From: Candidatus Nitronereus thalassa | Lineage (GTDB): Bacteria > Nitrospirota > Nitrospiria > Nitrospirales > UBA8639 | DNA: 64,000 nucleotides | Reading direction: 5' to 3' | Assembly: GCF_032191465.1 (NCBI RefSeq) | Contig: NZ_JAQOUE010000001.1 | Coordinates: 682,001 to 746,000, forward strand | In this document: one piece after another, positions 1 to 64,000 of the stretch | Layout: each line of letters begins with the position of its first letter | How positions within the stretch are numbered: position 1 is the stretch's first letter | Position numbers and translations under genes: made by a program | The notes under the pieces: model-generated | What the model saw: only the letters and a program-made list of their open reading frames with translations | What the model was told of the DNA's origin: nothing | Databases searched by the model: none

Positions 1-1
1 G

Positions 2-82
2 AGTGGCTACCTTCCCTATTTCGCCGAACACTTTCCTCTTCAGTCATTTCCAGATGTCCCCTCCAAATTTTTTTCCGCCTAA
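2..82 (+). CDS. C-terminal end of an upstream gene (partial)
   Basis: The frame starting at base 2 is open from the window edge and ends at TAA 80-82. It reads as a plausible protein tail (...FPDVPSKFFSA). Only 26 residues are visible, so no family can be assigned. It could also be a chance open frame. It would be the gene preceding trpE on the same strand, ending about 110 bp before it. Confidence 0.3.
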   Translation, partial: SGYLPYFAEHFPLQSFPDVPSKFFSA

Positions 83-190
83 AAGTTAATGAACGCACTC
101 CCCCTTTTACCAAAGGGGAGCTCCTGTATCATGGCCGAAAACCCATTGATTTTATTGACTTGTTTTGAACCCACATGATACCGTGCAACC

Positions 191-1687
191 ATGAAAAAAC
201 CTTGTTATTCAGTGGGTTTTGACGATTTCTGCCAACTCGCCACTCAGGGAAATTTGGTCCCGGTGTATCGAGAAATTTTGGCAGACTTGGAAACCCCAGT
301 CAGCGCCTTTTCTAAAATCAATACTGGGGATACGGCTTTTCTGTTTGAAAGCATAGAAGGCGGCGAAAACTGGGCGCGATATTCTTTTTTGGGTAGCAGT
401 GTCACCCAGGTCATTTGGGAGGAGAAGGGAAAGCTCATGACCCAAAAGGGTCGGAAGATTCAATCTCAACCATTTGGAACCAATCCCCTGCAACATGTTC
501 AGGAAATGCTGAAAGAATTTCAACCGGTCTCCGTTCCTGGGTTACCTCGGTTTGTCGGCGGGGCCGTGGGGTACCTGGGGTATGACGTGGTTCGCTACTT
601 CGAGCCCATTCCCTCGCGCCCCAAGGATTCGGAATATCTGCCGTTGATGGCTTTTATGCTCACGGACACGTTGCTTGTTTTTGACAACGTCGCCCATACC
701 ATCAAAGTCGTTGCGAATGCCCCCATTGCCTCACATGCCAAGTCGGCCCTAAAAAAAACCTATTCCGACGCAACGGCCAAGATTGAAAAAATCATTGCCA
801 AACTAAGAAAACCTCTATCACGGTGCTCGCCGACTCACCGCTCACAGCCGGTTAAATTTACATCCAACATGACTCAGCCGACCTTTGAAAAAATGGTGCG
901 TCGCACAAAGGAATACATCCAAGCCGGGGATATCGTCCAAGCCGTGGTGTCGCAACGGTGGAAGACTAAAATTCGGACCACCCCATTGGAGATTTACCGC
1001 GCCCTTCGGGTGATTAATCCCTCTCCGTACATGTTCTATCTACGCATCGCCGGAGTGGAATTGGTCGGATCCTCCCCTGAAATCTTGGTACGGTGTGAAG
1101 AAGACCAGATTGTGGTTCGCCCCATTGCCGGCACCCGCAAGCGCGGAGCCACTTCCTCGCAAGACCAGGCACTCGCCGAAGAACTCCTCGCCGACGAAAA
1201 GGAACGGGCTGAACATGTGATGCTCGTGGATCTAGGAAGAAATGACGTCGGGCGTGTCGCGAAATATCAAACCGTGACGCTTGATCCATTTATGACAGTC
1301 GAGCGATATTCCCATGTGATGCATATTGTCTCGCAAGTCACAGGCACTCTTCTACCCGACCATACGGCCTATGACGTGATGGAGGCGTGTTTTCCTGCGG
1401 GAACTGTTTCCGGCGCGCCGAAAATCCGTGCCATGCAAATCATTGAAGAATTGGAACCGACGAAACGTGGACCATACGCCGGAGCAGTCGGCTATTTCAG
1501 CTTTTCAGGCAACATGGATACCTGTATTAATATTCGCACGATCGTCATCAAGGGTAACCAGGCCTTTGTCCAAGCCGGTGCCGGAATCGTGGCCGACTCC
1601 GACCCAACAACCGAATATGAAGAGACGTGTAATAAAGCACGCGCGATGATGCGTGGAATCGAAATGGCCGAACAGGGGTTGGAATAG
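191..1687 (+). CDS. trpE: Anthranilate synthase component I
   Basis: Converts chorismate to anthranilate using ammonia supplied by TrpG; first committed step of tryptophan synthesis, cytosolic. The 498 residues match the usual TrpE length. The N-terminal segment has the [10 protein letters not shown] region corresponding to the allosteric tryptophan pocket of the family, so feedback inhibition is likely (inference). The chorismate-binding half shows [29 protein letters not shown] and [14 protein letters not shown]. The ATG at 191 has no convincing Shine-Dalgarno sequence. No Trp-rich leader peptide is visible in the 108 bp before it, so regulation by classical attenuation is not supported. 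Confidence 0.97.
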
Positions 1688-1756
1688 TTTTCGCGCTACC
1701 TAATGAGTGATGGATAAAACATTTCAAAAGCATTTCTCTCTTATTGACGCGTTGCG

Positions 1757-1777
1757 CTTCACCCTTCACGCTTCACG
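1757..1777. repeat. Triple heptamer CTTCACC/CTTCACG
   Basis: Three adjacent 7-bp units (CTTCACC, CTTCACG, CTTCACG) lie in the 99-bp gap between trpE and trpG, ending 9 bp before the trpG start. Function unknown; it occupies the place where a ribosome binding site would be expected, and no good one is seen. Confidence 0.6.
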
Positions 1778-1786
1778 GTAATAATT

Positions 1787-2380
1787 ATGTTACTCATGAT
1801 CGACAATTATGACTCCTTCACCTACAACCTGGTCCAGTACTTTGGGGAATTGGGCGCAGACATTCACGTATACAGGAATGATAAGATCTCAATTGAAGAA
1901 ATTGAGCGTTTAAATCCTGAACGCATCGTCATTTCTCCCGGCCCATGTACCCCAAAAGAAGCCGGAGTCTCGATCAAAGTCATCAAGCATTTTGCTGGGC
2001 AACTCCCATTGCTCGGCGTATGCCTCGGTCATCAATCCCTTGCCTACGCCTTTGGTGGAGAAATCATTCGGGCTGAACGACTGATGCACGGCAAAACCTC
2101 GATGGTCAATCACGATGGGCAAACTATTTTTGACGGCCTGCCAAATCCATTTGAAGCCACACGCTATCACTCATTAATCGTCAATCGCGACACGCTACCC
2201 GGTGACTTTGAAATTTCCGCAATGACAGATGAAGGTGAAATCATGGGACTCCGCCATTTACCCACGGGTGCCGAAGGCGTTCAATTTCACCCAGAATCAA
2301 TTCTCACCAAAGCAGGAATGGATCTTCTGAGAAACTTTCTTGAACTCGACAATTTTAACGGCGAGCCCATGGCGGCCTAA
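1787..2380 (+). CDS. trpG: Anthranilate synthase component II, glutamine amidotransferase
   Basis: Class-I glutamine amidotransferase of 197 residues that supplies ammonia to TrpE. The N-terminal [11 protein letters not shown] motif is characteristic of TrpG/PabA. The nucleophile cysteine lies in GVCLGHQ and the His-Glu pair in FHPESI. It follows trpE by 99 bp, so it forms the TrpE-TrpG complex. A closely similar PabA role in folate synthesis is possible in organisms with one shared subunit; the operon position favours trpG. Confidence 0.95.
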
Positions 2381-2395
2381 AGACTTGGAAGCACG

Positions 2396-2517
2396 AAACT
2401 CGAATATCGAAATTCGAAACAAACATTTATTTCAAAATTCGAATACACTAAACCATTCTTTTTGTTTTGGTCATTAGAATTTGTTTAGGATTTTGAAATT
2501 CGGATTTCGAATTTATG
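2396..2517. repeat. Inverted-repeat element, copy A (trpG-trpD gap)
   Basis: A left arm (28 bp, 2396-2423, beginning AAACTCGAATATCG) and a right arm (about 2480-2517, ending GAATTTATG) are imperfect reverse complements around a roughly 55-bp AT-rich centre. The left arm is identical over all 28 bp to 14498-14525, where a second such element lies. There is no room for a transposase, so it resembles a MITE or large REP-type hairpin. It separates trpG from trpD within one operon. Confidence 0.75.
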
Positions 2518-2531
2518 AAGAGAACTTCTAA

Positions 2532-3551
2532 ATGATCAAAGACGCCCTTCAAAAACTGGCCGACGGCAGCAATCTCACGGAAAAAGAAGCCCAAGAAGGC
2601 ATGCTTCAAATCATGCAGGGTACGGCTTCGGAAGCCCAGATTGCTGCCTATCTTATGGGCCTGCGTATCAAAGGCGAAACCGTCGAGGAAATTACGGGGT
2701 CCGTCAAAGCCATGCGGGAGATGGCGATCCGCATTCATGTGTCGGCTCCGCTAGTGGTGGATACCTGCGGAACCGGAGGGGATCGCGCCAACACCTTCAA
2801 CATTTCTACGGCAGCGGCTTTCCTCGTGGCTGGAGGTGGCATGACGGTCGCCAAACATGGCAATCGCTCAGTGTCCTCCAAGTCTGGCAGTGCTGACGTG
2901 CTGTCGGCTTTGGGTGTAAAAATTGATCTGTCCCCCGAACGTGTAGAAGCTTGTGTGAATGAAGTCGGGATCGGATTTTTATTTGCCCCTCTCTATCATG
3001 GAGCGATGAAACATTGCGCCAAGCCACGAGCCGACATGGGCATTCGAACCCTCATGAATATTTTAGGCCCCTTGTCCAATCCAGCCGGAGCCACGATTCA
3101 GGTGCTGGGCGTCTTTGATCAAGCACTCACCGAAAAACTGGCGCAGGTGTTAATTCGATTAGGCACGCAACATTGCTTCGTGCTTCATGGAAAAGATGGC
3201 TTGGATGAAATCACACTGACCGACTTCACCTACGTATCCGAAGGGAAAGCGGGACGCGTCTCGAGCTATCACATTTCTCCCAAGGATTTTGGACTAGAAA
3301 AAGTGAGCCCCAAGGAATTAACAGGCGGCACCCCAGAACAGAATGCCCGGTTGATTGAAGATATTTTCAGGGGCCGACGAAACGCCAAACGGGAAATCGT
3401 CTTAGTGAATGCCGCTCCTGCTTTTGTCGCAAGCGGCAAGGCCAAAACGTTGAAGGAGGGGTACGACCGCGCCGCAGAAGTGATTGACAGTGGCGCCGCA
3501 CAGGAAAAACTGGAAAAACTCGTCGCGTTTACCAATCAGGGCACCGCATGA
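2532..3551 (+). CDS. trpD: Anthranilate phosphoribosyltransferase
   Basis: Transfers phosphoribosyl from PRPP to anthranilate, second step of tryptophan synthesis. The protein has 339 residues, the family's usual size. The N-terminal helical domain (AAYLMGLRIKGET) is followed by the PRPP-binding glycine-rich motif CGTGGD near residues 79-84, then KHGNRSVSS and NILGPLSNPA. Its stop overlaps the trpC start as ATGA, indicating translational coupling. It is separate from trpG, unlike the fused enterobacterial form. Confidence 0.97.
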   Translation: MIKDALQKLADGSNLTEKEAQEGMLQIMQGTASEAQIAAYLMGLRIKGETVEEITGSVKAMREMAIRIHVSAPLVVDTCGTGGDRANTFNISTAAAFLVAGGGMTVAKHGNRSVSSKSGSADVLSALGVKIDLSPERVEACVNEVGIGFLFAPLYHGAMKHCAKPRADMGIRTLMNILGPLSNPAGATIQVLGVFDQALTEKLAQVLIRLGTQHCFVLHGKDGLDEITLTDFTYVSEGKAGRVSSYHISPKDFGLEKVSPKELTGGTPEQNARLIEDIFRGRRNAKREIVLVNAAPAFVASGKAKTLKEGYDRAAEVIDSGAAQEKLEKLVAFTNQGTA

Positions 3552-4402
3552 TTCTCGATCGAATCCTCGAACATAAAAAGGCCGAATTGCGTCGTAAAAA
3601 CAGTCGCGGCTACCTGACGAGCCTGAAGAGTAAAATTGCCGACCGTCCGGGTCCGATAGGGTTTATCAATGCCTTAGAACAAGCCTATACCCCCGATTCC
3701 CCAGCCCTCATCGCCGAAGTCAAAAAAGCATCTCCAAGCCAGGGTCTCATGCGTCCGGAGTTTAAACATCGATTTGACCCCGTAAAAATCGCCAAAATTT
3801 ACAAAGATCATGGAGCAGCAGCAGTCTCGGTCCTCACCGACCAAGAATTTTTCCAGGGATGCTTGGATTACTTGTCTCAAGTAAAGGATGAAGTGGGATT
3901 ACCCGCGTTGAACAAAGAGTTCATGATTGAAGACGTCCAGTTCTATGAAGCCCGTGCCTATGGCGCCGATGCCATCCTGCTCATTGTCGCGGCCCTCGAC
4001 CGATGGCAACTCGAAGACTTTTACGCAACGGCACAAGGATTACACTTGGATGTGCTCATCGAAACCCACAATGAACGCGAACTCGATACCGTGCTAGAAC
4101 GGATTCCGAATGCTCCCCTCATTGGGATCAACAATCGGGATCTAAAAACGTTTACCACGGACTTAGGTATCACCGCTAAACTGGCTGCACGCATGCCCAA
4201 GGATAAAGTCATTGTCAGTGAAAGCGGCATCCATAAGCGAGAAGATGTACTCCAGATCCTAGAAGCCGGTGCAAAAGTCATGCTCGTGGGAGAATCACTC
4301 GTCCGCGCAGATGATATCGGAGCCAAAATTCAAAGCCTCTTGGCCCCTCCAAAAAGCGACGAAGAAAAGGAGGAAGCCGCCCAAGGCACTCGCTGGATAT
4401 AA
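3548..4402 (+). CDS. trpC: Indole-3-glycerol phosphate synthase
   Basis: TIM-barrel enzyme converting carboxyphenylaminodeoxyribulose phosphate to indole-3-glycerol phosphate. The 284 residues include the early helix ILEHKKAELRR, the catalytic-lysine region EVKKASPSQG, GINNRDLKTF and VSESGIHKRED, and the phosphate-binding VGESLVRADD. It overlaps trpD by 4 bp. The acidic, lysine-rich C-terminal tail after about residue 265 extends beyond the barrel. Confidence 0.97.
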   Translation: MILDRILEHKKAELRRKNSRGYLTSLKSKIADRPGPIGFINALEQAYTPDSPALIAEVKKASPSQGLMRPEFKHRFDPVKIAKIYKDHGAAAVSVLTDQEFFQGCLDYLSQVKDEVGLPALNKEFMIEDVQFYEARAYGADAILLIVAALDRWQLEDFYATAQGLHLDVLIETHNERELDTVLERIPNAPLIGINNRDLKTFTTDLGITAKLAARMPKDKVIVSESGIHKREDVLQILEAGAKVMLVGESLVRADDIGAKIQSLLAPPKSDEEKEEAAQGTRWI

Positions 4403-4441
4403 GAATATTCCTGTTCGGCGAAATCCTCCACTCCACTCAAC

Positions 4442-5077
4442 ATGAATAGCGTTAAAATTAAAATCTGCGGTATTACCAATCCGATTGATGCCCATCAAGC
4501 AGTGGATGCCGGCGCGGATGCCTTGGGCTTTGTCTTCTACAAAAATAGTCCACGGTGCGTAAGTGCGAACGTGGTGAAATCCATCATTGCCAATCTCCCA
4601 CCCTTTGTATTGCCGGTCGGAGTCTTTGTGAATGAAGACGCAGCAACTGTTCGAACCATCATGGATGATTGCGGCCTGGCATTCGCTCAAATCCACGGAG
4701 ATGAAACCGCCGATTTTTGCGAAGGCTTGGGACGGCCAGTCCTCCGGGGGATTCGCCTTCGTGACCAAAACACTCTCATGGCCATGGCTGAGTATAAGGG
4801 CCGTGCCCGAGTGCGAGCCTTTGTCCTGGACGCCTTTTCGGATACTGCATATGGAGGAACAGGAAAGACCGCAGATTGGACGTTGGCTAAGGAAGCCGCC
4901 CAATCCTTTTCGTTTCTCCTCGCCGGCGGGTTAACCCCTGACAATGTCCAAGAGGCCATTCAACAGGTTCAGCCCTACGGAATCGATGTGAGCAGCGGCG
5001 TGGAGGCCTCACCAGGCAAGAAAGATCCCGCCAAAGTCCAGGAGTTTATTCAAGCAGCGAAGCTTAATTCCAATTAG
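4442..5077 (+). CDS. trpF: Phosphoribosylanthranilate isomerase
   Basis: Isomerises phosphoribosylanthranilate, third step of the pathway. The 211-residue TIM barrel begins with KIKICGITNP, whose Cys is the general base of the family. GADALGFVFY and the C-terminal LAGGLTPDNV and GIDVSSGVE phosphate-binding loops are intact. The gene is complete, but codons from 4961 onward occur again at 6771-6896, beyond an inserted gene. The two copies agree exactly for 59 bp and then diverge, so this 3' end may be the acquired one and the downstream fragment the ancestral one, or the reverse. Confidence 0.96.
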   Translation: MNSVKIKICGITNPIDAHQAVDAGADALGFVFYKNSPRCVSANVVKSIIANLPPFVLPVGVFVNEDAATVRTIMDDCGLAFAQIHGDETADFCEGLGRPVLRGIRLRDQNTLMAMAEYKGRARVRAFVLDAFSDTAYGGTGKTADWTLAKEAAQSFSFLLAGGLTPDNVQEAIQQVQPYGIDVSSGVEASPGKKDPAKVQEFIQAAKLNSN

Positions 5078-5407
5078 GGATATTGAACTATTCTCCCCCG
5101 GTATTACTTCTTCCCCCAACAAATCATCTATCCTTCCCCCACTAGAATCGAACAAGAACCATAGCCATGGTTTTTGCGCAGGAAGACATATGCCAGAGAA
5201 ACGGTTTCCTATTGTGAAGTTCAATACAGTCCAGGAATGTGGGAAAAAAAGAAAGCGAAGGGCCCTTTTTTCTTGATGAGACAATACAAGACCTAAACCA
5301 TAAGACACTACTCTCATCCAGTAATTGAGTTTAAGTGAATTCACTTTTTTGTTATCAATGAAATACTCCCGGCCCCTTTCTTCTACTTTTTTCTTCCTAG
5401 CGATTGG
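5078..5407. other. Intergenic, left part of the insertion in the trp operon
   Basis: This 330-bp stretch lies between the trpF stop and the convergent acyltransferase stop. No convincing gene is present. A short palindrome AAGGGCCCTT followed by T residues (near 5247-5262) may act as a weak terminator. It belongs to the roughly 1.8-kb segment bounded by the duplicated trpF ends. Confidence 0.4.
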
Positions 5408-6448
5408 TTAGATTAATACCTTTTTCAAACGATCATATTTAGCCGCAATGAGTGTGACCCCACTCGAGAACAAGAAAACCAGGCCCACGTACACTATCTC
5501 CCATGCCGGACTCGATAATTGTTTATCGATATGCATAAGTAAGTCAATGAAAACAAAATGAATACCATATATGCCAAGTGTATACTTCCCAATACTTGAA
5601 GCACTTGTAATTTTCAAAAATGGATGACCGGACAATGCCATCCAGGACGCCCCTAAACCAACAAGAACGGTGCCTACAACATAATCATGTGAAGCTGGAG
5701 ACACCCCGTAGGTAGAATACAAATAATATATTTCGCAAAAATGGATGCCATAGCCAAGGGCCAAAATCATCAAACCATAAGCAAAATATTTTTGCGAATA
5801 ATTTATGTAAGACAAAACATATCCAAGAACAAAAAATATTGTGCTAAAAAATGGACCATTTCTTGTGTTGAAATCGATGTGAATACCAAGGGGTGTTTCC
5901 GAATAAGACTTGGCCAGCAGCCCAAAAATATACAGCGCAACCGAAACAATGATGAGGGGAAGCAGCGGGTTTGCTTTCCAATAACGAAGAAACAATGTGA
6001 CAATTATTACAGAGTTGGCAAGGCTGACCAAAAACCATAGGTGCCCCTTGGAACCCTCAAAAACCAACCTCACGGGATCGGATATAATGTTTTCCAAATT
6101 CCAATAGACCATCTTAACAGGTCCAGCCACCCCATATTCAAAAACTGAAAATAAATCGTATGGCAGAATGTAGACCATACAGAAAAATAGCCATATCAAT
6201 CCAAGCCGCTTGAGGATTTTTTCTGCCACTGGCAGCACTGAGTCTCTGACACTTGTTTTTTTTGCGAAAAAAAATCCGGAAATTATAAAGAAAAAGGGAA
6301 CTGCAAAACGAGATCCTTGATTGATAGCAACACAAAAATAGTCGTAGGCATTTTTTAGCTCGTCGCCTTTAAATCGCGTGGTGTGAATGACAATCACCCC
6401 GAGTATGGCGAGAAACCGAAACGCATCGATACTTTGAATCCTACGCAT
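5408..6448 (-). CDS. Acyltransferase family 3 membrane protein
   Basis: A 346-residue polytopic protein of the acyltransferase-3 (OafA/WecH-like) family, which O-acetylates cell-surface sugars. It starts with the family-typical SIDAFRFLAILGVIVIH, whose histidine is the conserved catalytic residue, and VPFFFIISGFFF. About ten hydrophobic segments follow, including GIYGIHFVFIDLL near the end. It is on the opposite strand to the surrounding trp genes, is visibly richer in A+T, and sits between trpF and a duplicated trpF 3' end. These are signs of acquisition by transfer. The acylated substrate is not known. Confidence 0.88.
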   Translation of the reverse strand: MRRIQSIDAFRFLAILGVIVIHTTRFKGDELKNAYDYFCVAINQGSRFAVPFFFIISGFFFAKKTSVRDSVLPVAEKILKRLGLIWLFFCMVYILPYDLFSVFEYGVAGPVKMVYWNLENIISDPVRLVFEGSKGHLWFLVSLANSVIIVTLFLRYWKANPLLPLIIVSVALYIFGLLAKSYSETPLGIHIDFNTRNGPFFSTIFFVLGYVLSYINYSQKYFAYGLMILALGYGIHFCEIYYLYSTYGVSPASHDYVVGTVLVGLGASWMALSGHPFLKITSASSIGKYTLGIYGIHFVFIDLLMHIDKQLSSPAWEIVYVGLVFLFSSGVTLIAAKYDRLKKVLI

Positions 6449-6672
6449 CCTCTATACTTTTCCTGTAATAGTTAAGTCTATTGGTCGGTGTAGCTGTACA
6501 CCATGTTGCAGCAAATTCACCCTAGAACAAGTAAGGTTTTTCACTAATCCATCCTGTTTCCATCAGCTAGGAACATCTTCCCACCATGGAAAAGGACAAA
6601 CACTGCAAACCTGGCCGGTTTCGCAAAAGGAGTGGGGGAGTCTAGCGGCCTTGCCAGTCCAATGCAAATTTG
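6449..6672. other. Intergenic upstream of the acyltransferase
   Basis: The region must carry the acyltransferase promoter (minus strand), but no clear -35/-10 pair stands out. No gene is seen. It continues into the tag/hairpin element at 6673. Confidence 0.35.
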
Positions 6673-6760
6673 AAATAAGGGGTCAGGAGTCATTTATGCA
6701 CCACCCAAAATGTGAAAAATGACGTTCGTCCTCCTTTGAGAAATGCGACTCCTTTCCTTA
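6673..6760. repeat. Tag-bearing imperfect hairpin next to the trpF remnant
   Basis: The left arm contains TAAGGGGTCAGGAGTCATTT (6677-6696). The right arm (6741-6760) is AAATGCGACTCCTTTCCTTA, whose complement TAAGGAAAGGAGTCGCATTT resembles the left arm. The element ends two or three bases before the trpF-like sequence begins. The GGGGTCAGGAGTC core recurs as GGGTCGGGAGTC at 41677 and GGGGTCGGGAG at 43238. It looks like a REP-type element; no transposase is present. Confidence 0.6.
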
Positions 6761-6762
6761 AT

Positions 6763-6896
6763 AGGCCATCCAACAGGTTCAGCCCTACGGAATCGATGTG
6801 AGCAGCGGCGTGGAGGCCTCACCAGGCAAAAAAGATCCTGAAAAAATCCAGGCCTTATCTCAAGCCGCGAAACTTGTTTCCACCGCCACCCAATAG
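6763..6896 (+). pseudogene. Duplicated 3' fragment of trpF
   Basis: Aligned at 6771 = 4961, this stretch is identical to trpF for 59 bp. It then remains in frame with substitutions to its own stop (TAG 6894-6896), encoding a 41-residue tail that matches the TrpF C-terminus (GIDVSSGVEASPGKKDP). No start or N-terminal part is present, so it cannot encode an enzyme. It lies 88 bp before trpB and is probably the scar of the event that placed the acyltransferase here. Confidence 0.9.
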
Positions 6897-6984
6897 TTAT
6901 ACTCCACTTCTTTCGAAAACGCCGTCATGCCAAATATTTTCGCCGGGATCAGAATTCAGTCTAACCGTTTTTCTATAGAGCCCC

Positions 6985-8178
6985 ATGCCATCCATTCCTG
7001 ACAAACGCGGTCGATTCGGCAAGTATGGGGGACAATACGTCCCCGAGACTCTCATGCCAGCCATGTTGGAACTTGAGGAAGTCTATGCGCGCGTACGCCG
7101 TGATCGGGCTTTTCAAAAAGAACTTCAAGATATTTTAAAACAATACGTCGGACGTCCGACTCCCCTATATTTGGCCAAACAGCTCACCAAAACTCTTGGC
7201 GGCGCCAAGGTGTACCTCAAACGCGAAGATCTCTGCCACACCGGCGCGCATAAAATCAACAACGCCGTTGGGCAAATGCTCATGACCAAGTACATGAAAA
7301 AGAAACGGATCATTGCCGAAACCGGCGCCGGGCAACATGGGGTCGCCGTGGCCACCGTCGCCGCCAAGCTTGGGCTCGAAGCGGAAATTTACATGGGCAC
7401 GGAAGACATGGAACGCCAAGCATTGAATGTCTTTCGTATGCGGCTGCTCGGTGCAAAAGTCACCGGGGTCGACGCCGGGAGCCGGACCTTAAAAGATGCC
7501 ATCAGTGAAGCTATGCGTGATTGGACCACGAATGTTCGCACGACCCATTACTTATTGGGTTCAGTGTTAGGGGCCCACCCCTACCCGATGATGATTCGTG
7601 ATTTTCAATCCGTCATCGGACGCGAAGCTCGAAAACAAATTCTCGCGGCAGAAGGACGTCTTCCTCACTGCCTCGTCGCCTGCGTCGGGGGAGGTAGTAA
7701 TAGTATCGGCCTGTTTTATCCTTTTGTGAATGACAAAAAAGTAGAAATGGTCGGGGTCGAAGCTGCTGGACGTGGAGTGGCCAGTGGCAAACATGCGGCT
7801 CGTTTTTCAGGGGGAAGCCCAGGGGTATTACACGGCACCATGACCTATCTCCTGCAAGACCCGGACGGACAAGTGAAACTCACCCATTCCGTGTCGGCCG
7901 GTCTCGACTATGCAGCGGTTGGACCCGAACATAGCATGCACCATGACTCTGGGCGCATTCGGTACACCTCTGCCACTGACCAAGAAGCCCTTGAAGCCTT
8001 TGATTTGTTGTCTCGCGAAGAAGGCATCATTCCAGCCTTGGAAAGTGCCCATGCCGTAGCCGAAGTGATCAAACTCGCACCGACCATGAAGAAAAACCAA
8101 ATCCTCATCATGAACCTCTCCGGGCGTGGCGACAAAGACGTGAACCAAATTGCCCGCATGCGCGGCATCCCCTTATAA
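6985..8178 (+). CDS. trpB: Tryptophan synthase beta chain
   Basis: PLP enzyme condensing indole with serine. 397 residues, the normal length for TrpB1. [11 protein letters not shown] at the N-terminus, the PLP lysine in HKINNAVGQ, the phosphate-binding GGGSNSIG and the C-terminal LSGRGDKD are all present. It ends 2 bp before trpA, so the two subunits are translated together and form the alpha2-beta2 complex. Confidence 0.98.
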
Positions 8179-8180
8179 CC

Positions 8181-9005
8181 ATGCTTGCTACCGCTAACCG
8201 AATATCCGCAACCTTTGAACAGCTCGCGGCCAAGGGAGAAAAAGCCCTGATTCCCTATATCATGGCCGGGGACCCTTCATTAGCGGATACTGAATCGCTC
8301 GTGCTGGCTTTGGAAAAGGCCGGGGCGGATCTGATTGAATTGGGAGTTCCCTTCTCCGATCCGATTGCCGATGGTCCGGTGATTCAAAAAGCCGCGGAAC
8401 GTGCATTGCTATCCGGCACGTCACTCCGCCGTATTCTAGCTATGGTGAAGACCTTACGGACCAAGACGCAAATTCCGCTAATTCTCATGACCTACTACAA
8501 CACGATCATGGCCATAGGGGAAGAAACATTTTGCCAGGAAGCCGTCGCCGCCGGAGTCGATGGCGTCATCGTTCCCGACATGCCCCCTGAAGAGGCCGAC
8601 AATTTGCACAAGGCCGCCCAAGCCCACGGGCCTTGCCTCATTTATCTTTTGGCACCCACGAGCACATCCAATCGCAAAACGGAAGTCATCCGCCGAACGC
8701 AGGGGTTTATCTATTATGTGTCGATCACCGGCATCACGGGCGCAAAGCTTGAAGGCTTTGCAGACATTGAAAAAAATGTGCGGGCCCTGCAAAAGAAAGC
8801 CAAAAAACCCATTGCCGTGGGGTTTGGCATTGCCACCCCGGATGATGCCCGACGTATGGCGGCCTTCGCTGACGGGGTGATCGTCGGAAGCGCCCTAGTC
8901 AAAAAAATTGCCGAGTTTCAACAAAGCCCTGAACTCATCCAGGAAGTTTCCCGATTTACCGAGCAACTTAAATCGGCGATTCGACCAAACGATCGTGCAG
9001 CCTGA
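8181..9005 (+). CDS. trpA: Tryptophan synthase alpha chain
   Basis: TIM barrel cleaving indole-3-glycerol phosphate to indole, which passes to TrpB. 274 residues. The catalytic Glu and Asp lie in ELGVPFSDPIADGP, with PDMPPEE, YYVSITGITGAK and the phosphate loop GFGIATPDDA further on. Last gene of the trp cluster. No strong terminator hairpin is visible in the 130 bp after it. Confidence 0.97.
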   Translation: MLATANRISATFEQLAAKGEKALIPYIMAGDPSLADTESLVLALEKAGADLIELGVPFSDPIADGPVIQKAAERALLSGTSLRRILAMVKTLRTKTQIPLILMTYYNTIMAIGEETFCQEAVAAGVDGVIVPDMPPEEADNLHKAAQAHGPCLIYLLAPTSTSNRKTEVIRRTQGFIYYVSITGITGAKLEGFADIEKNVRALQKKAKKPIAVGFGIATPDDARRMAAFADGVIVGSALVKKIAEFQQSPELIQEVSRFTEQLKSAIRPNDRAA

Positions 9006-9135
9006 TACTGGCATCATCCTGTTCACTTCTCCATTCCTTTCATATCTTGACATTCCCTTGATGGGGAGTTAGTTCTTCACGTCCAGGCCGAAGTATCGAA
9101 GCTGGCGATTCTATCTAAGGGAGAGGAGAACCAAC

Positions 9136-10041
9136 ATGCCTACACGAAAGACAACACCATCAAAAAAGAAAAAAGTCTCCTCCTCTCAGCGACAAAGAAA
9201 ATCCACCTCGCCGAAGAAAGCCGCGCCTTTTACCATCCAGAATCATTGTCTGATTGGCCCAAAGGTCAGGCAAAAAGAGACACCCAATAAAAGTGGAGAA
9301 ATCACGCCAAAATATTTGGTGTTTCACTATACCGCCGGGCGGAGCGCACAGAGCTCCGTCAATTGGCTCACCAACCCCGCATCAAAAGCCTCGGCTCATT
9401 TAGTACTTGGACGAGACGGAAGCATCACCCAACTCGCGCCCTTTAATGTCAAAACCTGGCATGCGGGAGTCAGCAATTGGGATGGGGTGAAATTTCTGAA
9501 CCAATGCTCCATTGGCATTGAAATGGACAATGCCGGTCCACTTCAACAGGTGGGAACCACCTTCAAGGCTTGGTTTGGAAAGGAATATCCTACCTCACAA
9601 GCCCTGCATGCCAAACACAAGCTTAATGAAGAACCGTGCTGGTGGCACACCTATACCGAGGCGCAAATTGATGCCGCGCTGGAGTTGGCTCGTTTGCTCA
9701 CGTCGACGTATGGGTTAAAAGAAATTGTGGGGCATGAAGATATTGCCCCTGAACGAAAACGTGATCCGGGTCCGGCCTTTCCCCTGGCCCACATCCAATC
9801 CGCCGGGATGGGACGGAACACCGAAGCCGAAGAAGAACATGATGAATGCTACCGCGTCACGGCCAGCGCCTTAAATATTCGAAAAGGTCCTGGCCGAGAT
9901 TTCGAAGCCGTCTCCGCCCCTCTGCCCTTGGGAACGATGGTGACATTGTTGGAGAAACGCGACCGATGGTACAAAGTTGAAACCAACGATGAACAGGACA
10001 TTGAAGGGTGGGTCTTCAACAAATTCCTTGAAGCGGTCTAA
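9136..10041 (+). CDS. N-acetylmuramoyl-L-alanine amidase (Amidase_2) with SH3 domain
   Basis: 301 residues. A lysine/serine-rich N-terminus of about 35 residues lacks a hydrophobic signal sequence. The zinc-amidase domain (about 55-215) has the metal ligands in FHYTAGR and GHEDIAPERKRDPGPAF, as in AmpD/Amidase_2. A C-terminal bacterial SH3 domain (about 235-300, ASALNIRKGPG) usually binds cell wall. The GGAGAGGAGA ribosome site fits the ATG at 9136. Without a signal peptide it could recycle muropeptides in the cytosol, but an SH3 domain is odd for that role. A non-classical export route is possible. Confidence 0.85.
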   Translation: MPTRKTTPSKKKKVSSSQRQRKSTSPKKAAPFTIQNHCLIGPKVRQKETPNKSGEITPKYLVFHYTAGRSAQSSVNWLTNPASKASAHLVLGRDGSITQLAPFNVKTWHAGVSNWDGVKFLNQCSIGIEMDNAGPLQQVGTTFKAWFGKEYPTSQALHAKHKLNEEPCWWHTYTEAQIDAALELARLLTSTYGLKEIVGHEDIAPERKRDPGPAFPLAHIQSAGMGRNTEAEEEHDECYRVTASALNIRKGPGRDFEAVSAPLPLGTMVTLLEKRDRWYKVETNDEQDIEGWVFNKFLEAV

Positions 10042-10109
10042 CACATCTCGTCTTCCTGTTGCGGCAGCATTTATTACCGCCGCCGCTCCTCATAAAAGGT
10101 TACTGCCCC

Positions 10110-11549
10110 TTGGCCATTTCCCTTGAACACCTTTCACAAGTTCTCTCTGAACTCAAGCCAGCCTTGATCAAGGGAAAAATTCAAAAGATCTCGCAACCGT
10201 TGCCCGAATCAATCTCTTTTGAAATCCGACGACCTGGCCAGACCGTCACCCTCTATATTTCGACACATCCACAAACCGCACGCATTCATGCCCTAACCCA
10301 ACGGCTGCCTAATCCAACCACACCACCTCAATTTTGCCAGTATTTACGAAGCCATATTCTTGGCGCTCAGATTGAACACGTCGTACAAGTCCCGGATGAT
10401 CGAGTGGTGTGGTTTGAACTGTCAGTCAAACACGTCACACAGTATCTGGTCATCGCGTTAACGGGACGCTCGGCAAATCTTTTTCTCGTGAATCACAAAC
10501 ACGAAGTCGTCCGATCATTAAAACCCGACAGCCAGAGCGCACAAAGAATACAGAACTATTTCAATACCGGGCAGAAACAAAACCGAGAAGATCCGGATAC
10601 TGATTCCCCCTCCGAAGCATCATCACGGTCTTTCCCCATCTCGGCAATGCTCGAACAGACCTTTCATGATCTCGAACAAAACCAAGCACAACGGCAACTT
10701 CAAGAGCAACAACTTGCAGCCTTGCGCAAAGCCATGAAAAAGGCACAACGACGAGTGAATTCCCTCACACAGGATCTTGAGAAAGCACAGCGTTACTGCG
10801 AATATGGGAGGTATGGAGAACTGCTCAAGGGTCAACTTGGGCAGATCAAAAGAGGACAATCCCACGTTACCCTCATCGACTATTATGACGAGCATCTCCC
10901 AGAACTCACACTTCCCCTTGATCCCACGAAAGACCCAACATGGAATCTCAATGACTATTTTCGCAAATACCGAAAGTTCACAGGAGCCCAACGCAAAGTT
11001 CTCCCGCGCCTAGAACAAGCCCAGGCTGAACTCGCGAAACTGACCGAAGATTTTCAAGCAGCCGAACGTGGTGAAATGAAACCGCCGGAATTTCCAAAAC
11101 CCAAGCCGCCCACATCTCCCCGGGCATCAAAAACTCAAAAAACCGCGTTGCCCTACCGGCGCTATATTTCGGAAGATGGATTTTCCATTTTGGTTGGGAA
11201 AAGCGCCAAAGACAATGATGCCGTGACCTTCAAAGTATCTAAGCAAGATGATATGTGGCTGCATGCCCGAGGAACACCGGGGTCGCACGTAATCATCGAA
11301 CTAGAAAAGAAAAAACAGGTCCCGCCAGAAACCTTGAAAGATGCCGCGACACTGGCCCTGTTTTATAGCGATTTAAGAAAAAGCGGAAAAGGCGAGGTCA
11401 TCTACACGTTGAGAAATAATGTCCGAAAACCCAAAGGCGCAAAACCAGGTTCAGTCACCGTCACGCAAGAGAAAACTACTTGGGTCTATGTCGATGAAGC
11501 CCGTCTGAAGCGTTTAAAGGATTCAGTTCCTTCTATGATAACAGACTGA
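10110..11549 (+). CDS. NFACT-family protein (RqcH/FbpA-like)
   Basis: An NFACT-N domain with the DR motif in VPDDRVVW, a long helical coiled-coil middle (about 190-330), and a C-terminal NFACT-R domain (YRRYISEDGFSILVGKSAKDND, then WLHARGTPGSHVII). In RqcH such proteins bind obstructed 50S subunits and add alanine tails to stalled peptides. The frame is open from TTG 10059, but TTG 10110, preceded at 10 bp by AAAAGG, is the better start and gives 479 residues. The role in ribosome quality control is inferred from the family. Confidence 0.85.
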   Translation: MAISLEHLSQVLSELKPALIKGKIQKISQPLPESISFEIRRPGQTVTLYISTHPQTARIHALTQRLPNPTTPPQFCQYLRSHILGAQIEHVVQVPDDRVVWFELSVKHVTQYLVIALTGRSANLFLVNHKHEVVRSLKPDSQSAQRIQNYFNTGQKQNREDPDTDSPSEASSRSFPISAMLEQTFHDLEQNQAQRQLQEQQLAALRKAMKKAQRRVNSLTQDLEKAQRYCEYGRYGELLKGQLGQIKRGQSHVTLIDYYDEHLPELTLPLDPTKDPTWNLNDYFRKYRKFTGAQRKVLPRLEQAQAELAKLTEDFQAAERGEMKPPEFPKPKPPTSPRASKTQKTALPYRRYISEDGFSILVGKSAKDNDAVTFKVSKQDDMWLHARGTPGSHVIIELEKKKQVPPETLKDAATLALFYSDLRKSGKGEVIYTLRNNVRKPKGAKPGSVTVTQEKTTWVYVDEARLKRLKDSVPSMITD

Positions 11550-11665
11550 CAAATCTGCCAAGATGTCAATACTAATTCTGAATCCTATTAGCGACATGGC
11601 ACTCCATTAATTGGTGTCGATCCCTAATTATTCCACACAACTAACGCAAACAAGGAAAAGCAAAA

Positions 11666-12667
11666 ATGAACAACATGAAAGCAATGCTTATTCATGCCTA
11701 TGGCGAAGACGCCGTATTTGAACCGGCAGAAGTTGAAAAACCTGAAGTGAAAGCCGGTCATGTTTTAATTAAGATCGCGGCATCAAGCGTCAACACGGTT
11801 GATACCATGATTCGCAAAATGGGGAAGGAGTTACCATTAGCCCCCGAGACACCGGCCATTTTAGGAATGGACGTTGCCGGCACGATTGAGGCAGTCGGCA
11901 ATGGTGTGAAAGATTTTTCCATTGGGGATGAAGTGTATGGCTGTGCAGGTGGGTTAGCAGACTTACCCGGCACATTGGCTGAATACCTGGTGGCGGACAG
12001 CACCTTGATCGCCCAGAAGCCAAAGAATTTGTCGATGCCAGAAGCCGCGGCATTGCCGCTGGTTGCGATTACCGCCTACGAAGGCTTGACTCGTGCGGGC
12101 ATCAAGCAAGGCCAAAAAGTTCTGGTGCATGGTGGCTCTGGTGGCGTTGGTCATGTCGCGTTACAACTGGCAACACATTTTGGTGCCAACGTGTATTCTA
12201 CTGGCGGGGGTGAAAAACAAATAGCATTAATCGAACGGCTCGGGGGGATGGCCATCAATTATAAAACCGAAACGGTTGAGCAGTACGTGGCCAAACATAC
12301 AGGTGGAACAGGATTTGATGTGGTGTTTGATTCTGTTGGCGGTGCAAACATGGCAAACTCCTTTAAGGCGGCTACACTCAATGGCCAAATTGCTTCGACA
12401 GTGGCCTTATGTGAGCTGGATTTATCTGTGGCTCACTTTAAGGGATTGTCGCTGCACGTCGTGTTCATGCTGATTCCCATGCTTCATAACGTGAAACGAG
12501 AAGAGCATGGGGAGATTTTGCGCAACGTCACTCGGATTGTTGAGTCTGGCGGATTGACACCTGTGCTTGATGAAAGCCGCTTTTCGCTTGACCAAGTTGG
12601 ACAAGCGCACGCTCGACTGGAGAGTGGACAAGCGATAGGCAAAGTGGTACTGGCGGATTGGGCCTAG
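11666..12667 (+). CDS. Quinone oxidoreductase-like MDR dehydrogenase
   Basis: 333 residues of the medium-chain dehydrogenase/reductase superfamily. A GroES-like N-terminal domain with SSVNTVDTMIR is followed by a Rossmann NADPH fold with VLVHGGSGGVGHVALQLA. The zinc-ligating cysteine cluster of true alcohol dehydrogenases is absent, so it resembles NADPH:quinone reductases. An AAGGA site precedes the ATG. It runs directly into the SDR gene, suggesting joint expression. Substrate unknown. Confidence 0.85.
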   Translation: MNNMKAMLIHAYGEDAVFEPAEVEKPEVKAGHVLIKIAASSVNTVDTMIRKMGKELPLAPETPAILGMDVAGTIEAVGNGVKDFSIGDEVYGCAGGLADLPGTLAEYLVADSTLIAQKPKNLSMPEAAALPLVAITAYEGLTRAGIKQGQKVLVHGGSGGVGHVALQLATHFGANVYSTGGGEKQIALIERLGGMAINYKTETVEQYVAKHTGGTGFDVVFDSVGGANMANSFKAATLNGQIASTVALCELDLSVAHFKGLSLHVVFMLIPMLHNVKREEHGEILRNVTRIVESGGLTPVLDESRFSLDQVGQAHARLESGQAIGKVVLADWA

Positions 12668-12705
12668 CCCGTTCACGAAACGAACCTCAGAAGAGGGTCC
12701 CACCT

Positions 12706-13518
12706 ATGCAAAAAATCATTCTTGTAACCGGTTCGACAGATGGCATCGGGTTGGAAACGGCCAAGATGCTGGTCTCGCTGGGTCACTATGTGCTGCTACA
12801 CGGGCGCAGCGCAGCAAAGCTGGAGGACGTGGAACGAACGCTCTCCGCGTTACCGGATGGCGGTCGTGTTGAACGCTACGTCGCTGATCTGTCGCGCATG
12901 GCCGACGTCGAGGCACTTGCAAAGGCAGTGGCGGACAAGCACGCGAAACTTGACGTGCTGATCAATAATGCAGGCGTCTATACAACACCGGATCCTGTCA
13001 CGCAGGACAGGCTTGATATACGGTTCGCGGTCAATACGATTGCTCCCTATTTGCTGACGCAACGGCTGTTGCCGTTGCTCGGGAAGGCTGGACGGGTAAT
13101 CAATGTGTCCTCCGCAGCTCAGTCTCCAGTCAATCCGAAATCGCTAGCCGGACAAGTCAGCTTGTCCGACGGCGCGGCGTATGCGCAAAGCAAACTCGCG
13201 ATTACCATGTGGTCTCGCACTATGGCGCTTTCACTCAAGGATAACGGACCGACGATCATCGCAGTGAATCCCGGATCAATGCTCGGCAGCAAGATGGTGA
13301 AAGATGCCTTCGGTGTGGCTGGCGGCGATATCGGCATCGGCGGTGAAATGCTTACGCGCGCGGCACTGTCAAAGGAATTTGAAACGGCTTCAGGGAAGTA
13401 TTTCGACAACGATTCAGCGCAGTTTGCCTCGCCCCACCCCGATGCACTCGATCCACAAAAGTCCGAAGAGGTTGTCCACGCTATCGAGACGATTTTGGAA
13501 AAAGTCACAGCGCAATGA
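12706..13518 (+). CDS. Short-chain dehydrogenase/reductase
   Basis: 270 residues from ATG 12706, placed behind AGAGGG. The longer open frame from 12658 overlaps the previous gene. The NAD(P)-binding motif is TGSTDGIG, followed by NNAGVY and an SSAAQS...YAQSK segment holding the Ser-Tyr-Lys catalytic residues. NPGSMLGSKM suits the retinol-dehydrogenase-like SDR group. With the preceding MDR gene it forms a two-gene redox unit flanked downstream by a tag-like sequence at 13557, possibly accessory. Substrate unknown. Confidence 0.85.
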   Translation: MQKIILVTGSTDGIGLETAKMLVSLGHYVLLHGRSAAKLEDVERTLSALPDGGRVERYVADLSRMADVEALAKAVADKHAKLDVLINNAGVYTTPDPVTQDRLDIRFAVNTIAPYLLTQRLLPLLGKAGRVINVSSAAQSPVNPKSLAGQVSLSDGAAYAQSKLAITMWSRTMALSLKDNGPTIIAVNPGSMLGSKMVKDAFGVAGGDIGIGGEMLTRAALSKEFETASGKYFDNDSAQFASPHPDALDPQKSEEVVHAIETILEKVTAQ

Positions 13519-13556
13519 GGGGCAGGTTTCTAATGGGGAATAAAAGAGGGGGAACT

Positions 13557-13572
13557 GAGGGTCAAGTCTTGC
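13557..13572 (+). repeat. Tag-like motif GAGGGTCAAGTCTTGC
   Basis: A variant of the GGGTCRGGAGTC tag, located 39 bp after the SDR stop in the convergent gap before the ABC permease. It shares the GGGTC core only, so its membership in the tag group is uncertain. Confidence 0.35.
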
Positions 13573-13655
13573 ATAAACACATTTATAGTGTTTCAAACTT
13601 AAAGGCTACTGTATCCCCAAGAACCAAATCTTTAAATATCAAGAGAAACAGAAAC

Positions 13656-14447
13656 CTATTCCCCTACCCTCACCAACATGCCACGCTCTTTACACACGGA
13701 AAATGTGTATTGATAAATGGTAATGATGATCAGGAGATAGAGCGCGTTGAGGCCTGTGGCCCAGCCGAGGTGTTCCCAAGGAACACTTTGATTGAGCAAC
13801 ACCCCCCGCATGCCTTCAAATACATGAGCGGCGGGGTTGGCCAAGGCGACAGGTTGCAGCCAGGTGGGCAACACGGACACTGGATAAAAGACGCAGGATA
13901 TCGGCTGAAAGAGAAACACCAATCCCCATGCCAGCACTTCGGCTTGCTGGCCAAATCGCATAATCACCGACATCGTCAGAATGCCTATGATCCAGCCTGC
14001 GGCAATTAAATTTAACACAAAGGGAATCAGTGTCAGCCCCATGATGAATACGTTGTAGGAATAAAAGAAGAGTGCGGAAAAGGCCATAATGATTGAGACG
14101 GCCGCGACTTTGAAGACACTCATCGCCATGGTGGCGGTCAAAAACTCTCCGGCGGTCAGGGGACTCGCAAAGAGGTTCATGAGATTACGAGACCAGATTT
14201 CCTCGAGGAACGAAATGGTGACGCCCTGCTGAGCTCGAAATAATATATCCCAAAAAATCAGCGCGCCGAGAAAAAAGGTCACCGCGCCATGCATGCTGTT
14301 TCCTTCCTGCGCCAGATACACGGTAATGAATCCCCACACGACTAAGTCCAACAAGGGCCAATAAAAGATCTCCAATAACCGAGGAAAGCTTCTTCGGTAG
14401 AGATACATGTGTCTGGCGATGAGGGCGGAGATGCGTCCAATATTCAT
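13656..14447 (-). CDS. ABC-2 type transporter permease
   Basis: 263 residues with six hydrophobic segments. The N-terminal ALIARHMYLYRRSFPRLLEIFYWPLLDL and the central ISFLEEIWSRNLMNLFASPL match ABC-2 permeases. It pairs with the ATPase encoded just upstream on the same strand, from which it is separated by 248 bp carrying an inverted-repeat element. The transported substrate cannot be read from sequence. The neighbouring cytochrome and cofactor genes make a role in envelope protein maturation possible. Confidence 0.88.
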   Translation of the reverse strand: MNIGRISALIARHMYLYRRSFPRLLEIFYWPLLDLVVWGFITVYLAQEGNSMHGAVTFFLGALIFWDILFRAQQGVTISFLEEIWSRNLMNLFASPLTAGEFLTATMAMSVFKVAAVSIIMAFSALFFYSYNVFIMGLTLIPFVLNLIAAGWIIGILTMSVIMRFGQQAEVLAWGLVFLFQPISCVFYPVSVLPTWLQPVALANPAAHVFEGMRGVLLNQSVPWEHLGWATGLNALYLLIIITIYQYTFSVCKERGMLVRVGE

Positions 14448-14497
14448 GGCAGTCTTAATAACTTAGGTTGTGCAAAGAGATACGATGAATAAATCCT

Positions 14498-14657
14498 AAA
14501 CTCGAATATCGAAATTCGAAACAAATTAGAATGTTCAAATGGACGAGAATAAAATAAAAATACCCCTGTTTATATAAGTCGGTATACTCTGTTTGGAGCA
14601 TTCGGGTTTTGGATTTCGGATTTGTTTCGGATTTCGATATTCACATTTCGAGTTTAT
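14498..14657. repeat. Inverted-repeat element, copy B (between ABC genes)
   Basis: The left arm 14498-14525 is identical to 2396-2423. The right arm 14621-14657 (TTTGTTTCGGATTTCGATAT then CATTTCGAGTTTATG) is close to the complement of the left arm. The centre differs in sequence and length from copy A, so the arms rather than the core define the element. It lies between the ABC ATPase and permease genes, again between co-directional genes. Confidence 0.75.
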
Positions 14658-14695
14658 GGCACGTTCAACCCCTCCGATCCATTCAACATATTCCC

Positions 14696-15424
14696 TTATC
14701 GATCCCGAGCGATTTTCAGAAACACTTGTTCCAGATCATCTTCTCCATACTGGGTGACGACCTCTTGAGCCGTGCCTTGCGCCACGATTTTTCCGCGTTG
14801 GAGAAATATAATGCGGTCGGACATTTCTTCCATTTCTCGCATGTTGTGGGAGGTATACAACATGCTCAATCCAGAGGTATCCCGATATTCTTTTAAAAAA
14901 GCCTTGATCTTATGGGCAATGTCCGGATCGAGGCTCGCCGTGGGTTCATCCAAAAATAATATTTTCGGTTCAGTCATGACGGCTTTGGCTAACGTGAGCC
15001 GAGACATTTGCCCGGAGGACAGCTTCCGAGTGAGCTTGTGTCGAATATCTTCCATTTCAAGTTTTTTCACGACATCATCGATTCGACGGCTAATATCGGG
15101 CAAGCCGTATAACTTCCCTGTGACGCGAAGGTTTTCTTCCACGCTTAACGCATAGGGCATGGAAATGTACGTGCTAGAAAAATTGACCTGTCGCAGAATG
15201 GTTTCCCGATGTTGCATCAGATCTAAGCCAAACATCTGAATAGACCCTGCCGTTGGCGTGACGACTCCCAACAACATCTGAAACGTCGTGGTTTTTCCTG
15301 CGCCATTTGGTCCCAGCAGGCCGACGGTCTCCCCTGGCTGGATCTCAAATGAGACCTGATCCACCGCGGTAAAATCGCCAAACCGTTTGGTCAATTGTTG
15401 AACTTGGACAATAGGAGAAGACAT
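14696..15424 (-). CDS. ABC transporter ATP-binding protein
   Basis: 242 residues with Walker A GPNGAGKTT, signature LSSGQMSRL, Walker B ILFLDEPTA and the switch histidine in YTSHNM. It belongs to the group that energises ABC-2 permeases (drug, polysaccharide or Nod-type export). It starts 14 bp after the stop of the hexaheme cytochrome gene, so it is probably co-transcribed with it and with mobB. Confidence 0.92.
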   Translation of the reverse strand: MSSPIVQVQQLTKRFGDFTAVDQVSFEIQPGETVGLLGPNGAGKTTTFQMLLGVVTPTAGSIQMFGLDLMQHRETILRQVNFSSTYISMPYALSVEENLRVTGKLYGLPDISRRIDDVVKKLEMEDIRHKLTRKLSSGQMSRLTLAKAVMTEPKILFLDEPTASLDPDIAHKIKAFLKEYRDTSGLSMLYTSHNMREMEEMSDRIIFLQRGKIVAQGTAQEVVTQYGEDDLEQVFLKIARDR

Positions 15425-15438
15425 AGGCGAACGTGGAG

Positions 15439-16140
15439 TTAAAACAGAAAGTCCCCAATTTTATCGGGCAGATGACAAGTTTCGCATTCCTTACTCAGCA
15501 CCTTCCCGGCATGCGTGGATTGCCCATCATGACACCGCGCACAATCGGCCAGGGCTGATTTCCAGAGCACGGAACCCTCTGGATGATCGGGATAATGCGG
15601 TTGTAAGTCAACCTCGATATGTCCACGAGGAATGACAATAGGATACCCTTTTACCGGTTTTCCATGGACCACACGACTATGACAGGTCGTACACCCTTCT
15701 CCCTGGCCACGGTCCTGAAAGGCTTCCATATGTTTCCGGTGACTCATGACTAACCCCACCTCTTTGACAGGTGACGGCAAATCCCGAGGAGGCTTCTCAG
15801 ACACTCGGAGGATGGCACGATGACAGGAAAGGCACACGTCTGAATCCACATGGGCTTGGAGATTATGGGGTTCGGTGGGGGTTCCAAAGAATGTGATCGC
15901 CACATCGCCTAGCCCCGCCAGCACCTTGTCCTCAATAAATCCATGAAGCCCTGGCCGAACGTGACAATCCACGCAGGTCACATCTTTATGTGAAGAGGTT
16001 TTCCAACTTTCCACGGAAGGGCGGATGGTATGACAGGAGCCACAAAATTCAGGATGATTGGTGAGGGGAATGGCAGCGGTCCCAGCGACGGCCAAGACGC
16101 CTATAGCCACCACCAGGAAAGTCACGGTCCTTCGATTCAT
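15439..16140 (-). CDS. Membrane-anchored hexaheme cytochrome c
   Basis: 233 residues. A single N-terminal hydrophobic helix (about 7-25) without a clear cleavage site anchors a periplasmic domain with six CXXCH heme motifs: CGSCH, CVDCH, CLSCH, CTTCH, CARCH and CETCH. The first part (HPEFCGSCHTIRPSVESW) resembles the NapC/NirT quinol-oxidising family, which usually carries four hemes. The extra motifs and the C-terminal part set this protein apart. It begins 3 bp before the mobB stop region and is embedded in Moco and Tat genes, which suggests electron transfer between the quinone pool and a periplasmic enzyme (inference). Confidence 0.88.
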   Translation of the reverse strand: MNRRTVTFLVVAIGVLAVAGTAAIPLTNHPEFCGSCHTIRPSVESWKTSSHKDVTCVDCHVRPGLHGFIEDKVLAGLGDVAITFFGTPTEPHNLQAHVDSDVCLSCHRAILRVSEKPPRDLPSPVKEVGLVMSHRKHMEAFQDRGQGEGCTTCHSRVVHGKPVKGYPIVIPRGHIEVDLQPHYPDHPEGSVLWKSALADCARCHDGQSTHAGKVLSKECETCHLPDKIGDFLF

Positions 16141-16143
16141 CAG

Positions 16144-16647
16144 TTATGTTGACGATGGTTTTGGATAGTTTCGTATAATCAGTTGAGCGATTCCTTCGAT
16201 ATCATCACGATCAAAACATGGGACCGGTGCCTCGATGGGCTTCATGGAGACAATGGCGAGCAACCCATCCAACGAGGTATTCAATTCATTCAGTGCTTCA
16301 CGAACGACGGCGATCTTGGGATAGCCTTCGGACTTCCATCCCTCGGCAATAATCAGATCGATCTGGGAATCTAAAAATCGATCCCGAACCTCCTCCACTT
16401 TCATTTCCTCCGACACATCCGCAAACATGGCCATACTACCCTTGGAAAGGACGACCACGGCACTGGCCCCGGCTTGCTTGTGGCGCCAACTATCTTTTCC
16501 CTCGGTATCTAATTCAAACCCATGCCCGGCATGCTTGACCGTCGCGACGCGATAGCCTTCACGAACCAAAGCCGGAATCACTCGTTCGATGAGGGTGGTT
16601 TTTCCACTATTCGAGCGGCCCGCAAAACTCAAAATCGATGGCGCCAT
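16144..16647 (-). CDS. mobB: Molybdopterin-guanine dinucleotide biosynthesis adaptor MobB
   Basis: 167-residue GTP-binding protein with P-loop GRSNSGKTTLIE and the family motif VATVKHAGHGFELDTEGKDSWRHKQAGA-like segment, plus DLIIAEGWKSEGYPKI. MobB assists MobA in attaching GMP to molybdopterin for DMSO-reductase-family enzymes. It is encoded between moeA and the cytochrome gene, consistent with maturation of a periplasmic molybdoenzyme. Confidence 0.93.
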   Translation of the reverse strand: MAPSILSFAGRSNSGKTTLIERVIPALVREGYRVATVKHAGHGFELDTEGKDSWRHKQAGASAVVVLSKGSMAMFADVSEEMKVEEVRDRFLDSQIDLIIAEGWKSEGYPKIAVVREALNELNTSLDGLLAIVSMKPIEAPVPCFDRDDIEGIAQLIIRNYPKPSST

Positions 16648-16741
16648 ATAACAACACTTTTCTGGAACAGATCAGACTTATGAAATGAATAATCGCTGTA
16701 CCAACTGTTCTCAAGACACAGCGAAAAGCATCAGCCGGAAG

Positions 16742-17968
16742 TTAGGTAATACGGCTCAACACCTGTACTTTCACCATATCACCGGGATTCACCTTCTCAA
16801 TTTCCTCAGCCACATCGATGAGACCGTTGGCTTTGACCATGGAGGTTAAGATGCCCGACCCTTGAGGTCCGGTGGTTTTTACCGTCAGCTGGCCATCTTC
16901 ATGGGCCACGATCCCTCGTAGAAAATGTCGACGATCTGGGTGTTTGGAAAACTTTTCCTTAAACACGGCATTCACGGTGGGGCGGTACAGCTGCCGATGC
17001 CCCCCCATTTTCATCATGGCGACGCGCACGAGTTGCTCAAAGGTCACCATCGAGGAAACCGGATTTCCGGGAAGGCCAAATGCCAACTTCCCCTGAATCT
17101 TTCCAAAGGCTAATGGCTGCCCAGGACGGATCGCCAATTTCCAAAAATGCATATCCGCGCCCAATTCCCCAAAGACGACCTTGGTGAAATCATAATCCCC
17201 CATGGACACCCCACCCGATAACACAATGATGTCGCATCCTAACCCTTGGGAAATTTTCTCTTTCAAAGATTCTGGAGTATCTTTGGCAATCCCCAACAAG
17301 ACCGGAATGCCTCCGGCTTCTTGCACACCCGCGGCAATTCCGTAGCTATTGGAATTGACTATTTTGTTCTCGTCGAACTTTTCATCGAGATCGGCCAGCT
17401 CGTCACCAGTGGAAAGAATAGCCACTCGCGGGCGTTGATGCACCAACACAAACGACTTGGCTAAAATCGCCAGCATGCCAATCTCGCCAGGCCCAAGTTG
17501 CGTACCCTTAGAGATAATGCACTCCCCTTCCTTGACATCTTCACCCTTGGGGCGAATATTCATACCCTTGGGCTCAGGCTGAAAAATCCGCACGCTGGTT
17601 TCCGAGGGTTCGGTATATTCCACGCGGACAACGGTATCGGCACCATCAGGAACCGGAGCCCCGGTCATGATCCGAATGGCCTCACCAGGCCCCACGGATT
17701 TGGTCGCCACTGCTCCTGCCGCGACATCCTCGATAATTTTCAACTCCGCCGGCTTGGTAATTTCATGTTCCTTCTTGATGTCATCCCAACGAACGGCAAA
17801 CCCGTCCATGGCCGAATTATTCCACGGTGGATTGTCGCGGGGCGCAATAATATCTTCACCCAAGACACGACCAATAGCCTCCAGCAGACTGACCTTCTCA
17901 CAGCCAAGGGTCGTGGTGGCATCTAGCACAATTTTCTGAGCGTCACGAAGGAGTGTTAAACCAGACAT
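16742..17968 (-). CDS. moeA: Molybdopterin molybdenumtransferase MoeA
   Basis: 408 residues, the usual length. It inserts molybdate into adenylylated molybdopterin. PPWNNSAMDGFAVR, IMTGAPVPDGAD, the MPT-binding region LSGGVSMGDYD and the LPGNPVSS loop are present, followed by the C-terminal domain IV. It follows the Mrp-type ATPase by 24 bp. With moaB/mog and mobB on the same strand it completes the later steps of cofactor assembly. Confidence 0.96.
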   Translation of the reverse strand: MSGLTLLRDAQKIVLDATTTLGCEKVSLLEAIGRVLGEDIIAPRDNPPWNNSAMDGFAVRWDDIKKEHEITKPAELKIIEDVAAGAVATKSVGPGEAIRIMTGAPVPDGADTVVRVEYTEPSETSVRIFQPEPKGMNIRPKGEDVKEGECIISKGTQLGPGEIGMLAILAKSFVLVHQRPRVAILSTGDELADLDEKFDENKIVNSNSYGIAAGVQEAGGIPVLLGIAKDTPESLKEKISQGLGCDIIVLSGGVSMGDYDFTKVVFGELGADMHFWKLAIRPGQPLAFGKIQGKLAFGLPGNPVSSMVTFEQLVRVAMMKMGGHRQLYRPTVNAVFKEKFSKHPDRRHFLRGIVAHEDGQLTVKTTGPQGSGILTSMVKANGLIDVAEEIEKVNPGDMVKVQVLSRIT

Positions 17969-17992
17969 AAGAATGGAATCTCTTTTAAAAAA

Positions 17993-18958
17993 TTATTTTG
18001 TGACTTTTTTAAACGGACTTTTCGTCGCAATTTGAACCAGGGAACCTTTTTTCTTACAGAAATCATCCACTTGATTTGCAATACTGTGAAAAGCTTCTGC
18101 GGTCGGCAGATCAGAATTAAACATGGCGTAGGGTTCACCAAAATCACTTTGTTTCACAATATCGGGATCGAGCGGAATTCTTCCTAAAAATGGCACACCC
18201 ATATCATGGGCAGATGCCTCTCCGCCGCCCTTTCGAAACACCTCTATCTCTTTATGGCAATGCGGACAATCCAAACCACTCATATTTTCGACAATCCCAA
18301 TAATGGGCAACTCGCTGTCTCTGGCAAAGGTCACGGATTTCCGTGCATCCAAAAGGGCCACTTCCTGGGGTGTCGAGACAATCACGCAGCCTGTTACTTC
18401 ACCGATCAAATCTATGGTGGTCACCGATTCATTCCCCGTTCCCGGCGGCAAATCCACAATCAGAAAATTCAGGTCTTGCCATTCCACGCCACCAAGCAAT
18501 TGATTGATAAATTCGAATTTATAGGCGTCTCGCCAAATAATCGGGTCATCGGAGTTCTGAAGCAAAAAGGACATTGACGCAATTTTCATATTGTACGCCT
18601 GGAAGGGAATAATCCCGCCACCTGTACTAATCTTGAGTCGTTCGCCTTCCGCGCCCACCATTTTAGGAATATTGGGGCCATGGATATCCATGTCACAAAT
18701 ACCGACTTCATAACCCTTTAATGCCAAGCTCACTGCTAAGTTCGTGGAAACGGTGCTTTTTCCCACTCCTCCTTTATTACTCATGACTAGGATCTTATAA
18801 TCGATCCGTTCCATGCGCTTGTTCACCAGCCAGCGGCTATGACCTTCTTTGTCTTTTTGACAAGTTTCGTTTTCATCGCAAATGGCACACGCCCACATGT
18901 ATGTGCAACTGTCTTCCGCACTGGGTGCGGGCTGAAACATTTTCAAATCGCCAGGCAT
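17993..18958 (-). CDS. Mrp/NBP35-type iron-sulfur carrier P-loop ATPase
   Basis: 321 residues. A cysteine-bearing N-terminal extension (CAICDENETC, about residues 25-34) precedes the deviant Walker A motif NKGGVGKST and Walker B-like DLPPGTG. The carrier motif CPHC lies in MSGLDCPHCHKE. Mrp/ApbC proteins deliver Fe-S clusters to target enzymes. Placed between moaB/mog and moeA, it may serve an Fe-S molybdoenzyme. No domain-of-unknown-function (FeoA-like or DUF59) N-terminus is present. Confidence 0.9.
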   Translation of the reverse strand: MPGDLKMFQPAPSAEDSCTYMWACAICDENETCQKDKEGHSRWLVNKRMERIDYKILVMSNKGGVGKSTVSTNLAVSLALKGYEVGICDMDIHGPNIPKMVGAEGERLKISTGGGIIPFQAYNMKIASMSFLLQNSDDPIIWRDAYKFEFINQLLGGVEWQDLNFLIVDLPPGTGNESVTTIDLIGEVTGCVIVSTPQEVALLDARKSVTFARDSELPIIGIVENMSGLDCPHCHKEIEVFRKGGGEASAHDMGVPFLGRIPLDPDIVKQSDFGEPYAMFNSDLPTAEAFHSIANQVDDFCKKKGSLVQIATKSPFKKVTK

Positions 18959-19028
18959 ATATCCCTCCGATATCCCAAAAGGCTAATAACGTAAACTATA
19001 AATCCAGTCTTGCTTATCTTATCTCCAC

Positions 19029-19514
19029 TTAAGAAATGGGTTGCGTGATCTTCGAAATTTTTTCCACCGTATGCTCAAGGATCGGGATAAAGGTTGCGAG
19101 ATTCTCTTTCGCCGCCTTGGGGCTTCCAGGAAGATTCACAATGAGTGTCGATCCACGAATACCGGCTGTTCCTCTCGATAACATTGCGGTTTTGACTTTC
19201 TTTAGACTTTCAACTCGCATCACCTCGGCGATTCCGGGAATCTCTTTGTCAATGACCTCACGAGTTGCTTCGGGGGTCCAATCCGTAGGACGAACGCCTG
19301 TTCCACCTAACGTGAAAATCACTTGAGGGACAATCGTGAGGCAGTTAGACACTAAACACTCGCGAATCTCTTTCCGATCATCGGGGACGATTTCATAGGC
19401 CACCACCTGGACATCATGATCACTCAAATATTGTTCAAGATCGGCACGTCCCTTATCCGGTGAATCCCCACTATAAACTTTACTGCTCACAACAATGATC
19501 GCGGCTCGAATCAT
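19029..19514 (-). CDS. Molybdopterin adenylyltransferase-like protein (MoaB/Mog)
   Basis: 161 residues. AAIIVVSSKVYSGDSPDKG at the start and TLGGTGVRPTDWTPEATRE in the middle are typical of MoaB/Mog, which adenylylate molybdopterin before MoeA acts. SRGTAGIRGSTLIVNLPGSPKAA is the conserved C-terminal part. Overall it is closer to MoaB in length. It lies 23 bp after tatC and 70 bp before the Mrp gene, as part of one minus-strand run. Confidence 0.92.
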   Translation of the reverse strand: MIRAAIIVVSSKVYSGDSPDKGRADLEQYLSDHDVQVVAYEIVPDDRKEIRECLVSNCLTIVPQVIFTLGGTGVRPTDWTPEATREVIDKEIPGIAEVMRVESLKKVKTAMLSRGTAGIRGSTLIVNLPGSPKAAKENLATFIPILEHTVEKISKITQPIS

Positions 19515-19537
19515 TTACTCATCTCAATTATCTGATG

Positions 19538-20476
19538 CTACGGGACACCCACATAATCGTCGTCGCCACCTGATGAAGTCCCAGCAGTAGCCGATTGTGG
19601 ACGTAATCCACCAGACCCACTTTTTGGAGTGGTTGCCGGGGGTTGAGCGCCAACTTCCTCTTCGGGTTTAGGCTTTTTAAAGAATCCCGCGCTTATAATG
19701 CCCACTTCATAGAAAAAATACATGGGCAAGGCCATAAGGCATTGATTAAAGGGATCAGGAGTGGGCGTCAAAATGGCCGCGAATAAAAACGCCCCAAGAA
19801 ATGCCCATTTTCGATAACGCTTCAGAAAAGGTGCATCAACCCACCCTAATTTGGCCATCAGGGTTAAGGCGAGGGGCACTTCAAAGGTCAGCCCAAATAC
19901 CAACAAAAACCACAGGGCAAACCCTACATAACTTGCAATAGATAGTTGAGGAATGAACCCTGCCTGCACCCCATAGGAAATTAAAAAATTCAGCGCAAAG
20001 GGCAGAACAAAAAAGAAACAAAACGCCAATCCCAAATAAAACGCTAGGGCGCTGGTCATCACAAAAGGTGCAACAAAACGTCGTTCTTGAACGTGGAGGC
20101 CTGGCATCACGAATGCCCAGACTTCCCACAAAATATATGGCGTCGCAAGAACCAGCGCGAATAACGCCGCGACCTTTAAGTTTTGCCACAACGCTTCAGC
20201 AGGAGATAAGAATACAAAGGGAATCTTCGGGAGATCGGTGGGTATCCATTCCAAGGTGCCGGGAACAAACATATTTTGCAACGGAACCCGCAACCATTGC
20301 ACCAGGGTATCCGCATAAAAGAACGTCCCGACAAAAAACAGGGCGACAACAATGACAACTTTGGTCAGCCGAGCCTGGAACTCATGCAAATGTTCCATGA
20401 TCGGCATTTTTTTATCCTCGAGAGGATTAAATACCGTATCTTGAAGCCATTTTGAGAATCGAGACTCTTTTGCCAT
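19538..20476 (-). CDS. tatC: Twin-arginine translocase subunit TatC (first of two)
   Basis: 312 residues with six membrane segments. The TatC signature region MPIMEHLHEFQARLTK is followed by FLSPAEALWQNLKVAALFALVLATPYILWEVW-type sequence. A Pro/Gly/Ser-rich C-terminal tail of about 45 residues is unusual. TatC recognises twin-arginine signal peptides of folded cofactor proteins. Its place among Moco genes suits export of a molybdoenzyme. No tatA or tatB gene is in the window. A second TatC-family gene lies at 27850. Confidence 0.93.
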   Translation of the reverse strand: MAKESRFSKWLQDTVFNPLEDKKMPIMEHLHEFQARLTKVVIVVALFFVGTFFYADTLVQWLRVPLQNMFVPGTLEWIPTDLPKIPFVFLSPAEALWQNLKVAALFALVLATPYILWEVWAFVMPGLHVQERRFVAPFVMTSALAFYLGLAFCFFFVLPFALNFLISYGVQAGFIPQLSIASYVGFALWFLLVFGLTFEVPLALTLMAKLGWVDAPFLKRYRKWAFLGAFLFAAILTPTPDPFNQCLMALPMYFFYEVGIISAGFFKKPKPEEEVGAQPPATTPKSGSGGLRPQSATAGTSSGGDDDYVGVP

Positions 20477-20479
20477 ATA

Positions 20480-20524
20480 TCAAAAACTTTTGAGACCATG
20501 ACAGGATTCCCCTATCATGGTCTC
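20480..20524 (-). terminator. Hairpin with T-tract after htrA
   Basis: A perfect 10-bp stem (GAGACCATGA 20492-20501 with TCATGGTCTC 20515-20524) lies 20 bp after the htrA stop. On the minus strand it is followed by AAAAGTTTTTG. It could end the htrA transcript or attenuate transcription into tatC. The intervening AAAAG makes it less than ideal. Confidence 0.55.
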
Positions 20525-20544
20525 AGGAAAAATGTTCACCGTCA

Positions 20545-22032
20545 TTAGTCAGGATTCACGGCAACGAATAAATTGTTGCCTCGCCGACTTAACAACAAAA
20601 CCACCAAAGATTTCTTCTCAATTTTGGAAGCTACGCTTTGATAATCGGCAAGGTTGGTAATAACCTCTCGATTGATTTCCTGAATCACATCACCTTGCTG
20701 CAATCCTGCGTCGGCAGCTGCACTACCTGCCTGGACATCTTTGACGACCACACCAACGGTTTGTTCCGGAAGTTTCAACTGACTCTTTAATTCGGGAGTG
20801 AGAGCCTCCACTGACAATCCAGCCAGAACATTGTCCAATTTTTCCATACTTGGCTGAGGAGCTTCTCCACCATTTCTCGCGAGAAGTTCATCAGTTGGCC
20901 GTTCACCAACTTTCACCGTAAGCATGGTTTCCGCCCCATCCCTCAGGACTTTGATTTTCACATCATCGCCCACACGCGTTCTCGCAACAATATGACGCAG
21001 ATGATTGACGTCCTTAAGTTTCTCGCCATGATATTCAAGAATCACGTCACCCCGTTTGAGTCCACCTTTGGCTGAAGGACCATTTTCATGAACTTCACTA
21101 ATCAAAACCCCACCGGTGTGAGTTTCCGGGAGTTGAAAGGACTGGGCTAGGGCGGGAGTCATTTCCTGGATGGCAATACCCATCCAACCCCGTACCACTC
21201 GCCCGCTTTGAATGAGGCTCGTAGAAATATCTTTGACGATATCCACGGGAATGGCAAATCCAATACCTTCAGAACCACCGGTTCTCGAAAATATGGCAGT
21301 ATTAATGCCAATGATTTCACCTCTCATATTGATCAGCGGCCCCCCGGAATTCCCGGGGTTAATTGGAGCATCGGTTTGAATAAAGTCTTCATATTCCGTG
21401 ATGCCTACATTACCTCGCCCTAGGGCACTGATAATTCCCATCGTCACGGAAGACTTCAACCCGAAAGGACTCCCTACCGCCAAAACCAAATCTCCAACCT
21501 TGAGGGTTTCATCCGCACTCCAGGAAACGAAGGGTAAATTCGCGCCTTCAATCTTAATCACCGCGAGATCGGTCTTAGGATCAGTCCCAACAATAGTTCC
21601 AGGAAATTCCTCCCCTGAAAACGTCGTTACGGTAATTTTACTTGCATCTTCCACCACATGGTTATTCGTCACGATATAGCCTTCTGGGCTAATGATCACC
21701 CCAGATCCGGCACTCATGCCTGGAGGTCCAGGCGGTCGGCCTGGAGGTCCGGGCATTGGTGGGGGTCCTCCTCCGGGAGGCCCTCCAAATGGGCCAGGCG
21801 GCAATCTCCGAGCCCCAGGATCTTCCCTCCCGCTCACCGCCACATTCACTACCGCAGGCTGAACCCTTTCAACAATTTCAGAAAATCCACGAGTAAAGGC
21901 CTCGGGAACACTTCCATTCGCTAGGGATGGGGAGATGAAATCAACACTGCCAAAACATCCTGCGATGGCGATTGCAGTCAACATGCCGAGGCATTTGACT
22001 TTGGGACATCCCTGAAAGGTTTTTTTGATCAT
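20545..22032 (-). CDS. HtrA/DegP-type periplasmic serine protease
   Basis: 495 residues. The N-terminal signal has an IAGC lipobox with Cys26, so it is probably a lipoprotein. A striking Pro/Gly-rich linker occupies about residues 77-105. The trypsin-like domain shows the triad His125 (TNNHVVED), Asp155 (TDLAV) and Ser229 (PGNSGGPL). Two PDZ domains follow, the second ending the protein. HtrA proteases degrade or refold damaged envelope proteins. AAAGGA precedes the ATG. It heads the tatC-Moco run, separated from it by a hairpin. Confidence 0.94.
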   Translation of the reverse strand: MIKKTFQGCPKVKCLGMLTAIAIAGCFGSVDFISPSLANGSVPEAFTRGFSEIVERVQPAVVNVAVSGREDPGARRLPPGPFGGPPGGGPPPMPGPPGRPPGPPGMSAGSGVIISPEGYIVTNNHVVEDASKITVTTFSGEEFPGTIVGTDPKTDLAVIKIEGANLPFVSWSADETLKVGDLVLAVGSPFGLKSSVTMGIISALGRGNVGITEYEDFIQTDAPINPGNSGGPLINMRGEIIGINTAIFSRTGGSEGIGFAIPVDIVKDISTSLIQSGRVVRGWMGIAIQEMTPALAQSFQLPETHTGGVLISEVHENGPSAKGGLKRGDVILEYHGEKLKDVNHLRHIVARTRVGDDVKIKVLRDGAETMLTVKVGERPTDELLARNGGEAPQPSMEKLDNVLAGLSVEALTPELKSQLKLPEQTVGVVVKDVQAGSAAADAGLQQGDVIQEINREVITNLADYQSVASKIEKKSLVVLLLSRRGNNLFVAVNPD

Positions 22033-22507
22033 AAGAAATTATCCTTTAAAGTGAAGGACTTAGACCGATCTACCCTGATGGCCTAAGAGATTAGAAATGA
22101 AAAGGTCCACGTAGCAATGGAAGGCCTATCTCACGAGGCACAACCTGCTTGATTCTACACTAAATTCAGTAGGCTCTTCAAAGAAAACCCTGATTATCTG
22201 CTTTTAAGCATTTCGTCCAGACTTTTGCACAGTTGCACATACCTGGGCAAGATTAAAAAACCCCAGAATGTACACACAAGTGAGTAGAGGTATCACCTTA
22301 GAATTTTGGGAACTAGTGACTAATCTATTTCCACATACTTCCTTGGGAATTTTCTAGGCGAAAAAAGAAGTATAGTGCAGATCAGAATTTTTGAATATTT
22401 AGATATTTGATAAAGGAAGATAGACCAAATCTGATGGTGAGTCAGTAATAATCTTTGAAAACTTTCAAAAGTCCGAGTGAGGAAATTGGTTGGCAGAAAG
22501 AGGAGGT
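22033..22507. other. 475-bp intergenic region
   Basis: Contains the upstream region of htrA (minus strand) and the 3' flank of the rod-like gene. It is A+T-rich and shows no open frame with a ribosome site, no tRNA and no obvious terminator. I could not identify a specific promoter with confidence. Confidence 0.4.
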
Positions 22508-22861
22508 TTATTCAAGAATATCTAACACACTTCCTAAGGTTTTGTTTTGAACATCTAAGGCTCGAAGATTTGCTTCATAATGCCTTTTTCCAACAAGAAG
22601 ATTGACAGCTTCTTCGGCAAAATCTACATTTGACTGCTCAAATTGGATCAATCCATTTTCTGTTTCGCGGAAGGCGATGGGTCCTGGAGTATTGACCTGT
22701 TCGACGACCGTCTCAACCCCCTGAGGTTTGACCTCCTGATGCAGAACGCGTTGTTTTTTAAACCCATCAGTATTGGCATTGGCGGTATTATGCGCCGCGG
22801 TCGTAATCCGCTTTTGAGCCGCCGTCAACCCAGACAATGAACTGTAAATGCCTGAAACCAT
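22508..22861 (-). CDS. Short flagellar basal-body rod-like protein (FlgC/FlgG type)
   Basis: 117 residues. The N-terminus SGIYSSLSGLTAAQKRITTAAHN and NTANANTDGFKKQRV match the flg_bb_rod motif. The C-terminus (VDFAEEAVNLLVGKRHYEANLRALDVQNKTLGSVLDI) matches the Flg_bbr_C motif. The central domain is almost absent, so the protein is shorter than FlgC (about 135-140). AAAGGA precedes the ATG. No other flagellar structural genes are nearby, making it an isolated member. It could be a genuine rod protein or a repurposed envelope protein. Confidence 0.8.
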   Translation of the reverse strand: MVSGIYSSLSGLTAAQKRITTAAHNTANANTDGFKKQRVLHQEVKPQGVETVVEQVNTPGPIAFRETENGLIQFEQSNVDFAEEAVNLLVGKRHYEANLRALDVQNKTLGSVLDILE

Positions 22862-23092
22862 AAGAAGTTCCTTTATGCAATTTCCAGGATCAAAGAAAAG
22901 TCTCTGTGACCTCTTTATACCGTATCGACCAGGCTTTTATTTAACTTGCGAGAACACGATTTCGTTCTATCAAAATCATAAAGTATTGTGATCAAAAGGC
23001 GAATCAAGTTTCGCCATCCAGCAACAAAAAATCATCATTGAAACAATTGACCAACATTGCACATTAAAAGCCAATATTCTTAATTTTGGGAC

Positions 23093-24049
23093 ATGAGAGC
23101 AATACAACTCGCACCTGCACTCCAATTCACCACCAAATGCCCTAAGCCAACGCCTCCAGCTGGAGAAGCTCTCGTACGCGTGCACCAAGCCGGTATTTGT
23201 GCCACAGACCTTCAGCTAATAAAGGGTTATATGGAATTCCAAGGCAACTTAGGCCATGAGTTTGTTGGGACGGTTGAAGAAGCCGAAGGCAACGATCATC
23301 TCAAGGGTAAAAGAGTGGTCGGAGAAATTAACGCCGCTTGCCGATCTTGCCCAACCTGCAAAGCCGGGCGTCTCACACATTGCCCAAACCGGACAACATT
23401 AGGAATTGACCGGCGAGATGGTGCCTTCGCCGATTATCTTTGTCTTCCCATTGCAAATCTTTATTCCTTGCCAGAAGAAATCTCAAATGACCAGGCGGTG
23501 TTCATCGAACCTTTGGCAGCTGCCTGCCGAATTCTTGAACAAATTTCCATTGTACCTAGCGACCGTGTGATTATTATCGGAGATGGAAGACTGGGACTAC
23601 TCTGTGCTCAGGTATTACACACAACAAATTGCAAACTCACGGTCCTCGGACGACACGAAGAAAAACTGAACTTACTCAGGCAACAAGGTATTGAAACGAC
23701 CATGCAACCCGAGGAAGTAACGCCTGGTGTTGACATCGTCATCGAGGCCACCGGTTCCCCAGATGGCCTCAAGCTTGCTAATCAACTGATCCGTCCACAA
23801 GGTACTCTGGTACTGAAATCCACCTATCATGGCCAAACCACTTTCGATTTTACTTCTTTGGTAGTGAATGAAGTTAATTTGGTCGGTTCTCGGTGTGGCC
23901 CGTTCCCAAAAGCCATCGAACTCCTGAAACGAACCCGTGTTTCGGTCGAACCACTTATACATGCTCGATATTCACTCGATGAAGGGATGAAAGCCATTCA
24001 ACATGCCGAAGCACGAGGAACGCTTAAAGTTCTCCTTACCATGGACTAA
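23093..24049 (+). CDS. Zinc-dependent MDR dehydrogenase (threonine/sorbitol dehydrogenase-like)
   Basis: 318 residues. Catalytic zinc ligands are likely Cys36 (GICATD) and His55-Glu56 (LGHEFVG). Structural zinc cysteines are Cys83, 86, 89 and 97 (CRSCPTC...HC). A Rossmann fold begins near VIIIGDGRLGLL. The DRRDGAFADYLCLP segment is typical of polyol and threonine dehydrogenases. It stands alone upstream of tRNA-Thr. The substrate is not predictable. Confidence 0.87.
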   Translation: MRAIQLAPALQFTTKCPKPTPPAGEALVRVHQAGICATDLQLIKGYMEFQGNLGHEFVGTVEEAEGNDHLKGKRVVGEINAACRSCPTCKAGRLTHCPNRTTLGIDRRDGAFADYLCLPIANLYSLPEEISNDQAVFIEPLAAACRILEQISIVPSDRVIIIGDGRLGLLCAQVLHTTNCKLTVLGRHEEKLNLLRQQGIETTMQPEEVTPGVDIVIEATGSPDGLKLANQLIRPQGTLVLKSTYHGQTTFDFTSLVVNEVNLVGSRCGPFPKAIELLKRTRVSVEPLIHARYSLDEGMKAIQHAEARGTLKVLLTMD

Positions 24050-24163
24050 TTATTTTTGGAAATCGTTAATGAATCTTCACTCTTCAAGTAATTTTCCATT
24101 CTCAATTTCCTCAACGACTGTACCGACTAATTTCACTGTGGTATGATTTCAACTCCAAAGCGG

Positions 24164-24239
24164 GCTGGCGTAGCTCAATCGGCAGAGCATCGGTTTTGTA
24201 AACCGGCGGTTGGAGGTTCGATTCCTCTCGCCAGCTCCA
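24164..24239 (+). tRNA. tRNA-Thr (anticodon TGT)
   Basis: 76 nt with CCA encoded. The acceptor stem GCTGGCG pairs with CGCCAGC, the D-arm is GCTC...GAGC, the anticodon loop TTTGTAA gives TGT, and the T-arm has GGTTCGATTCC. A TATGAT -10 hexamer lies at 24142-24147, 16 bp before the 5' end; the -35 is weak. Confidence 0.97.
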
Positions 24240-24260
24240 CTTCTTTTCCCAAGAAGTTTT
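24239..24260 (+). terminator. Terminator after tRNA-Thr
   Basis: A 7-bp stem ACTTCTT/AAGAAGT with loop TTCCC, followed by TTT, begins at the last base of the CCA end. An A+T-rich but perfect stem suits an intrinsic terminator of a single tRNA transcript. Confidence 0.6.
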
Positions 24261-24536
24261 CCGCTCCCCTTATTTCCCCTCCGGCGACAAACATCTAACA
24301 ACTATTGGCTTCAGGAGAATTCTCCATTTGTTGATAGAATTTTTTCCAAATATTTCTATGCCATGCCTAAATGCAAGCAAATAAATGACAAAGTCTGATT
24401 TGAGCCTTGATTGTGGGACCAAAAAGTATTGGGCCCTGGTGACAGGTTTGGAAACTAGCAAAAGAAATGAAGACGTTTTAATTGGGAATGGGACAGGAAG
24501 GAGATATGATTTACACAAAAGACAGGATGGGAATCA

Positions 24537-24665
24537 CTATGAATTTCCGTACTGTTCTTTGCGTCGCCACCATGCATGTCCTTGCATCCAGCCAAAACAG
24601 GCCAGGATACCGACAACTACAGCAATAAACACCATCGCGGTCACAAATGCGAGTTTACTTGTCAT
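24537..24665 (-). CDS. 42-residue single-pass membrane protein
   Basis: ATG 24665-24663 is preceded by GGGAG at 5 bp. The product begins MTSKLAFVTAMVF and has one hydrophobic helix (about residues 5-25), then GWMQGHAWWRRKEQYG, giving a positively charged C-terminal tail. The length and layout match small membrane proteins such as cytochrome oxidase or transport accessory subunits, but no family is recognised. It lies between tRNA-Thr and a zinc-ribbon gene. A longer plus-strand frame over the same bases has no ribosome site and poor composition. Confidence 0.65.
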   Translation of the reverse strand: MTSKLAFVTAMVFIAVVVGILACFGWMQGHAWWRRKEQYGNS

Positions 24666-24814
24666 CTTACTCCCTACTCTTGAGGTGGAAGGGATGTGAT
24701 GCTCTTTGAATGTTTATCGGCCAAAACCTAGAAACCCTTTACATCCAGAAATAAATAGAATACCCCTTTTCCCTGAAAAACCGACAACTCAAATTATGGA
24801 GAAATATTGTTTTT

Positions 24815-25030
24815 TCACGATCCTGGTTTGGGGGAACTTTTGACCGGCTCGTCACGATCCTCGGGTTTGGAACTCAAGGGACGAGGATCTTTCTCCAATT
24901 TCGTTCGCCGCCCACAATTAATGCAACGATACACTATGAGAGACATCCCTGTCAGCAGGTCCACTTCCTGGTCTGGAACGAGGGTCCCCTGGCATTTCTT
25001 ACAAACTGATTTTGGTGAAACATTCAGCAT
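24815..25030 (-). CDS. Small zinc-ribbon protein
   Basis: 71 residues. Two CXXC pairs, CKKCQ near residue 10 and CINCG near 36, form a probable zinc ribbon. The C-terminal third is charged and proline-rich (PRPLSSKPEDRDEP), likely disordered. Function unknown. Members of such small families often bind nucleic acid or protein partners. Confidence 0.7.
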   Translation of the reverse strand: MLNVSPKSVCKKCQGTLVPDQEVDLLTGMSLIVYRCINCGRRTKLEKDPRPLSSKPEDRDEPVKSSPKPGS

Positions 25031-25115
25031 TTATTAATATCTTACCATTAAAAAGGAATAACCGAAGAATCCAATCTTTATAGAACTCAATTTCGCCTCT
25101 GGGCTGTTGTTTTCC

Positions 25116-25403
25116 CTACAAATTCGCCAGGCTTTCAGCACATATAGCAATGCGCTCCACATCGGGGTGATAGGCGGACCGTTCCATCAACGAAGACCAC
25201 ACCTCCCCTACATTCCACTCGGACAAGGGGATATCCCAGGTCAGAGTTTCTCCATCCCACTCCATCCACACGTTCCCTACATGCACAAATCCCGGGTGAC
25301 CATTCAGTATGGCTTTGACCATTTCCTCGATCATGACATGAGCTCGAGATTGATTCATGACGCAATTCTCATTGTGATCATCGGAAAATGGAAATTTTGG
25401 CAT
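25116..25403 (-). CDS. Hypothetical protein, 95 residues
   Basis: Acidic and tryptophan-rich (WMEWDGETLTWDIPLSEWNVGEVW), no signal sequence and no membrane segment. Not recognised. The minus strand is favoured because neighbours on both sides are on that strand and a competing 202-residue plus-strand frame would cover two minus-strand genes. Confidence 0.5.
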   Translation of the reverse strand: MPKFPFSDDHNENCVMNQSRAHVMIEEMVKAILNGHPGFVHVGNVWMEWDGETLTWDIPLSEWNVGEVWSSLMERSAYHPDVERIAICAESLANL

Positions 25404-25422
25404 TCTGGGCTTGCCGAGTTGA

Positions 25423-25764
25423 TCATTGTGCTACCCTATTACTTGCTAAGCACCATTTATTTAATTCAGAGACCGCTACCTCTACATCCTGGAAAAGTGA
25501 CTTTAGTTCTTCTACTGTTTGAGCCGCTTGATCCTTCACCATGGAATCCTTCACTTGATCGGAAAAGAAACTGGCAGGAATGGTTGAGGCCACTCGGGCA
25601 TGATCAACTTCTTGCTTTTTCTCGGCAATTTGTTTCTGTAAAAATTGCAATTCCTCAATCGCGAACTGACAAGGACGATCCCAAAAAGCTGCAAAAGCCG
25701 AACCTGTTCCCGTAAGGAGGAAAACTCCAACAAAGAAACTCAGTAGCATTTTTTTCTTACCCAT
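25423..25764 (-). CDS. Secreted helical protein
   Basis: 113 residues. A clear signal peptide (KKKMLLSFFVGVFLLTGTGSAFA, cleavage after AFA) is followed by a small helical domain with two cysteines (PCQF and KWCLAS), perhaps disulfide-bonded. The AAGGAGGAACACT site before the ATG is strong. No known family is recognised. It is predicted to be periplasmic. Confidence 0.75.
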   Translation of the reverse strand: MGKKKMLLSFFVGVFLLTGTGSAFAAFWDRPCQFAIEELQFLQKQIAEKKQEVDHARVASTIPASFFSDQVKDSMVKDQAAQTVEELKSLFQDVEVAVSELNKWCLASNRVAQ

Positions 25765-26222
25765 AGTGTTCCTCCTTCCCTAATTTCATTTTATCCGAAT
25801 TCGACCACAAAACCCCTCTTCCCTCGAAGTGTTTGCAGAATACTGCCACTTAACCCTTAGGGTAAATTCGCCATGCTGCGTATCCTTTTCGTCTCACCAT
25901 TGGAGGTTGTCGGGTTTTTATCCCAATTGCCAAGATTTAATAGACCTAAACCTATCAATACCATCCAAATTTACTCCATAAATTTAGGGAAAAAGGCAGA
26001 TTCACGACGATGAGGAAGGACCCGCGCCTGCAAATCAGATTCAAAACTTTCGAAATAAAAGAGGGAAAAACGGAAAGAACAAATTATTCAAAGGAAGGAT
26101 TACAAACAATAGAAACAATGCTACTCCAGGATATTCTACTGCTGCTATCCACCACCTTCACCCCAGGTTTCCTTTCAGTCGAATAGCCTGGACAGTTGCC
26201 AGTCCAAACAAATGATAGGCTG
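25765..26222. other. 458-bp intergenic region
   Basis: Between the secreted helical protein (minus) and the cyclophilin stop (minus). It should carry the promoter of the former. No gene, tRNA or clear terminator is seen. Confidence 0.4.
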
Positions 26223-26726
26223 TTAATTGACCGTCACCGTCATTTCAATACGGTCAAACGGATTATCATTCCCATCCCGCTTTGCACTCACCACACGATC
26301 CACCACATCCATGCCGCTTTCCACTTCACCGAATGCGGTATATTGTCCATTTAAAAATGCCGCATCGGCGACACAAATAAAAAACTGGGACCCAGCACTA
26401 TTGGGATCTTGAGCACGCGCCATGGAAAGCACGCCCCGAGTGTGAGGCTTATTGTTAAACTCTGCATTTACACGATACCCCGGTCCACCCATCCCATGCG
26501 TTGACCGATCGGGATTTTTGCTATTGGGATCGCCCCCCTGGATCATAAACCCAGGAATCACGCGGTGAAAAGTCACGCCATCATAAAACTTCTCCCGAGC
26601 CAATTTACAAAAATTACCCACGTGATTGGGAGCCACGTCTGGATAAAATTTCAACGTAATATCACCCCAGGTTTCCCCTTTGGAAGACACCGTGATCGTC
26701 GCTGTTGGTTGACTCGCATCACTCAT
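26223..26726 (-). CDS. Cyclophilin-type peptidyl-prolyl isomerase
   Basis: 167 residues of the cytosolic cyclophilin type without signal peptide. FYDGVTFHRVIPGFMIQGGD contains the active-site Arg and Phe, and GSQFFI and FGEVESGMDVVD complete the fold. Catalyses cis-trans isomerisation of proline bonds. AAGGAG precedes the ATG. Last gene of the long minus-strand run that starts near 34566. Confidence 0.95.
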   Translation of the reverse strand: MSDASQPTATITVSSKGETWGDITLKFYPDVAPNHVGNFCKLAREKFYDGVTFHRVIPGFMIQGGDPNSKNPDRSTHGMGGPGYRVNAEFNNKPHTRGVLSMARAQDPNSAGSQFFICVADAAFLNGQYTAFGEVESGMDVVDRVVSAKRDGNDNPFDRIEMTVTVN

Positions 26727-26756
26727 ACCGACTCCTTATCACCGCAAAAATAATGT

Positions 26757-27833
26757 TCAAAAATAGGGGCGAGGCATTGAGAACTGAGAACCCATCCCCT
26801 CACTCACATTCACCCAATGTTCACCTCGATCTTGACTACGAAACGCTCCGGCACTTGTTCCTGCAAACAATGCGCCCTGCGGAGTCACCACCATGACCTG
26901 AATGGCACGCTCAGTCAGCCCAGTATTCACGGCCGTCCATTTGGATTTAGGTAAGGTCGTGGTATACACCCCTCGTCCAGTGGCCACAAATACTCCGGAA
27001 TTCATGGAGACGATTCCTCGGATAGAATCATTCGGCAAGGATCGACCAAAAGTCTTCCATGACATTCCGTGATCAACACTATGAAAAATTCCACCATTTT
27101 GGGTACCCACAAACATTGTTTCATCCTCACTTTTCGCAAGAATACGAATATGGGTATGTTGAAGGCGTTCGCTCGCATCAACAAACTGATCATCCACTTT
27201 TTGCCACGTGGCCGTTCCCGGTTTGGTCGTATCAAGCCACTGCACACCTTTTCCCGCGGTCCCTGCATATAAGCGCTGGTTTTTCAGCATAATCAAGCTC
27301 GAAACCAAAGTTTGATCCAACCCCTTGGCACTTTCAACCCACAAATGATCCGCTTCATGCCACTGATACACCCCCCGTCCGGTACCGGCATACACACTTC
27401 GTTGATGAGCCAACAAGGATTTCACTTCCACACGCTTGAGTCCTTGACTGATCGACTCCCAAGACACACCATCTTTGTTTGTTCGAAATACTCCGCCCCG
27501 TACAGTTCCGGCGTACACGGCCCCTTGCTGATCAATCGCTAAACAAAGAATAAACCGATCATCCAGGCCGGCATTCATGGCAGTCCAGGAATCGCCTTGG
27601 TCGTGGCTCACAAACACCCCATGGCCAAACGATCCCGCGTAAATCGTTCCTGCATCCGTCGAAGCTAATGCTTGGATACTAGGCGCGACAAGCCCTCGGT
27701 TTTCAAAGGGATTGAAATGACCTTGAGGCATATCGCCAGAAAAACCCGGGTTGGCCTGAAAAAGAACGACCTGCACTACAAAAAAAACTAACAAGGACCC
27801 CAATTTTTTTCCGGGCCAACGATTTTCAATCAT
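26757..27833 (-). CDS. Secreted beta-propeller (YCF48/BNR-like repeats)
   Basis: 358 residues from ATG 27833. The longer frame runs into tatC. An N-terminal hydrophobic segment (LGSLLVFFVVQVVLF) is a signal peptide. Repeats with the pattern GT..GG(V/I)F.S.D.G.SW occur about six times (for example AGTVRGGVF, VGTQNGGIF, AGTSAGAF), forming a propeller like those of sialidases and YCF48. Such domains bind proteins or glycans. The function is unknown. It begins 17 bp after the second tatC gene. Confidence 0.8.
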   Translation of the reverse strand: MIENRWPGKKLGSLLVFFVVQVVLFQANPGFSGDMPQGHFNPFENRGLVAPSIQALASTDAGTIYAGSFGHGVFVSHDQGDSWTAMNAGLDDRFILCLAIDQQGAVYAGTVRGGVFRTNKDGVSWESISQGLKRVEVKSLLAHQRSVYAGTGRGVYQWHEADHLWVESAKGLDQTLVSSLIMLKNQRLYAGTAGKGVQWLDTTKPGTATWQKVDDQFVDASERLQHTHIRILAKSEDETMFVGTQNGGIFHSVDHGMSWKTFGRSLPNDSIRGIVSMNSGVFVATGRGVYTTTLPKSKWTAVNTGLTERAIQVMVVTPQGALFAGTSAGAFRSQDRGEHWVNVSEGMGSQFSMPRPYF

Positions 27834-27849
27834 GAGGACAATACATACC

Positions 27850-28626
27850 TTAAGACTGTGTAGGAGGAGAGGTTTCATCATTTTCAAGAGTCTCATCTTC
27901 GGACTCCTCAGAAGTCGGAGGTTTACGACGACCAAACCATCTGGCACCCCAAATGCCAGCCTCATACAATACTATCAGGGGTACCGCCATCAACATCATG
28001 GTAAATAAGGTCGCATCCGGGGTAATCACAGCAGAGATAATCAGGGCCATCATGGCGGCATGACGACGATACTTGGCTAATTGTTCAGGGTTAACCATTC
28101 CAGCTCGCGATAACAGGGTCAACGTCAGTGGCAACTCAAAGGCAAAACCAAACGCCAAAAGAAATTTGACGTTGAAATCCACATACGTCCCCACCGCCAA
28201 TTCCGGTTTTAATTCACGCTCCAACCCGAAACTCACAAAGAAGTTGATGACCAAAGGAAGAATGACGAGGTTGCAAAAAGCCAAACCAAGGACAAAAAAC
28301 CCCGAGGCCAATAAAAACAAGGGAATGCCCCAACGTTGCTCCCCAGGCAATAGCGCTGGTTGGAGAAAGCGCCAAAACTGATTAAGAATGATCGGCATAC
28401 TCGCCACAATGGAAGCAAGAAAAGAGATTTTAACCGAAGCAAATAAAGCTTCGGCCGGACCATAGAAAATTAAATCATCCGCAAAGGGACGCTTAAACCA
28501 ATCAATCAGTTCAGCAGACACTGAAAACATGATGACAAAAGCCACCAGGATCGTCCCGCCAATAATGAGCAGTCGACGTTTCAGATCCGAAATATGTCGT
28601 GATAAAGGATGTGCAACTGAGGCCAT
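27850..28626 (-). CDS. TatC-family protein (second)
   Basis: 258 residues with six membrane segments. LSRHISDLKRRLLI corresponds to the conserved N-terminal helix, and YGPAEALFASVKISFLASI and NFFVSFGLERELKPE follow the TatC pattern. It is shorter than the TatC at 19538 and has an acidic tail (TSEESEDETLENDE). Sharing an N-terminal layout but not close sequence, the two are old paralogs. It could serve a different substrate set or form heteromers. Confidence 0.9.
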   Translation of the reverse strand: MASVAHPLSRHISDLKRRLLIIGGTILVAFVIMFSVSAELIDWFKRPFADDLIFYGPAEALFASVKISFLASIVASMPIILNQFWRFLQPALLPGEQRWGIPLFLLASGFFVLGLAFCNLVILPLVINFFVSFGLERELKPELAVGTYVDFNVKFLLAFGFAFELPLTLTLLSRAGMVNPEQLAKYRRHAAMMALIISAVITPDATLFTMMLMAVPLIVLYEAGIWGARWFGRRKPPTSEESEDETLENDETSPPTQS

Positions 28627-28674
28627 AAAGATTGATGCCCTGTGTAGAAAAAATAAGACGGCGGCCTTGAACCC

Positions 28675-28914
28675 CTAGGAGGTGGGCTGTTCCTGGGATT
28701 TCCGATACTCTCGTATCATTTCCGCCATGCGATCCTTTTTCCCAAGTTTTTCTTTTTGAATTTGTTTTTTCATGGATTCTTCTTGAGGAGTCAGGGTATG
28801 GTTTTTTAATAACGTTTGAAGCTCTTCATCCAGACGATGATGGGATTCTTCCATCTCCCGAAAATCTGCGTTCGTGGAACGGAGGTGCTCGGCAATTTGA
28901 TCGTCAGTCAGCAT
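28675..28914 (-). CDS. YdcH/DUF465-like small coiled-coil protein
   Basis: 79 residues, highly charged and helical. The SHHRLDEELQTLLK and QKEKLGKKDRMAEMIRE segments match the DUF465 (YdcH) pattern. Function unknown in any organism. A strong GGGAGGAACC site precedes the ATG. It is the gene upstream of the second tatC. Confidence 0.75.
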   Translation of the reverse strand: MLTDDQIAEHLRSTNADFREMEESHHRLDEELQTLLKNHTLTPQEESMKKQIQKEKLGKKDRMAEMIREYRKSQEQPTS

Positions 28915-28999
28915 ACGGTTCCTCCCTTCTGTGCCCTGGAATGGGCGTTTGATAATTTGGATAGAATTATGAGTTCAACCCTTATGGTCACGACGCACA

Positions 29000-29506
29000 T
29001 CATAAAAGATCATAAAACTCTAGAGGTTCAAGACGCATCAGAATAGCATCCTCCTCGGGGTTCGTATAGTACGCAGCCCGACTCCCATATTCATGAAACC
29101 CAAATCCATCATACAAGGACCGCGCCGCCAAATTTGACGCGCGGACTTCCAACAACGCCCGCTCCACGTTCTGGCCCTGGGCCTCATGAAGAGCAAATTG
29201 CACAAAGCGACGCGCTACGCCTTGCCGCCGCCAAGTTTGACTCACAGCAAGGTTCAGGAGTCGCAATTCTTCAAACACAATCCAATAGCAAAGATAGCCG
29301 ACAATCGCTTCAGGCTGACCCCGATCATCAATGGGGATCGCGACGAATAATCGGCTAAAAGGATTCCCGACCACCTCCGCATCGAACATCGAACGAGTCC
29401 AGGGAGCAGAAAAGGCCGCTTGTTCAATTTCTAAAATCTGGTCGAGATGAGTGGAATCAGCAGGTTTGATGGCCAGACACAGAGGAGAGGAAGGTTGCAC
29501 ATCCAT
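29000..29506 (-). CDS. rimI: Ribosomal-protein alanine N-acetyltransferase
   Basis: 168-residue GNAT protein. LEIEQAAFSAPWTRSMF and the acetyl-CoA motif SQTWRRQGVARRFV, followed by LEVRASNLAARSLYDGFGF and a late tyrosine region, match RimI. Start ATG 29506 is preferred; the frame extends to 29560 but would overlap tsaB. RimI acetylates ribosomal protein S18 and is commonly linked to tsaB, as here. Confidence 0.9.
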   Translation of the reverse strand: MDVQPSSPLCLAIKPADSTHLDQILEIEQAAFSAPWTRSMFDAEVVGNPFSRLFVAIPIDDRGQPEAIVGYLCYWIVFEELRLLNLAVSQTWRRQGVARRFVQFALHEAQGQNVERALLEVRASNLAARSLYDGFGFHEYGSRAAYYTNPEEDAILMRLEPLEFYDLL

Positions 29507-29520
29507 ATTATTGAGCAGTT

Positions 29521-30228
29521 TCAGGAAATTACAGGATTTTTCTGAAATTTGGCCTCCCATTGCACTTCGGCTTCCGCCCGTTGAATATACCGTGGGGAAA
29601 GATGCTCTCCAGCATACTGCCTTAAATGGAAGGATGACAAGCTAGAAAATGCCACACTAATGGCGGATGGATGCATCGCTTTATCTGGCCCAGGAATGGC
29701 TTTTTCACCCAATAATTCTTTTAATTCAGAAGCGTGGAATTCCCACCCCTCGCCAAATAACACGGTGAAATGTTCAATAGATTCAACAAGTTGAATCAGA
29801 GGTCCATGGCAATCATCAGATACGCGCATAAGATTGTCCCCCTGCCACTGAAACATTGCCCAATAGACCTCACCACGACTCGCTTTTAGGATAGGGCAAA
29901 TTGGCCGTGGCTCACCTTTCACATTCCACGCCATAGCTTCCAGAGTCGGAACGGTAACCAAAGGAAGTTGGGTCGCTAGACGGAACCCCATCATCGTGGA
30001 AAGCCCAACACGCAATCCGGTAAATGAACCTGGTCCCAAAGATACAGCCAACCCATCGAGTTGAGCCAAGGAGAGTCCAAGCGTCTGAAGCAACCGATCG
30101 ATAGTCGGCACTAGCACACTCGCATGCGAAGCACAATCACGCTGTGTTTCCTCGGCCAACACCTGATGATCGTCAACGATCGCCACACTGTGACAACGTG
30201 TCGCGGTTTCAACTGCCAAAATTTTCAT
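29521..30228 (-). CDS. tsaB: tRNA threonylcarbamoyladenosine biosynthesis protein TsaB
   Basis: 235 residues, ASKHA fold. MKILAVETAT and LDGLAVSLGPGSFTGLRVGL are hallmarks. TsaB partners TsaD and TsaE in forming t6A37 on tRNAs reading ANN codons. It lies just upstream of rimI. It lacks the metal-binding histidines of TsaD, as expected for TsaB. Confidence 0.95.
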   Translation of the reverse strand: MKILAVETATRCHSVAIVDDHQVLAEETQRDCASHASVLVPTIDRLLQTLGLSLAQLDGLAVSLGPGSFTGLRVGLSTMMGFRLATQLPLVTVPTLEAMAWNVKGEPRPICPILKASRGEVYWAMFQWQGDNLMRVSDDCHGPLIQLVESIEHFTVLFGEGWEFHASELKELLGEKAIPGPDKAMHPSAISVAFSSLSSFHLRQYAGEHLSPRYIQRAEAEVQWEAKFQKNPVIS

Positions 30229-30272
30229 ACGATTACGCTCGTTCCACAGTCATACACAACCCTAAAAGGATC

Positions 30273-31130
30273 TTAAAAGTTCGTCAGCATAAACAAGCGT
30301 TCATTTAATGGTTCATTGGCAATAATTTCGCGAAATTCCAAAGTAATACTTCCCGCCTCTTTCCGATCCTCCGCTTTCACATCAAACGGCAGCAGAATCG
30401 TTGCGGACTCATTAGGTGACCGGTCACGCACCCGCCGAAAATCCGAAGTCTGGATTGAAGCCACCGGCAACCCTTGGGAATCAAGATACTCCAACTGTCG
30501 AACCCGCAACGAATCTCGATCGATCATAATACGCCGGGAGAACGAAACTGTGTTGGTTTTCTGATCGGGGGGAAGATCAATTTGATACATATCTTCGCCT
30601 TCTTGCATCGATTCGATGCCATCTGCAGGAAGAGGCAGTTTCCCTAATAATACCTCGGCTGCTCGCAAACTCAGCAACACAGGAAGGCGCAGCTCGCCCA
30701 ACCCCTGAAAATTATCCATTCCACCAAAAATGGGCTGCGGCTGATCCTGCACCCGAAGCGCATAAAATTCTCCAGACAACGCAAAATCAAACACCAATCC
30801 GCCAAACCGGGTAAATCCTTTGATACGAAAACGATCTGGACGTTGATAGAAAATGCTCCCGTCCAGAGAATGCGCAAAGACCATTCCCTGGCCATCAATC
30901 TCCGCATGAAACAGGCCTTTAAGACTACTTACCTCGGCCTCCCGAGCATGTAAAATTTCAATGATCTGCGCAGAAGTCAGAGACGGGGTAGAACTAGGAG
31001 TCGGTTCTGGGACGGTTGTACAGCTAGACAGTAATATTAAGCACAGTAGGAAACACCCAAAGCCGGGAAATATTGGAGCGTCAGAAGGATGTTCCGCAAG
31101 TTCAAACCTGGGAAAGGAAATCTTACCCAC
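30273..31130 (-). CDS. DUF4292-type outer-membrane lipoprotein
   Basis: 285 residues from GTG 31130, overlapping the radA stop by 8 bp. The lipobox LLSSC places the lipidated cysteine near residue 37. A DUF4292/LolA-LolB-like beta-rich region (SLKGLFHAEIDG, DRFRIKGFTRFGGLVFDFAL) follows. LolB-like proteins accept lipoproteins at the outer membrane. For DUF4292 this is only structural analogy. Confidence 0.75.
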   Translation of the reverse strand: MGKISFPRFELAEHPSDAPIFPGFGCFLLCLILLSSCTTVPEPTPSSTPSLTSAQIIEILHAREAEVSSLKGLFHAEIDGQGMVFAHSLDGSIFYQRPDRFRIKGFTRFGGLVFDFALSGEFYALRVQDQPQPIFGGMDNFQGLGELRLPVLLSLRAAEVLLGKLPLPADGIESMQEGEDMYQIDLPPDQKTNTVSFSRRIMIDRDSLRVRQLEYLDSQGLPVASIQTSDFRRVRDRSPNESATILLPFDVKAEDRKEAGSITLEFREIIANEPLNERLFMLTNF

Positions 31131-32502
31131 GGGCCATCACCTGGTCTAACACCTCGCCGATTTCCCGAACGCCAATCACTTCCAAACCAGGCACTCCAGA
31201 CCATTTCACAAGGTTTCCCTCTGGCAACACGCACCGCTTGAATCCTAGTTTCATAGCTTCCCGCGTTCGGATATCCACTTGTGAGACCGGACGAATTTCT
31301 CCTCCCAACCCCACTTCGCCTAAAAAGAGCGTATGTGCATCCAGTACCTGATCACGAAAACTCGACACCACAGCGGCCACGATTCCTAAATCAATAGCGG
31401 GCTCATCAATACGCAGTCCGCCTACAACATTGAAATAGACATCCTGCCCAGACAAATGCAGCCCAAGCCGTTTTTCCATGACTGCCAATAGCAAGGAAAC
31501 GCGATTCACTTCAACGCCATTGGCCATGCGCTTAGGCATCGCATACCCTGTTGACGTCACCAGCGCTTGCAACTCAACCAAGATTGGCCGGCTCCCTTCG
31601 AGCGTGGAAACCACCACCGACCCTGTACTCTGTTCTGGACGTCCCGCCAAAAACAACTCGGAGGGATTGGCCACTTCTTCCAAGCCCCCATCTTTCATCT
31701 CGAACACACCTATTTCATTCGTGGCCCCAAATCGATTTTTGACGGCACGTAAAATGCGATAGGTGTGCCCTTTATCCCCCTCAAAGTACAGTACCGTATC
31801 CACAATGTGTTCTAACAATTTTGGTCCGGCAATCATCCCCTCTTTTGTCACATGCCCAATGATAAACACCGGCACGGAGGTGCGCTTGGCATACCACATC
31901 AACTGACACGCGACTTCCTGTACCTGGCTCACACTGCCAGGGGCCGAGGTAATCTGATCGGTAAAGACCGTTTGAATAGAATCGACCACTAAGGCCGCAG
32001 GTTTCATCGCCTGAGTGGTTTTTAAAATCTCCTCCAACGACGTTTCCGCCAAAATATAGAGAGACGGACTCGACACCCCTAACCGATCTCCACGCATTTT
32101 CAACTGACGAGGTGACTCTTCCCCAGAAACATAGAGCAGGGCTTGGCCACCCTGCCCAAGCCCTTGTAACGCCTGAAGCAGGAGCGTGGTTTTCCCAATG
32201 CCCGGATCACCTCCCACCAGAATCACCGACCCCGGAACCACACCTCCACCCAGCACACGATCCAATTCCCCAAGTTGCGTCGTGAGCCGAGGTTCGGGAT
32301 CTATCGCAATTTCTGTAATCGGCGTAGGCTTATCTGCAGCTCCTTGCAAAACTTTTTGGGCAACAGTCGCGCCTCGTCCGGCAGTGACTTCCTCCTTTAA
32401 CGAATTCCACTGAGAACAGTCAGGACAGCGCCCTACCCATCGTGGGCTTTGAAATCCACAGTCCTGACATACAAAAATCGTTTTGGATTTTGGAATTTTC
32501 AC
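31123..32502 (-). CDS. radA: DNA repair protein RadA/Sms
   Basis: 459 residues from GTG 32502. The N-terminal zinc finger has Cys12, Cys15, Cys26 and Cys29 (CQDC...CPDC). The RecA-like core has Walker A GGDPGIGKTT and the RadA motif KNRFG. The C-terminal Lon-protease-like domain contains LHLSGQDVYFNVVGG. RadA promotes branch migration in recombination. Complete. Confidence 0.97.
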   Translation of the reverse strand: MKIPKSKTIFVCQDCGFQSPRWVGRCPDCSQWNSLKEEVTAGRGATVAQKVLQGAADKPTPITEIAIDPEPRLTTQLGELDRVLGGGVVPGSVILVGGDPGIGKTTLLLQALQGLGQGGQALLYVSGEESPRQLKMRGDRLGVSSPSLYILAETSLEEILKTTQAMKPAALVVDSIQTVFTDQITSAPGSVSQVQEVACQLMWYAKRTSVPVFIIGHVTKEGMIAGPKLLEHIVDTVLYFEGDKGHTYRILRAVKNRFGATNEIGVFEMKDGGLEEVANPSELFLAGRPEQSTGSVVVSTLEGSRPILVELQALVTSTGYAMPKRMANGVEVNRVSLLLAVMEKRLGLHLSGQDVYFNVVGGLRIDEPAIDLGIVAAVVSSFRDQVLDAHTLFLGEVGLGGEIRPVSQVDIRTREAMKLGFKRCVLPEGNLVKWSGVPGLEVIGVREIGEVLDQVMARG

Positions 32503-32598
32503 GATAACAATCTCACTCGAAACGGACTTTCCTTGTTAATACAGGGAAAACGAGTATGCCCCAAATTGGTCACCGACTGTGTATGCAGGCTTTCCATG

Positions 32599-33483
32599 CT
32601 ACAGATGTTTCCGTATATCCTTCCATTCAGAAATAATTTTGGCACGATGCGGAAACTTTTCATTTTTTAAAGAGTCGGGAAAGATAACTGCCTTGATCCG
32701 ATTTTTCACCAAGGTATCGGCAAACCCTTTGGTCTGACCAATGCCAGCTTCCACATGATCCCACCCACCCTCTTTCAGGTTGTCAATGAAGGCAAGCAGC
32801 AAGGAAGGCTCAGGCGGGACGGTGCGCGTAATTCCCGGAGGAAATTTATGGGCGGTAAGCCAATCACGAAGAAGAAGGATATGCTCCTCTGCTCCAGGCC
32901 ATAGGTAGATGATGTTGTAATAAAACTCTCCGAGTTTGGTGAGTTCTCGTGGAGCATCCTCATCAGCTTCGCCCAAAGTCCTGGCATCAGGAGGTGACCC
33001 CACTGATGAGGCTCTACGCCCCTTTAGAAGCGTGGAAACGTCAACCAAAAGAATGGGCTTACGCCGTTCCCAGGAAGCAAAGTTTCCAAGTCCGGAAACG
33101 GGATTGACTCTGGAACTAGTCTCAACTTCTCCCACGATCTTTTGATTCCCACGCATGTGCGTTTCAAACTCGAGAATTGCCCGGCCATCTTTATCGGTGA
33201 CCGCAGATCCCGCTTTCTGCCCATGAACACGAAAGGTTATGGTTTCCCCTCCCAATCCAACGAAACCCTTCGGGCCATCCCGAACGAGCCGAGCCTGCAG
33301 CTTCACTGGTGTACTCGGCCGGGCCAGGACATCTTCCACGATTAATCGCCCAGCGACCTTTTCATCCACAGCAACAAGCACCGAAGGCATGAAAAGACCG
33401 AACAAGAGGCCCAGGAGTACAAGCCCCAAAAACCCACCGAAGAGATTTTGGAAAAATCGACAAACTGTGAGCATGATAGTCAT
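32599..33483 (-). CDS. Secreted protein with Ig-like and degenerate HAD-like domains
   Basis: 294 residues from ATG 33483. A strong hydrophobic N-terminal segment (GGFLGLVLLGLLFGLFMP) is followed by an Ig/Big-like domain (about 45-135: VKLQARLVRDG, TDKDGRAILEF). The C-terminal half starts ILLVDVSTLLKG and includes EFYYNIIYLWPG and AHKFPPGIT, resembling App1/LNS2 HAD proteins, but the second catalytic Asp of DxD is a Ser. Catalysis is therefore doubtful. The assignment to HAD is by eye and moderate. Confidence 0.6.
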   Translation of the reverse strand: MTIMLTVCRFFQNLFGGFLGLVLLGLLFGLFMPSVLVAVDEKVAGRLIVEDVLARPSTPVKLQARLVRDGPKGFVGLGGETITFRVHGQKAGSAVTDKDGRAILEFETHMRGNQKIVGEVETSSRVNPVSGLGNFASWERRKPILLVDVSTLLKGRRASSVGSPPDARTLGEADEDAPRELTKLGEFYYNIIYLWPGAEEHILLLRDWLTAHKFPPGITRTVPPEPSLLLAFIDNLKEGGWDHVEAGIGQTKGFADTLVKNRIKAVIFPDSLKNEKFPHRAKIISEWKDIRKHL

Positions 33484-33571
33484 AGCATAGAAAGGCAAAG
33501 GGTGATCATCTTGTAAAAATGGCGGGGGAGGCCCATACGAGCCCTCCACTTTTATGGTTGTGGAAAGTTTC

Positions 33572-33856
33572 TCAAGCAAGTTTGCGTTTGCGAAGTTCCT
33601 CCGCAAAAGTTTTTTGATACATCACTTCCCATTCCGACGTACCTTCGTGAATCTTCTTGGAATAGGACTGGAGACGAGCCTGAACGACTTTATCGATTTC
33701 TTGCTCCAAGGCCATTTGATCGGCCAACACTCGCTTGATCTCCCGTAAGGGAAGTGTTGAGGAACCAACAAAACGGCCTTCGGCAGTTTTCTCCAACACC
33801 TGGAGAATCACATGCGACAAGTGCATTTGCTTTTCATCGGATAAGACAGTCGCCAT
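33572..33856 (-). CDS. DUF507 protein, copy 1
   Basis: 94 residues, all helical. HLSHVILQVLEKTAEG and the C-terminal SEWEVMYQKTFAEELRKRKLA fit DUF507. It is 34 bp after a second DUF507 gene, and the two differ clearly in sequence. Function unknown. Confidence 0.8.
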   Translation of the reverse strand: MATVLSDEKQMHLSHVILQVLEKTAEGRFVGSSTLPLREIKRVLADQMALEQEIDKVVQARLQSYSKKIHEGTSEWEVMYQKTFAEELRKRKLA

Positions 33857-33890
33857 ATTTGTTCACCGTGAGAATATAGCCAGAGGTTCC

Positions 33891-34175
33891 TTACAGAACA
33901 ATCCCTCGTTCCTTCACCAGTTTACTTTTCACCATCAAAAACATCTTTTGATAATCAGCACGACCGCTGTCGAATTCAGCTTCATATTGTTTAAGCATGC
34001 CGCGGACTTCGGCATTCAGTCGATCCTCCAGAGACAATTCATTATCAATCGCTTTTTCTAGGGAATCAATCAGTCGATCTTTGGAACCCGTGACCTCGAA
34101 CAAGTGGTCATCTTTTAACTTTTCGAGGATCGCGGTCGCAATAAACCGAATGCGCTCTTTACTCATCCGCATCAT
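33891..34175 (-). CDS. DUF507 protein, copy 2
   Basis: 94 residues. SKERIRFIATAILEKLKDD at the start and DYQKMFLMVKSKLVKERGIVL at the end match DUF507. Tandem with the gene at 33572. The start may be ATG 34175, 34172 or 34166; none has a strong ribosome site. Close spacing suggests the two proteins may form a heteromer. Confidence 0.8.
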   Translation of the reverse strand: MMRMSKERIRFIATAILEKLKDDHLFEVTGSKDRLIDSLEKAIDNELSLEDRLNAEVRGMLKQYEAEFDSGRADYQKMFLMVKSKLVKERGIVL

Positions 34176-34179
34176 ACGT

Positions 34180-34566
34180 TCACGAAGCCTTTTCCACTTT
34201 CATCATGGTCGCGCCTACGACCTGCCGTAATATTTGAGGATCATCGATTAACCGCCCCACCACATTCACGCGATCCGCAGGGACCGGATCTTCCCCAATA
34301 CTCATGGGAGTCCGACCAAAAAATACCGCGAACATCCCGCCAAGACCCCAAAATGCCACATCACCAACTTTGACATTCGTCGTTGCAGTTTCCCGATGAT
34401 CTTTTACCCCCGGGATATTGCAATAAAATTCCTCCCCCCATTGATTTAAAGCCGCCTCAATGGGAAGGGCCTCGTAGATGCCAATAGCCGTCCGTGTGGC
34501 CTTTAACTCCGCTTCAACCGTAATCCCACCAATAGAAATTTTTACCCGCTTTTTCTCTAATTCCAT
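34180..34566 (-). CDS. Cyclophilin-like fold protein (TM1367/DUF369 type)
   Basis: 128 residues from ATG 34566, chosen behind GAGGAG. The longer frame to 34653 has no ribosome site. VKISIGGITVEAELKATRTA and WGEEFYCNIPG, then GDVAFWGLGGMFAVFFGRTP, match the Cyclophil_like family (formerly DUF369). Enzymatic activity is not established for the family. First gene of a minus-strand run extending to 26223. Confidence 0.75.
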   Translation of the reverse strand: MELEKKRVKISIGGITVEAELKATRTAIGIYEALPIEAALNQWGEEFYCNIPGVKDHRETATTNVKVGDVAFWGLGGMFAVFFGRTPMSIGEDPVPADRVNVVGRLIDDPQILRQVVGATMMKVEKAS

Positions 34567-34688
34567 GATCCCAACAGCTCCTCTGCCCCACAAAAATAAT
34601 CTCGTTATCTTGATAAATCCATGGTTTGACTGTAGCTTGTTCCTACACGCCAAATCAAGAATTCACCACGATTCTCCCAGCGACACGC

Positions 34689-35462
34689 ATGCTCGAATCC
34701 TCCTTCATTTTCCTCAACGGCATCGGCGAAACCACAGAAAAACGACTCTGGGAACAAGGTATTACTCATTGGAACGACTTTTTACAATCGACAGATCTGC
34801 CGGGAGTATCCCCATCGAGAAAACCAATGTATGATGACGAGATTGAAGAAATTTCCAAGGAATTCACTCACGGTCAATGGCGAAATCTCGCTAAGCGATT
34901 TAAGTCAAAAGATCATTGGCGGTTTCTCGAAGCGTACCGTTCACGAACGGCTTTTGTAGATATTGAAACAACTGGCGAACCAGCCGGATATGGAGCCATT
35001 ACTGTTGTAGGATTCTTTGCGAACGGAACAACGACGACCTTGGTCAAAGATGATTCCCTGACTGAGCAACGGCTACAGGAAGAGTTCGACAAATATGATT
35101 TGCTCGTGACTTTTTTTGGAACCGGCTTTGACGTCCCGTATCTGCGAACGACATATCCCAACCTTATTTTGGATCATGCCCATTTTGATTTGTGCTTTGC
35201 GGCCAGACGCCTTGGCCTTCGTGGAGGATTAAAACATATTGAACGTGAATTAGGATTCGAGCGTGACCAAGGCATTCAAGGCCTGGATGGTTGGGATGCC
35301 GTTCGTCTTTGGCATGCGTGGCAGGCCGGAGACACGGACGCGAGAATTACCCTGTGTCAATATAATGAAGCGGATGTTCGGAATTTAGAACCGCTGGCAG
35401 ATCATATTTATGAAGAATTTTCTCAAAGATACGGACCTGTGAGTGTCACCGCATGCCGATGA
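34689..35462 (+). CDS. RNase H-like nuclease (YprB-type)
   Basis: 257 residues from ATG 34689. An N-terminal helix-hairpin-like segment (SFIFLNGIGETTEKRLWEQG) precedes an exonuclease fold with FVDIETTG (first acidic pair), GTGFDVPYL, HFDLCFAAR and YNEADVRNL (later acidic residues). This fits the DnaQ-like RNase_H_2/YprB family, predicted to be DNA/RNA processing enzymes. It overlaps the next gene by 10 bp. Confidence 0.82.
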   Translation: MLESSFIFLNGIGETTEKRLWEQGITHWNDFLQSTDLPGVSPSRKPMYDDEIEEISKEFTHGQWRNLAKRFKSKDHWRFLEAYRSRTAFVDIETTGEPAGYGAITVVGFFANGTTTTLVKDDSLTEQRLQEEFDKYDLLVTFFGTGFDVPYLRTTYPNLILDHAHFDLCFAARRLGLRGGLKHIERELGFERDQGIQGLDGWDAVRLWHAWQAGDTDARITLCQYNEADVRNLEPLADHIYEEFSQRYGPVSVTACR

Positions 35463-36205
35463 AACCGGAATGGACTGGATTCGGCCTCACCGACGTGGGC
35501 CGAACGCGCACCGCCAATCAAGACACCCTACTGCTCGATGACGATCTTGGCCTTTGGATCGTAGCCGACGGCATGGGAGGCCATGCGGGGGGCGATGTGG
35601 CCAGCCAATTGGCAGTGGAAACCATTCGTAAATTTTTACTTCACCAACCACCCACGACCGTAGAAAAGTGGGCTCCGGTATTGGAAACCTCCATCGCTCA
35701 GGCCAACATGGAAATTCGCAAACAAGCAAAAGCCCAACCCGAGTTGCAGGGAATGGGAACGACTATCGTGCTCGCCTTTATGCCGAATCCTCAATGGAAA
35801 AAAACCTTTATCCTCCATGCGGGAGATAGCCGGGCATATCTCATCCGAGCTCAATTCATCACGGCCTTGACCAGAGACCACACCTTGCTGGAAGAACGCA
35901 TACAAGTCGGCCTCCTGCCACGATCCACCTCCTCAAGCCACCCCTTGGGACATGTGCTCACCCGCGCCGTCGGCGTAGAGTCAACCGTCGAACCTGAGAT
36001 CTTCCTTCAGGAGCTTGAAGAAAAAGATGCAATTCTTTTGTGTAGCGACGGCCTTGTCAAAATGATGAGCGACAACAACATACTTGAAGTCTTGCAGGAG
36101 AATTCCACAAAGACGGCCCAGGAACAATGCCAGGCGCTCGTCGATCGCGCCAATCAATTAGGAGGAAAAGATAACATCACCGTGGTACTCATCCGTGAAG
36201 ATTAA
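35453..36205 (+). CDS. PP2C-type serine/threonine phosphatase
   Basis: 250 residues. VGRTRTANQD, VADGMGGHAGGDVAS (metal Asp), LHAGDSRAYLIR, LTRDHT, LLCSDGLVKM and GGKDNITVVLI are the PP2C motifs in order. It is of the PrpC/Stp1 soluble type, which reverses Ser/Thr kinase phosphorylation. No Hanks-type kinase is in this window. The 10-bp overlap with the nuclease gene suggests coupling. Confidence 0.94.
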   Translation: MPMKPEWTGFGLTDVGRTRTANQDTLLLDDDLGLWIVADGMGGHAGGDVASQLAVETIRKFLLHQPPTTVEKWAPVLETSIAQANMEIRKQAKAQPELQGMGTTIVLAFMPNPQWKKTFILHAGDSRAYLIRAQFITALTRDHTLLEERIQVGLLPRSTSSSHPLGHVLTRAVGVESTVEPEIFLQELEEKDAILLCSDGLVKMMSDNNILEVLQENSTKTAQEQCQALVDRANQLGGKDNITVVLIRED

Positions 36206-36305
36206 GCACCACCTATCCCTAAATATATTTCCTCTCTTAAATTCTCTCATGAAGCCTAGACATTAAGGACCTCCTTCAAACAGGCCACGGCCATTCATTG
36301 CCGCT

Positions 36306-37712
36306 TTAAAGACCCTCTTGCAAATCTTTCAGTAATTTTTGAAATTCAGGAGATTCTCGGAGCAAGGTTTGGCCCATCCCCACAATCTTGTCTACCTGAT
36401 CCTTGGGCAAGGTCAAGGTCGTCGGAAGCGTCAGAAAATATTCGCGCTGTTTCGGATCGGCAATGGCTTCAAAGTTAACATGGATTCGATATTGCGCAGG
36501 ATATGGAGGCGGTGCAATACCCAGATCTGCATTGCAGGCATCTTTCAATTTTTTCGCACAGGCACGGACATTTTGAGCCGCCTTCTTTCGTTCTTGAAAT
36601 CCGTCTCTCAGCAAGTCAATCGTATCAAAGGAAAAATTATCCATTGGCACCGTCGCGGCTTTTTCCAATACGGTCGCAACCCCAGGGGGATCTGCCTCCT
36701 GATCCAAGGTTGTCGGCGGCATGGTCTTGGCATCGACGATAATTACCACCAACCGTTCAATCGCTCCAGAATTGATGCGCTCTTGAATCGACCACGAACT
36801 GTCCGACGAGGACATGGCTTCAAGCGGGGCTCTCAGACCGATATTGTCCCCAATGCCGCCATCCACCAAATGAATAAACGGTCGATCCTCACCTAAATAG
36901 GACATTAAATTTTGGGCCTGCCGATATCGCCGAGGATTGAGGGAAAAGTCTTTCAAGGCAAATTTCACCCATTTGGGTGGTGTATACTGACAACGATTGA
37001 TAGGAAAATTTCGAAGGGTCAGGGGAGGAAAGGCTATCGGAAACGCCGACGAAGAAGTTACGGCTCGTGCCACGGGCAGCGAGCTTAAATCCGAACAGAG
37101 CCAATCAAAGCCATCTTGGCTAAAACGAAACGACGCCCCCAAGGATACATCCGTCGCATTTAAAAGAATAAAGGGACGACGACCATCAGCCACCAATGCT
37201 GCGAACGTCTTGCCTTGAAAAATATGCTCATCATAGTACTCCGCAGCCATATCCGAGCGGCTATACGTCGGCGAAAGGAGTTTGCCCCAGTTTCCAGGAT
37301 TCAACAATCCCGACAACAGATCACCTTCGATGTCGCGATAGAGCATAGTCTCCGTAAAATCGACGAAAATTTTCTCACGGAACAACGCATAATAAGCTGA
37401 GGTAAAACTGCCCCCCGACACGGAAGAAATCACATCCACTTCATCGAGTAGACGCCGCGTCTCTCCATCCACTGCAATGGTCGTATCTCGCAAGGTTTCC
37501 AGCACACCGTAGGAAAGAGCTGCTGCGCGGGTCCCACCTCCAGAAAACGTTAAAATTACAAATAGTTTGTCTGAATTCGAAGGCGCCGATAAATTGCCAA
37601 AACGATAGCCAGCCTGTGGATCGTATTTCGACAATGGCGTATTTTCGGGGAAGGTGGCGCAACCCGACGAGGCAAAACATAAGGCCACGAGGACAATCCA
37701 TCGGTTAACCAT
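36306..37712 (-). CDS. Patatin-like phospholipase lipoprotein
   Basis: 468 residues from ATG 37712, behind GAGG. The signal VNRWIVLVALCFASSGC has a lipobox with Cys18. The patatin domain has the oxyanion motif SGGGTRAAAL, the nucleophile Ser in SVSGGS (GxSxG) and the catalytic Asp in VDGGIGDNIG. It probably cleaves acyl esters of phospholipids. The large C-terminal part from about residue 300 is less conserved. Overlaps the preceding small gene by 8 bp. Confidence 0.9.
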   Translation of the reverse strand: MVNRWIVLVALCFASSGCATFPENTPLSKYDPQAGYRFGNLSAPSNSDKLFVILTFSGGGTRAAALSYGVLETLRDTTIAVDGETRRLLDEVDVISSVSGGSFTSAYYALFREKIFVDFTETMLYRDIEGDLLSGLLNPGNWGKLLSPTYSRSDMAAEYYDEHIFQGKTFAALVADGRRPFILLNATDVSLGASFRFSQDGFDWLCSDLSSLPVARAVTSSSAFPIAFPPLTLRNFPINRCQYTPPKWVKFALKDFSLNPRRYRQAQNLMSYLGEDRPFIHLVDGGIGDNIGLRAPLEAMSSSDSSWSIQERINSGAIERLVVIIVDAKTMPPTTLDQEADPPGVATVLEKAATVPMDNFSFDTIDLLRDGFQERKKAAQNVRACAKKLKDACNADLGIAPPPYPAQYRIHVNFEAIADPKQREYFLTLPTTLTLPKDQVDKIVGMGQTLLRESPEFQKLLKDLQEGL

Positions 37713-37992
37713 TGGAAGCCTCGGGACTGGAAGGAAAGCGTGAGGGGTCATCGGTGCCGGTTCGGTGCGACATGTGAGGCGTCAAAGGCGTGAAGGTCAG
37801 GACGAGGGGATCTAAAACGGAAGTATCAGTAACCGCCGTCTCAATCGATGTTGGGGTAAAGTCAGGAGTCCCTTCCAGAGAGAAGGAATGATGCCCTTCA
37901 TCAACTTCGAGGGTATCCTCGGTAGAACCTAACGGGACATCATCCACAAGTACTTGCCGAGGCTCTACAAAATGCACCACCACATATTCCAT
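37705..37992 (-). CDS. Small PEGA-like protein
   Basis: 95 residues. PRQVLVDDVPLGSTEDTLEVDEGHHSFSLEG resembles a single PEGA beta-sandwich unit, followed by a Thr/Ser/Pro-rich tail. No signal sequence. Its stop overlaps the start of the patatin lipoprotein gene, so the two are likely co-translated. Function unknown. The PEGA assignment is by pattern only. Confidence 0.6.
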   Translation of the reverse strand: MEYVVVHFVEPRQVLVDDVPLGSTEDTLEVDEGHHSFSLEGTPDFTPTSIETAVTDTSVLDPLVLTFTPLTPHMSHRTGTDDPSRFPSSPEASNG

Positions 37993-38503
37993 AACGCACC
38001 TCCTATGCGAGAGGAAAGAAGAATCAGGGTTTCAGGCAATTCAAGGCAGTAACTTCAAGACGAGAAAAGGGTCGGACTAACTCCTTACTCACGCGAGCAA
38101 TTATCAAGGCCTCCTATCATTAACCAAGTATACGCCCTCCTCAGATACCCCGTTTTGAGATCCCTGTCAATGCGAGTGCTCTCCAAAATCTCTCTTGCTT
38201 TCACCAGGCCAAGATACCCCGATATTAGGTTTCCCGTCGCACAAATCCAATATTCAAAAATAAGGCAAAATCTTAGCCATGCTTATATAGAAGATAATTT
38301 TGGTGTGAGAGTGGAACGAGTAAGGGACTAAAACAGGGGAGCATACAGAATTGTGGAGGATAATGAGGTTTTCCTTGCAAGAAAAATTACTACATCGAAT
38401 ACTCTTCTTCGTATCCATTCAGATACACGTTCGTATCTCTTTGGATACAATTATCTTGTTTCGGAGGCCAACAAGGATGGACTCCGTGAAAGTAGCATGA
38501 CCA
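37993..38503. other. 511-bp intergenic region
   Basis: Holds the promoter region of the PEGA-like/patatin pair and the 3' flank of the amidohydrolase gene. No gene is seen. The notable content is the pair of GTATC-N6-GATAC sites at 38411-38448. Confidence 0.5.
38411..38448. promoter_or_regulatory. Two GTATC-N6-GATAC inverted repeats, 22 bp apart
   Basis: GTATC 38411-38415 with GATAC 38422-38426, and GTATC 38433-38437 with GATAC 38444-38448. The centres are exactly 22 bp apart, about two helical turns, so two protein dimers could bind the same face. No transcription factor gene is adjacent. It may control the minus-strand PEGA-like/patatin transcript. Confidence 0.5.
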
Positions 38504-39718
38504 TCACATACCAATAACGGCTTTCTCCTGGCCACATTCGTATTCCATCAATAATAAGTGCACCATTTCAAAATACCCACTTACTCCAACCATGATCATG
38601 TCGTCGCAGAACTGATAATCCGGTTGATGGAGACCCGAGGCCTGCTCGCCAATTCCAAGACCAAAATGGAGAATTGGACAAATGCGGGCAAAATGCCCAA
38701 AGTCCTCGGACCACCGAAACGGTTTGGGAATCTCGGTGGATGCAATATTGTTTTCAAGGCAGACCCGCTCCAATATATCAATTAGAAGATCGTGGCTTTC
38801 GGTCGCTGGAAACTCCTCAACCCACTCGACTTCCACACCGAGCAAATCCGCGGCGGCGCAATGACGCACACATTGTTCAGCTTCCCATCGTAAGATTTGA
38901 AGGGCCGAGACCGACCCTGCACGCAGCGTGGCACATACGGTCGCTTCTCCCGGTGTCAGCCCAAACGAGAGGAGCCCCAACTGCGCATGAGTCAGCGTAA
39001 GCATACAATAGGGGTTGTTCGTCACTTTGCTCAATGCAGGAAGTTCCACAAGAAGCTGGCGAACCGCATTCGCCGGCGAGCGAGCCTGATCCGGCTCAGC
39101 CGCGTGAGACGCCTGACCAAGCAGGCGAACCTTCATGCCAACCGAAGCACTGGCAAACGTGCCACGGCGATACACAATATGCCCCCTGGGAAAACCAGGG
39201 AGATTGTGCAGGGTCATGGCATAGTCTGGCCGAACCTTTTCGAAGTTCGGATCATCAATAATCGCCAGTGCGCCTTTTCCTGTTTCCTCCGCCGGCTGAA
39301 ACAATAACACCACACGCCCACAACGGGGCCTCTCTCGGCAAAGCAGCGGCGCCAGGCCTGCCACAATGGCCATATGCCCATCATGACCGCATCGGTGGGC
39401 AATATTCGATTCTGGGGCGAGCCAGTGGGTTTTGTCGGCATCCTCTACAGAAAGCCCGTCCAATTCACACCGGATCATGATGGTCGGCCCAGGGTTTCGA
39501 CCTTCATAGACCGCGGCGACTCCACAGCCACCAAGATGAGTCAATAGCTGATCTGGTTCGTAGGATTCCAGAAAACTCGTGATGATGGTTGAAGTAACAA
39601 ATTCGGAACCTGCCACTTCTGGAGAAGCCGCAAGAGAACTCCGCAGGGTCCTTAAGATTCCATCAAGTAGGTAGTCTCGACGAATGCTCTGAAAATCTCT
39701 GTAGTTTCTTGGCATCAT
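38504..39718 (-). CDS. M20-family amidohydrolase
   Basis: 404 residues. Start ATG 39718, preceded by GGAG at 8 bp, is preferred over TTG 39739. HRCGHDGHMAIVAGLAPLL, LLFQPAEETGKGA, TLHNLPGFPRG and GQASHAAEPDQARSP match the M20D (HipO/AbgB-type) subfamily, which hydrolyses N-acyl amino acids or aminobenzoyl-glutamate. Metal ligands include the Cys and His in CGHDGH and the Glu pair in AEE. Substrate unknown. Confidence 0.9.
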   Translation of the reverse strand: MMPRNYRDFQSIRRDYLLDGILRTLRSSLAASPEVAGSEFVTSTIITSFLESYEPDQLLTHLGGCGVAAVYEGRNPGPTIMIRCELDGLSVEDADKTHWLAPESNIAHRCGHDGHMAIVAGLAPLLCRERPRCGRVVLLFQPAEETGKGALAIIDDPNFEKVRPDYAMTLHNLPGFPRGHIVYRRGTFASASVGMKVRLLGQASHAAEPDQARSPANAVRQLLVELPALSKVTNNPYCMLTLTHAQLGLLSFGLTPGEATVCATLRAGSVSALQILRWEAEQCVRHCAAADLLGVEVEWVEEFPATESHDLLIDILERVCLENNIASTEIPKPFRWSEDFGHFARICPILHFGLGIGEQASGLHQPDYQFCDDMIMVGVSGYFEMVHLLLMEYECGQEKAVIGM

Positions 39719-39739
39719 TGTCTTGTCTCCGATCGCCAA

Positions 39740-40093
39740 TCAGTTGCGCCGGCAACTCTAATACATCCAGGATCGTCGAGTCCATGGTGTGATACCTTCT
39801 TCGGTGAAAATATTCCCCAACTTATGCTTTTGTTCTTCATTATTTTAATGACCAGGTCCTAGCCAACCAGAACCTTTTCTTCAGGAAAGGTCCTATCGAC
39901 AACCAAAATTGATGGGGCATTGAACCACAACGCGAGAAAGGGATCAGGGGTAAGGTGTGCCTACAGTTCCTTTTGTAAAGAGAAAACCCCTGAAAGTTGT
40001 AATCTGCAAATCAAATAATCAAAATGGGGTGTGGGGACAATCATCGTCTCGTCAAAATTCGATGAGACAAACTATATTGAGGAATGAAAACAT
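39740..40093. other. 354-bp divergent intergenic region
   Basis: Lies between the divergent amidohydrolase and ACT-regulator genes and should hold both promoters. No gene. It contains a degenerate tag, GGGATCAGGGGT, at 39940-39951. Confidence 0.4.
39934..39955 (+). repeat. Degenerate GGGTCRGGAG-type tag
   Basis: GAGAAAGGGATCAGGGGTAAGG aligns with TAGAAAGGGGTCGGGAGGCTTT at 43232 with several mismatches. It lies upstream of the intact ACT-domain gene. Weakest member of the group. Confidence 0.4.
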
Positions 40094-40624
40094 ATGGCAC
40101 GTGCATTGGTTCTGACCGTCATCGGCAAAGATAAACTGGGTTTGGTAGAAGCATTGGCAGATCTCGTCACTCAACACGACGGAAGCTGGGATGAAAGCCG
40201 CATGGCACGCCTGGCCGGCCACTTTGCAGGAGTGGTCCAAATCCACCTCCCCGAGGACCGTGCAGAGGGGCTGCTCGGGTCGCTTCCCACACTCGCCGAC
40301 CGAGGCCTTGCCGTAAATGTAGTGGATAGCGACTGGGCGCTTGCGGTCGTAGACCATCGAGAAACATTACGACTCGAGCTGATAGGCCAAGACCGACCTG
40401 GAATCGTCCGAGAGATTTCTCGGGCATTGGCCGCACTGGGTGTCAGTGTTCAAGAACTTCGAACCGTTGTCGAGAGTGCACCCATGTCCGGAGAGCGCCT
40501 CTTTCGCGCCGAGGCGGAACTCGTTCCCCCAGCCAGAGTCGAGTTTGACCAAATCCGCGCCGCCCTCGAACAACTCGCCAATGACATGATGATCGACATC
40601 ACCCTAAAAACGGGAAAGGGATAG
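40094..40624 (+). CDS. Two-ACT-domain regulator (GcvR-like)
   Basis: 176 residues comprising two ACT domains: 1-85 (LVLTVIGKDKLGLVEALADLV) and 90-170 (RLELIGQDRPGIVREISRAL). This layout is that of GcvR, the glycine-cleavage repressor accessory protein, though no gcvA is visible. The first domain shows WDESRMARLAGHFAGVV, common in this group. The second domain is duplicated with changes at 41701-41940, beyond the transglutaminase gene. Confidence 0.85.
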   Translation: MARALVLTVIGKDKLGLVEALADLVTQHDGSWDESRMARLAGHFAGVVQIHLPEDRAEGLLGSLPTLADRGLAVNVVDSDWALAVVDHRETLRLELIGQDRPGIVREISRALAALGVSVQELRTVVESAPMSGERLFRAEAELVPPARVEFDQIRAALEQLANDMMIDITLKTGKG

Positions 40625-40779
40625 GGAGGGAGCATTCCAACACCTGCCCCACATTTCTTTTAGATGCCAGTCTTTTTTCAACATCAATATTCCGTCAAAC
40701 AAATCCATACTCATGCCGGATCCCAAATCTTCCCCGGATGCCTTTCGGCTAGCACTCAGGGGCCAGATTAAGCTGAAAT

Positions 40780-41634
40780 ATGCAGCGCTATAAAATTCTT
40801 CATCGTACCTATTATAATTATTCCGGTGAGGTGAAACTCGGACCCCATACCCTACGTCTGCGTCCCAGAGAAGACCATGAACTACGGATTGAGTCTTCAA
40901 CCCTCAACATCACCCCGCCGGCTATTCTGCATTGGTGTAGGGATGTGGAAGGGAATTCGGTGGCCACCGCGACTTTCGATGTGCCTGCCTCCCAGCTTGT
41001 ATTTGAGAGCGAAGTCATCATCCAGCATTTTAACGAGGCACCACTCGAATTTCTGGTAGCCAACTACGCCATTGAGTACCCGTTTGCCTATCAACCCGAC
41101 GACAAGATTTTGCTGGAACCCTATATCACGTTGGCCGAGTCCACTTCCGAAGACGTGCTGAGGAAATGGGTAGCAAATATATGGCAGGCAGGAGATCAGG
41201 TTCAGACCTACGTTTTATTGCAGCGCCTAAACACTCACATTCATCAATCGCTGACCTATCAATTACGCGAAGAATTTGGTGTGCAAACCGTCGCCGAAAC
41301 GCTGTCTCTGGGGACTGGCTCTTGCCGTGATTTCGCGTATCTCTTTATGGAAGCTGCACGGCGTTTGGGCCTCGCTTCACGTTTTGTGAGCGGGTACCTT
41401 CATGCTCCGCCATCAACAGTTGATTACGGGGCAACTCATGCCTGGGCCGAAGTGTACTTGCCAGGTGCAGGTTGGAAGGGGTTCGATCCTTCCTGTGGAG
41501 AAATTGTTGGAACCAAACACATTGCTGTGGCGGTGGCAAGGTTGCCGGAATCAGTGCCGCCAATCGCCGGCTCCTTCGTTGGGCCTCCTGGGTCGGAACT
41601 GTATGTCGGCGTCTGGGTGACTGAGTTGGTGTAA
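40780..41634 (+). CDS. Transglutaminase-like cysteine protease family protein
   Basis: 284 residues. A bacterial transglutaminase N-terminal beta domain (KILHRTYYNYSGEVKLGPHTLRLRP) is followed by the transglutaminase core. It has catalytic Cys in GTGSCRDFAYL, His in GATHAWAEVYLPG and Asp in GFDPSCG. No signal peptide. Bacterial members act as peptidases or in peptide modification. It lies between the intact ACT gene and its truncated copy, so it may have been inserted. Confidence 0.9.
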   Translation: MQRYKILHRTYYNYSGEVKLGPHTLRLRPREDHELRIESSTLNITPPAILHWCRDVEGNSVATATFDVPASQLVFESEVIIQHFNEAPLEFLVANYAIEYPFAYQPDDKILLEPYITLAESTSEDVLRKWVANIWQAGDQVQTYVLLQRLNTHIHQSLTYQLREEFGVQTVAETLSLGTGSCRDFAYLFMEAARRLGLASRFVSGYLHAPPSTVDYGATHAWAEVYLPGAGWKGFDPSCGEIVGTKHIAVAVARLPESVPPIAGSFVGPPGSELYVGVWVTELV

Positions 41635-41671
41635 CGATCGATCCTGAACTGGCGGGCCGAAAAGGCGAAAT

Positions 41672-41693
41672 AGAAAGGGTCGGGAGTCTTTTT
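41672..41693 (+). repeat. GGGTCGGGAG tag beside the ACT-gene remnant
   Basis: AGAAAGGGTCGGGAGTCTTT lies 8 bp before the truncated ACT copy. It matches 43232-43253 at 18 of about 20 positions and shares GGGTCRGGAGTC with the element at 6679 beside the trpF remnant. Confidence 0.65.
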
Positions 41694-41700
41694 GTCGGCG

Positions 41701-41940
41701 GAGCTGTTTGGACAGGACCGACCTGGAATCGTTCGAGAAATTTCTCGGGCGTTGAGTGACAGCGTTCAAAAACTTCAAACTATCGTTGAGAGTACACCCA
41801 TGTCCGGAGAGCGCCTCTTTCGCGCCGAGGCAGACCTTGTTCCACCCGCCAGGATCGAGTTCGACCAAATCCGTGCTGCCTTCGAACAACTCGCCAACGA
41901 CATGATGATCGACATCACATTAAAGGCAGGCAAGGAATAG
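41701..41940 (+). pseudogene. Truncated copy of the ACT regulator, C-terminal domain only
   Basis: Aligned with 40376-40624, it keeps the second ACT domain from ELFGQDRPGIVREISRAL to its own TAG, with a 9-bp in-frame deletion (LAALGVSVQ becomes LSDSVQ) and scattered substitutions. The first ACT domain and the original start are lost. An in-frame TTG at 41692 could give an 82-residue single-ACT protein, but no ribosome site supports it. The reading frame is intact, so residual function cannot be excluded. Confidence 0.85.
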
Positions 41941-42020
41941 GTAGGTGGTCTTGCAAGACGTGACCTTTTTTTCTTAAGGTTCTTAAGGTTTATTTCTTTG
42001 TTTTACCGGTATCTAGTCAA

Positions 42021-43043
42021 TTAGGAATTAGCCGTTTTGGAAACGGATTTCCCCAATATTTCGACAACAGGGTTTATGGTTTGCATTTCTTTTTCCTGGG
42101 TCTCATATCCTGTTGACCGATTAACAAATGCCGCCTGGGCAGCTTGTAAAAGGATGGCTTCTTTTATTTGTTGATCGCCACTACCTTCAACAAATGCTCT
42201 AAATGTCATGAGTGCGTTTGCCCTATGCTTATTCAAGGTTTCGTTGTGTTTGCAAGACCTATAATTCCGAGAACACCAGAAAACGCTAAATGATAACGCC
42301 GAAAGTAAAATTAACTTACTGACTACATATTGAATCGCAATTGCGGTTGATTCTGGTTTGTAATCAAAACTAAGGAAGAAAAACTTGCCGGCCACAAGCA
42401 GAGTAATTATTGACACAATGATAGTTGCTACAAGCCATTTTCTGCCCGTATTTCCATGGCTTTCTGAGTCCGTTAAAAATATTTGCGCATTTGTTGCAAC
42501 ACCAGCTTCTGCGGCTTGGGCCTTAACAGCTTGAAGTGCTTTTTCTGCGTCTTTTTTGTAGGTCTCCAAGGATTTCCTAAAACCTTCCGCTTCTTCCTTC
42601 ATTGTTGCGTGGTAACCTTTAGCCTCCCTTTCAATTTTTGCATAATCTGTTGACTGGGTAGCCGTATAGGCGAGAGGAAGGGTCAAAGGTTCCATAATTG
42701 CGTCATAGGAATTTTTGACTTCTTGAATTATTGCTTTGCAGACATCTGCTGGTGTATTTTGGTTTAACGTGAAATCGTTTACTTTTTAAATCAGGTTTTT
42801 CAGACTTGTGCAAGCGCTTATAATTTGATTGATTTGAGTTAGGGCTAGTCTTTCAATACTTCTTTGATTTAATTGTTTCACGATGTCGAGCATTTCCTCG
42901 AAAAAAGGAACTGCTTCCAAAAAATTTATATCTCTTGAAAGCTCCTCTGTTCTCGCTTGAGATGTCGCTTTCTTATCGGCTAACTCCTTAATTAAATCTT
43001 TTGCTTCTGCTATTTTTTCCTTTCGTGCTTCTGGAGTAGCCAT
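42021..43043 (-). pseudogene. Two-TM coiled-coil protein gene interrupted by one in-frame TAA
   Basis: From ATG 43043 (good site, AAGGGGGGATTT) a single frame runs to 42021 with one stop, TAA 42786-42788. Without it the product would be 340 residues: a charged N-terminal coiled coil (about 1-85), a second coiled coil (KEEAEGFRKSLETYKKDAEKA), two membrane helices (KWLVATIIVSIITLLVAG and VVSKLILLSALSFSVFW), and a conserved-looking C-terminal block with NKHRANALMTFRAFV and AAQAAFVNRSTGY. The 30 codons after the stop lack a start codon yet read as protein. The downstream ATG 42695 could make a 224-residue piece without a ribosome site. The gene is A+T-rich. No family name is certain. Confidence 0.75.
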
Positions 43044-43231
43044 AAATCCCCCCTAAGTCATTCCAAAAAATTTTAAGGAAATTGTGCCGATTTACGCACT
43101 TTCTTAAGCCGACGTATTTTAACAATTTGCAACGGTCATTTCAGAGTGCGCAGAACATCTCCCCCAAACTAAAAACATTCCAGACTCATTTGTGAAATGC
43201 AAATACAGCAAGCCAGTTAGTCTAGCAAGGC

Positions 43232-43253
43232 TAGAAAGGGGTCGGGAGGCTTT
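43232..43253 (+). repeat. GGGGTCGGGAG tag
   Basis: TAGAAAGGGGTCGGGAGGC followed by TTT lies between the broken two-TM gene and the oxygenase gene. Same orientation as the copies at 39934 and 41672, so the three direct copies divide 39.9-43.3 kb into two blocks. Confidence 0.6.
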
Positions 43254-43299
43254 AAATTCGGCTTTTTGTAAAGATTTCTCCACTTACAGCCTTAGGTTT

Positions 43300-44046
43300 T
43301 TAGGCCTTCATTCCAGGCTGACGAAGGAGGGCAGGCAACCCGAAGTAGGAAAAGGCATCTTTGAGGTTGGAGAACCAGCGCTTGCCACGGCTCATGGTGG
43401 GGTCTGTCACGTATTCGAGAGTAAGGACAATGCGTTCTTCGCCTTCTGCCGACGGAGTGACGGCATGGTGGAGTTTGTCGCCATTAAAAAAGATGAGCAA
43501 GCCGGGATCGGTGGTGAGGCTAAGTTCCTTGACCTCTCGACCCGGTTCTTTGGTGTGGAGCCGGCACTCCAACCGGCTGGTGGATCGATCGACGAGTCCT
43601 AGCAGCACGGTATATCGCTCCCCGTTGTAGTAGGAAGTATCGTAATGCCAGCCAATGTGATCTCCGGCCTCGGTATAAAAATACAACGCGCACGCATGGG
43701 GGTCATCATCGGGACAGAGGAGTAAAGGTACTCCGGCAATGTGGCTGAGCCATGCGATAAACGCCGGTGAGTGATAAAAGGCCAAAATGGATGGGGCAGA
43801 TTCGCGCAGCAGATAATGACTGACGCTGCCGCCTTTTTTATGTGTGGGGATATAGTTGCGATTGAGCTTGGGACGCACAATCTCCACTTCCGCCATGAAT
43901 TGATCGATGACTTCCTGCGGAAAAAACTGTTCGATTGAGAAAAATTCGCCTTGATCTTGATAGATTTTGGTGATGGTTTCTTGCGGAAACCGGGCAATGG
44001 CTTGGTTCACTTCTTCTGACACGCTGTCCAGCAGTTCGGTGTGCAT
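43300..44046 (-). CDS. Fe(II)/2-oxoglutarate-type oxygenase
   Basis: 248 residues. The metal triad is probably His134-Asp136 (IGWHYDTSYY) and His193 (GDKLHHAV), with Arg205 (EERIVLTLEYV) as the 2-oxoglutarate anchor. AGGAG precedes the ATG. It is divergent from another oxygenase gene at 44264. Substrate unknown; small-molecule or lipid hydroxylation are both possible. Confidence 0.8.
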   Translation of the reverse strand: MHTELLDSVSEEVNQAIARFPQETITKIYQDQGEFFSIEQFFPQEVIDQFMAEVEIVRPKLNRNYIPTHKKGGSVSHYLLRESAPSILAFYHSPAFIAWLSHIAGVPLLLCPDDDPHACALYFYTEAGDHIGWHYDTSYYNGERYTVLLGLVDRSTSRLECRLHTKEPGREVKELSLTTDPGLLIFFNGDKLHHAVTPSAEGEERIVLTLEYVTDPTMSRGKRWFSNLKDAFSYFGLPALLRQPGMKA

Positions 44047-44263
44047 GAGTTTCTCTACTCCTAGTTCTTGATCAATGTATTGGTGTGATCCGAAATGTGC
44101 CGATCGTTGCCCTACACCATGAAATGCTCAACCGTTTCCTTTGGCGCCGACCTGACCACCAATCCTTGACCCAGAGAGAAGGCCCTGATTATTCTGCCAT
44201 TCTGACAATTCAGTTTAAAACAGGCAAATCCTTTTTTCACACCAGCATAGATCGGAGCACATG

Positions 44264-44929
44264 ATGGCAGTGGATCTTTCGTTTCGCGAGCCACAGCTTG
44301 GAACTGACTATTGGGTTGAAGATAACGTACTACCCAACGCCTTGGAAATTGCGCAGCGTTGCATTGCAAATAGCACCTGGACTCTTGGTTCTCCCTGGCG
44401 CCCCGAACCCTGGCCGGGCATGCGCGCACCTCACGCATTAACCGACGATGAATTAAGCCAGATTGAACACTGTGTCAAAAAAGGACTGGGCGTCTCATCA
44501 CTGAAACCACAAAGCCCTGCCGATATGGGCATCTCCGGCCATAATCATATTCAAATTTGTGGAGGATCGGAAGGTGTAGCCCGCCCGCATGTGGATTCCG
44601 CCAGCATGTGTGATTATGCGGCAGTGCTGTATTTGCATCCCAGCCCGCCAACCACGCATTGCGGCACTTCGTTTTACCGACTGCATCTCCCTGGCGAAGA
44701 GCCCGGCGGCAATGCTTGTCCTCGAACCTATGAGAGCTTGAGCCAAGTACCTGGGCTCCCTGCGCAGATGGACCCGACGATGTTCGAGGAAATTTTGGAA
44801 GTACCGTATGTCTTTAATCGCTTACTAGCCTATAAGTCAGATCTCATTCATTCGGCAAGTTCGTATTTTGGCTGGGAACACGAGCTGGCCTCTAAACGCA
44901 TGGCCGTGGTCTTTTTTTGGAAGGTGTAG
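44264..44929 (+). CDS. DUF6445-like putative 2OG-Fe(II) oxygenase
   Basis: 221 residues from ATG 44264, 6 bp after GGAG; ATG 44261 is the alternative. VARPHVDSASMCDYAAVLYLHP holds the HxD metal pair, followed by GTSFYRL, and DLIHSASSYFG supplies the distal His. This pattern is that of DUF6445, often linked to peptide or amino-acid hydroxylation. It is divergently oriented to the oxygenase at 43300. Confidence 0.75.
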   Translation: MAVDLSFREPQLGTDYWVEDNVLPNALEIAQRCIANSTWTLGSPWRPEPWPGMRAPHALTDDELSQIEHCVKKGLGVSSLKPQSPADMGISGHNHIQICGGSEGVARPHVDSASMCDYAAVLYLHPSPPTTHCGTSFYRLHLPGEEPGGNACPRTYESLSQVPGLPAQMDPTMFEEILEVPYVFNRLLAYKSDLIHSASSYFGWEHELASKRMAVVFFWKV

Positions 44930-45012
44930 CGAACCAATCACGTTTTAGTGGTTTAACCTCACTATCCAAGGTGCAATGATCTTGGCTTTTCCATGACATG
45001 AAATTTGTAACT

Positions 45013-45041
45013 GGGGCATCTCATGCCGCCCCTTCTTTTCC
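45013..45041 (+). terminator. Hairpin after the DUF6445-like gene
   Basis: GGGGCAT CTC ATGC-CG-CCCC folds into a stem with a small bulge and is followed by TTCTTTTCC. It lies 84 bp after the 44929 stop and could end that transcript. Confidence 0.45.
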
Positions 45042-45134
45042 TTCACGGTTATTGTAAATATTCGAAGAGGACACCATAAGATCGTGCAGCTACAAAAATT
45101 ATTTGGGGGATTCACCTGGATAGGGTCCCTACTC

Positions 45135-46838
45135 TCACTTCCCGGTTTTTGATCGAGGCCCCTTTGCTGACGCCTGAAGCATTTCGGCGGCGGCTTTTTT
45201 GACGGTGGTAGTGAGTTGTTCCCCACCCAACATGCGAGCGATTTCATCTTTTCGCTCTGATGGATTTAGAAGTTTCACGCTTGTCGTGGTGCGGTTCTCC
45301 TTCACGACCTTTTCCACAACAAAATGCTGTGACCCCTGTGAGGCAATTTGCGGAAGATGTGTCAGACAAAACACCTGATGGGACTGGCCGAGACCCCTAA
45401 GCCGCTGCCCCATAACTGAGGCCACATCCCCCCCCACGCCGGTGTCAATCTCATCGAAGACCAACACTGGGACTTGATCGACTTTGGCTAAGACCGTTTT
45501 GATGGCCAACATCAAACGAGACAGTTCTCCGCCAGACGCTACACGCCCCAGCGGTTGAAGTGATTCTCCGGGATTGGCGCAGAATAAATATTCCACGCGG
45601 TCCATCCCAGTCGGCCCCATGGGCACTTCACCAGTTAACGTTTCAAACTGCACCTGAAATCGTGTGTGCGCCATTTTCAAATCGGCCAATCCAGCCATTA
45701 CTCGTTCTTGGAGATCCTTCACCACGCCTTTTCGAGATTTTGATAAGGTTTGGGCTTTCTTGACGGCTTCCTTCTGAGCTTGGCTCACGGCCTGTTCTAA
45801 AGTCTGAAGGCGGTGATCTAAATCGGACAACTCCGACAATTCGTGTTGGAGGGTTTCTCGTCTCGCGATGAGCCCATCAAGCGTTTCATGGTATTTTTTC
45901 CGGAGGCGTTGCAGGAGGGCCAACCGTTCGTCAATCTGTCCGAGACGATCGGGATCGTGATCAATACCTTCACGATAATCCCGGCAGGCATGAGCCAATT
46001 CTTCCAACTGCGCACTAGTCTCGGCCACCGTATCGGTCCAGGGCTTGGCCGTAGGATCTATCTGCCCTAGTTCGAGGACTGCACGATGGAGGCGTTGAAG
46101 GTGAGAGAGGATTGACGTGTCCTCTTCATATAACAGTAAATAGGCTTCGGAGGACAGCTCGGATAATTTTCCACTATTTTGCAGACGGCGATGTTCAAGG
46201 AGCAGCGATTCTTCTTCACCAGGTTGCAAGTCGGCTTTGGTGAGTTCCTCAAATTCGTGTTGCAGAAACTCCTCACGCCGGACCCGATCTTTGGATTGCT
46301 CATTCAGTCGGTCCCATTCTCGCTGTTGCGTTTGCCACTGCGCATAGTCCGCCTCAAAAGCAGTTCGTTGTGTTTCAAGCCTACCAAAAGCATCCACCAA
46401 CTCCAGCTGTACCTGGACAGAAAGCAATGATTGTTGGTCATGCTGTCCATGAATATCGATCAGCAACCCGCCAAGTTCTTGTAATTGATGCATGGGCGAA
46501 GCCGTCCCATTAATATAGGCACGATTCCTGCCAGACCGGGAGAGGACGCGGCGGAGCAACAACTCTTCTGAGTCGGAGCCAGCAAGATCGACATTTGCCA
46601 ACCACTGCTGAACCGCTGGGAGAGAGGACACCGAGAATGTGGCTTCCAGACTGGCTTCTTCCGCCCCACTCCGAATTTGATCCCCAACGGCCCGGCCACC
46701 AAGTAGCAACGCCAGGGCATCGACCAAAAGAGATTTCCCGGCGCCGGTTTCGCCGGTTAGCACGTTAAATCCAGGAAGGAATTCGAGCTGAAGTTGGTCA
46801 AACAGGGCAAAATTGGAAATGCGCAGCTCAATGAGCAT
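45135..46838 (-). CDS. recN: DNA repair protein RecN
   Basis: 567 residues, SMC-like. MLIELRISNFALFDQL and Walker A GETGAGKSLLVDAL at the start, a long coiled coil from about 155 to 370, the signature ASGGELSRLMLAI and Walker B LVFDEIDTGVGG at the end. RecN tethers broken DNA ends during recombination repair. Complete. It is followed after 28 bp (upstream side) by the thioredoxin gene on the same strand. Confidence 0.97.
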   Translation of the reverse strand: MLIELRISNFALFDQLQLEFLPGFNVLTGETGAGKSLLVDALALLLGGRAVGDQIRSGAEEASLEATFSVSSLPAVQQWLANVDLAGSDSEELLLRRVLSRSGRNRAYINGTASPMHQLQELGGLLIDIHGQHDQQSLLSVQVQLELVDAFGRLETQRTAFEADYAQWQTQQREWDRLNEQSKDRVRREEFLQHEFEELTKADLQPGEEESLLLEHRRLQNSGKLSELSSEAYLLLYEEDTSILSHLQRLHRAVLELGQIDPTAKPWTDTVAETSAQLEELAHACRDYREGIDHDPDRLGQIDERLALLQRLRKKYHETLDGLIARRETLQHELSELSDLDHRLQTLEQAVSQAQKEAVKKAQTLSKSRKGVVKDLQERVMAGLADLKMAHTRFQVQFETLTGEVPMGPTGMDRVEYLFCANPGESLQPLGRVASGGELSRLMLAIKTVLAKVDQVPVLVFDEIDTGVGGDVASVMGQRLRGLGQSHQVFCLTHLPQIASQGSQHFVVEKVVKENRTTTSVKLLNPSERKDEIARMLGGEQLTTTVKKAAAEMLQASAKGPRSKTGK

Positions 46839-46866
46839 GGCATATCACATGGGTCGAAACAGCACT

Positions 46867-47214
46867 CTAGGCCGTTGCCGAGTGCTGCGAGAGGAGGGCA
46901 TCGATAATTTGCTTAAACTGAGGTTTAGGCCGGGCCCCAACAAGTTTTTCTACGGGCTCGCCATTTTTAAAAAAGAGGATCGTCGGGATACTCATAATCT
47001 GGTAACGCCCCGCGACTTCTGGGGCTTCATCGGTGTTGAGCTTCATGACTTTCAACTTCCCTTCATATTCCTTGGCTAATTCCTCGACGACTGGAGCCAC
47101 CATCTGACAAGGCCCACACCAGACCGCCCAAAAATCCACCATTACCAATTCAGGAGATTGAAGCACTTCACTTTCCCAGTTTGCATCACCAGCTTGCGCT
47201 ACGAGATCCGACAC
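46867..47214 (-). CDS. Thioredoxin
   Basis: 115 residues from GTG 47214. The GTG is preferred over ATG 47247 because AAGGAGG lies 5 bp before it. The active site is WCGPC, with the buried Asp in VMVDFWAVW and the cis-Pro in MSIPTILFF. A cytosolic disulfide reductase. It lies upstream of recN and may be co-transcribed with it. Confidence 0.95.
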   Translation of the reverse strand: MSDLVAQAGDANWESEVLQSPELVMVDFWAVWCGPCQMVAPVVEELAKEYEGKLKVMKLNTDEAPEVAGRYQIMSIPTILFFKNGEPVEKLVGARPKPQFKQIIDALLSQHSATA

Positions 47215-47476
47215 AGCACCCTCCTTCACAAGATTATTTAGCCACATTATCAGCAGAAAACCTGGATCAGCATCGTACAGCCCTCCCTACAGAGTGTCAA
47301 CTCGCGCTGACCTCACGCAAGCCTTACCAACTTCACATAATTCATAGGATGGCTTAGGGATATCCGCATACTTCAAAAAAAATGTTCAAGTCTTCTCACG
47401 TTTGCCGAAATATTAGTAAACACCTTACGAAAAATCTATCCGCAATACCTTACTATGGCACGCATTGTTGATTGAG

Positions 47477-48034
47477 ATGATCCCAAGGAAATCACCCATA
47501 TTTTCCCACTGGCTCAACTGGATGCTGACAGGGCTTTTCCTTCTTGCCAGTATGCCATCTCCCATCCAGGCGCAGACGCTATTTCCGAGAACCCAGCTCT
47601 CGGTATTTGACTCGAACGATGTCAAAGTCGGAAGCGTCTTAGGAATGTTCAATGACAAAGCCAACCCGTTATGGGTGGCCTTTACCATCGAAGGGCATTT
47701 GATCGCCCTGAGAGTAACGAAGAATCAACTGAAGGGGCCCGATGGCGTAGAAGCTTACTATTTATCGCAAGAATGTGCCGGTGAGCCCCATTTTAAATTT
47801 TCACAAATTCAGGGAGGGCAGGGGATGCTTCCCACGGCGCTGATTGGGCCTCCAGGGCAGACTGTCTATGTGGTTGATGACGATGACTTATCCTTAATTT
47901 TTTATCCGCAATCTCGTCGTTTATCTACGGGGCCCTGTGAAAAAGTCAATTTCACCCAGCCCATCAAATTGCGGCCAGGCAAAGGGATAATTAATTTGGA
48001 GGAAGTTTTCACTCCGCCCTATCATATTCGTTAA
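47477..48034 (+). CDS. Secreted hypothetical protein
   Basis: 185 residues. The signal peptide SHWLNWMLTGLFLLASMPSPIQAQT is cleaved after QAQ or nearby. The mature part is beta-rich with two cysteines (QECAGE and GPCEKV). No family recognised. TTG starts at 47465 and 47468 are alternatives; no clear ribosome site selects among them. Confidence 0.65.
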   Translation: MIPRKSPIFSHWLNWMLTGLFLLASMPSPIQAQTLFPRTQLSVFDSNDVKVGSVLGMFNDKANPLWVAFTIEGHLIALRVTKNQLKGPDGVEAYYLSQECAGEPHFKFSQIQGGQGMLPTALIGPPGQTVYVVDDDDLSLIFYPQSRRLSTGPCEKVNFTQPIKLRPGKGIINLEEVFTPPYHIR

Positions 48035-48047
48035 CGTTCCTAGCCCC

Positions 48048-48596
48048 TCACCACTTCCAGGATTCGGGAATACCTGCCCACCAATTCTCGGGATGGGCCT
48101 CTTTCCATTTCGTTCGTTCCAACCACATTTCATCCGAGCGGGATTTGTTCAGACGGTTGGCCATCCCTGCTGTAACATCAAATTGTTGCCGCAACCCCTC
48201 TTGTAGAATTTCCTTCGCCATTCGGGACAGCATATCTGGAGGATCCACCAAGTCCATCGTTCCTCGATTGACCATCGACAACGATAAACGCCCCACCTCG
48301 CCCCAATTATCCTGCTTGGCCAGCGACTCGAGGTATCCATCAATCGCATCATACACATAGATGAGATAGACATAACTCTCTACCGCGGGATTTTCATCAA
48401 TATTACGTTGACAGGCTTCTACCGCCCTTCGGTAATCCCCAGCCGCCAAATACACTTTGGCTCGAGACAAATGCGAGGAAGCCGGCTCATGATTCTCACG
48501 AGCCTGGGACACGCCTTCGCTCCCAAAAATCAAAATCATCAATGAGAATACTACTGCTTTAATCAAGATGTTCTTTTTTTGATGTAGGCCGCTCAT
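48048..48596 (-). CDS. Secreted TPR-like protein
   Basis: 182 residues from ATG 48596, behind GGGGAGGAAA. A signal peptide (LIKAVVFSLMILIFGSEGVSQA) precedes a TPR-like pair of helices (SRAKVYLAAGDYRRAVEACQRNIDENP). The rest is helical and unassigned, ending in a Trp-rich tail. It is convergent with the secreted protein at 47477, 13 bp away. Confidence 0.65.
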   Translation of the reverse strand: MSGLHQKKNILIKAVVFSLMILIFGSEGVSQARENHEPASSHLSRAKVYLAAGDYRRAVEACQRNIDENPAVESYVYLIYVYDAIDGYLESLAKQDNWGEVGRLSLSMVNRGTMDLVDPPDMLSRMAKEILQEGLRQQFDVTAGMANRLNKSRSDEMWLERTKWKEAHPENWWAGIPESWKW

Positions 48597-48629
48597 CGAA
48601 ATTTCCTCCCCATTCAACCACGATGTCAC

Positions 48630-49101
48630 TAAATCTTACTATCAGCTTACCATCTCTCACTTCCAAGAAAGTAGACGAAACCTGTGTGAACAACAAAAAA
48701 CGCCACAAAGAACATGAGATAATAAGCGCGCTCACCTAACAGCCTGTCGGGAATTTTTCTTTATTCATTTGGTTGAAGAACTCTTTGATATTAAAACTGA
48801 ATAAATGATTACACCTCTTAAATACTGAACAGACTTGTCAGATTTTTTTCCGATTTAAAATTTTTCCCTATGTATTACCCCTCATCTCTCAATCAATAGC
48901 GACATTATAAAAAACTTCGAACAAACAATACGTTCGATAAGCCAAAGCCTTTTTGCCACAACAATAAACCGACTTGGCACAATCATTGCGGAAGCGATGG
49001 TTACCGTAAGTGTTTTGCTGGATTATTTTCTAAAGATTGAAAAGTTTTGCTGAATAGAGTGACAACGACAAAAAAGATTCAGTATAGTGGAGAAACTTCC
49101 T
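48630..49101. other. About 470-bp intergenic region
   Basis: Divergent region between the TPR-like and SleB-like genes. A+T-rich, with no gene visible. It contains the sigma-54-like promoter at 48974. Confidence 0.5.
48974..48990 (+). promoter_or_regulatory. Sigma-54-type -24/-12 promoter
   Basis: TTGGCACAATCATTGCG has the invariant GG (48976-48977) and GC (48988-48989) separated by 10 bp, with TGGCAC and TTGC matching the RpoN consensus. The transcription start would fall near 49001, leaving a leader of about 100 nt before the SleB-like gene. No enhancer-binding regulator gene is close. Confidence 0.65.
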
Positions 49102-49689
49102 ATGAACACTACGATATTAACTTCCCCCCACGTGAGAACACTCATCACTGGCCTGATCGTGGGCACCTTGATTCTTGGTGTTTTTCCTTCGACCACAGCA
49201 CCAGGACTTAAAGCCCAAGGGCTCCTCATGGATTGGAGCCCGCGAACTTCTCTAGCCTCAATGTTGAGAAAAGAAGATTTGCGACAACATTACCCCTCCC
49301 CCGACGACCTCGCCGCATTGACCATTTATCTCGAGGCACGGGGGGAAAGTTTTGCAGGAAAGATGGCTGTCGCGGCTGTTATTCGAAACCGGATGAAAAT
49401 GAAATATCAAAGTGATGGGACGGTAAAAGGAACGGTTTTGAAACGTAAACAATTTCAACCATGGAATCGTCAACAACCTCACCAAGTCCTAGCAAAATTT
49501 AATAAACAGCGAATGAAGGACAGCCTTTTGGCCTGGCGCCTTGTCCAAGATGGGCGGAATATCGTCCATGGGGCTCTCCTGTTTTATAATCCTCGCATTG
49601 CTCGAACCCCTAAATGGGCTAAAGTCGGTCATAAGGTCGCCACGATTGGTGGACATGAATTTTATCTTCCCTCTAGAAATCAGACATAA
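49102..49689 (+). CDS. SleB-type cell wall hydrolase
   Basis: 195 residues from ATG 49102, with GGAG 9 bp upstream. A hydrophobic N-terminal signal (LITGLIVGTLILGVFP) precedes a Hydrolase_2 (SleB/CwlJ) domain. It contains LAALTIYLEARGES (catalytic Glu), GKMAVAAVIRNRM, FQPWN and ALLFYNP. Such enzymes are lytic transglycosylases in spore cortex lysis. In non-sporulating bacteria they act on peptidoglycan. Preceded by a sigma-54-like promoter. Confidence 0.85.
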   Translation: MNTTILTSPHVRTLITGLIVGTLILGVFPSTTAPGLKAQGLLMDWSPRTSLASMLRKEDLRQHYPSPDDLAALTIYLEARGESFAGKMAVAAVIRNRMKMKYQSDGTVKGTVLKRKQFQPWNRQQPHQVLAKFNKQRMKDSLLAWRLVQDGRNIVHGALLFYNPRIARTPKWAKVGHKVATIGGHEFYLPSRNQT

Positions 49690-49750
49690 CCCTCCCTTAC
49701 GTAGACAATCCACGCCTTTACATTTTTCTTAAGATTCGGATTTTTAATTT

Positions 49751-50002
49751 TTAAAACGAAGGCCCACCAAACCGGGGAGGTTCAGAAAACAAGGAACTCA
49801 GGGATTGTCCGAAAGGTGGCTTTAACGGAATAAATGGACGGTTTTTGCAAGAAGGGCATCGACCTTGAACGGAGTGTTGATCATTGGAACCCTTTCCTAA
49901 AATCTTGATGGCAAAAAAGGTGTTTCGAAAAAATCCTTGTGAAGGCATTCCAACAAAACCACAACTTGGACAGACGCACCGTAATTCGTGATTCCACTCC
50001 AT
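49751..50002 (-). CDS. Small zinc-ribbon protein
   Basis: 83 residues with two CPSC motifs (CVCPSCGF and GRCPSCKN), a likely zinc ribbon, followed by a Pro/Phe-rich tail. Unrecognised. Located 89 bp after the sigma factor stop on the same strand. Confidence 0.6.
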   Translation of the reverse strand: MEWNHELRCVCPSCGFVGMPSQGFFRNTFFAIKILGKGSNDQHSVQGRCPSCKNRPFIPLKPPFGQSLSSLFSEPPRFGGPSF

Positions 50003-50091
50003 ATTGACCTTTATTTGCCTATTGAGAAAACGAAGGAGGCGCTAGGCCTCCCAATTTAAGAAAGTTCTTGAAGGAATGGCTTGTTCATGGA

Positions 50092-50937
50092 CTAAGAATG
50101 CTCTTCGCCTTGAATATCTGCTCCCATGGTCAATAATTCTTCACGTAGTCGATTTAAGGCATCTGCATGGACCCGACAGATCCCAGATTCCGTAAGGCCT
50201 TGAGTTTCCCCGATCGCCTTCATCGTCATTCCCGAAAAATAGTATTGTCGAACGATCGCTTGTTGGCGTTGCGGCAGACGAACAATCGCAGCCTGGAGAA
50301 GATCTCCAACTTGACTAGAAATACAGGCCGCGAGTGGATCGAGTTGATCTTTGGCTGGCAGCATATCTTTGAGGGTGCAGGTTTCATCTTCTTCACCCAC
50401 ATTTTCATCAAGACTTAATACCGTTGCTTCTTTCATGAGATTATCCCCCATTTCTTCTGGAGGAATGCCCAACAACTCGGCAATTTCATCCTGGGTGGGT
50501 GGACGCCCCTCCTTACGTACAAATTCCTCCGAAGCTTGTTGGAATTTTTCGATTCGGGCACGGACGGACCTGGGCACCCAATCCATAGACCGAATTTCAT
50601 CAAGCATGGCCCCGCGAATGCGATACTCGGCAAAAGTACGAAATTTAATCTCACGAGTCGGATCAAAACGTGTCATCGCTGACAATAGGCCCATAACTCC
50701 AGCGCTAGTCAGGTCTTCAACATCGAGGGCTGCGGGATTACGAAGTACAAGTTCCGTGGCAATCCTACGAACGATAGGAAGAAAATCACGAACCAATTGG
50801 TCGGCATCTTTTCCGCAGAATGCCGGATCAAAGGTTGGACCCTGTTCTCCAGGAGTTTCCTTTACCGATACAGGAGGGACTGTTCGTTCAGCCCGCTTTC
50901 CTTTGAGTTTGAGGCCACCTACTCGATGTCGATACAT
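50092..50937 (-). CDS. Sigma-28-family (FliA/WhiG-like) RNA polymerase sigma factor
   Basis: 281 residues from ATG 50937, 9 bp after AAGGG. The longer frame to 50994 runs into the terminator hairpin. Region 2 contains VRRIATELVLRNP, VEDLTSAGVMGLLSAMTRFDP and KFRTFAEYRIRGAMLDEIRSMDWVPRSVR, characteristic of FliA. Region 3 has RPPTQDEIAELLGI, and region 4 has LPQRQQAIVRQYYFSGMTMKAIGE and ESGICRVHADAL. It directs flagellar or other late-gene promoters. Its leader carries a c-di-GMP riboswitch and a terminator. Confidence 0.93.
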   Translation of the reverse strand: MYRHRVGGLKLKGKRAERTVPPVSVKETPGEQGPTFDPAFCGKDADQLVRDFLPIVRRIATELVLRNPAALDVEDLTSAGVMGLLSAMTRFDPTREIKFRTFAEYRIRGAMLDEIRSMDWVPRSVRARIEKFQQASEEFVRKEGRPPTQDEIAELLGIPPEEMGDNLMKEATVLSLDENVGEEDETCTLKDMLPAKDQLDPLAACISSQVGDLLQAAIVRLPQRQQAIVRQYYFSGMTMKAIGETQGLTESGICRVHADALNRLREELLTMGADIQGEEHS

Positions 50938-50957
50938 CCTGTAATACCCTTTATAGA

Positions 50958-50994
50958 TAAAAAAAATGCCCACCCCTCGAACGAGGATGGGCAT
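50958..50994 (-). terminator. Intrinsic terminator in the sigma factor leader
   Basis: The stem ATGCCCA...TGGGCAT with inner CCTCG/CGAGG and a short loop (50966-50994) is followed on the minus strand by a run of eight T (50966-50959). It ends 21 bp before the sigma factor start and immediately follows the riboswitch. It is the likely expression platform. Confidence 0.9.
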
Positions 50995-51017
50995 ACTTCA
51001 AATCCAGAATCTGCCGT

Positions 51018-51120
51018 CTCCAGTTCGGTAACCAGACGTACCCTTGGGTGACGTACACCCAAACCCAGGTCTCTTGGCTTTGCGCCCTACCCTCTCGAGC
51101 AGTTTGCCTTTGTCACCTGT
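51018..51120 (-). ncRNA. Cyclic di-GMP-I (GEMM) riboswitch aptamer
   Basis: On the minus strand: GACAAAGGCAAACTGC, then a 6-bp P2 stem CTGCTC-GAGA-GGGTAG with a GNRA tetraloop, the invariant GGCGCAAAGCC, then a P3 arm with TTGGGTG/CACCCAA, and the closing TACGTCTGGTTACCGAACTGG. These match the GEMM-I consensus elements (AGGCAAACC, GACGCAAAGCC, tetraloop receptor, GGUUACCGA). It precedes the terminator at 50958-50994 and the sigma factor gene. Whether ligand binding turns expression on or off needs structure analysis. Confidence 0.93.
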
Positions 51121-51526
51121 GCGGTTCTTTATTTCATGAAGGGGAGACTCTCACTTTTTCCAAACAAATGATTCATTGCTTTTGTGTTCACATGATGGTC
51201 ATCATGTTCCATTCACCATAACCATCAAGCCTATTGCGGCTCACTGTTGCATTGTCGGAGAAATTTAAAAAACCATTAGCTTTTTAATCCCCTGACACCA
51301 TCCGCCAAAAGGACAACACAAAAAGAAGGGCCAAGACCTTGATTAAGCAAAAATAGGAGGCAAAAAAATCTACTATGATCGAAAAACATGGTTCTATCCG
51401 GGAATGGACCATTGAGTGGAATGAGAGCTCCTTTGGATTGGCCTCTGTTTCTGTTACACTTTTCCTTAAAGACCGAAGGCCACAACGATAAATTCGTCTT
51501 ACCGCCAAACTAGGATTTCATGAACA
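51121..51526. other. Divergent intergenic region of the sigma factor and TPR genes
   Basis: Should contain the riboswitch-leader promoter (minus) and the TPR gene promoter (plus). No gene is seen. A perfect palindrome lies at 51190-51207. Confidence 0.45.
51190..51207. promoter_or_regulatory. 18-bp palindrome ACATGATG-GT-CATCATGT
   Basis: Perfect 8-bp arms with a 2-bp centre, located about 70 bp upstream of the riboswitch and 320 bp upstream of the TPR gene. The shape is that of a dimeric transcription factor operator. The binding protein is unknown. Confidence 0.45.
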
Positions 51527-52264
51527 ATGACTGATTGGCGACAACGGACACCAACCATCGTGACCCCTTACTTTCTAAGATTGATTTTTCTCCTGCTCAT
51601 GTTTTATCCCGCGCCGGGGATAGCTGAAACAGAAAGTTGGGAAACCCTCAATACCGCCGGGATGCTGGCCTACCAGGAAAAAGATTTCATTACAGCCAAA
51701 GAACTTTTTGAACGTGCACTCCAAACCCTCGAACGAGGAGAGCGTCCGGACCCACATGCCGCCACCACCTTCAATAATCTTGGCGCCGTCCATGAACGCC
51801 TGGGAGAATACGAACAAGCCGAACTGCGTTATAGAAATTCCTTGGCCGTGATAGAAATCATCCAAGGCCCAGACCATCCGGATATTGCTATGGGATTGAA
51901 CAACCTCGCATCCATGTATTTTTCACTACAAGCATTTGAAAAGGCAGAGCCTCTCTGGCAAAGAGCTCTTACCATTAGCGAAAAGATTTTAGGCGACCGT
52001 CATCCACATTTGGTTCAGCCGCTGGTGACCTTAGGCATGGTCACGCAAGCACAAGGCAAATTTGACCAAGCCGAGCCCTTGTATCTTCGTGCCATTCGCA
52101 TTACCGAGCATGCACTCAACCCTCAACATCCGAGACTCATCCCTTTATATGAACGGTATGCCACGTTACTTCACCAAGCGGGACGACCTGAAGAAGCGGG
52201 GGTCATTGGTCAAAAAATTGAGTCGCTTCGTACTGCGAATGCAAACACTTCTGACCACCAGTAA
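51527..52264 (+). CDS. Secreted TPR protein
   Basis: 245 residues. The signal peptide RLIFLLLMFYPAPGIAET is followed by five or six TPR units of the kinesin-light-chain type (ATTFNNLGAVHERLGEYEQAELRYRNSLAVIE and similar). The organisation suggests a protein-protein adaptor in the periplasm. An upstream ATG at 51521 in another frame ends after four codons. Confidence 0.85.
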   Translation: MTDWRQRTPTIVTPYFLRLIFLLLMFYPAPGIAETESWETLNTAGMLAYQEKDFITAKELFERALQTLERGERPDPHAATTFNNLGAVHERLGEYEQAELRYRNSLAVIEIIQGPDHPDIAMGLNNLASMYFSLQAFEKAEPLWQRALTISEKILGDRHPHLVQPLVTLGMVTQAQGKFDQAEPLYLRAIRITEHALNPQHPRLIPLYERYATLLHQAGRPEEAGVIGQKIESLRTANANTSDHQ

Positions 52265-52314
52265 TTTGGAATGAGATCGTTCTAGAGTTTTTTTGAAATC
52301 ATACGGAAGCATCG

Positions 52315-55300
52315 ATGGGAATACCCACAATTGGCAACGTTCCTCGGTCACCTAAGGGCACCGCCAAAGGGCCACTGACAGATTTTCATCCCATCATTGC
52401 CGACTGGTTCCAAGAAAAAATTGGGGAACCCACGGACGTTCAAGCCGCAAGTTGGCCTGCGATTTGTTCTGGAGAACATGCCCTTATCGCAGCCCCCACG
52501 GGATCGGGAAAAACGTTGGCCGCATTTCTGGCCTCACTGGATTCATTATTTCATCAAGCCCTTTCAAAAGATCTCACCGACCAAACTCAAATCCTTTACG
52601 TCTCTCCACTCAAGGCCCTCAGCAATGACGTCCAAAAAAATTTGCGTCAGCCTCTTGCTGAAATCTCGGAAAAATCCTTAGAGGCCGGGCTGCTTCTCCC
52701 AGAAATTAGAGTGGAAGTGCGTACCGGCGACACCCCCACAAAAACACGGCAAGACATTTTACAGCGACCACCACACATTCTTATCACCACACCCGAATCA
52801 TTCTTCCTTTTACTCACGGCGCGGAAAAGTCGTGAAATTCTTCGCACCGTACGAACGGTCATTATCGACGAAATACATGCGCTGGCCGGAAATAAGCGCG
52901 GGTCTCATTTAGCGCTTTCGTTGGAACGTCTCGATGCCCTCACACAATCAAAAGCCAATCGCATCGGGCTATCGGCCACACAGAAACCACTCGATGAGAT
53001 CGCGCAATTCTTAGTGGGCGGGACCACACAGATCAGCAACCAAGGACAAGCGGAGTGGGCGGCAAATCCTTGCCACATCGTCAACATGGGTCAACGACAA
53101 GATATGGACCTCGCAATCGAAACGCCAAAGGACGAACTCGGGGCGATTGCAACAAATGCGATTTGGGCTGACATTTATGATCGTCTCATGGAGTTAGTGC
53201 AGGAACACCGTTCAACCTTAGTGTTCGTGAACACGAGGAGATTGGCGGAGCGGATTGCTCATCACCTGACGGAACGATTAGGGGAAGAGGTAGTCGCGAC
53301 CCATCATGGCAGTCTCTCGCGCAAGATACGATTGTCTGCCGAAGAGCGGCTAAAAACTGGTAAAACACGCGTTGTCATCGCCACAGCATCATTGGAGCTT
53401 GGGATTGATATTGGTTTTGTGGATCTCGTGTGTCAAATCGGTTCGCCCAGAGCCATTGCCACGTGTTTGCAGCGAATCGGGCGGGCAGGCCATTGGGTAG
53501 GTGCCACTCCCAAAGGCCGCCTTTTTTGCACGACCCGTGATGAACTCATGGAATGTGCAGCACTGGTTCGCGCCATTCACCGGAGCAACCTAGATCGCAT
53601 CATTATCCCCGAACATCCCAAGGATATTTTGGCCCAACAACTGGTTGCTGAAGTTGCCGCACAAGAGTGGTCAGAGGAGGCACTCTATCAACTCATCACC
53701 CAAGCTTATCCTTATCGAAATATTTCAAAAAAAGAATTTGATGAAGTGCTTTCCATGCTGGCTCACGGCTTTATCCCCAATGGTGGCAGACAACACGCGT
53801 ATCTTTTTCATGATCGCATGCAAGGACAATTAAGGCCCCGAAGAGGAGCACGGCTGGCTGCGATTACCTCCGGTGGGGCTATTCCGGATACAGCAACGTA
53901 TGCGGTCGTAGCAGAACCTCAGGGCATTACCATTGGAACCGTCGATGAAGATTTCGCAGTGGAAAGCCTAGCTGGCGACATCATTCTGTTGGGCAACACG
54001 TCCTGGCGTATTCGAGGGGTAGAAACCGGGGTCATGCGTGTGGAAGATGCACAAGGAGCCCCACCCACCATACCTTTTTGGCGTGGAGAAGCCCCATCCC
54101 GAACCTTCGAGCTTTCTCAAGAAGTCGGAGATTTACGGCAAGCTATAATCGACCAACTCAATCTAACGACAACCACGCCCCCCTCTGAACTCTACCCGAA
54201 TCTCGACAACATAGCCTGGCTGGCTTCCGAATGCGGGGCGGATAACCGTGCAGCCTCTCAAATCATCGCCTATCAACAATCGGGCCTGAAGATGCTCGGA
54301 GCCGTCCCAACTCAACAAAGATTAATTGCCGAACGTTTTTTTGATGAAGCCGGTGGCATGCAGCTTGTTATTCATTCCCCCTTTGGCGGACGAATCAATC
54401 GCGCATGGGGCATAGCCTTGCGAAAACGTTTTTGTGTAAGTTTTGACTTTGAGCTTCAAGCCGCAGCCACTGACGAAGGCCTGGTGCTCTCCTTGGGAGA
54501 AAAACACAGCTTCCCCTTGGAAACGGTGTGGTCCTTACTCCATTCCAATACCGTGCGTGAAGTCCTCACCCAAGCCGTGCTGCAAGCCCCTATGTTTCTC
54601 GCTCGCTGGCGCTGGAATGCCTCTCGGGCCTTAGCCCTCCTACGTTTTCGAAATGGCACACGCGTTCCCCTTCACCTGCAACGCATGCGCGCGGAAGATT
54701 TGCTGACCGCTGTCTTTCCCATGGCTACCGCATGTCAAGACAATCGTCCCCCAGGCAATATCGAAGTACCCAATCACCCCCTAGTTCAAGAAACGATTCG
54801 GGATTGCTTGGAAGAAGCCATGGACATCGATGGACTAATAACCATCTTGGAAAAGATTGAAACCGGGACCATACGATGCATATCCGTGGAATCGCCTGTA
54901 CCGTCCCCGTTTTCTCATGAAATTTTGAACGCCAATCCCTACGCGTTTTTGGATGATGCGCCTCTGGAAGAAAGGCGCTCCCGTGCCGTAAACATGCGGC
55001 AAATGTTGTCACCGGAAGAAGCAGCCACAGTCGGCGCCTTGGATGCAAACGCCATTGAGTCAGTCTGCAAAGAGGCATGGCCTATTGTTCGAGATCCTGA
55101 TGAATTACAAGAAGCACTCCACCTATTGATGTGGGTTCCGGAAGACCTTGTCCAACCTTGGAAGGAATTTCTTCCTGCGTTACTCGACTCTGGCCGCGCT
55201 CATATTCTTTGCTATTCCAGCCTTCAAGGAGAGTCCCAAAGCCCCACCACATTCTGGGCCATTCCCGATCACCTTCCTCTCATCACCAGAGCCTGCCCTG

Positions 55301-56706
55301 GGGGCATCACTTCTGAAACAATTACGGAATATGCAACTGATACATTTTCTGGTGATCAACTGGAAGCACAAACCGCCATCGTCCGAAGTTGGATGGAAGT
55401 GATTGGTCCAATCACGGCAACGGAGCTCGGCACCAAGCTACGATGGCCAACCCAGACCATCCACACGGCCTTCCAACAGCTTGAGGCTCAAGGCCAAATC
55501 CTCCAAGGAACTTTTAGAGGTTCAAGCGAGAAACCCGTTGGGGAGGTTGAGTGGTGTGACCGCCGATTACTTGCCCGCATTCATCGGCGAACCGTGGTTT
55601 CCCTCCGTCGCGAGATCGAAGCCGTTTCCGCGTCAGACTTTATGCGGTTTCTGTTTCGGTGGCAGCACGTAGCTCCAACCGCCAGACTTCATGGAGAAAA
55701 CGGTTTGCGTGAGATCTTGCAACAACTTTCGGGATTTGAAGCAGCAGCTTCTGCCTGGGAACCCTATCTACTTGCCAGCCGCATGGGTCGTTATAACCCA
55801 GAATTATTAGATTACCATTGCTTACGTGGCAACGTGACTTGGGGGCGCCTCACTCCACCAACAATGGACAATGACCTGACCAGCATCAAACACAAAAAGC
55901 GGATCATCCCCACGAGCCTTGCCCCGATTAACGTTTTTCCTCGCGAGGATGCCGAATGGCTACTCACGCTGGCCCGGCATACCCCGAAAGGCACGCAAGC
56001 CCTTCTTCCAGGGAAACTTTCTGCGCTCGCGCAAGCGGTCTATTCCTTTCTCTCACAAAGAGGCGCCAGCTTCTTTGGCGACCTCACCCGAGGAACGGGA
56101 CACCTTCAGGCTGAAATCGAACAGGGTTTGTGGGAATTGGCCAGTGTTGGCATCGTAACAGCAGACGGCTTTGACAATCTCCGTGCTCTTATCGACCCCA
56201 AACGTCGTCGTGGAATTGGCCGTCAACAGAAACAACGCCCTCGGAATACTATTGGACGTTGGTCTTTACTCACAATTCATCCTGATGAAAGGGAAAAGGA
56301 TGAACCAGTGCTCAACCCCACCGAGTCCTGGGCCCGTCAACTTTTGAAACGCTACGGCATTGTGTTCCGAGATTTATTGAAACGTGAATCCCTATCCGTC
56401 GCATGGCGGGATTTACTCATGATTTATCGACAATTAGAATTACGTGGAGAAATTAGGGGCGGACGGTTTGTGGCAGGTTTTACGGGTGAACAATTTGGAT
56501 TACCCGAGGCCGTCGAAGCTCTTCGTGCCGTTCGCAAAGACCCACAAGTAGGCGCCCAGGAAATTCACCTTTCTGGATCGGATCCTCTCAACCTGGTCGG
56601 AATTATTCTTCCGGGAGATCGCATCCCCGCCCATCCTTCTCAACAGGTCGTCTACCACAATGGGGTGCCTATTGTTTCCCAAGCACTCTCAGTCGCCTTG
56701 GCCTAG
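52315..56706 (+). CDS. lhr: Lhr-family ATP-dependent helicase
   Basis: 1463 residues, the length of full-size Lhr. DEAD/H core motifs: GSGKT (residues 63-67), IIDEIHALAGNKRGSHL, LSATQ, and motif VI CLQRIGRAGH in the second RecA domain. The Lhr-specific winged helix, beta-barrel and C-terminal Lhr-CTD follow. Lhr is a 3'-5' single-stranded-DNA translocase implicated in DNA repair and crosslink tolerance. It is not followed by an Lhr-linked exonuclease or phosphoesterase gene here. Confidence 0.94.
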   Translation: MGIPTIGNVPRSPKGTAKGPLTDFHPIIADWFQEKIGEPTDVQAASWPAICSGEHALIAAPTGSGKTLAAFLASLDSLFHQALSKDLTDQTQILYVSPLKALSNDVQKNLRQPLAEISEKSLEAGLLLPEIRVEVRTGDTPTKTRQDILQRPPHILITTPESFFLLLTARKSREILRTVRTVIIDEIHALAGNKRGSHLALSLERLDALTQSKANRIGLSATQKPLDEIAQFLVGGTTQISNQGQAEWAANPCHIVNMGQRQDMDLAIETPKDELGAIATNAIWADIYDRLMELVQEHRSTLVFVNTRRLAERIAHHLTERLGEEVVATHHGSLSRKIRLSAEERLKTGKTRVVIATASLELGIDIGFVDLVCQIGSPRAIATCLQRIGRAGHWVGATPKGRLFCTTRDELMECAALVRAIHRSNLDRIIIPEHPKDILAQQLVAEVAAQEWSEEALYQLITQAYPYRNISKKEFDEVLSMLAHGFIPNGGRQHAYLFHDRMQGQLRPRRGARLAAITSGGAIPDTATYAVVAEPQGITIGTVDEDFAVESLAGDIILLGNTSWRIRGVETGVMRVEDAQGAPPTIPFWRGEAPSRTFELSQEVGDLRQAIIDQLNLTTTTPPSELYPNLDNIAWLASECGADNRAASQIIAYQQSGLKMLGAVPTQQRLIAERFFDEAGGMQLVIHSPFGGRINRAWGIALRKRFCVSFDFELQAAATDEGLVLSLGEKHSFPLETVWSLLHSNTVREVLTQAVLQAPMFLARWRWNASRALALLRFRNGTRVPLHLQRMRAEDLLTAVFPMATACQDNRPPGNIEVPNHPLVQETIRDCLEEAMDIDGLITILEKIETGTIRCISVESPVPSPFSHEILNANPYAFLDDAPLEERRSRAVNMRQMLSPEEAATVGALDANAIESVCKEAWPIVRDPDELQEALHLLMWVPEDLVQPWKEFLPALLDSGRAHILCYSSLQGESQSPTTFWAIPDHLPLITRACPGGITSETITEYATDTFSGDQLEAQTAIVRSWMEVIGPITATELGTKLRWPTQTIHTAFQQLEAQGQILQGTFRGSSEKPVGEVEWCDRRLLARIHRRTVVSLRREIEAVSASDFMRFLFRWQHVAPTARLHGENGLREILQQLSGFEAAASAWEPYLLASRMGRYNPELLDYHCLRGNVTWGRLTPPTMDNDLTSIKHKKRIIPTSLAPINVFPREDAEWLLTLARHTPKGTQALLPGKLSALAQAVYSFLSQRGASFFGDLTRGTGHLQAEIEQGLWELASVGIVTADGFDNLRALIDPKRRRGIGRQQKQRPRNTIGRWSLLTIHPDEREKDEPVLNPTESWARQLLKRYGIVFRDLLKRESLSVAWRDLLMIYRQLELRGEIRGGRFVAGFTGEQFGLPEAVEALRAVRKDPQVGAQEIHLSGSDPLNLVGIILPGDRIPAHPSQQVVYHNGVPIVSQALSVALA

Positions 56707-56843
56707 AAAGACATGACCGGAAGTTTTTGGCTATAGCCGATGGTTTTCGGCACAAATTTTCCTAAAACTCTGTTTGTATAATTGCTTTTGTTTTTCAAAA
56801 TGCGTCTCGGCCGTTCGTCCGACATCAGCTCTCCCTGATTGCG

Positions 56844-56872
56844 TTGACAATGCCGCCGGAAAATTGATAGAT
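56844..56872 (+). promoter_or_regulatory. Probable sigma-70 promoter of the Cld-family gene
   Basis: A consensus -35 TTGACA at 56844-56849 is followed after 16-17 bp by GATAGAT (56866-56872) as a weak -10. It lies 52 bp before the Cld-family start. Confidence 0.5.
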
Positions 56873-56923
56873 ACGCAGGTCGGTGTCTATGAATGAATTT
56901 TAGCTCGTCAGGGAGGGTTTCTC

Positions 56924-57628
56924 ATGGCTGAAGGGAAAGAACCAGCCAAACGGCAATTCGTCAATTTTAGCTACCATAAGGTCGATCCGGCCTGGCGAAG
57001 ACTCCCGCAGGATGAACGTGAGGCGGGCAAGCAGGAATTTATTCGTGCCGTTGAGGAGTTTACCGGAAAGGTCATTATCGTCCCCTATACCACGGTTGGC
57101 ATTCGCGGCGATTGCGATTTCCTTCTGTGGAGAATTTCTTATGACCTAGAACTGTTCCAAGAGCAAATGACCAAGATCCTCTCCAGCGGACTTGGCAAAT
57201 ATCTCACCACCCCCTATTCCTACCTTTCAATGACCAAGCGGTCGGTATATGTTGATAACCATGTCCATGAAGGCCAGGATAGTCGACGTTTAAAAATCAC
57301 CCCTGGGCGAAGCAAGTATATTTTCGTCTACCCCTTCGAGAAGACACGGGAATGGTATTTGCTCACCAAGGCTGCCCGACAAGGGATGATGGATGAACAT
57401 ATCGAGATTGGACACAAATACCCCTCGGTAAAATTGAATACCACCTATTCCTTTGGCTTGGACGACCAAGAATTCGTGGTCGCATTTGAAACTGACCATC
57501 CTGAAGATTTTCTTGACCTGGTGATGCATCTCCGTGAAGCTGAAGGAAGCCGCTATACCAAACGGGACATTCCGATCTTCACTTGCATCATGAAGAGCCT
57601 AAAAGAAATGGTTGATACTCTGGGCTAA
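56924..57628 (+). CDS. Chlorite dismutase-family heme protein (HemQ-like)
   Basis: 234 residues with a strong GGGAGGG site. RQFVNFSYHKVDPAWRRLP and SYLSMTKRSVYV match the Cld/HemQ fold. The proximal heme His is probably in MMDEHIEIG. At the position of the catalytic distal Arg of true chlorite dismutases (Arg173 of Nitrospira defluvii Cld), this protein appears to have Leu (VKLNTTYSFGLDD), so chlorite detoxification is unlikely. Related members act as coproheme decarboxylase or have unknown roles. Confidence 0.85.
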   Translation: MAEGKEPAKRQFVNFSYHKVDPAWRRLPQDEREAGKQEFIRAVEEFTGKVIIVPYTTVGIRGDCDFLLWRISYDLELFQEQMTKILSSGLGKYLTTPYSYLSMTKRSVYVDNHVHEGQDSRRLKITPGRSKYIFVYPFEKTREWYLLTKAARQGMMDEHIEIGHKYPSVKLNTTYSFGLDDQEFVVAFETDHPEDFLDLVMHLREAEGSRYTKRDIPIFTCIMKSLKEMVDTLG

Positions 57629-57762
57629 CCCCATTCGACACTCTTAGGCCAGCAAGATCCTTTGTCTCTTTGATCCTGTCTTCTAGTTTCTTTGTTCGAG
57701 GGAATCGGCAAGTCTTTTTCCACTTGCTCGAGTCCTATTCCCTCGATATCTTTCAATTCGAC

Positions 57763-58434
57763 ATGACTTCCCCCTCGAATTCCTTACCCTCAGACCTTCC
57801 ACGCCCATCTCCAATGGGAGCCACATTATCCGCCTTCCTACCCGGACTCGGACAACTTTATCGAGGACATACCACTCACACGGCCTGGGTCTTTTTGGCG
57901 GGAGGACTTTTAATATGCATGACCTGGGGATTGGGATTTGTCGGGGGCCTTGGGAGCCAAATATTTTTCGCGATGTTGATCATCCTGCCTTGGTGGTGCA
58001 ACCAAGCCTATGCAGCCTATCTGCCTCACCCCTCAAGCCAATTCCGAGCATTCCGCACCGCTTGGGAACGTGCCCATGACATTCGATATCTCGGTGGACT
58101 TTTTCTCGTCACCGCCATCACCGATCTCTACATCATTTTGGTGAATCCTGATTACCAGTTGTCGGTGTTTTGCGAAAAACCTTCTGGAGTTCCTGGTTTT
58201 TTCGCGAAAGCTCAATCTCCGGCGCTTCATGTGGCCATCGGCTACGGATTTCTTAATCTTCGACGTTGGTCATTTTTTGTCTACTTAGTCTATGCCGGTT
58301 TTGGGCTTCTCAATGCGACGACCAATTTTGCTTGCTTTGGATTTGGCCGAATTCGAACCGTTTTCTTCATTTCATTGGTAGTCTTTACGGCCTACGTGAT
58401 TTGGCGTAGACATTGTTTTCCCGTAACCCATTGA
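57763..58434 (+). CDS. Polytopic membrane protein with TM2-like start
   Basis: 223 residues from ATG 57763, with about six hydrophobic segments. GATLSAFLPGLGQLYRGHTTHT resembles the TM2/DUF5683 motif. Other cysteine and tryptophan residues lie in the hydrophobic parts. No ribosome site supports the start, and the frame is open from 57670. Function unknown. Confidence 0.65.
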   Translation: MTSPSNSLPSDLPRPSPMGATLSAFLPGLGQLYRGHTTHTAWVFLAGGLLICMTWGLGFVGGLGSQIFFAMLIILPWWCNQAYAAYLPHPSSQFRAFRTAWERAHDIRYLGGLFLVTAITDLYIILVNPDYQLSVFCEKPSGVPGFFAKAQSPALHVAIGYGFLNLRRWSFFVYLVYAGFGLLNATTNFACFGFGRIRTVFFISLVVFTAYVIWRRHCFPVTH

Positions 58435-58529
58435 TGCTTCTCAAAAAACCTCTCCTGAGACCCACACTTTTTTTGACAGACTCGCTGCAGGTATGCTATC
58501 CCCAAAATGGTCTAGGAATGGGAATCACC

Positions 58530-58757
58530 ATGGAACAAACGCCAGAACAAGAAAAGGATATTTTGTTTGCCACCAGGGATAAAGATGGTGCCGTAACCCT
58601 CTATGCCGATGAAGAATGGGCCATTGAACGAGGTGCCGATCCATCAAATCTCCATATGGTCGAAATCCCTCGAGAGTTATATGCCAAAGGGACTATCCAA
58701 GAAGTTCGGGAGTTTGTCGCTTCCTATCTGGAAGAACAGCAAGAACAATCCTCTTAA
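58530..58757 (+). CDS. Small acidic hypothetical protein
   Basis: 75 residues from ATG 58530, chosen behind AGGAATGGGA. The longer frame from 58413 overlaps the previous gene. LFATRDKDGAVTLYADEEWAIERGADPSNLHMVEIPREL suggests a small alpha-beta fold. Unrecognised. It lies 21 bp before the next gene on the same strand. Confidence 0.6.
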   Translation: MEQTPEQEKDILFATRDKDGAVTLYADEEWAIERGADPSNLHMVEIPRELYAKGTIQEVREFVASYLEEQQEQSS

Positions 58758-58778
58758 CAATACCGAGCACTGTAGATA

Positions 58779-59969
58779 ATGACCACTACGACACAAACCT
58801 TCTCTATTCCCAAAGAAGACATCCAAGCAGCTATTGATTCGCTCAGCGTTCAAAATCGAACGATGATTCGGTTATTGCTCCTCCAGTACCAAAATTTGGA
58901 AAAAGAGGATATTGAATATATGGCCACAGACCAACCGGATTCCCGGTTCATGGCCGGCGGTCAGCCCACGGTTAAACCCTCCATTGGGGAGGCCATTCGG
59001 GAAGTGGGTGCCCGTGCAGAACAATACAGAAAGCTCTTTCGTCAAAAACGAGAACGTCCATCCCTACAGATTGAATGTCTCAAGAAACAGATGGCACTGA
59101 CGGATTCAGCCATTCGGGCAGCAGAAGGGTTACTCACAGATAGATTTCACGTGGACCCGGTGACAATCAAAGAACGGAAAAAGGCCGCAATTTCCGCCCT
59201 GCCAAAACCGGAGATTCGCCGACTCAACAAAGCCTGGGATCTTGATGAAATTTCCGAAGAAGATTATCAAACCACCAGACTCCTGATTGAATATCAGACC
59301 TTACTCCGCCGTAAAGAACGTCAACAACGGCGCCTGAATTTCGCCCAGAACGAATTTGAACATTCGGGACTCAGCCCTTTACAAGACCATGAAATTGCTC
59401 ATATCTGGGGCATTCCACTTGGAAGTTTATCTGGACGAAAAGTGAAGGCCATGCATAATTATTTAACGACCCTGCAGAGCCGCCTCGAAGCAGCCAATGC
59501 TATGCCAGACCCCATTGAGGGCCGTCCCGATTTGTGGCGTGAGACCATTCGAACGCTATCTCAACAACCCGTAGAACGGTCAGTGGTCAGTTTTATTGCA
59601 GGAATTGAACGAACAGAAGAACTGCTCCTTGAAAAACTCAAGACCCTCGCCGAAGGGGAAATGCCGGAAGAATTGGAATCCAGCTTTTGGCAACTCATCG
59701 CTAGAATCCACGATTCCGAACATAGTGGTCCTTGGAGCAATCATGCTCGATCCATCTTCGCCCTCCAACGGTTATCAGCCACATTGTCTGATCTCGATCC
59801 GACCCTTGAAGAATTCGAGGACACTCTTTTGAAAATCATCACTCCGCAGGCCAAAGGTGAAGCCTTGCCGGCCCCTGAGCAACAAGAAAAAGAAGTAGAA
59901 CTTGGAGAACAGGCACTAGGGGTCTTAAATGCCTTTATCGGAGAAATTGACGACAAACGCTCTGGATAG
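58779..59969 (+). CDS. Large helical hypothetical protein
   Basis: 396 residues, mostly helical and charged, with no signal peptide and no membrane segment. It carries a pattern of KERQQRRLNFAQNEFEHSG and long heptad-like stretches. No known domain is recognised. The internal segment QDHEIAHIWGIPLGSL has an HTH-like look but is unconvincing. The gene is probably co-transcribed with the 75-residue gene. Confidence 0.6.
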   Translation: MTTTTQTFSIPKEDIQAAIDSLSVQNRTMIRLLLLQYQNLEKEDIEYMATDQPDSRFMAGGQPTVKPSIGEAIREVGARAEQYRKLFRQKRERPSLQIECLKKQMALTDSAIRAAEGLLTDRFHVDPVTIKERKKAAISALPKPEIRRLNKAWDLDEISEEDYQTTRLLIEYQTLLRRKERQQRRLNFAQNEFEHSGLSPLQDHEIAHIWGIPLGSLSGRKVKAMHNYLTTLQSRLEAANAMPDPIEGRPDLWRETIRTLSQQPVERSVVSFIAGIERTEELLLEKLKTLAEGEMPEELESSFWQLIARIHDSEHSGPWSNHARSIFALQRLSATLSDLDPTLEEFEDTLLKIITPQAKGEALPAPEQQEKEVELGEQALGVLNAFIGEIDDKRSG

Positions 59970-60105
59970 GCTTCGCGTATTTTCCCCCTTTGCTTTCATT
60001 TTCCCCCGCATCATGTTTGCGTGCCAAAACACGTGAACAGTACAACACTCCATGGATGCCACCTGAGCACAAAATTACCTATTGATAGAATTTAAATGAA
60101 AAATA

Positions 60106-61347
60106 TTAACTTTTAAGGAGAGGGATTAAATAGGATGTCCAAGAAATAGATTCCAAGTAGGCTGCTTTCACAGTTTCCACTTCCACACCGTGACATAACA
60201 CGGTATCCCAATCGCCACGCTCGTAGGCCAGAACACATTCCAAAGTGCGCCCCAAAACTCCCTCTTGTTTCAACAAGGCCTTTCGAATATCTGTGTCGAG
60301 AGGGAGAATGGAAATAATGTCATTCATCGGTTGATCCAGGAGCCCATCCAGAATTGAAAAAAGCCCAACGGTAAAATAATGATCTACTTCTTGAACATGA
60401 TGAGCCAAGGCCAGCTGCTCACACATCCTTGCGCGGACGATACCGGTTACAAGCAACTCTACGGGTTTGTCTTCGATTCTCGTCAGCATCAGCAAACTGG
60501 CCCACGTCCGAAGCCGATTGGTACCAACCATGGATATGGCCTGATCAAGAGAATCAATGTATTTGGGCATTTCAAAATACGCAGCATTGATGTACCGCAA
60601 TACTTGGGCCCCAAGGGAAAGATCCTTTTGAATCATGCGCTCTAACTGCGAGAGGCCAAGAGTCGGCTCTTGAAGCTTCGTCAAAAGGGCCAGGACCGCC
60701 ATTCGATTAGCCGGCATGGGTTTTGCTGAAATCACCTTTGGCTTACAAAAAAAGTATCCTTGAAAATAGTCAAATCCTAAATCACAACAAAATTCAAATT
60801 CTTCATAGGTTTCAACTTTTTCTGCCAACAATTTCACTGGGTATTCCCGAAGAATCTCCACATGGTCTGAGACAGTTTTCTTGTCGAGCTGCAATACATC
60901 CACCTTGATAATATCCGCCAACTCCACCAGTGGTTTCAACGAGTCGTGATACACAAAATCATCCAACGCAATGCGATACCCCAGCGTTGACAGTCGCCGA
61001 AGAGCTTCCATCAATTCGTGGTCCATGCCCATATTTTCAAGGACTTCCAGGACCACCCGATCTTTTGGAAGAGCCATGCAATAGCCCCCGAGCACAAAAT
61101 CCCTAGTCAAATTTATAAATGCCAAATGGTGATCAACAATAGAATCAAGGCCAATTTCTACAAAGGTATTAAGCATCACCTGAGCTGTGGCCGCATCCCC
61201 ATCCGTAAAGGAGGCGCGATTGACTTCATTGTTTCGAAACAGTAATTCGTAGGCGAACACATCAAGCGACCGCCCATAAATCGGCTGACGCCCGACAAAG
61301 GCCACATGGGCATCCACATCTTTGGGGTGAACGACAATTTCAGTCAT
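60106..61347 (-). CDS. EAL-HDOD signalling protein (YuxH-type)
   Basis: 413 residues. The N-terminal EAL-like domain has YELLFRN in place of EAL, INLTR, VLEVLENM, IALDDF, IIKVDVL, AEKVET and YFQGYFFCKP. Most metal and substrate residues are therefore retained, though the EAL signature itself is altered. The C-terminal HDOD domain (about 200-400) includes RMIQKDLSLGAQVLRYINAAYF. Such proteins hydrolyse or sense c-di-GMP. AGGAG precedes the ATG. Activity is uncertain. Confidence 0.9.
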   Translation of the reverse strand: MTEIVVHPKDVDAHVAFVGRQPIYGRSLDVFAYELLFRNNEVNRASFTDGDAATAQVMLNTFVEIGLDSIVDHHLAFINLTRDFVLGGYCMALPKDRVVLEVLENMGMDHELMEALRRLSTLGYRIALDDFVYHDSLKPLVELADIIKVDVLQLDKKTVSDHVEILREYPVKLLAEKVETYEEFEFCCDLGFDYFQGYFFCKPKVISAKPMPANRMAVLALLTKLQEPTLGLSQLERMIQKDLSLGAQVLRYINAAYFEMPKYIDSLDQAISMVGTNRLRTWASLLMLTRIEDKPVELLVTGIVRARMCEQLALAHHVQEVDHYFTVGLFSILDGLLDQPMNDIISILPLDTDIRKALLKQEGVLGRTLECVLAYERGDWDTVLCHGVEVETVKAAYLESISWTSYLIPLLKS

Positions 61348-61680
61348 CTATACACTCCTGAACCCATCATTTGAGAAATTGGCATTCTTAATAGATTACC
61401 AACAAATTTCGATTGTTACTAATTGTTACTATATGATGAATCAATCTACTTTATTTCCTTTTTTGTTGTTCCATTATACGGGATTTGATGAATTTTGGCG
61501 GTACGCTATTTACAGCAAACATTTGCCCTGCAGTTAAAGCCCTATTTGTCGATTCTTAACATTCTCCAAACCCGAGAATTAGAAGGACAAATTTTCAGGA
61601 AGATTTGTCCCACCGCCCTACCCTATGATATAGAACGGGGAGCTGGCCAGATTCAGTTTCTTCAACAGACATATCACGTT
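61348..61680. other. 333-bp intergenic region
   Basis: Upstream region of the EAL-HDOD gene (minus) and the tRNA gene (plus). No gene. It holds a direct TTGTTACTA repeat (around 61413-61430) and two adjacent stem-loops, ATTCTC/GAGAAT (61561-61579) and GGACAAAT/ATTTGTCC (61585-61610), of unknown role. Confidence 0.45.
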
Positions 61681-61756
61681 GGCGGTGTAGCTCAGGTGGT
61701 AGAGCAGCGGACTCATAAGCCGCGGGCCGGGGGTTCGAGACCCTCCACCGCCACCA
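61681..61756 (+). tRNA. tRNA with CAT anticodon (elongator Met or Ile2)
   Basis: 76 nt with CCA encoded. The acceptor stem GGCGGTG pairs with CACCGCC, the D-arm is GCTC...GAGC, the loop CTCATAA carries CAT, and the T-arm has GGTTCGAGACC. The first acceptor pair is G-C, so it is not initiator tRNA. Elongator Met and lysidine-modified Ile2 share this anticodon and cannot be separated by eye. The last anticodon-stem position (31-39) appears to be an A-G mismatch. Confidence 0.93.
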
Positions 61757-61895
61757 TTTCTTCTCCTGACTGTATTAGACGAAAAATTTGAGCGGGACAA
61801 TAAAGAGACGGTGTGGCCTTGCGCGCCTCATTTATTTTTCTGAGTGAATTTATGATGGGAAGAGGTAGTAAGGAACTAAATCTTGCCTGAGAAAT

Positions 61896-63257
61896 CTAGG
61901 TGGAACGGCCAGAATAAATATACTCAAAAACCTCTTTAGGAACATGCTGAGGCCGAAGACTATGGACAATGGCGAGTTCTCCCTCATTAGTCAAATCGAC
62001 GACTCTCGCCTCTTTTCGAGGGGTCTGAGGGGAACAAATCATGACACAGGGCTTCGTTCGCTCCTCAGAATTTACCCCGGTGACCAAGCCGACCGAACCA
62101 TTAGTTAATTCAACCAAACTTCCCGGAGGATACACCCCAAGGGCTCGAACCATATAGACAACCACTTCTTCAGACAATTCTGCCTTGCTACTTATGGAAT
62201 TGTCATCCTCTCCACCATCCTGAGCAGTTCCTACGGAAGCGGCTTCCTCATTCAACATCGTCTCAATGGAGTCACTCACCGCCATGAGCTTTTCAACGAT
62301 ATAATGATCATATAGGTACGATAAAGCTTCAGCAGGAGTAAAATTTTTGGAGGGATCAGGTTGATGACATAAATGGTCGTACTCATCGGCCGCCATGATG
62401 ATTTTGGCAAAGAATGAAATGTCATCCCCCTTTAACCCTAAGGGAAATCCAGACCCATCTAACCGTTCATGATGTTGGTAGATGGCTTGGACCGTAGACG
62501 CGGGGATTGAGGGAAATCTTTCGACCGCAGCTTTTCCTAATTCAGATTGCCTCAGCCAGTCTTGCTGTTCGGCTTTCGTCAAACCCGATCGCTTCATCCG
62601 CAGCATTACAGGAAAATTCTGTTTTCCAATATCATGCAGAAGTGCGGCAAGAGCCAAAGCATACAACTCGTCATCGTTAAGGTCATATTCCTTCCCCACC
62701 AACAAGGATACGATACACACATTAAGCGAATGAGCTAAAAATGGATCCTCTGCCTGCGTGGAAGTCAAAATATCAATCATAGCCATACTTGTTTCAGGTT
62801 TACTCAATGAATGGATAAGAGTGGAGACGACTTGATCGGCCGATTTGATTCCAGCAGCATGCCCATCACTGATTCTTTTCAATGCAATTTTGGTTTGAGC
62901 CACTACCTGTTGATATAAATAAGCGGCTTTTTGTAATTCTGCGCCATGGTCCTGACATGCCTGAATTTGACCTATCCGAATCTCTTCCTGTTTCTGCTCC
63001 TCCGCAGCTTGCACCACCTCCCTAGGTACGGATTCAGGACTATCCGGACCATCTTTAACTTCGCTGCCCTCTTCTGGGTCCGACAAGTCAGGATCATAAA
63101 ATATCTTAACTTTGGGAATAGCCTTAAGGGTTTTTATTTCTTTTGCGGAGGTAATTTTAAACTTACTTTTGGCAAATGGATGGTTCCACCAAGAACATTC
63201 TAACTTAATGTATAATCCAATTCGCAGTTCATTGAGAGGCATTGGAATAAAAGGCAT
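61896..63257 (-). CDS. DUF3391/HD-GYP c-di-GMP phosphodiesterase
   Basis: 453 residues. The N-terminal DUF3391 domain (ELRIGLYIKLECSWWNHPF...SKFKITS) is followed by an HD-GYP domain with AHSLNVCIVS, LLHDIGKQ and HHERLDGSGFP; the GYP motif reads GFP. The C-terminal beta-rich end contains YPPGSLVELTNGSVGLVTGVN. HD-GYP proteins hydrolyse c-di-GMP to GMP. It is divergent from another DUF3391 gene at 63872. Confidence 0.92.
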   Translation of the reverse strand: MPFIPMPLNELRIGLYIKLECSWWNHPFAKSKFKITSAKEIKTLKAIPKVKIFYDPDLSDPEEGSEVKDGPDSPESVPREVVQAAEEQKQEEIRIGQIQACQDHGAELQKAAYLYQQVVAQTKIALKRISDGHAAGIKSADQVVSTLIHSLSKPETSMAMIDILTSTQAEDPFLAHSLNVCIVSLLVGKEYDLNDDELYALALAALLHDIGKQNFPVMLRMKRSGLTKAEQQDWLRQSELGKAAVERFPSIPASTVQAIYQHHERLDGSGFPLGLKGDDISFFAKIIMAADEYDHLCHQPDPSKNFTPAEALSYLYDHYIVEKLMAVSDSIETMLNEEAASVGTAQDGGEDDNSISSKAELSEEVVVYMVRALGVYPPGSLVELTNGSVGLVTGVNSEERTKPCVMICSPQTPRKEARVVDLTNEGELAIVHSLRPQHVPKEVFEYIYSGRST

Positions 63258-63871
63258 TCGTCAGAACCTCACTGTATCAATTGAAGAAAGAGCTCCAGCC
63301 CTATTCAAAAATCCCATGTATATTTTGGACTTAGCAATACTATAGTTGCCGTGTTTCCTGACGACATTTCGGTCCCACGAGAATTCTCTTAGGGGTTTTT
63401 CGGATGACAAACCTCAAAACTTCAGAGATAGCACCATTTTTTTTGTTAAATTGTTTTCCTTTGATGCGAGTGGCGAGGTGTTCTGACTTTATATTCAACT
63501 TGTTCAGGAAGACAATTTTTAAAAATTATCGAACTCCGAGCCTGGCATTGAAACGTCGACTTTTTGTGGAAAATCGCTGAATTTTCAAATGCCTGCATCA
63601 AAACAATTTCGCACGGATTGAATAGATCTCTACCAAATGGCCACATTTGGGAGAAAATATGTGCATCATGACCAATGGGGTTTAGATCTATGGAGATAGA
63701 CCGAAACTAAAGAGAAGAGGAGGATCGCATTATAACGTCCACCGGCTTACGAGTAGAAGAACTTCACGCCGGAGACTTAAGTATTCTCCAGAATTCGGAT
63801 CATAAATAAAATGGAATCCCTCTTATTGAATTGGACAATCTCATCCCTTCCTCGTACGGAGTTTCACCCCC
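63258..63871. other. 614-bp divergent intergenic region
   Basis: Lies between the two divergent DUF3391/HD-GYP genes. No convincing gene. An AGGAGG at about 63718-63723 precedes a 26-codon frame beginning with ATT and ending at 63808, which lacks an ATG, GTG or TTG start. Confidence 0.4.
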
Positions 63872-64000
63872 GTGGCCTATAAACTTCTTGAGAATCTCGA
63901 CGAACTCCGAATCGGAATGTACGTGAAGCTCGATTGCTCCTGGTGGGCTCACCCTTTCGCCACTAGCCGATTCAAAATTGCCTCCCAGCAGGATATTGAA
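63872..64000 (+). CDS. Second DUF3391/HD-GYP-type protein (N-terminal part)
   Basis: Open from GTG 63872, with GGAG 10 bp upstream, to the window end (43 codons). The product LDELRIGMYVKLDCSWWAHPF is very close to the DUF3391 start of the 61896 gene (LNELRIGLYIKLECSWWNHPF). The remainder, presumably HD-GYP, lies outside the window. Confidence 0.8.
   Translation, partial: MAYKLLENLDELRIGMYVKLDCSWWAHPFATSRFKIASQQDIE

Follow-up and report, generated by a model that had tools for sequence, protein, structure and literature searches.

A c-di-GMP-I riboswitch in front of a probably non-flagellar FliA/WhiG-family sigma factor gene in a family of Nitrospirales

The genome of Candidatus Nitronereus thalassa carries a c-di-GMP-I (GEMM-I) riboswitch immediately ahead of the gene of a FliA/WhiG-family sigma factor, here called sigma2, and the arrangement is conserved across one family of the Nitrospirales. 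We consider it probable that the riboswitch controls sigma2, a non-flagellar member of its family, by premature termination of transcription, most likely as an OFF switch. The window is the whole stretch of DNA analysed, 64,000 nucleotides (contig NZ_JAQOUE010000001.1, positions 682,001 to 746,000), from a genome of 4.0 Mb in 2 contigs with seven c-di-GMP-I copies. The analysis is wholly computational and draws on sequences that are for the most part metagenome assemblies. The features of the window on which the argument turns are as follows.

51024..51118, minus strand: c-di-GMP-I (GEMM-I) aptamer (RF01051 match; orthologous aptamers by Rfam and a covariance model)
51082..51091, minus strand: strand of the aptamer that would enter the antiterminator, 3' side of P2 and GGGCGC core (duplex energies, pre-termination folds, pair counts)
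50985..50994, minus strand: 5' arm of the terminator, proposed partner strand of the antiterminator, ATGCCCATCC
50959..50994, minus strand: intrinsic terminator, stem-loop 50994-50966 with 11 pairs and an eight-T tract at 50966-50959
50092..50937, minus strand: sigma2 gene, FliA/WhiG family, 281 aa, start ATG 50937 (TIGR02479, Pfam, tree)
50167..50193, minus strand: region 4.2 recognition-helix segment TESGICRVH, with G252 and R255 (alignment against flagellar FliA)
50034..50052, minus strand: terminator-like hairpin downstream of the sigma2 gene (consensus scan only)

Results

The aptamer

An Rfam covariance search of the whole window matched RF01051 over its full length on the minus strand at 52.9 bits (E 1.7e-7), well over the gathering score of 35 bits, which bears out the complete GEMM-I aptamer that an earlier, sequence-only reading of this DNA had recognized and had proposed to check in this way. 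The GNRA-type cap that it had placed on P2 is also there, the loop being GAGA. At the positions of Vc2 G20, A47 and C92, which we take to be the ligand-contact bases when that numbering is mapped onto the aptamer, the window copy has G, A and C and is thus fully canonical. In a permissive scan the c-di-GMP-I-GGC model (RF03167, cut-off 59 bits) scored higher than RF01051 for the orthologous aptamers, with 8 above 59 and the rest at 44.7 to 58.4; in the Rfam search of the window, the window aptamer fell below the RF03167 cut-off. The RF03167 consensus has G where all sigma2-leader aptamers show A47, and this class was set aside because position 47 is A. Judged by its sequence, the RNA in front of sigma2 is a genuine c-di-GMP-I aptamer, and the window RNA would be expected to bind c-di-GMP. 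Elsewhere, position 20 is A rather than G in L018/L058, L158, L171, L179, L188, L189, L191, L213, L216 and L224, and C rather than G in the L063 aptamer.

The sigma gene and its surroundings

The sequence-only reading had placed a FliA/WhiG-type gene after the terminator, and the profile search agreed: the window protein matched TIGR02479 (FliA_WhiG) at 205.3 bits against a cut-off of 189.6, and Pfam Sigma70_r2, r3 and r4 are all present. The protein fell below the family cut-offs for flagellar FliA (NF005413, 188.7 versus 201 bits) and WhiG (NF004935, 188.1 versus 343 bits), and in the tree the riboswitch-controlled sigma factors grouped together, separately from flagellar FliA, in a clade supported at 100/100. 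The listed open reading frame begins at ATG 50994, inside the terminator; the true start is almost certainly ATG 50937 (CDS 50937-50092), since it is from this codon on that the N-terminus, MYRHRVGGLKLKG, is conserved among the orthologs. The hairpin downstream of the gene suggests that sigma2 is transcribed alone.

The recognition helix of region 4.2 reads TESG[IV]CR[VI]H (TESGxCRxH) in the sigma2 copies, whereas R and Q occupy the two distinguishing positions in all flagellar-type copies (TESR[IV]CQ[LI]H; SQ in one); the helix of L109 was unreadable. R and Q are also what WhiG and two FliA proteins, that of E. coli and a further one with a known structure, carry there. Since the replaced Q is, by alignment with sigma-70, a main −35 base contact, a changed −35 preference of sigma2 is plausible.

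Right behind the sigma2 gene lies a gene for a small CxxC...CxxC protein (49751-50002, minus strand), with counterparts at L052, L053 and L054; this protein is a possible partner of sigma2. A gene for a SleB-like cell wall hydrolase (49087-49689, plus strand) is convergent to sigma2, an adjacency kept in the relatives examined. The window also encodes the EAL-HDOD protein (60106-61347) and the HD-GYP protein, more exactly HD-GYP-like (61896-63257), that had been noted earlier, both about 10 kb from the riboswitch.

Conservation of the riboswitch-sigma linkage

Two genes in the window's genome exceeded the FliA/WhiG cut-off, a flagellar-type gene at C1:1326767 (269 bits) and sigma2 (206 bits). 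Orthologs of sigma2 were taken from relatives and named assemblies, mostly Nitrospirota. With a covariance model built on 20 family aptamers, most of them from these same orthologs (Rfam's own models recover 18 of the 20), an aptamer was detected upstream of 23 of 24 readable sigma2 orthologs from one Nitrospirales family, in addition to the window. The sequence of L133 ends before the leader and stands outside this count. The exception is L081 (L036), a diverged ortholog with the TESGxCRxH helix, in front of which the model detected no riboswitch; in the tree it still falls inside the sigma2 clade. We also looked for a riboswitch at flagellar fliA loci, and the same model found no aptamer at 55 other, flagellar-type loci, true Nitrospira included. 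In a phylum-wide sample of 246 genomes, hits above 250 bits came from this Nitrospirales family alone. The aptamer-sigma2 arrangement is conserved across that family. The assemblies of L059, L087 and L099, labelled Nitrospinota, have sigma genes that group with Nitrospirota and are probably mislabelled.

Terminator and proposed antiterminator

About 30 bases downstream of the aptamer stand the hairpin, here found to have 11 pairs, and the run of eight T that the sequence-only reading had described. The comparison of leaders at orthologous sigma genes that it had suggested, which gave the aptamer count above, also turned up a terminator-like hairpin in 26 of 27 sigma leaders (weak in L074); the hairpin scan of these 27 found no recognisable terminator in the L060 leader. 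A terminator-type expression platform directly linked to a FliA/WhiG-family sigma gene is supported.

The 5' arm of the terminator is kept in the orthologs as GCGCCCATTCC or GCGTTCATCC, and GCGCCCATTCC and its variants are complementary to the P2 3' side and GGRCGC core of the aptamer. In an alignment of 23 leaders, 97.3% of the cells in the proposed eight-pair helix were standard pairs, compared with at most 66.4% when the partner strands were slid as a control in the same alignment. One pair showed a G-C to A-U double change in 4 sequences, and 0 of 500 shuffles had as many, the four sequences belonging to one clade, so that the change may be a single event. In most leaders the aptamer strand formed a better duplex with the true terminator arm than with mononucleotide-shuffled versions of it. 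As long as the 3' arm has yet to be transcribed, the ligand-free minimum-energy fold was the antiterminator in most orthologs tested, lying below the aptamer-enforced fold by about 4 to 6 kcal/mol in several and by 1 to 2 in others. The antiterminator of the window leader is weaker (7/8 pairs, shuffle p 0.068), and its predicted minimum-energy fold before termination differs from the antiterminator; for these reasons the OFF assignment leans on the family more than on the window copy. In full-length predicted folds aptamer and terminator can coexist, the terminator being clear of the aptamer. The pairing of the terminator's 5' arm with the ligand-binding core, as an antiterminator, points to an OFF switch as the most likely mode of the sigma2 riboswitch.

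The opposite sign, an ON switch in which c-di-GMP binding would block the terminator and high c-di-GMP would raise sigma2 in a sessile programme, has precedents in GEMM-type terminator switches such as Geobacter pilM (PMC9262584), and the apparent non-flagellar regulon (see below) takes in pili and surface proteins. We nevertheless regard it as unlikely, given that the sigma2 terminator is separate from the aptamer and both fit the full-length folds, as in the Cd1 riboswitch of Clostridioides difficile and unlike pilM, and that the only conserved alternative pairing found disrupts the ligand pocket. It is very improbable, in our view, that the aptamer responds to a different cyclic dinucleotide (cGAMP) or that the element is decaying. 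That reading draws on position 20, which is not G in the sigma leaders of G001 (A20, with U at 93) and G013 (C20) and is A in several further leaders of the same family; we take A20 to be the mark of cGAMP-type GEMM-I. Against it, 25 of the 27 sigma leaders are canonical at the ligand-contact positions, G20 included, no sequence in the alignment varies at A47 or C92, and the window copy departs at none of the three. An OFF switch answering to c-di-GMP is the reading retained below.

Sigma-28-type promoters on other c-di-GMP-I leaders

We surveyed 103 leaders, of which 97 were additional c-di-GMP-I leaders of relatives (L229, another sigma2 leader, among them) and six came from the window's genome, and sought a promoter motif in the 170 bases upstream of each. 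A sigma-28-type promoter, AAG-N15/16-YCGATA, was present at 62 of the 103, where fewer than 0.5 would be expected: the form AAG-N15-[CT]CGATA at 52 and the N16 form at 10. Dinucleotide shuffles yielded about 0.2 occurrences of either form. On the reverse complement the counts were 1 and 0, and no other spacer length was seen more than once. Many leaders are orthologous, which leaves fewer than 103 independent cases; a count of distinct motif strings, 58, is a better guide, though still generous. The three genomes of family f2 that have c-di-GMP-I leaders yielded no FliA-family match, and the motif was in 0 of their 5 leaders. Genome-wide, sigma-28-type patterns were not enriched over a reversed-pattern control, and a regulon can therefore not be listed from sequence alone.

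The sampled riboswitch-led targets include FN3 and FG-GAP surface proteins, a Flp-type pilin, response regulators and a BrxC/BrxD-type ATPase. The gene for this ATPase stands behind a c-di-GMP-I aptamer and a sigma-28-type promoter in three genomes (L007, L233 and L240); L007 is at G000:C1:1572671-1572773, minus strand, in the window's genome, and its target matches PF10923 at 112.6 bits. L003 and L004 (G000:C1:275023-275662) are two c-di-GMP-I aptamers about 480 bases apart before a Flp/Tad-type pilus cluster.

Autoregulation of sigma2 from such a promoter was considered and rejected, the motif being found in 0 of 27 of sigma2's own leaders. The SleB/TPR intergenic region was also compared in search of a sigma2 promoter, and nothing clearly conserved emerged.

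The role of sigma2

The sequence-only reading had c-di-GMP setting, by attenuation, the level of a sigma factor that normally turns on motility or late genes. The attenuation part is in keeping with the linkage of aptamer, terminator and sigma gene; the motility part does not fit the separate flagellar fliA at C1:1326767, which makes sigma2 a paralog, or the relative G001, a genome of the same genus (99% completeness) in which sigma2 is present and a genome search found no flagellar FliA, flagellin or FlhA. Because G001 keeps sigma2 without these three, a non-flagellar role is likely, and, together with the separate fliA, this argues that sigma2 is probably not the motility sigma factor. The non-canonical position 20 of the G001 sigma leader coincides with the absence of flagella.

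It remains that sigma2 belongs to the FliA/WhiG family, that Cd1 offers a precedent in C. difficile, and that a related family has, at L214, a GEMM-I leader with a sigma-28-type promoter before a flagellar rod gene. A motility or late-flagellar sigma factor, with a riboswitch that opposes motility at high c-di-GMP like the C. difficile flgB leader, is improbable all the same when set against the genome's own flagellar FliA, the survival of sigma2 in G001, the consistently different recognition helix, and neighbours of which none, as far as seen, is flagellar. Which sigma factor reads the riboswitch-led promoters is a closer matter. Flagellar FliA might transcribe these genes and sigma2 serve a different regulon with an altered −35 element, a possibility that we hold doubtful but to be reckoned with: the −35 helix of sigma2 carries the R-to-G and Q-to-R changes, the flagellin promoters of the group (TCAAG-N15-CCGATA) agree with the motif in the −10 and in much of the −35 element, most genomes with the motif also carry flagellar FliA, and the motif is missing from sigma2's own leaders. 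G001 speaks against it; there sigma2 is the only FliA-family gene, and the motif is on both of its other c-di-GMP-I leaders. This retention without flagellar FliA is the best evidence for sigma2 as the reader, and it comes from two leaders in one genome. We infer that sigma2 probably drives transcription from sigma-28-type promoters, many of which belong to genes that have a c-di-GMP-I leader of their own.

In the related family f3, c-di-GMP-I leaders L214, L217, L227 and L231 stand before a flagellar basal-body rod-type gene.

Discussion

In the mechanism that we propose for the sigma2 leader, the nascent 5' arm of the terminator would, without ligand, pair with the P2 3' strand and GGRCGC core of the aptamer, and the resulting antiterminator would let RNA polymerase read into the sigma2 gene. 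With c-di-GMP bound, the core would be locked in the aptamer, the terminator would form and sigma2 would drop. Low c-di-GMP would thus raise sigma2, which would then act at sigma-28-type promoters of genes for surface FN3/FG-GAP proteins, Flp pili and response regulators.

The nearest known system is Cd1 of C. difficile, which governs the flgB operon and with it sigD (PMC6366702) and works as an OFF switch, its aptamer and terminator existing side by side and an antiterminator acting as competitor (PMC9262584). Both leaders have a GEMM-I aptamer, a separate terminator and a sigma-28-family gene downstream, and an aptamer-competing antiterminator with OFF logic, as in Cd1, is what we propose for sigma2. 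They differ in that sigD is one gene in a long flagellar operon, whereas sigma2 is a stand-alone, probably non-flagellar paralog directly after the riboswitch, and in that the proposed sigma2 antiterminator uses the P2/core strand, unlike Cd1. In Streptomyces and Rubrobacter, RsiG with c-di-GMP holds WhiG, and the predicted regulon of Rubrobacter WhiG is non-flagellar, with type IV pili (PMC8325347). There too c-di-GMP restrains a FliA/WhiG-family sigma factor; however, RsiG is a protein anti-sigma factor acting post-translationally, whereas the sigma2 leader would be an RNA switch acting on transcription. A study of Bdellovibrio maps FliA promoters as TTAAG-N16-CCGATA, nearly identical to the motif described here and serving non-flagellar genes, and places the FliA regulon and a highly expressed c-di-GMP riboswitch RNA, merRNA, in the same attack-phase programme; its table shows no FliA promoter for merRNA, which has no conserved downstream ORF, and the passages considered here mention no riboswitch on fliA (PMC3627812).

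The sequence-only reading had called direct riboswitch control of a sigma factor unusual. In the open-access literature searched, which on riboswitches at sigma genes yielded mainly C. difficile and Bdellovibrio work, no c-di-GMP-I riboswitch immediately upstream of a stand-alone sigma gene came to light; the judgement stands to that extent and is tempered by the Cd1/sigD precedent (PMC6366702).

The sigma-28-type promoters on 62 of the 103 GEMM-I leaders, many of these orthologous, are new and suggest a two-tier c-di-GMP circuit. It is possible, if somewhat short of probable, that the riboswitch sets the level of a FliA-derived sigma2 with changed −35 recognition, and that sigma2 in turn transcribes many riboswitch-led genes; the same c-di-GMP signal would then be sensed twice, in the synthesis of sigma2 and at every one of its targets. 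The known routes from c-di-GMP to FliA/WhiG-family sigma factors are the protein anti-sigma factor RsiG and the operon leader of C. difficile. A stand-alone sigma paralog under direct riboswitch control, with conservation across a bacterial family and a link to a regulon rich in riboswitches, would add a third to these, and would show the duplication and rewiring of a flagellar sigma factor for another lifestyle decision. The largely uncultured relatives of Nitrospira would thereby gain a testable global regulator.
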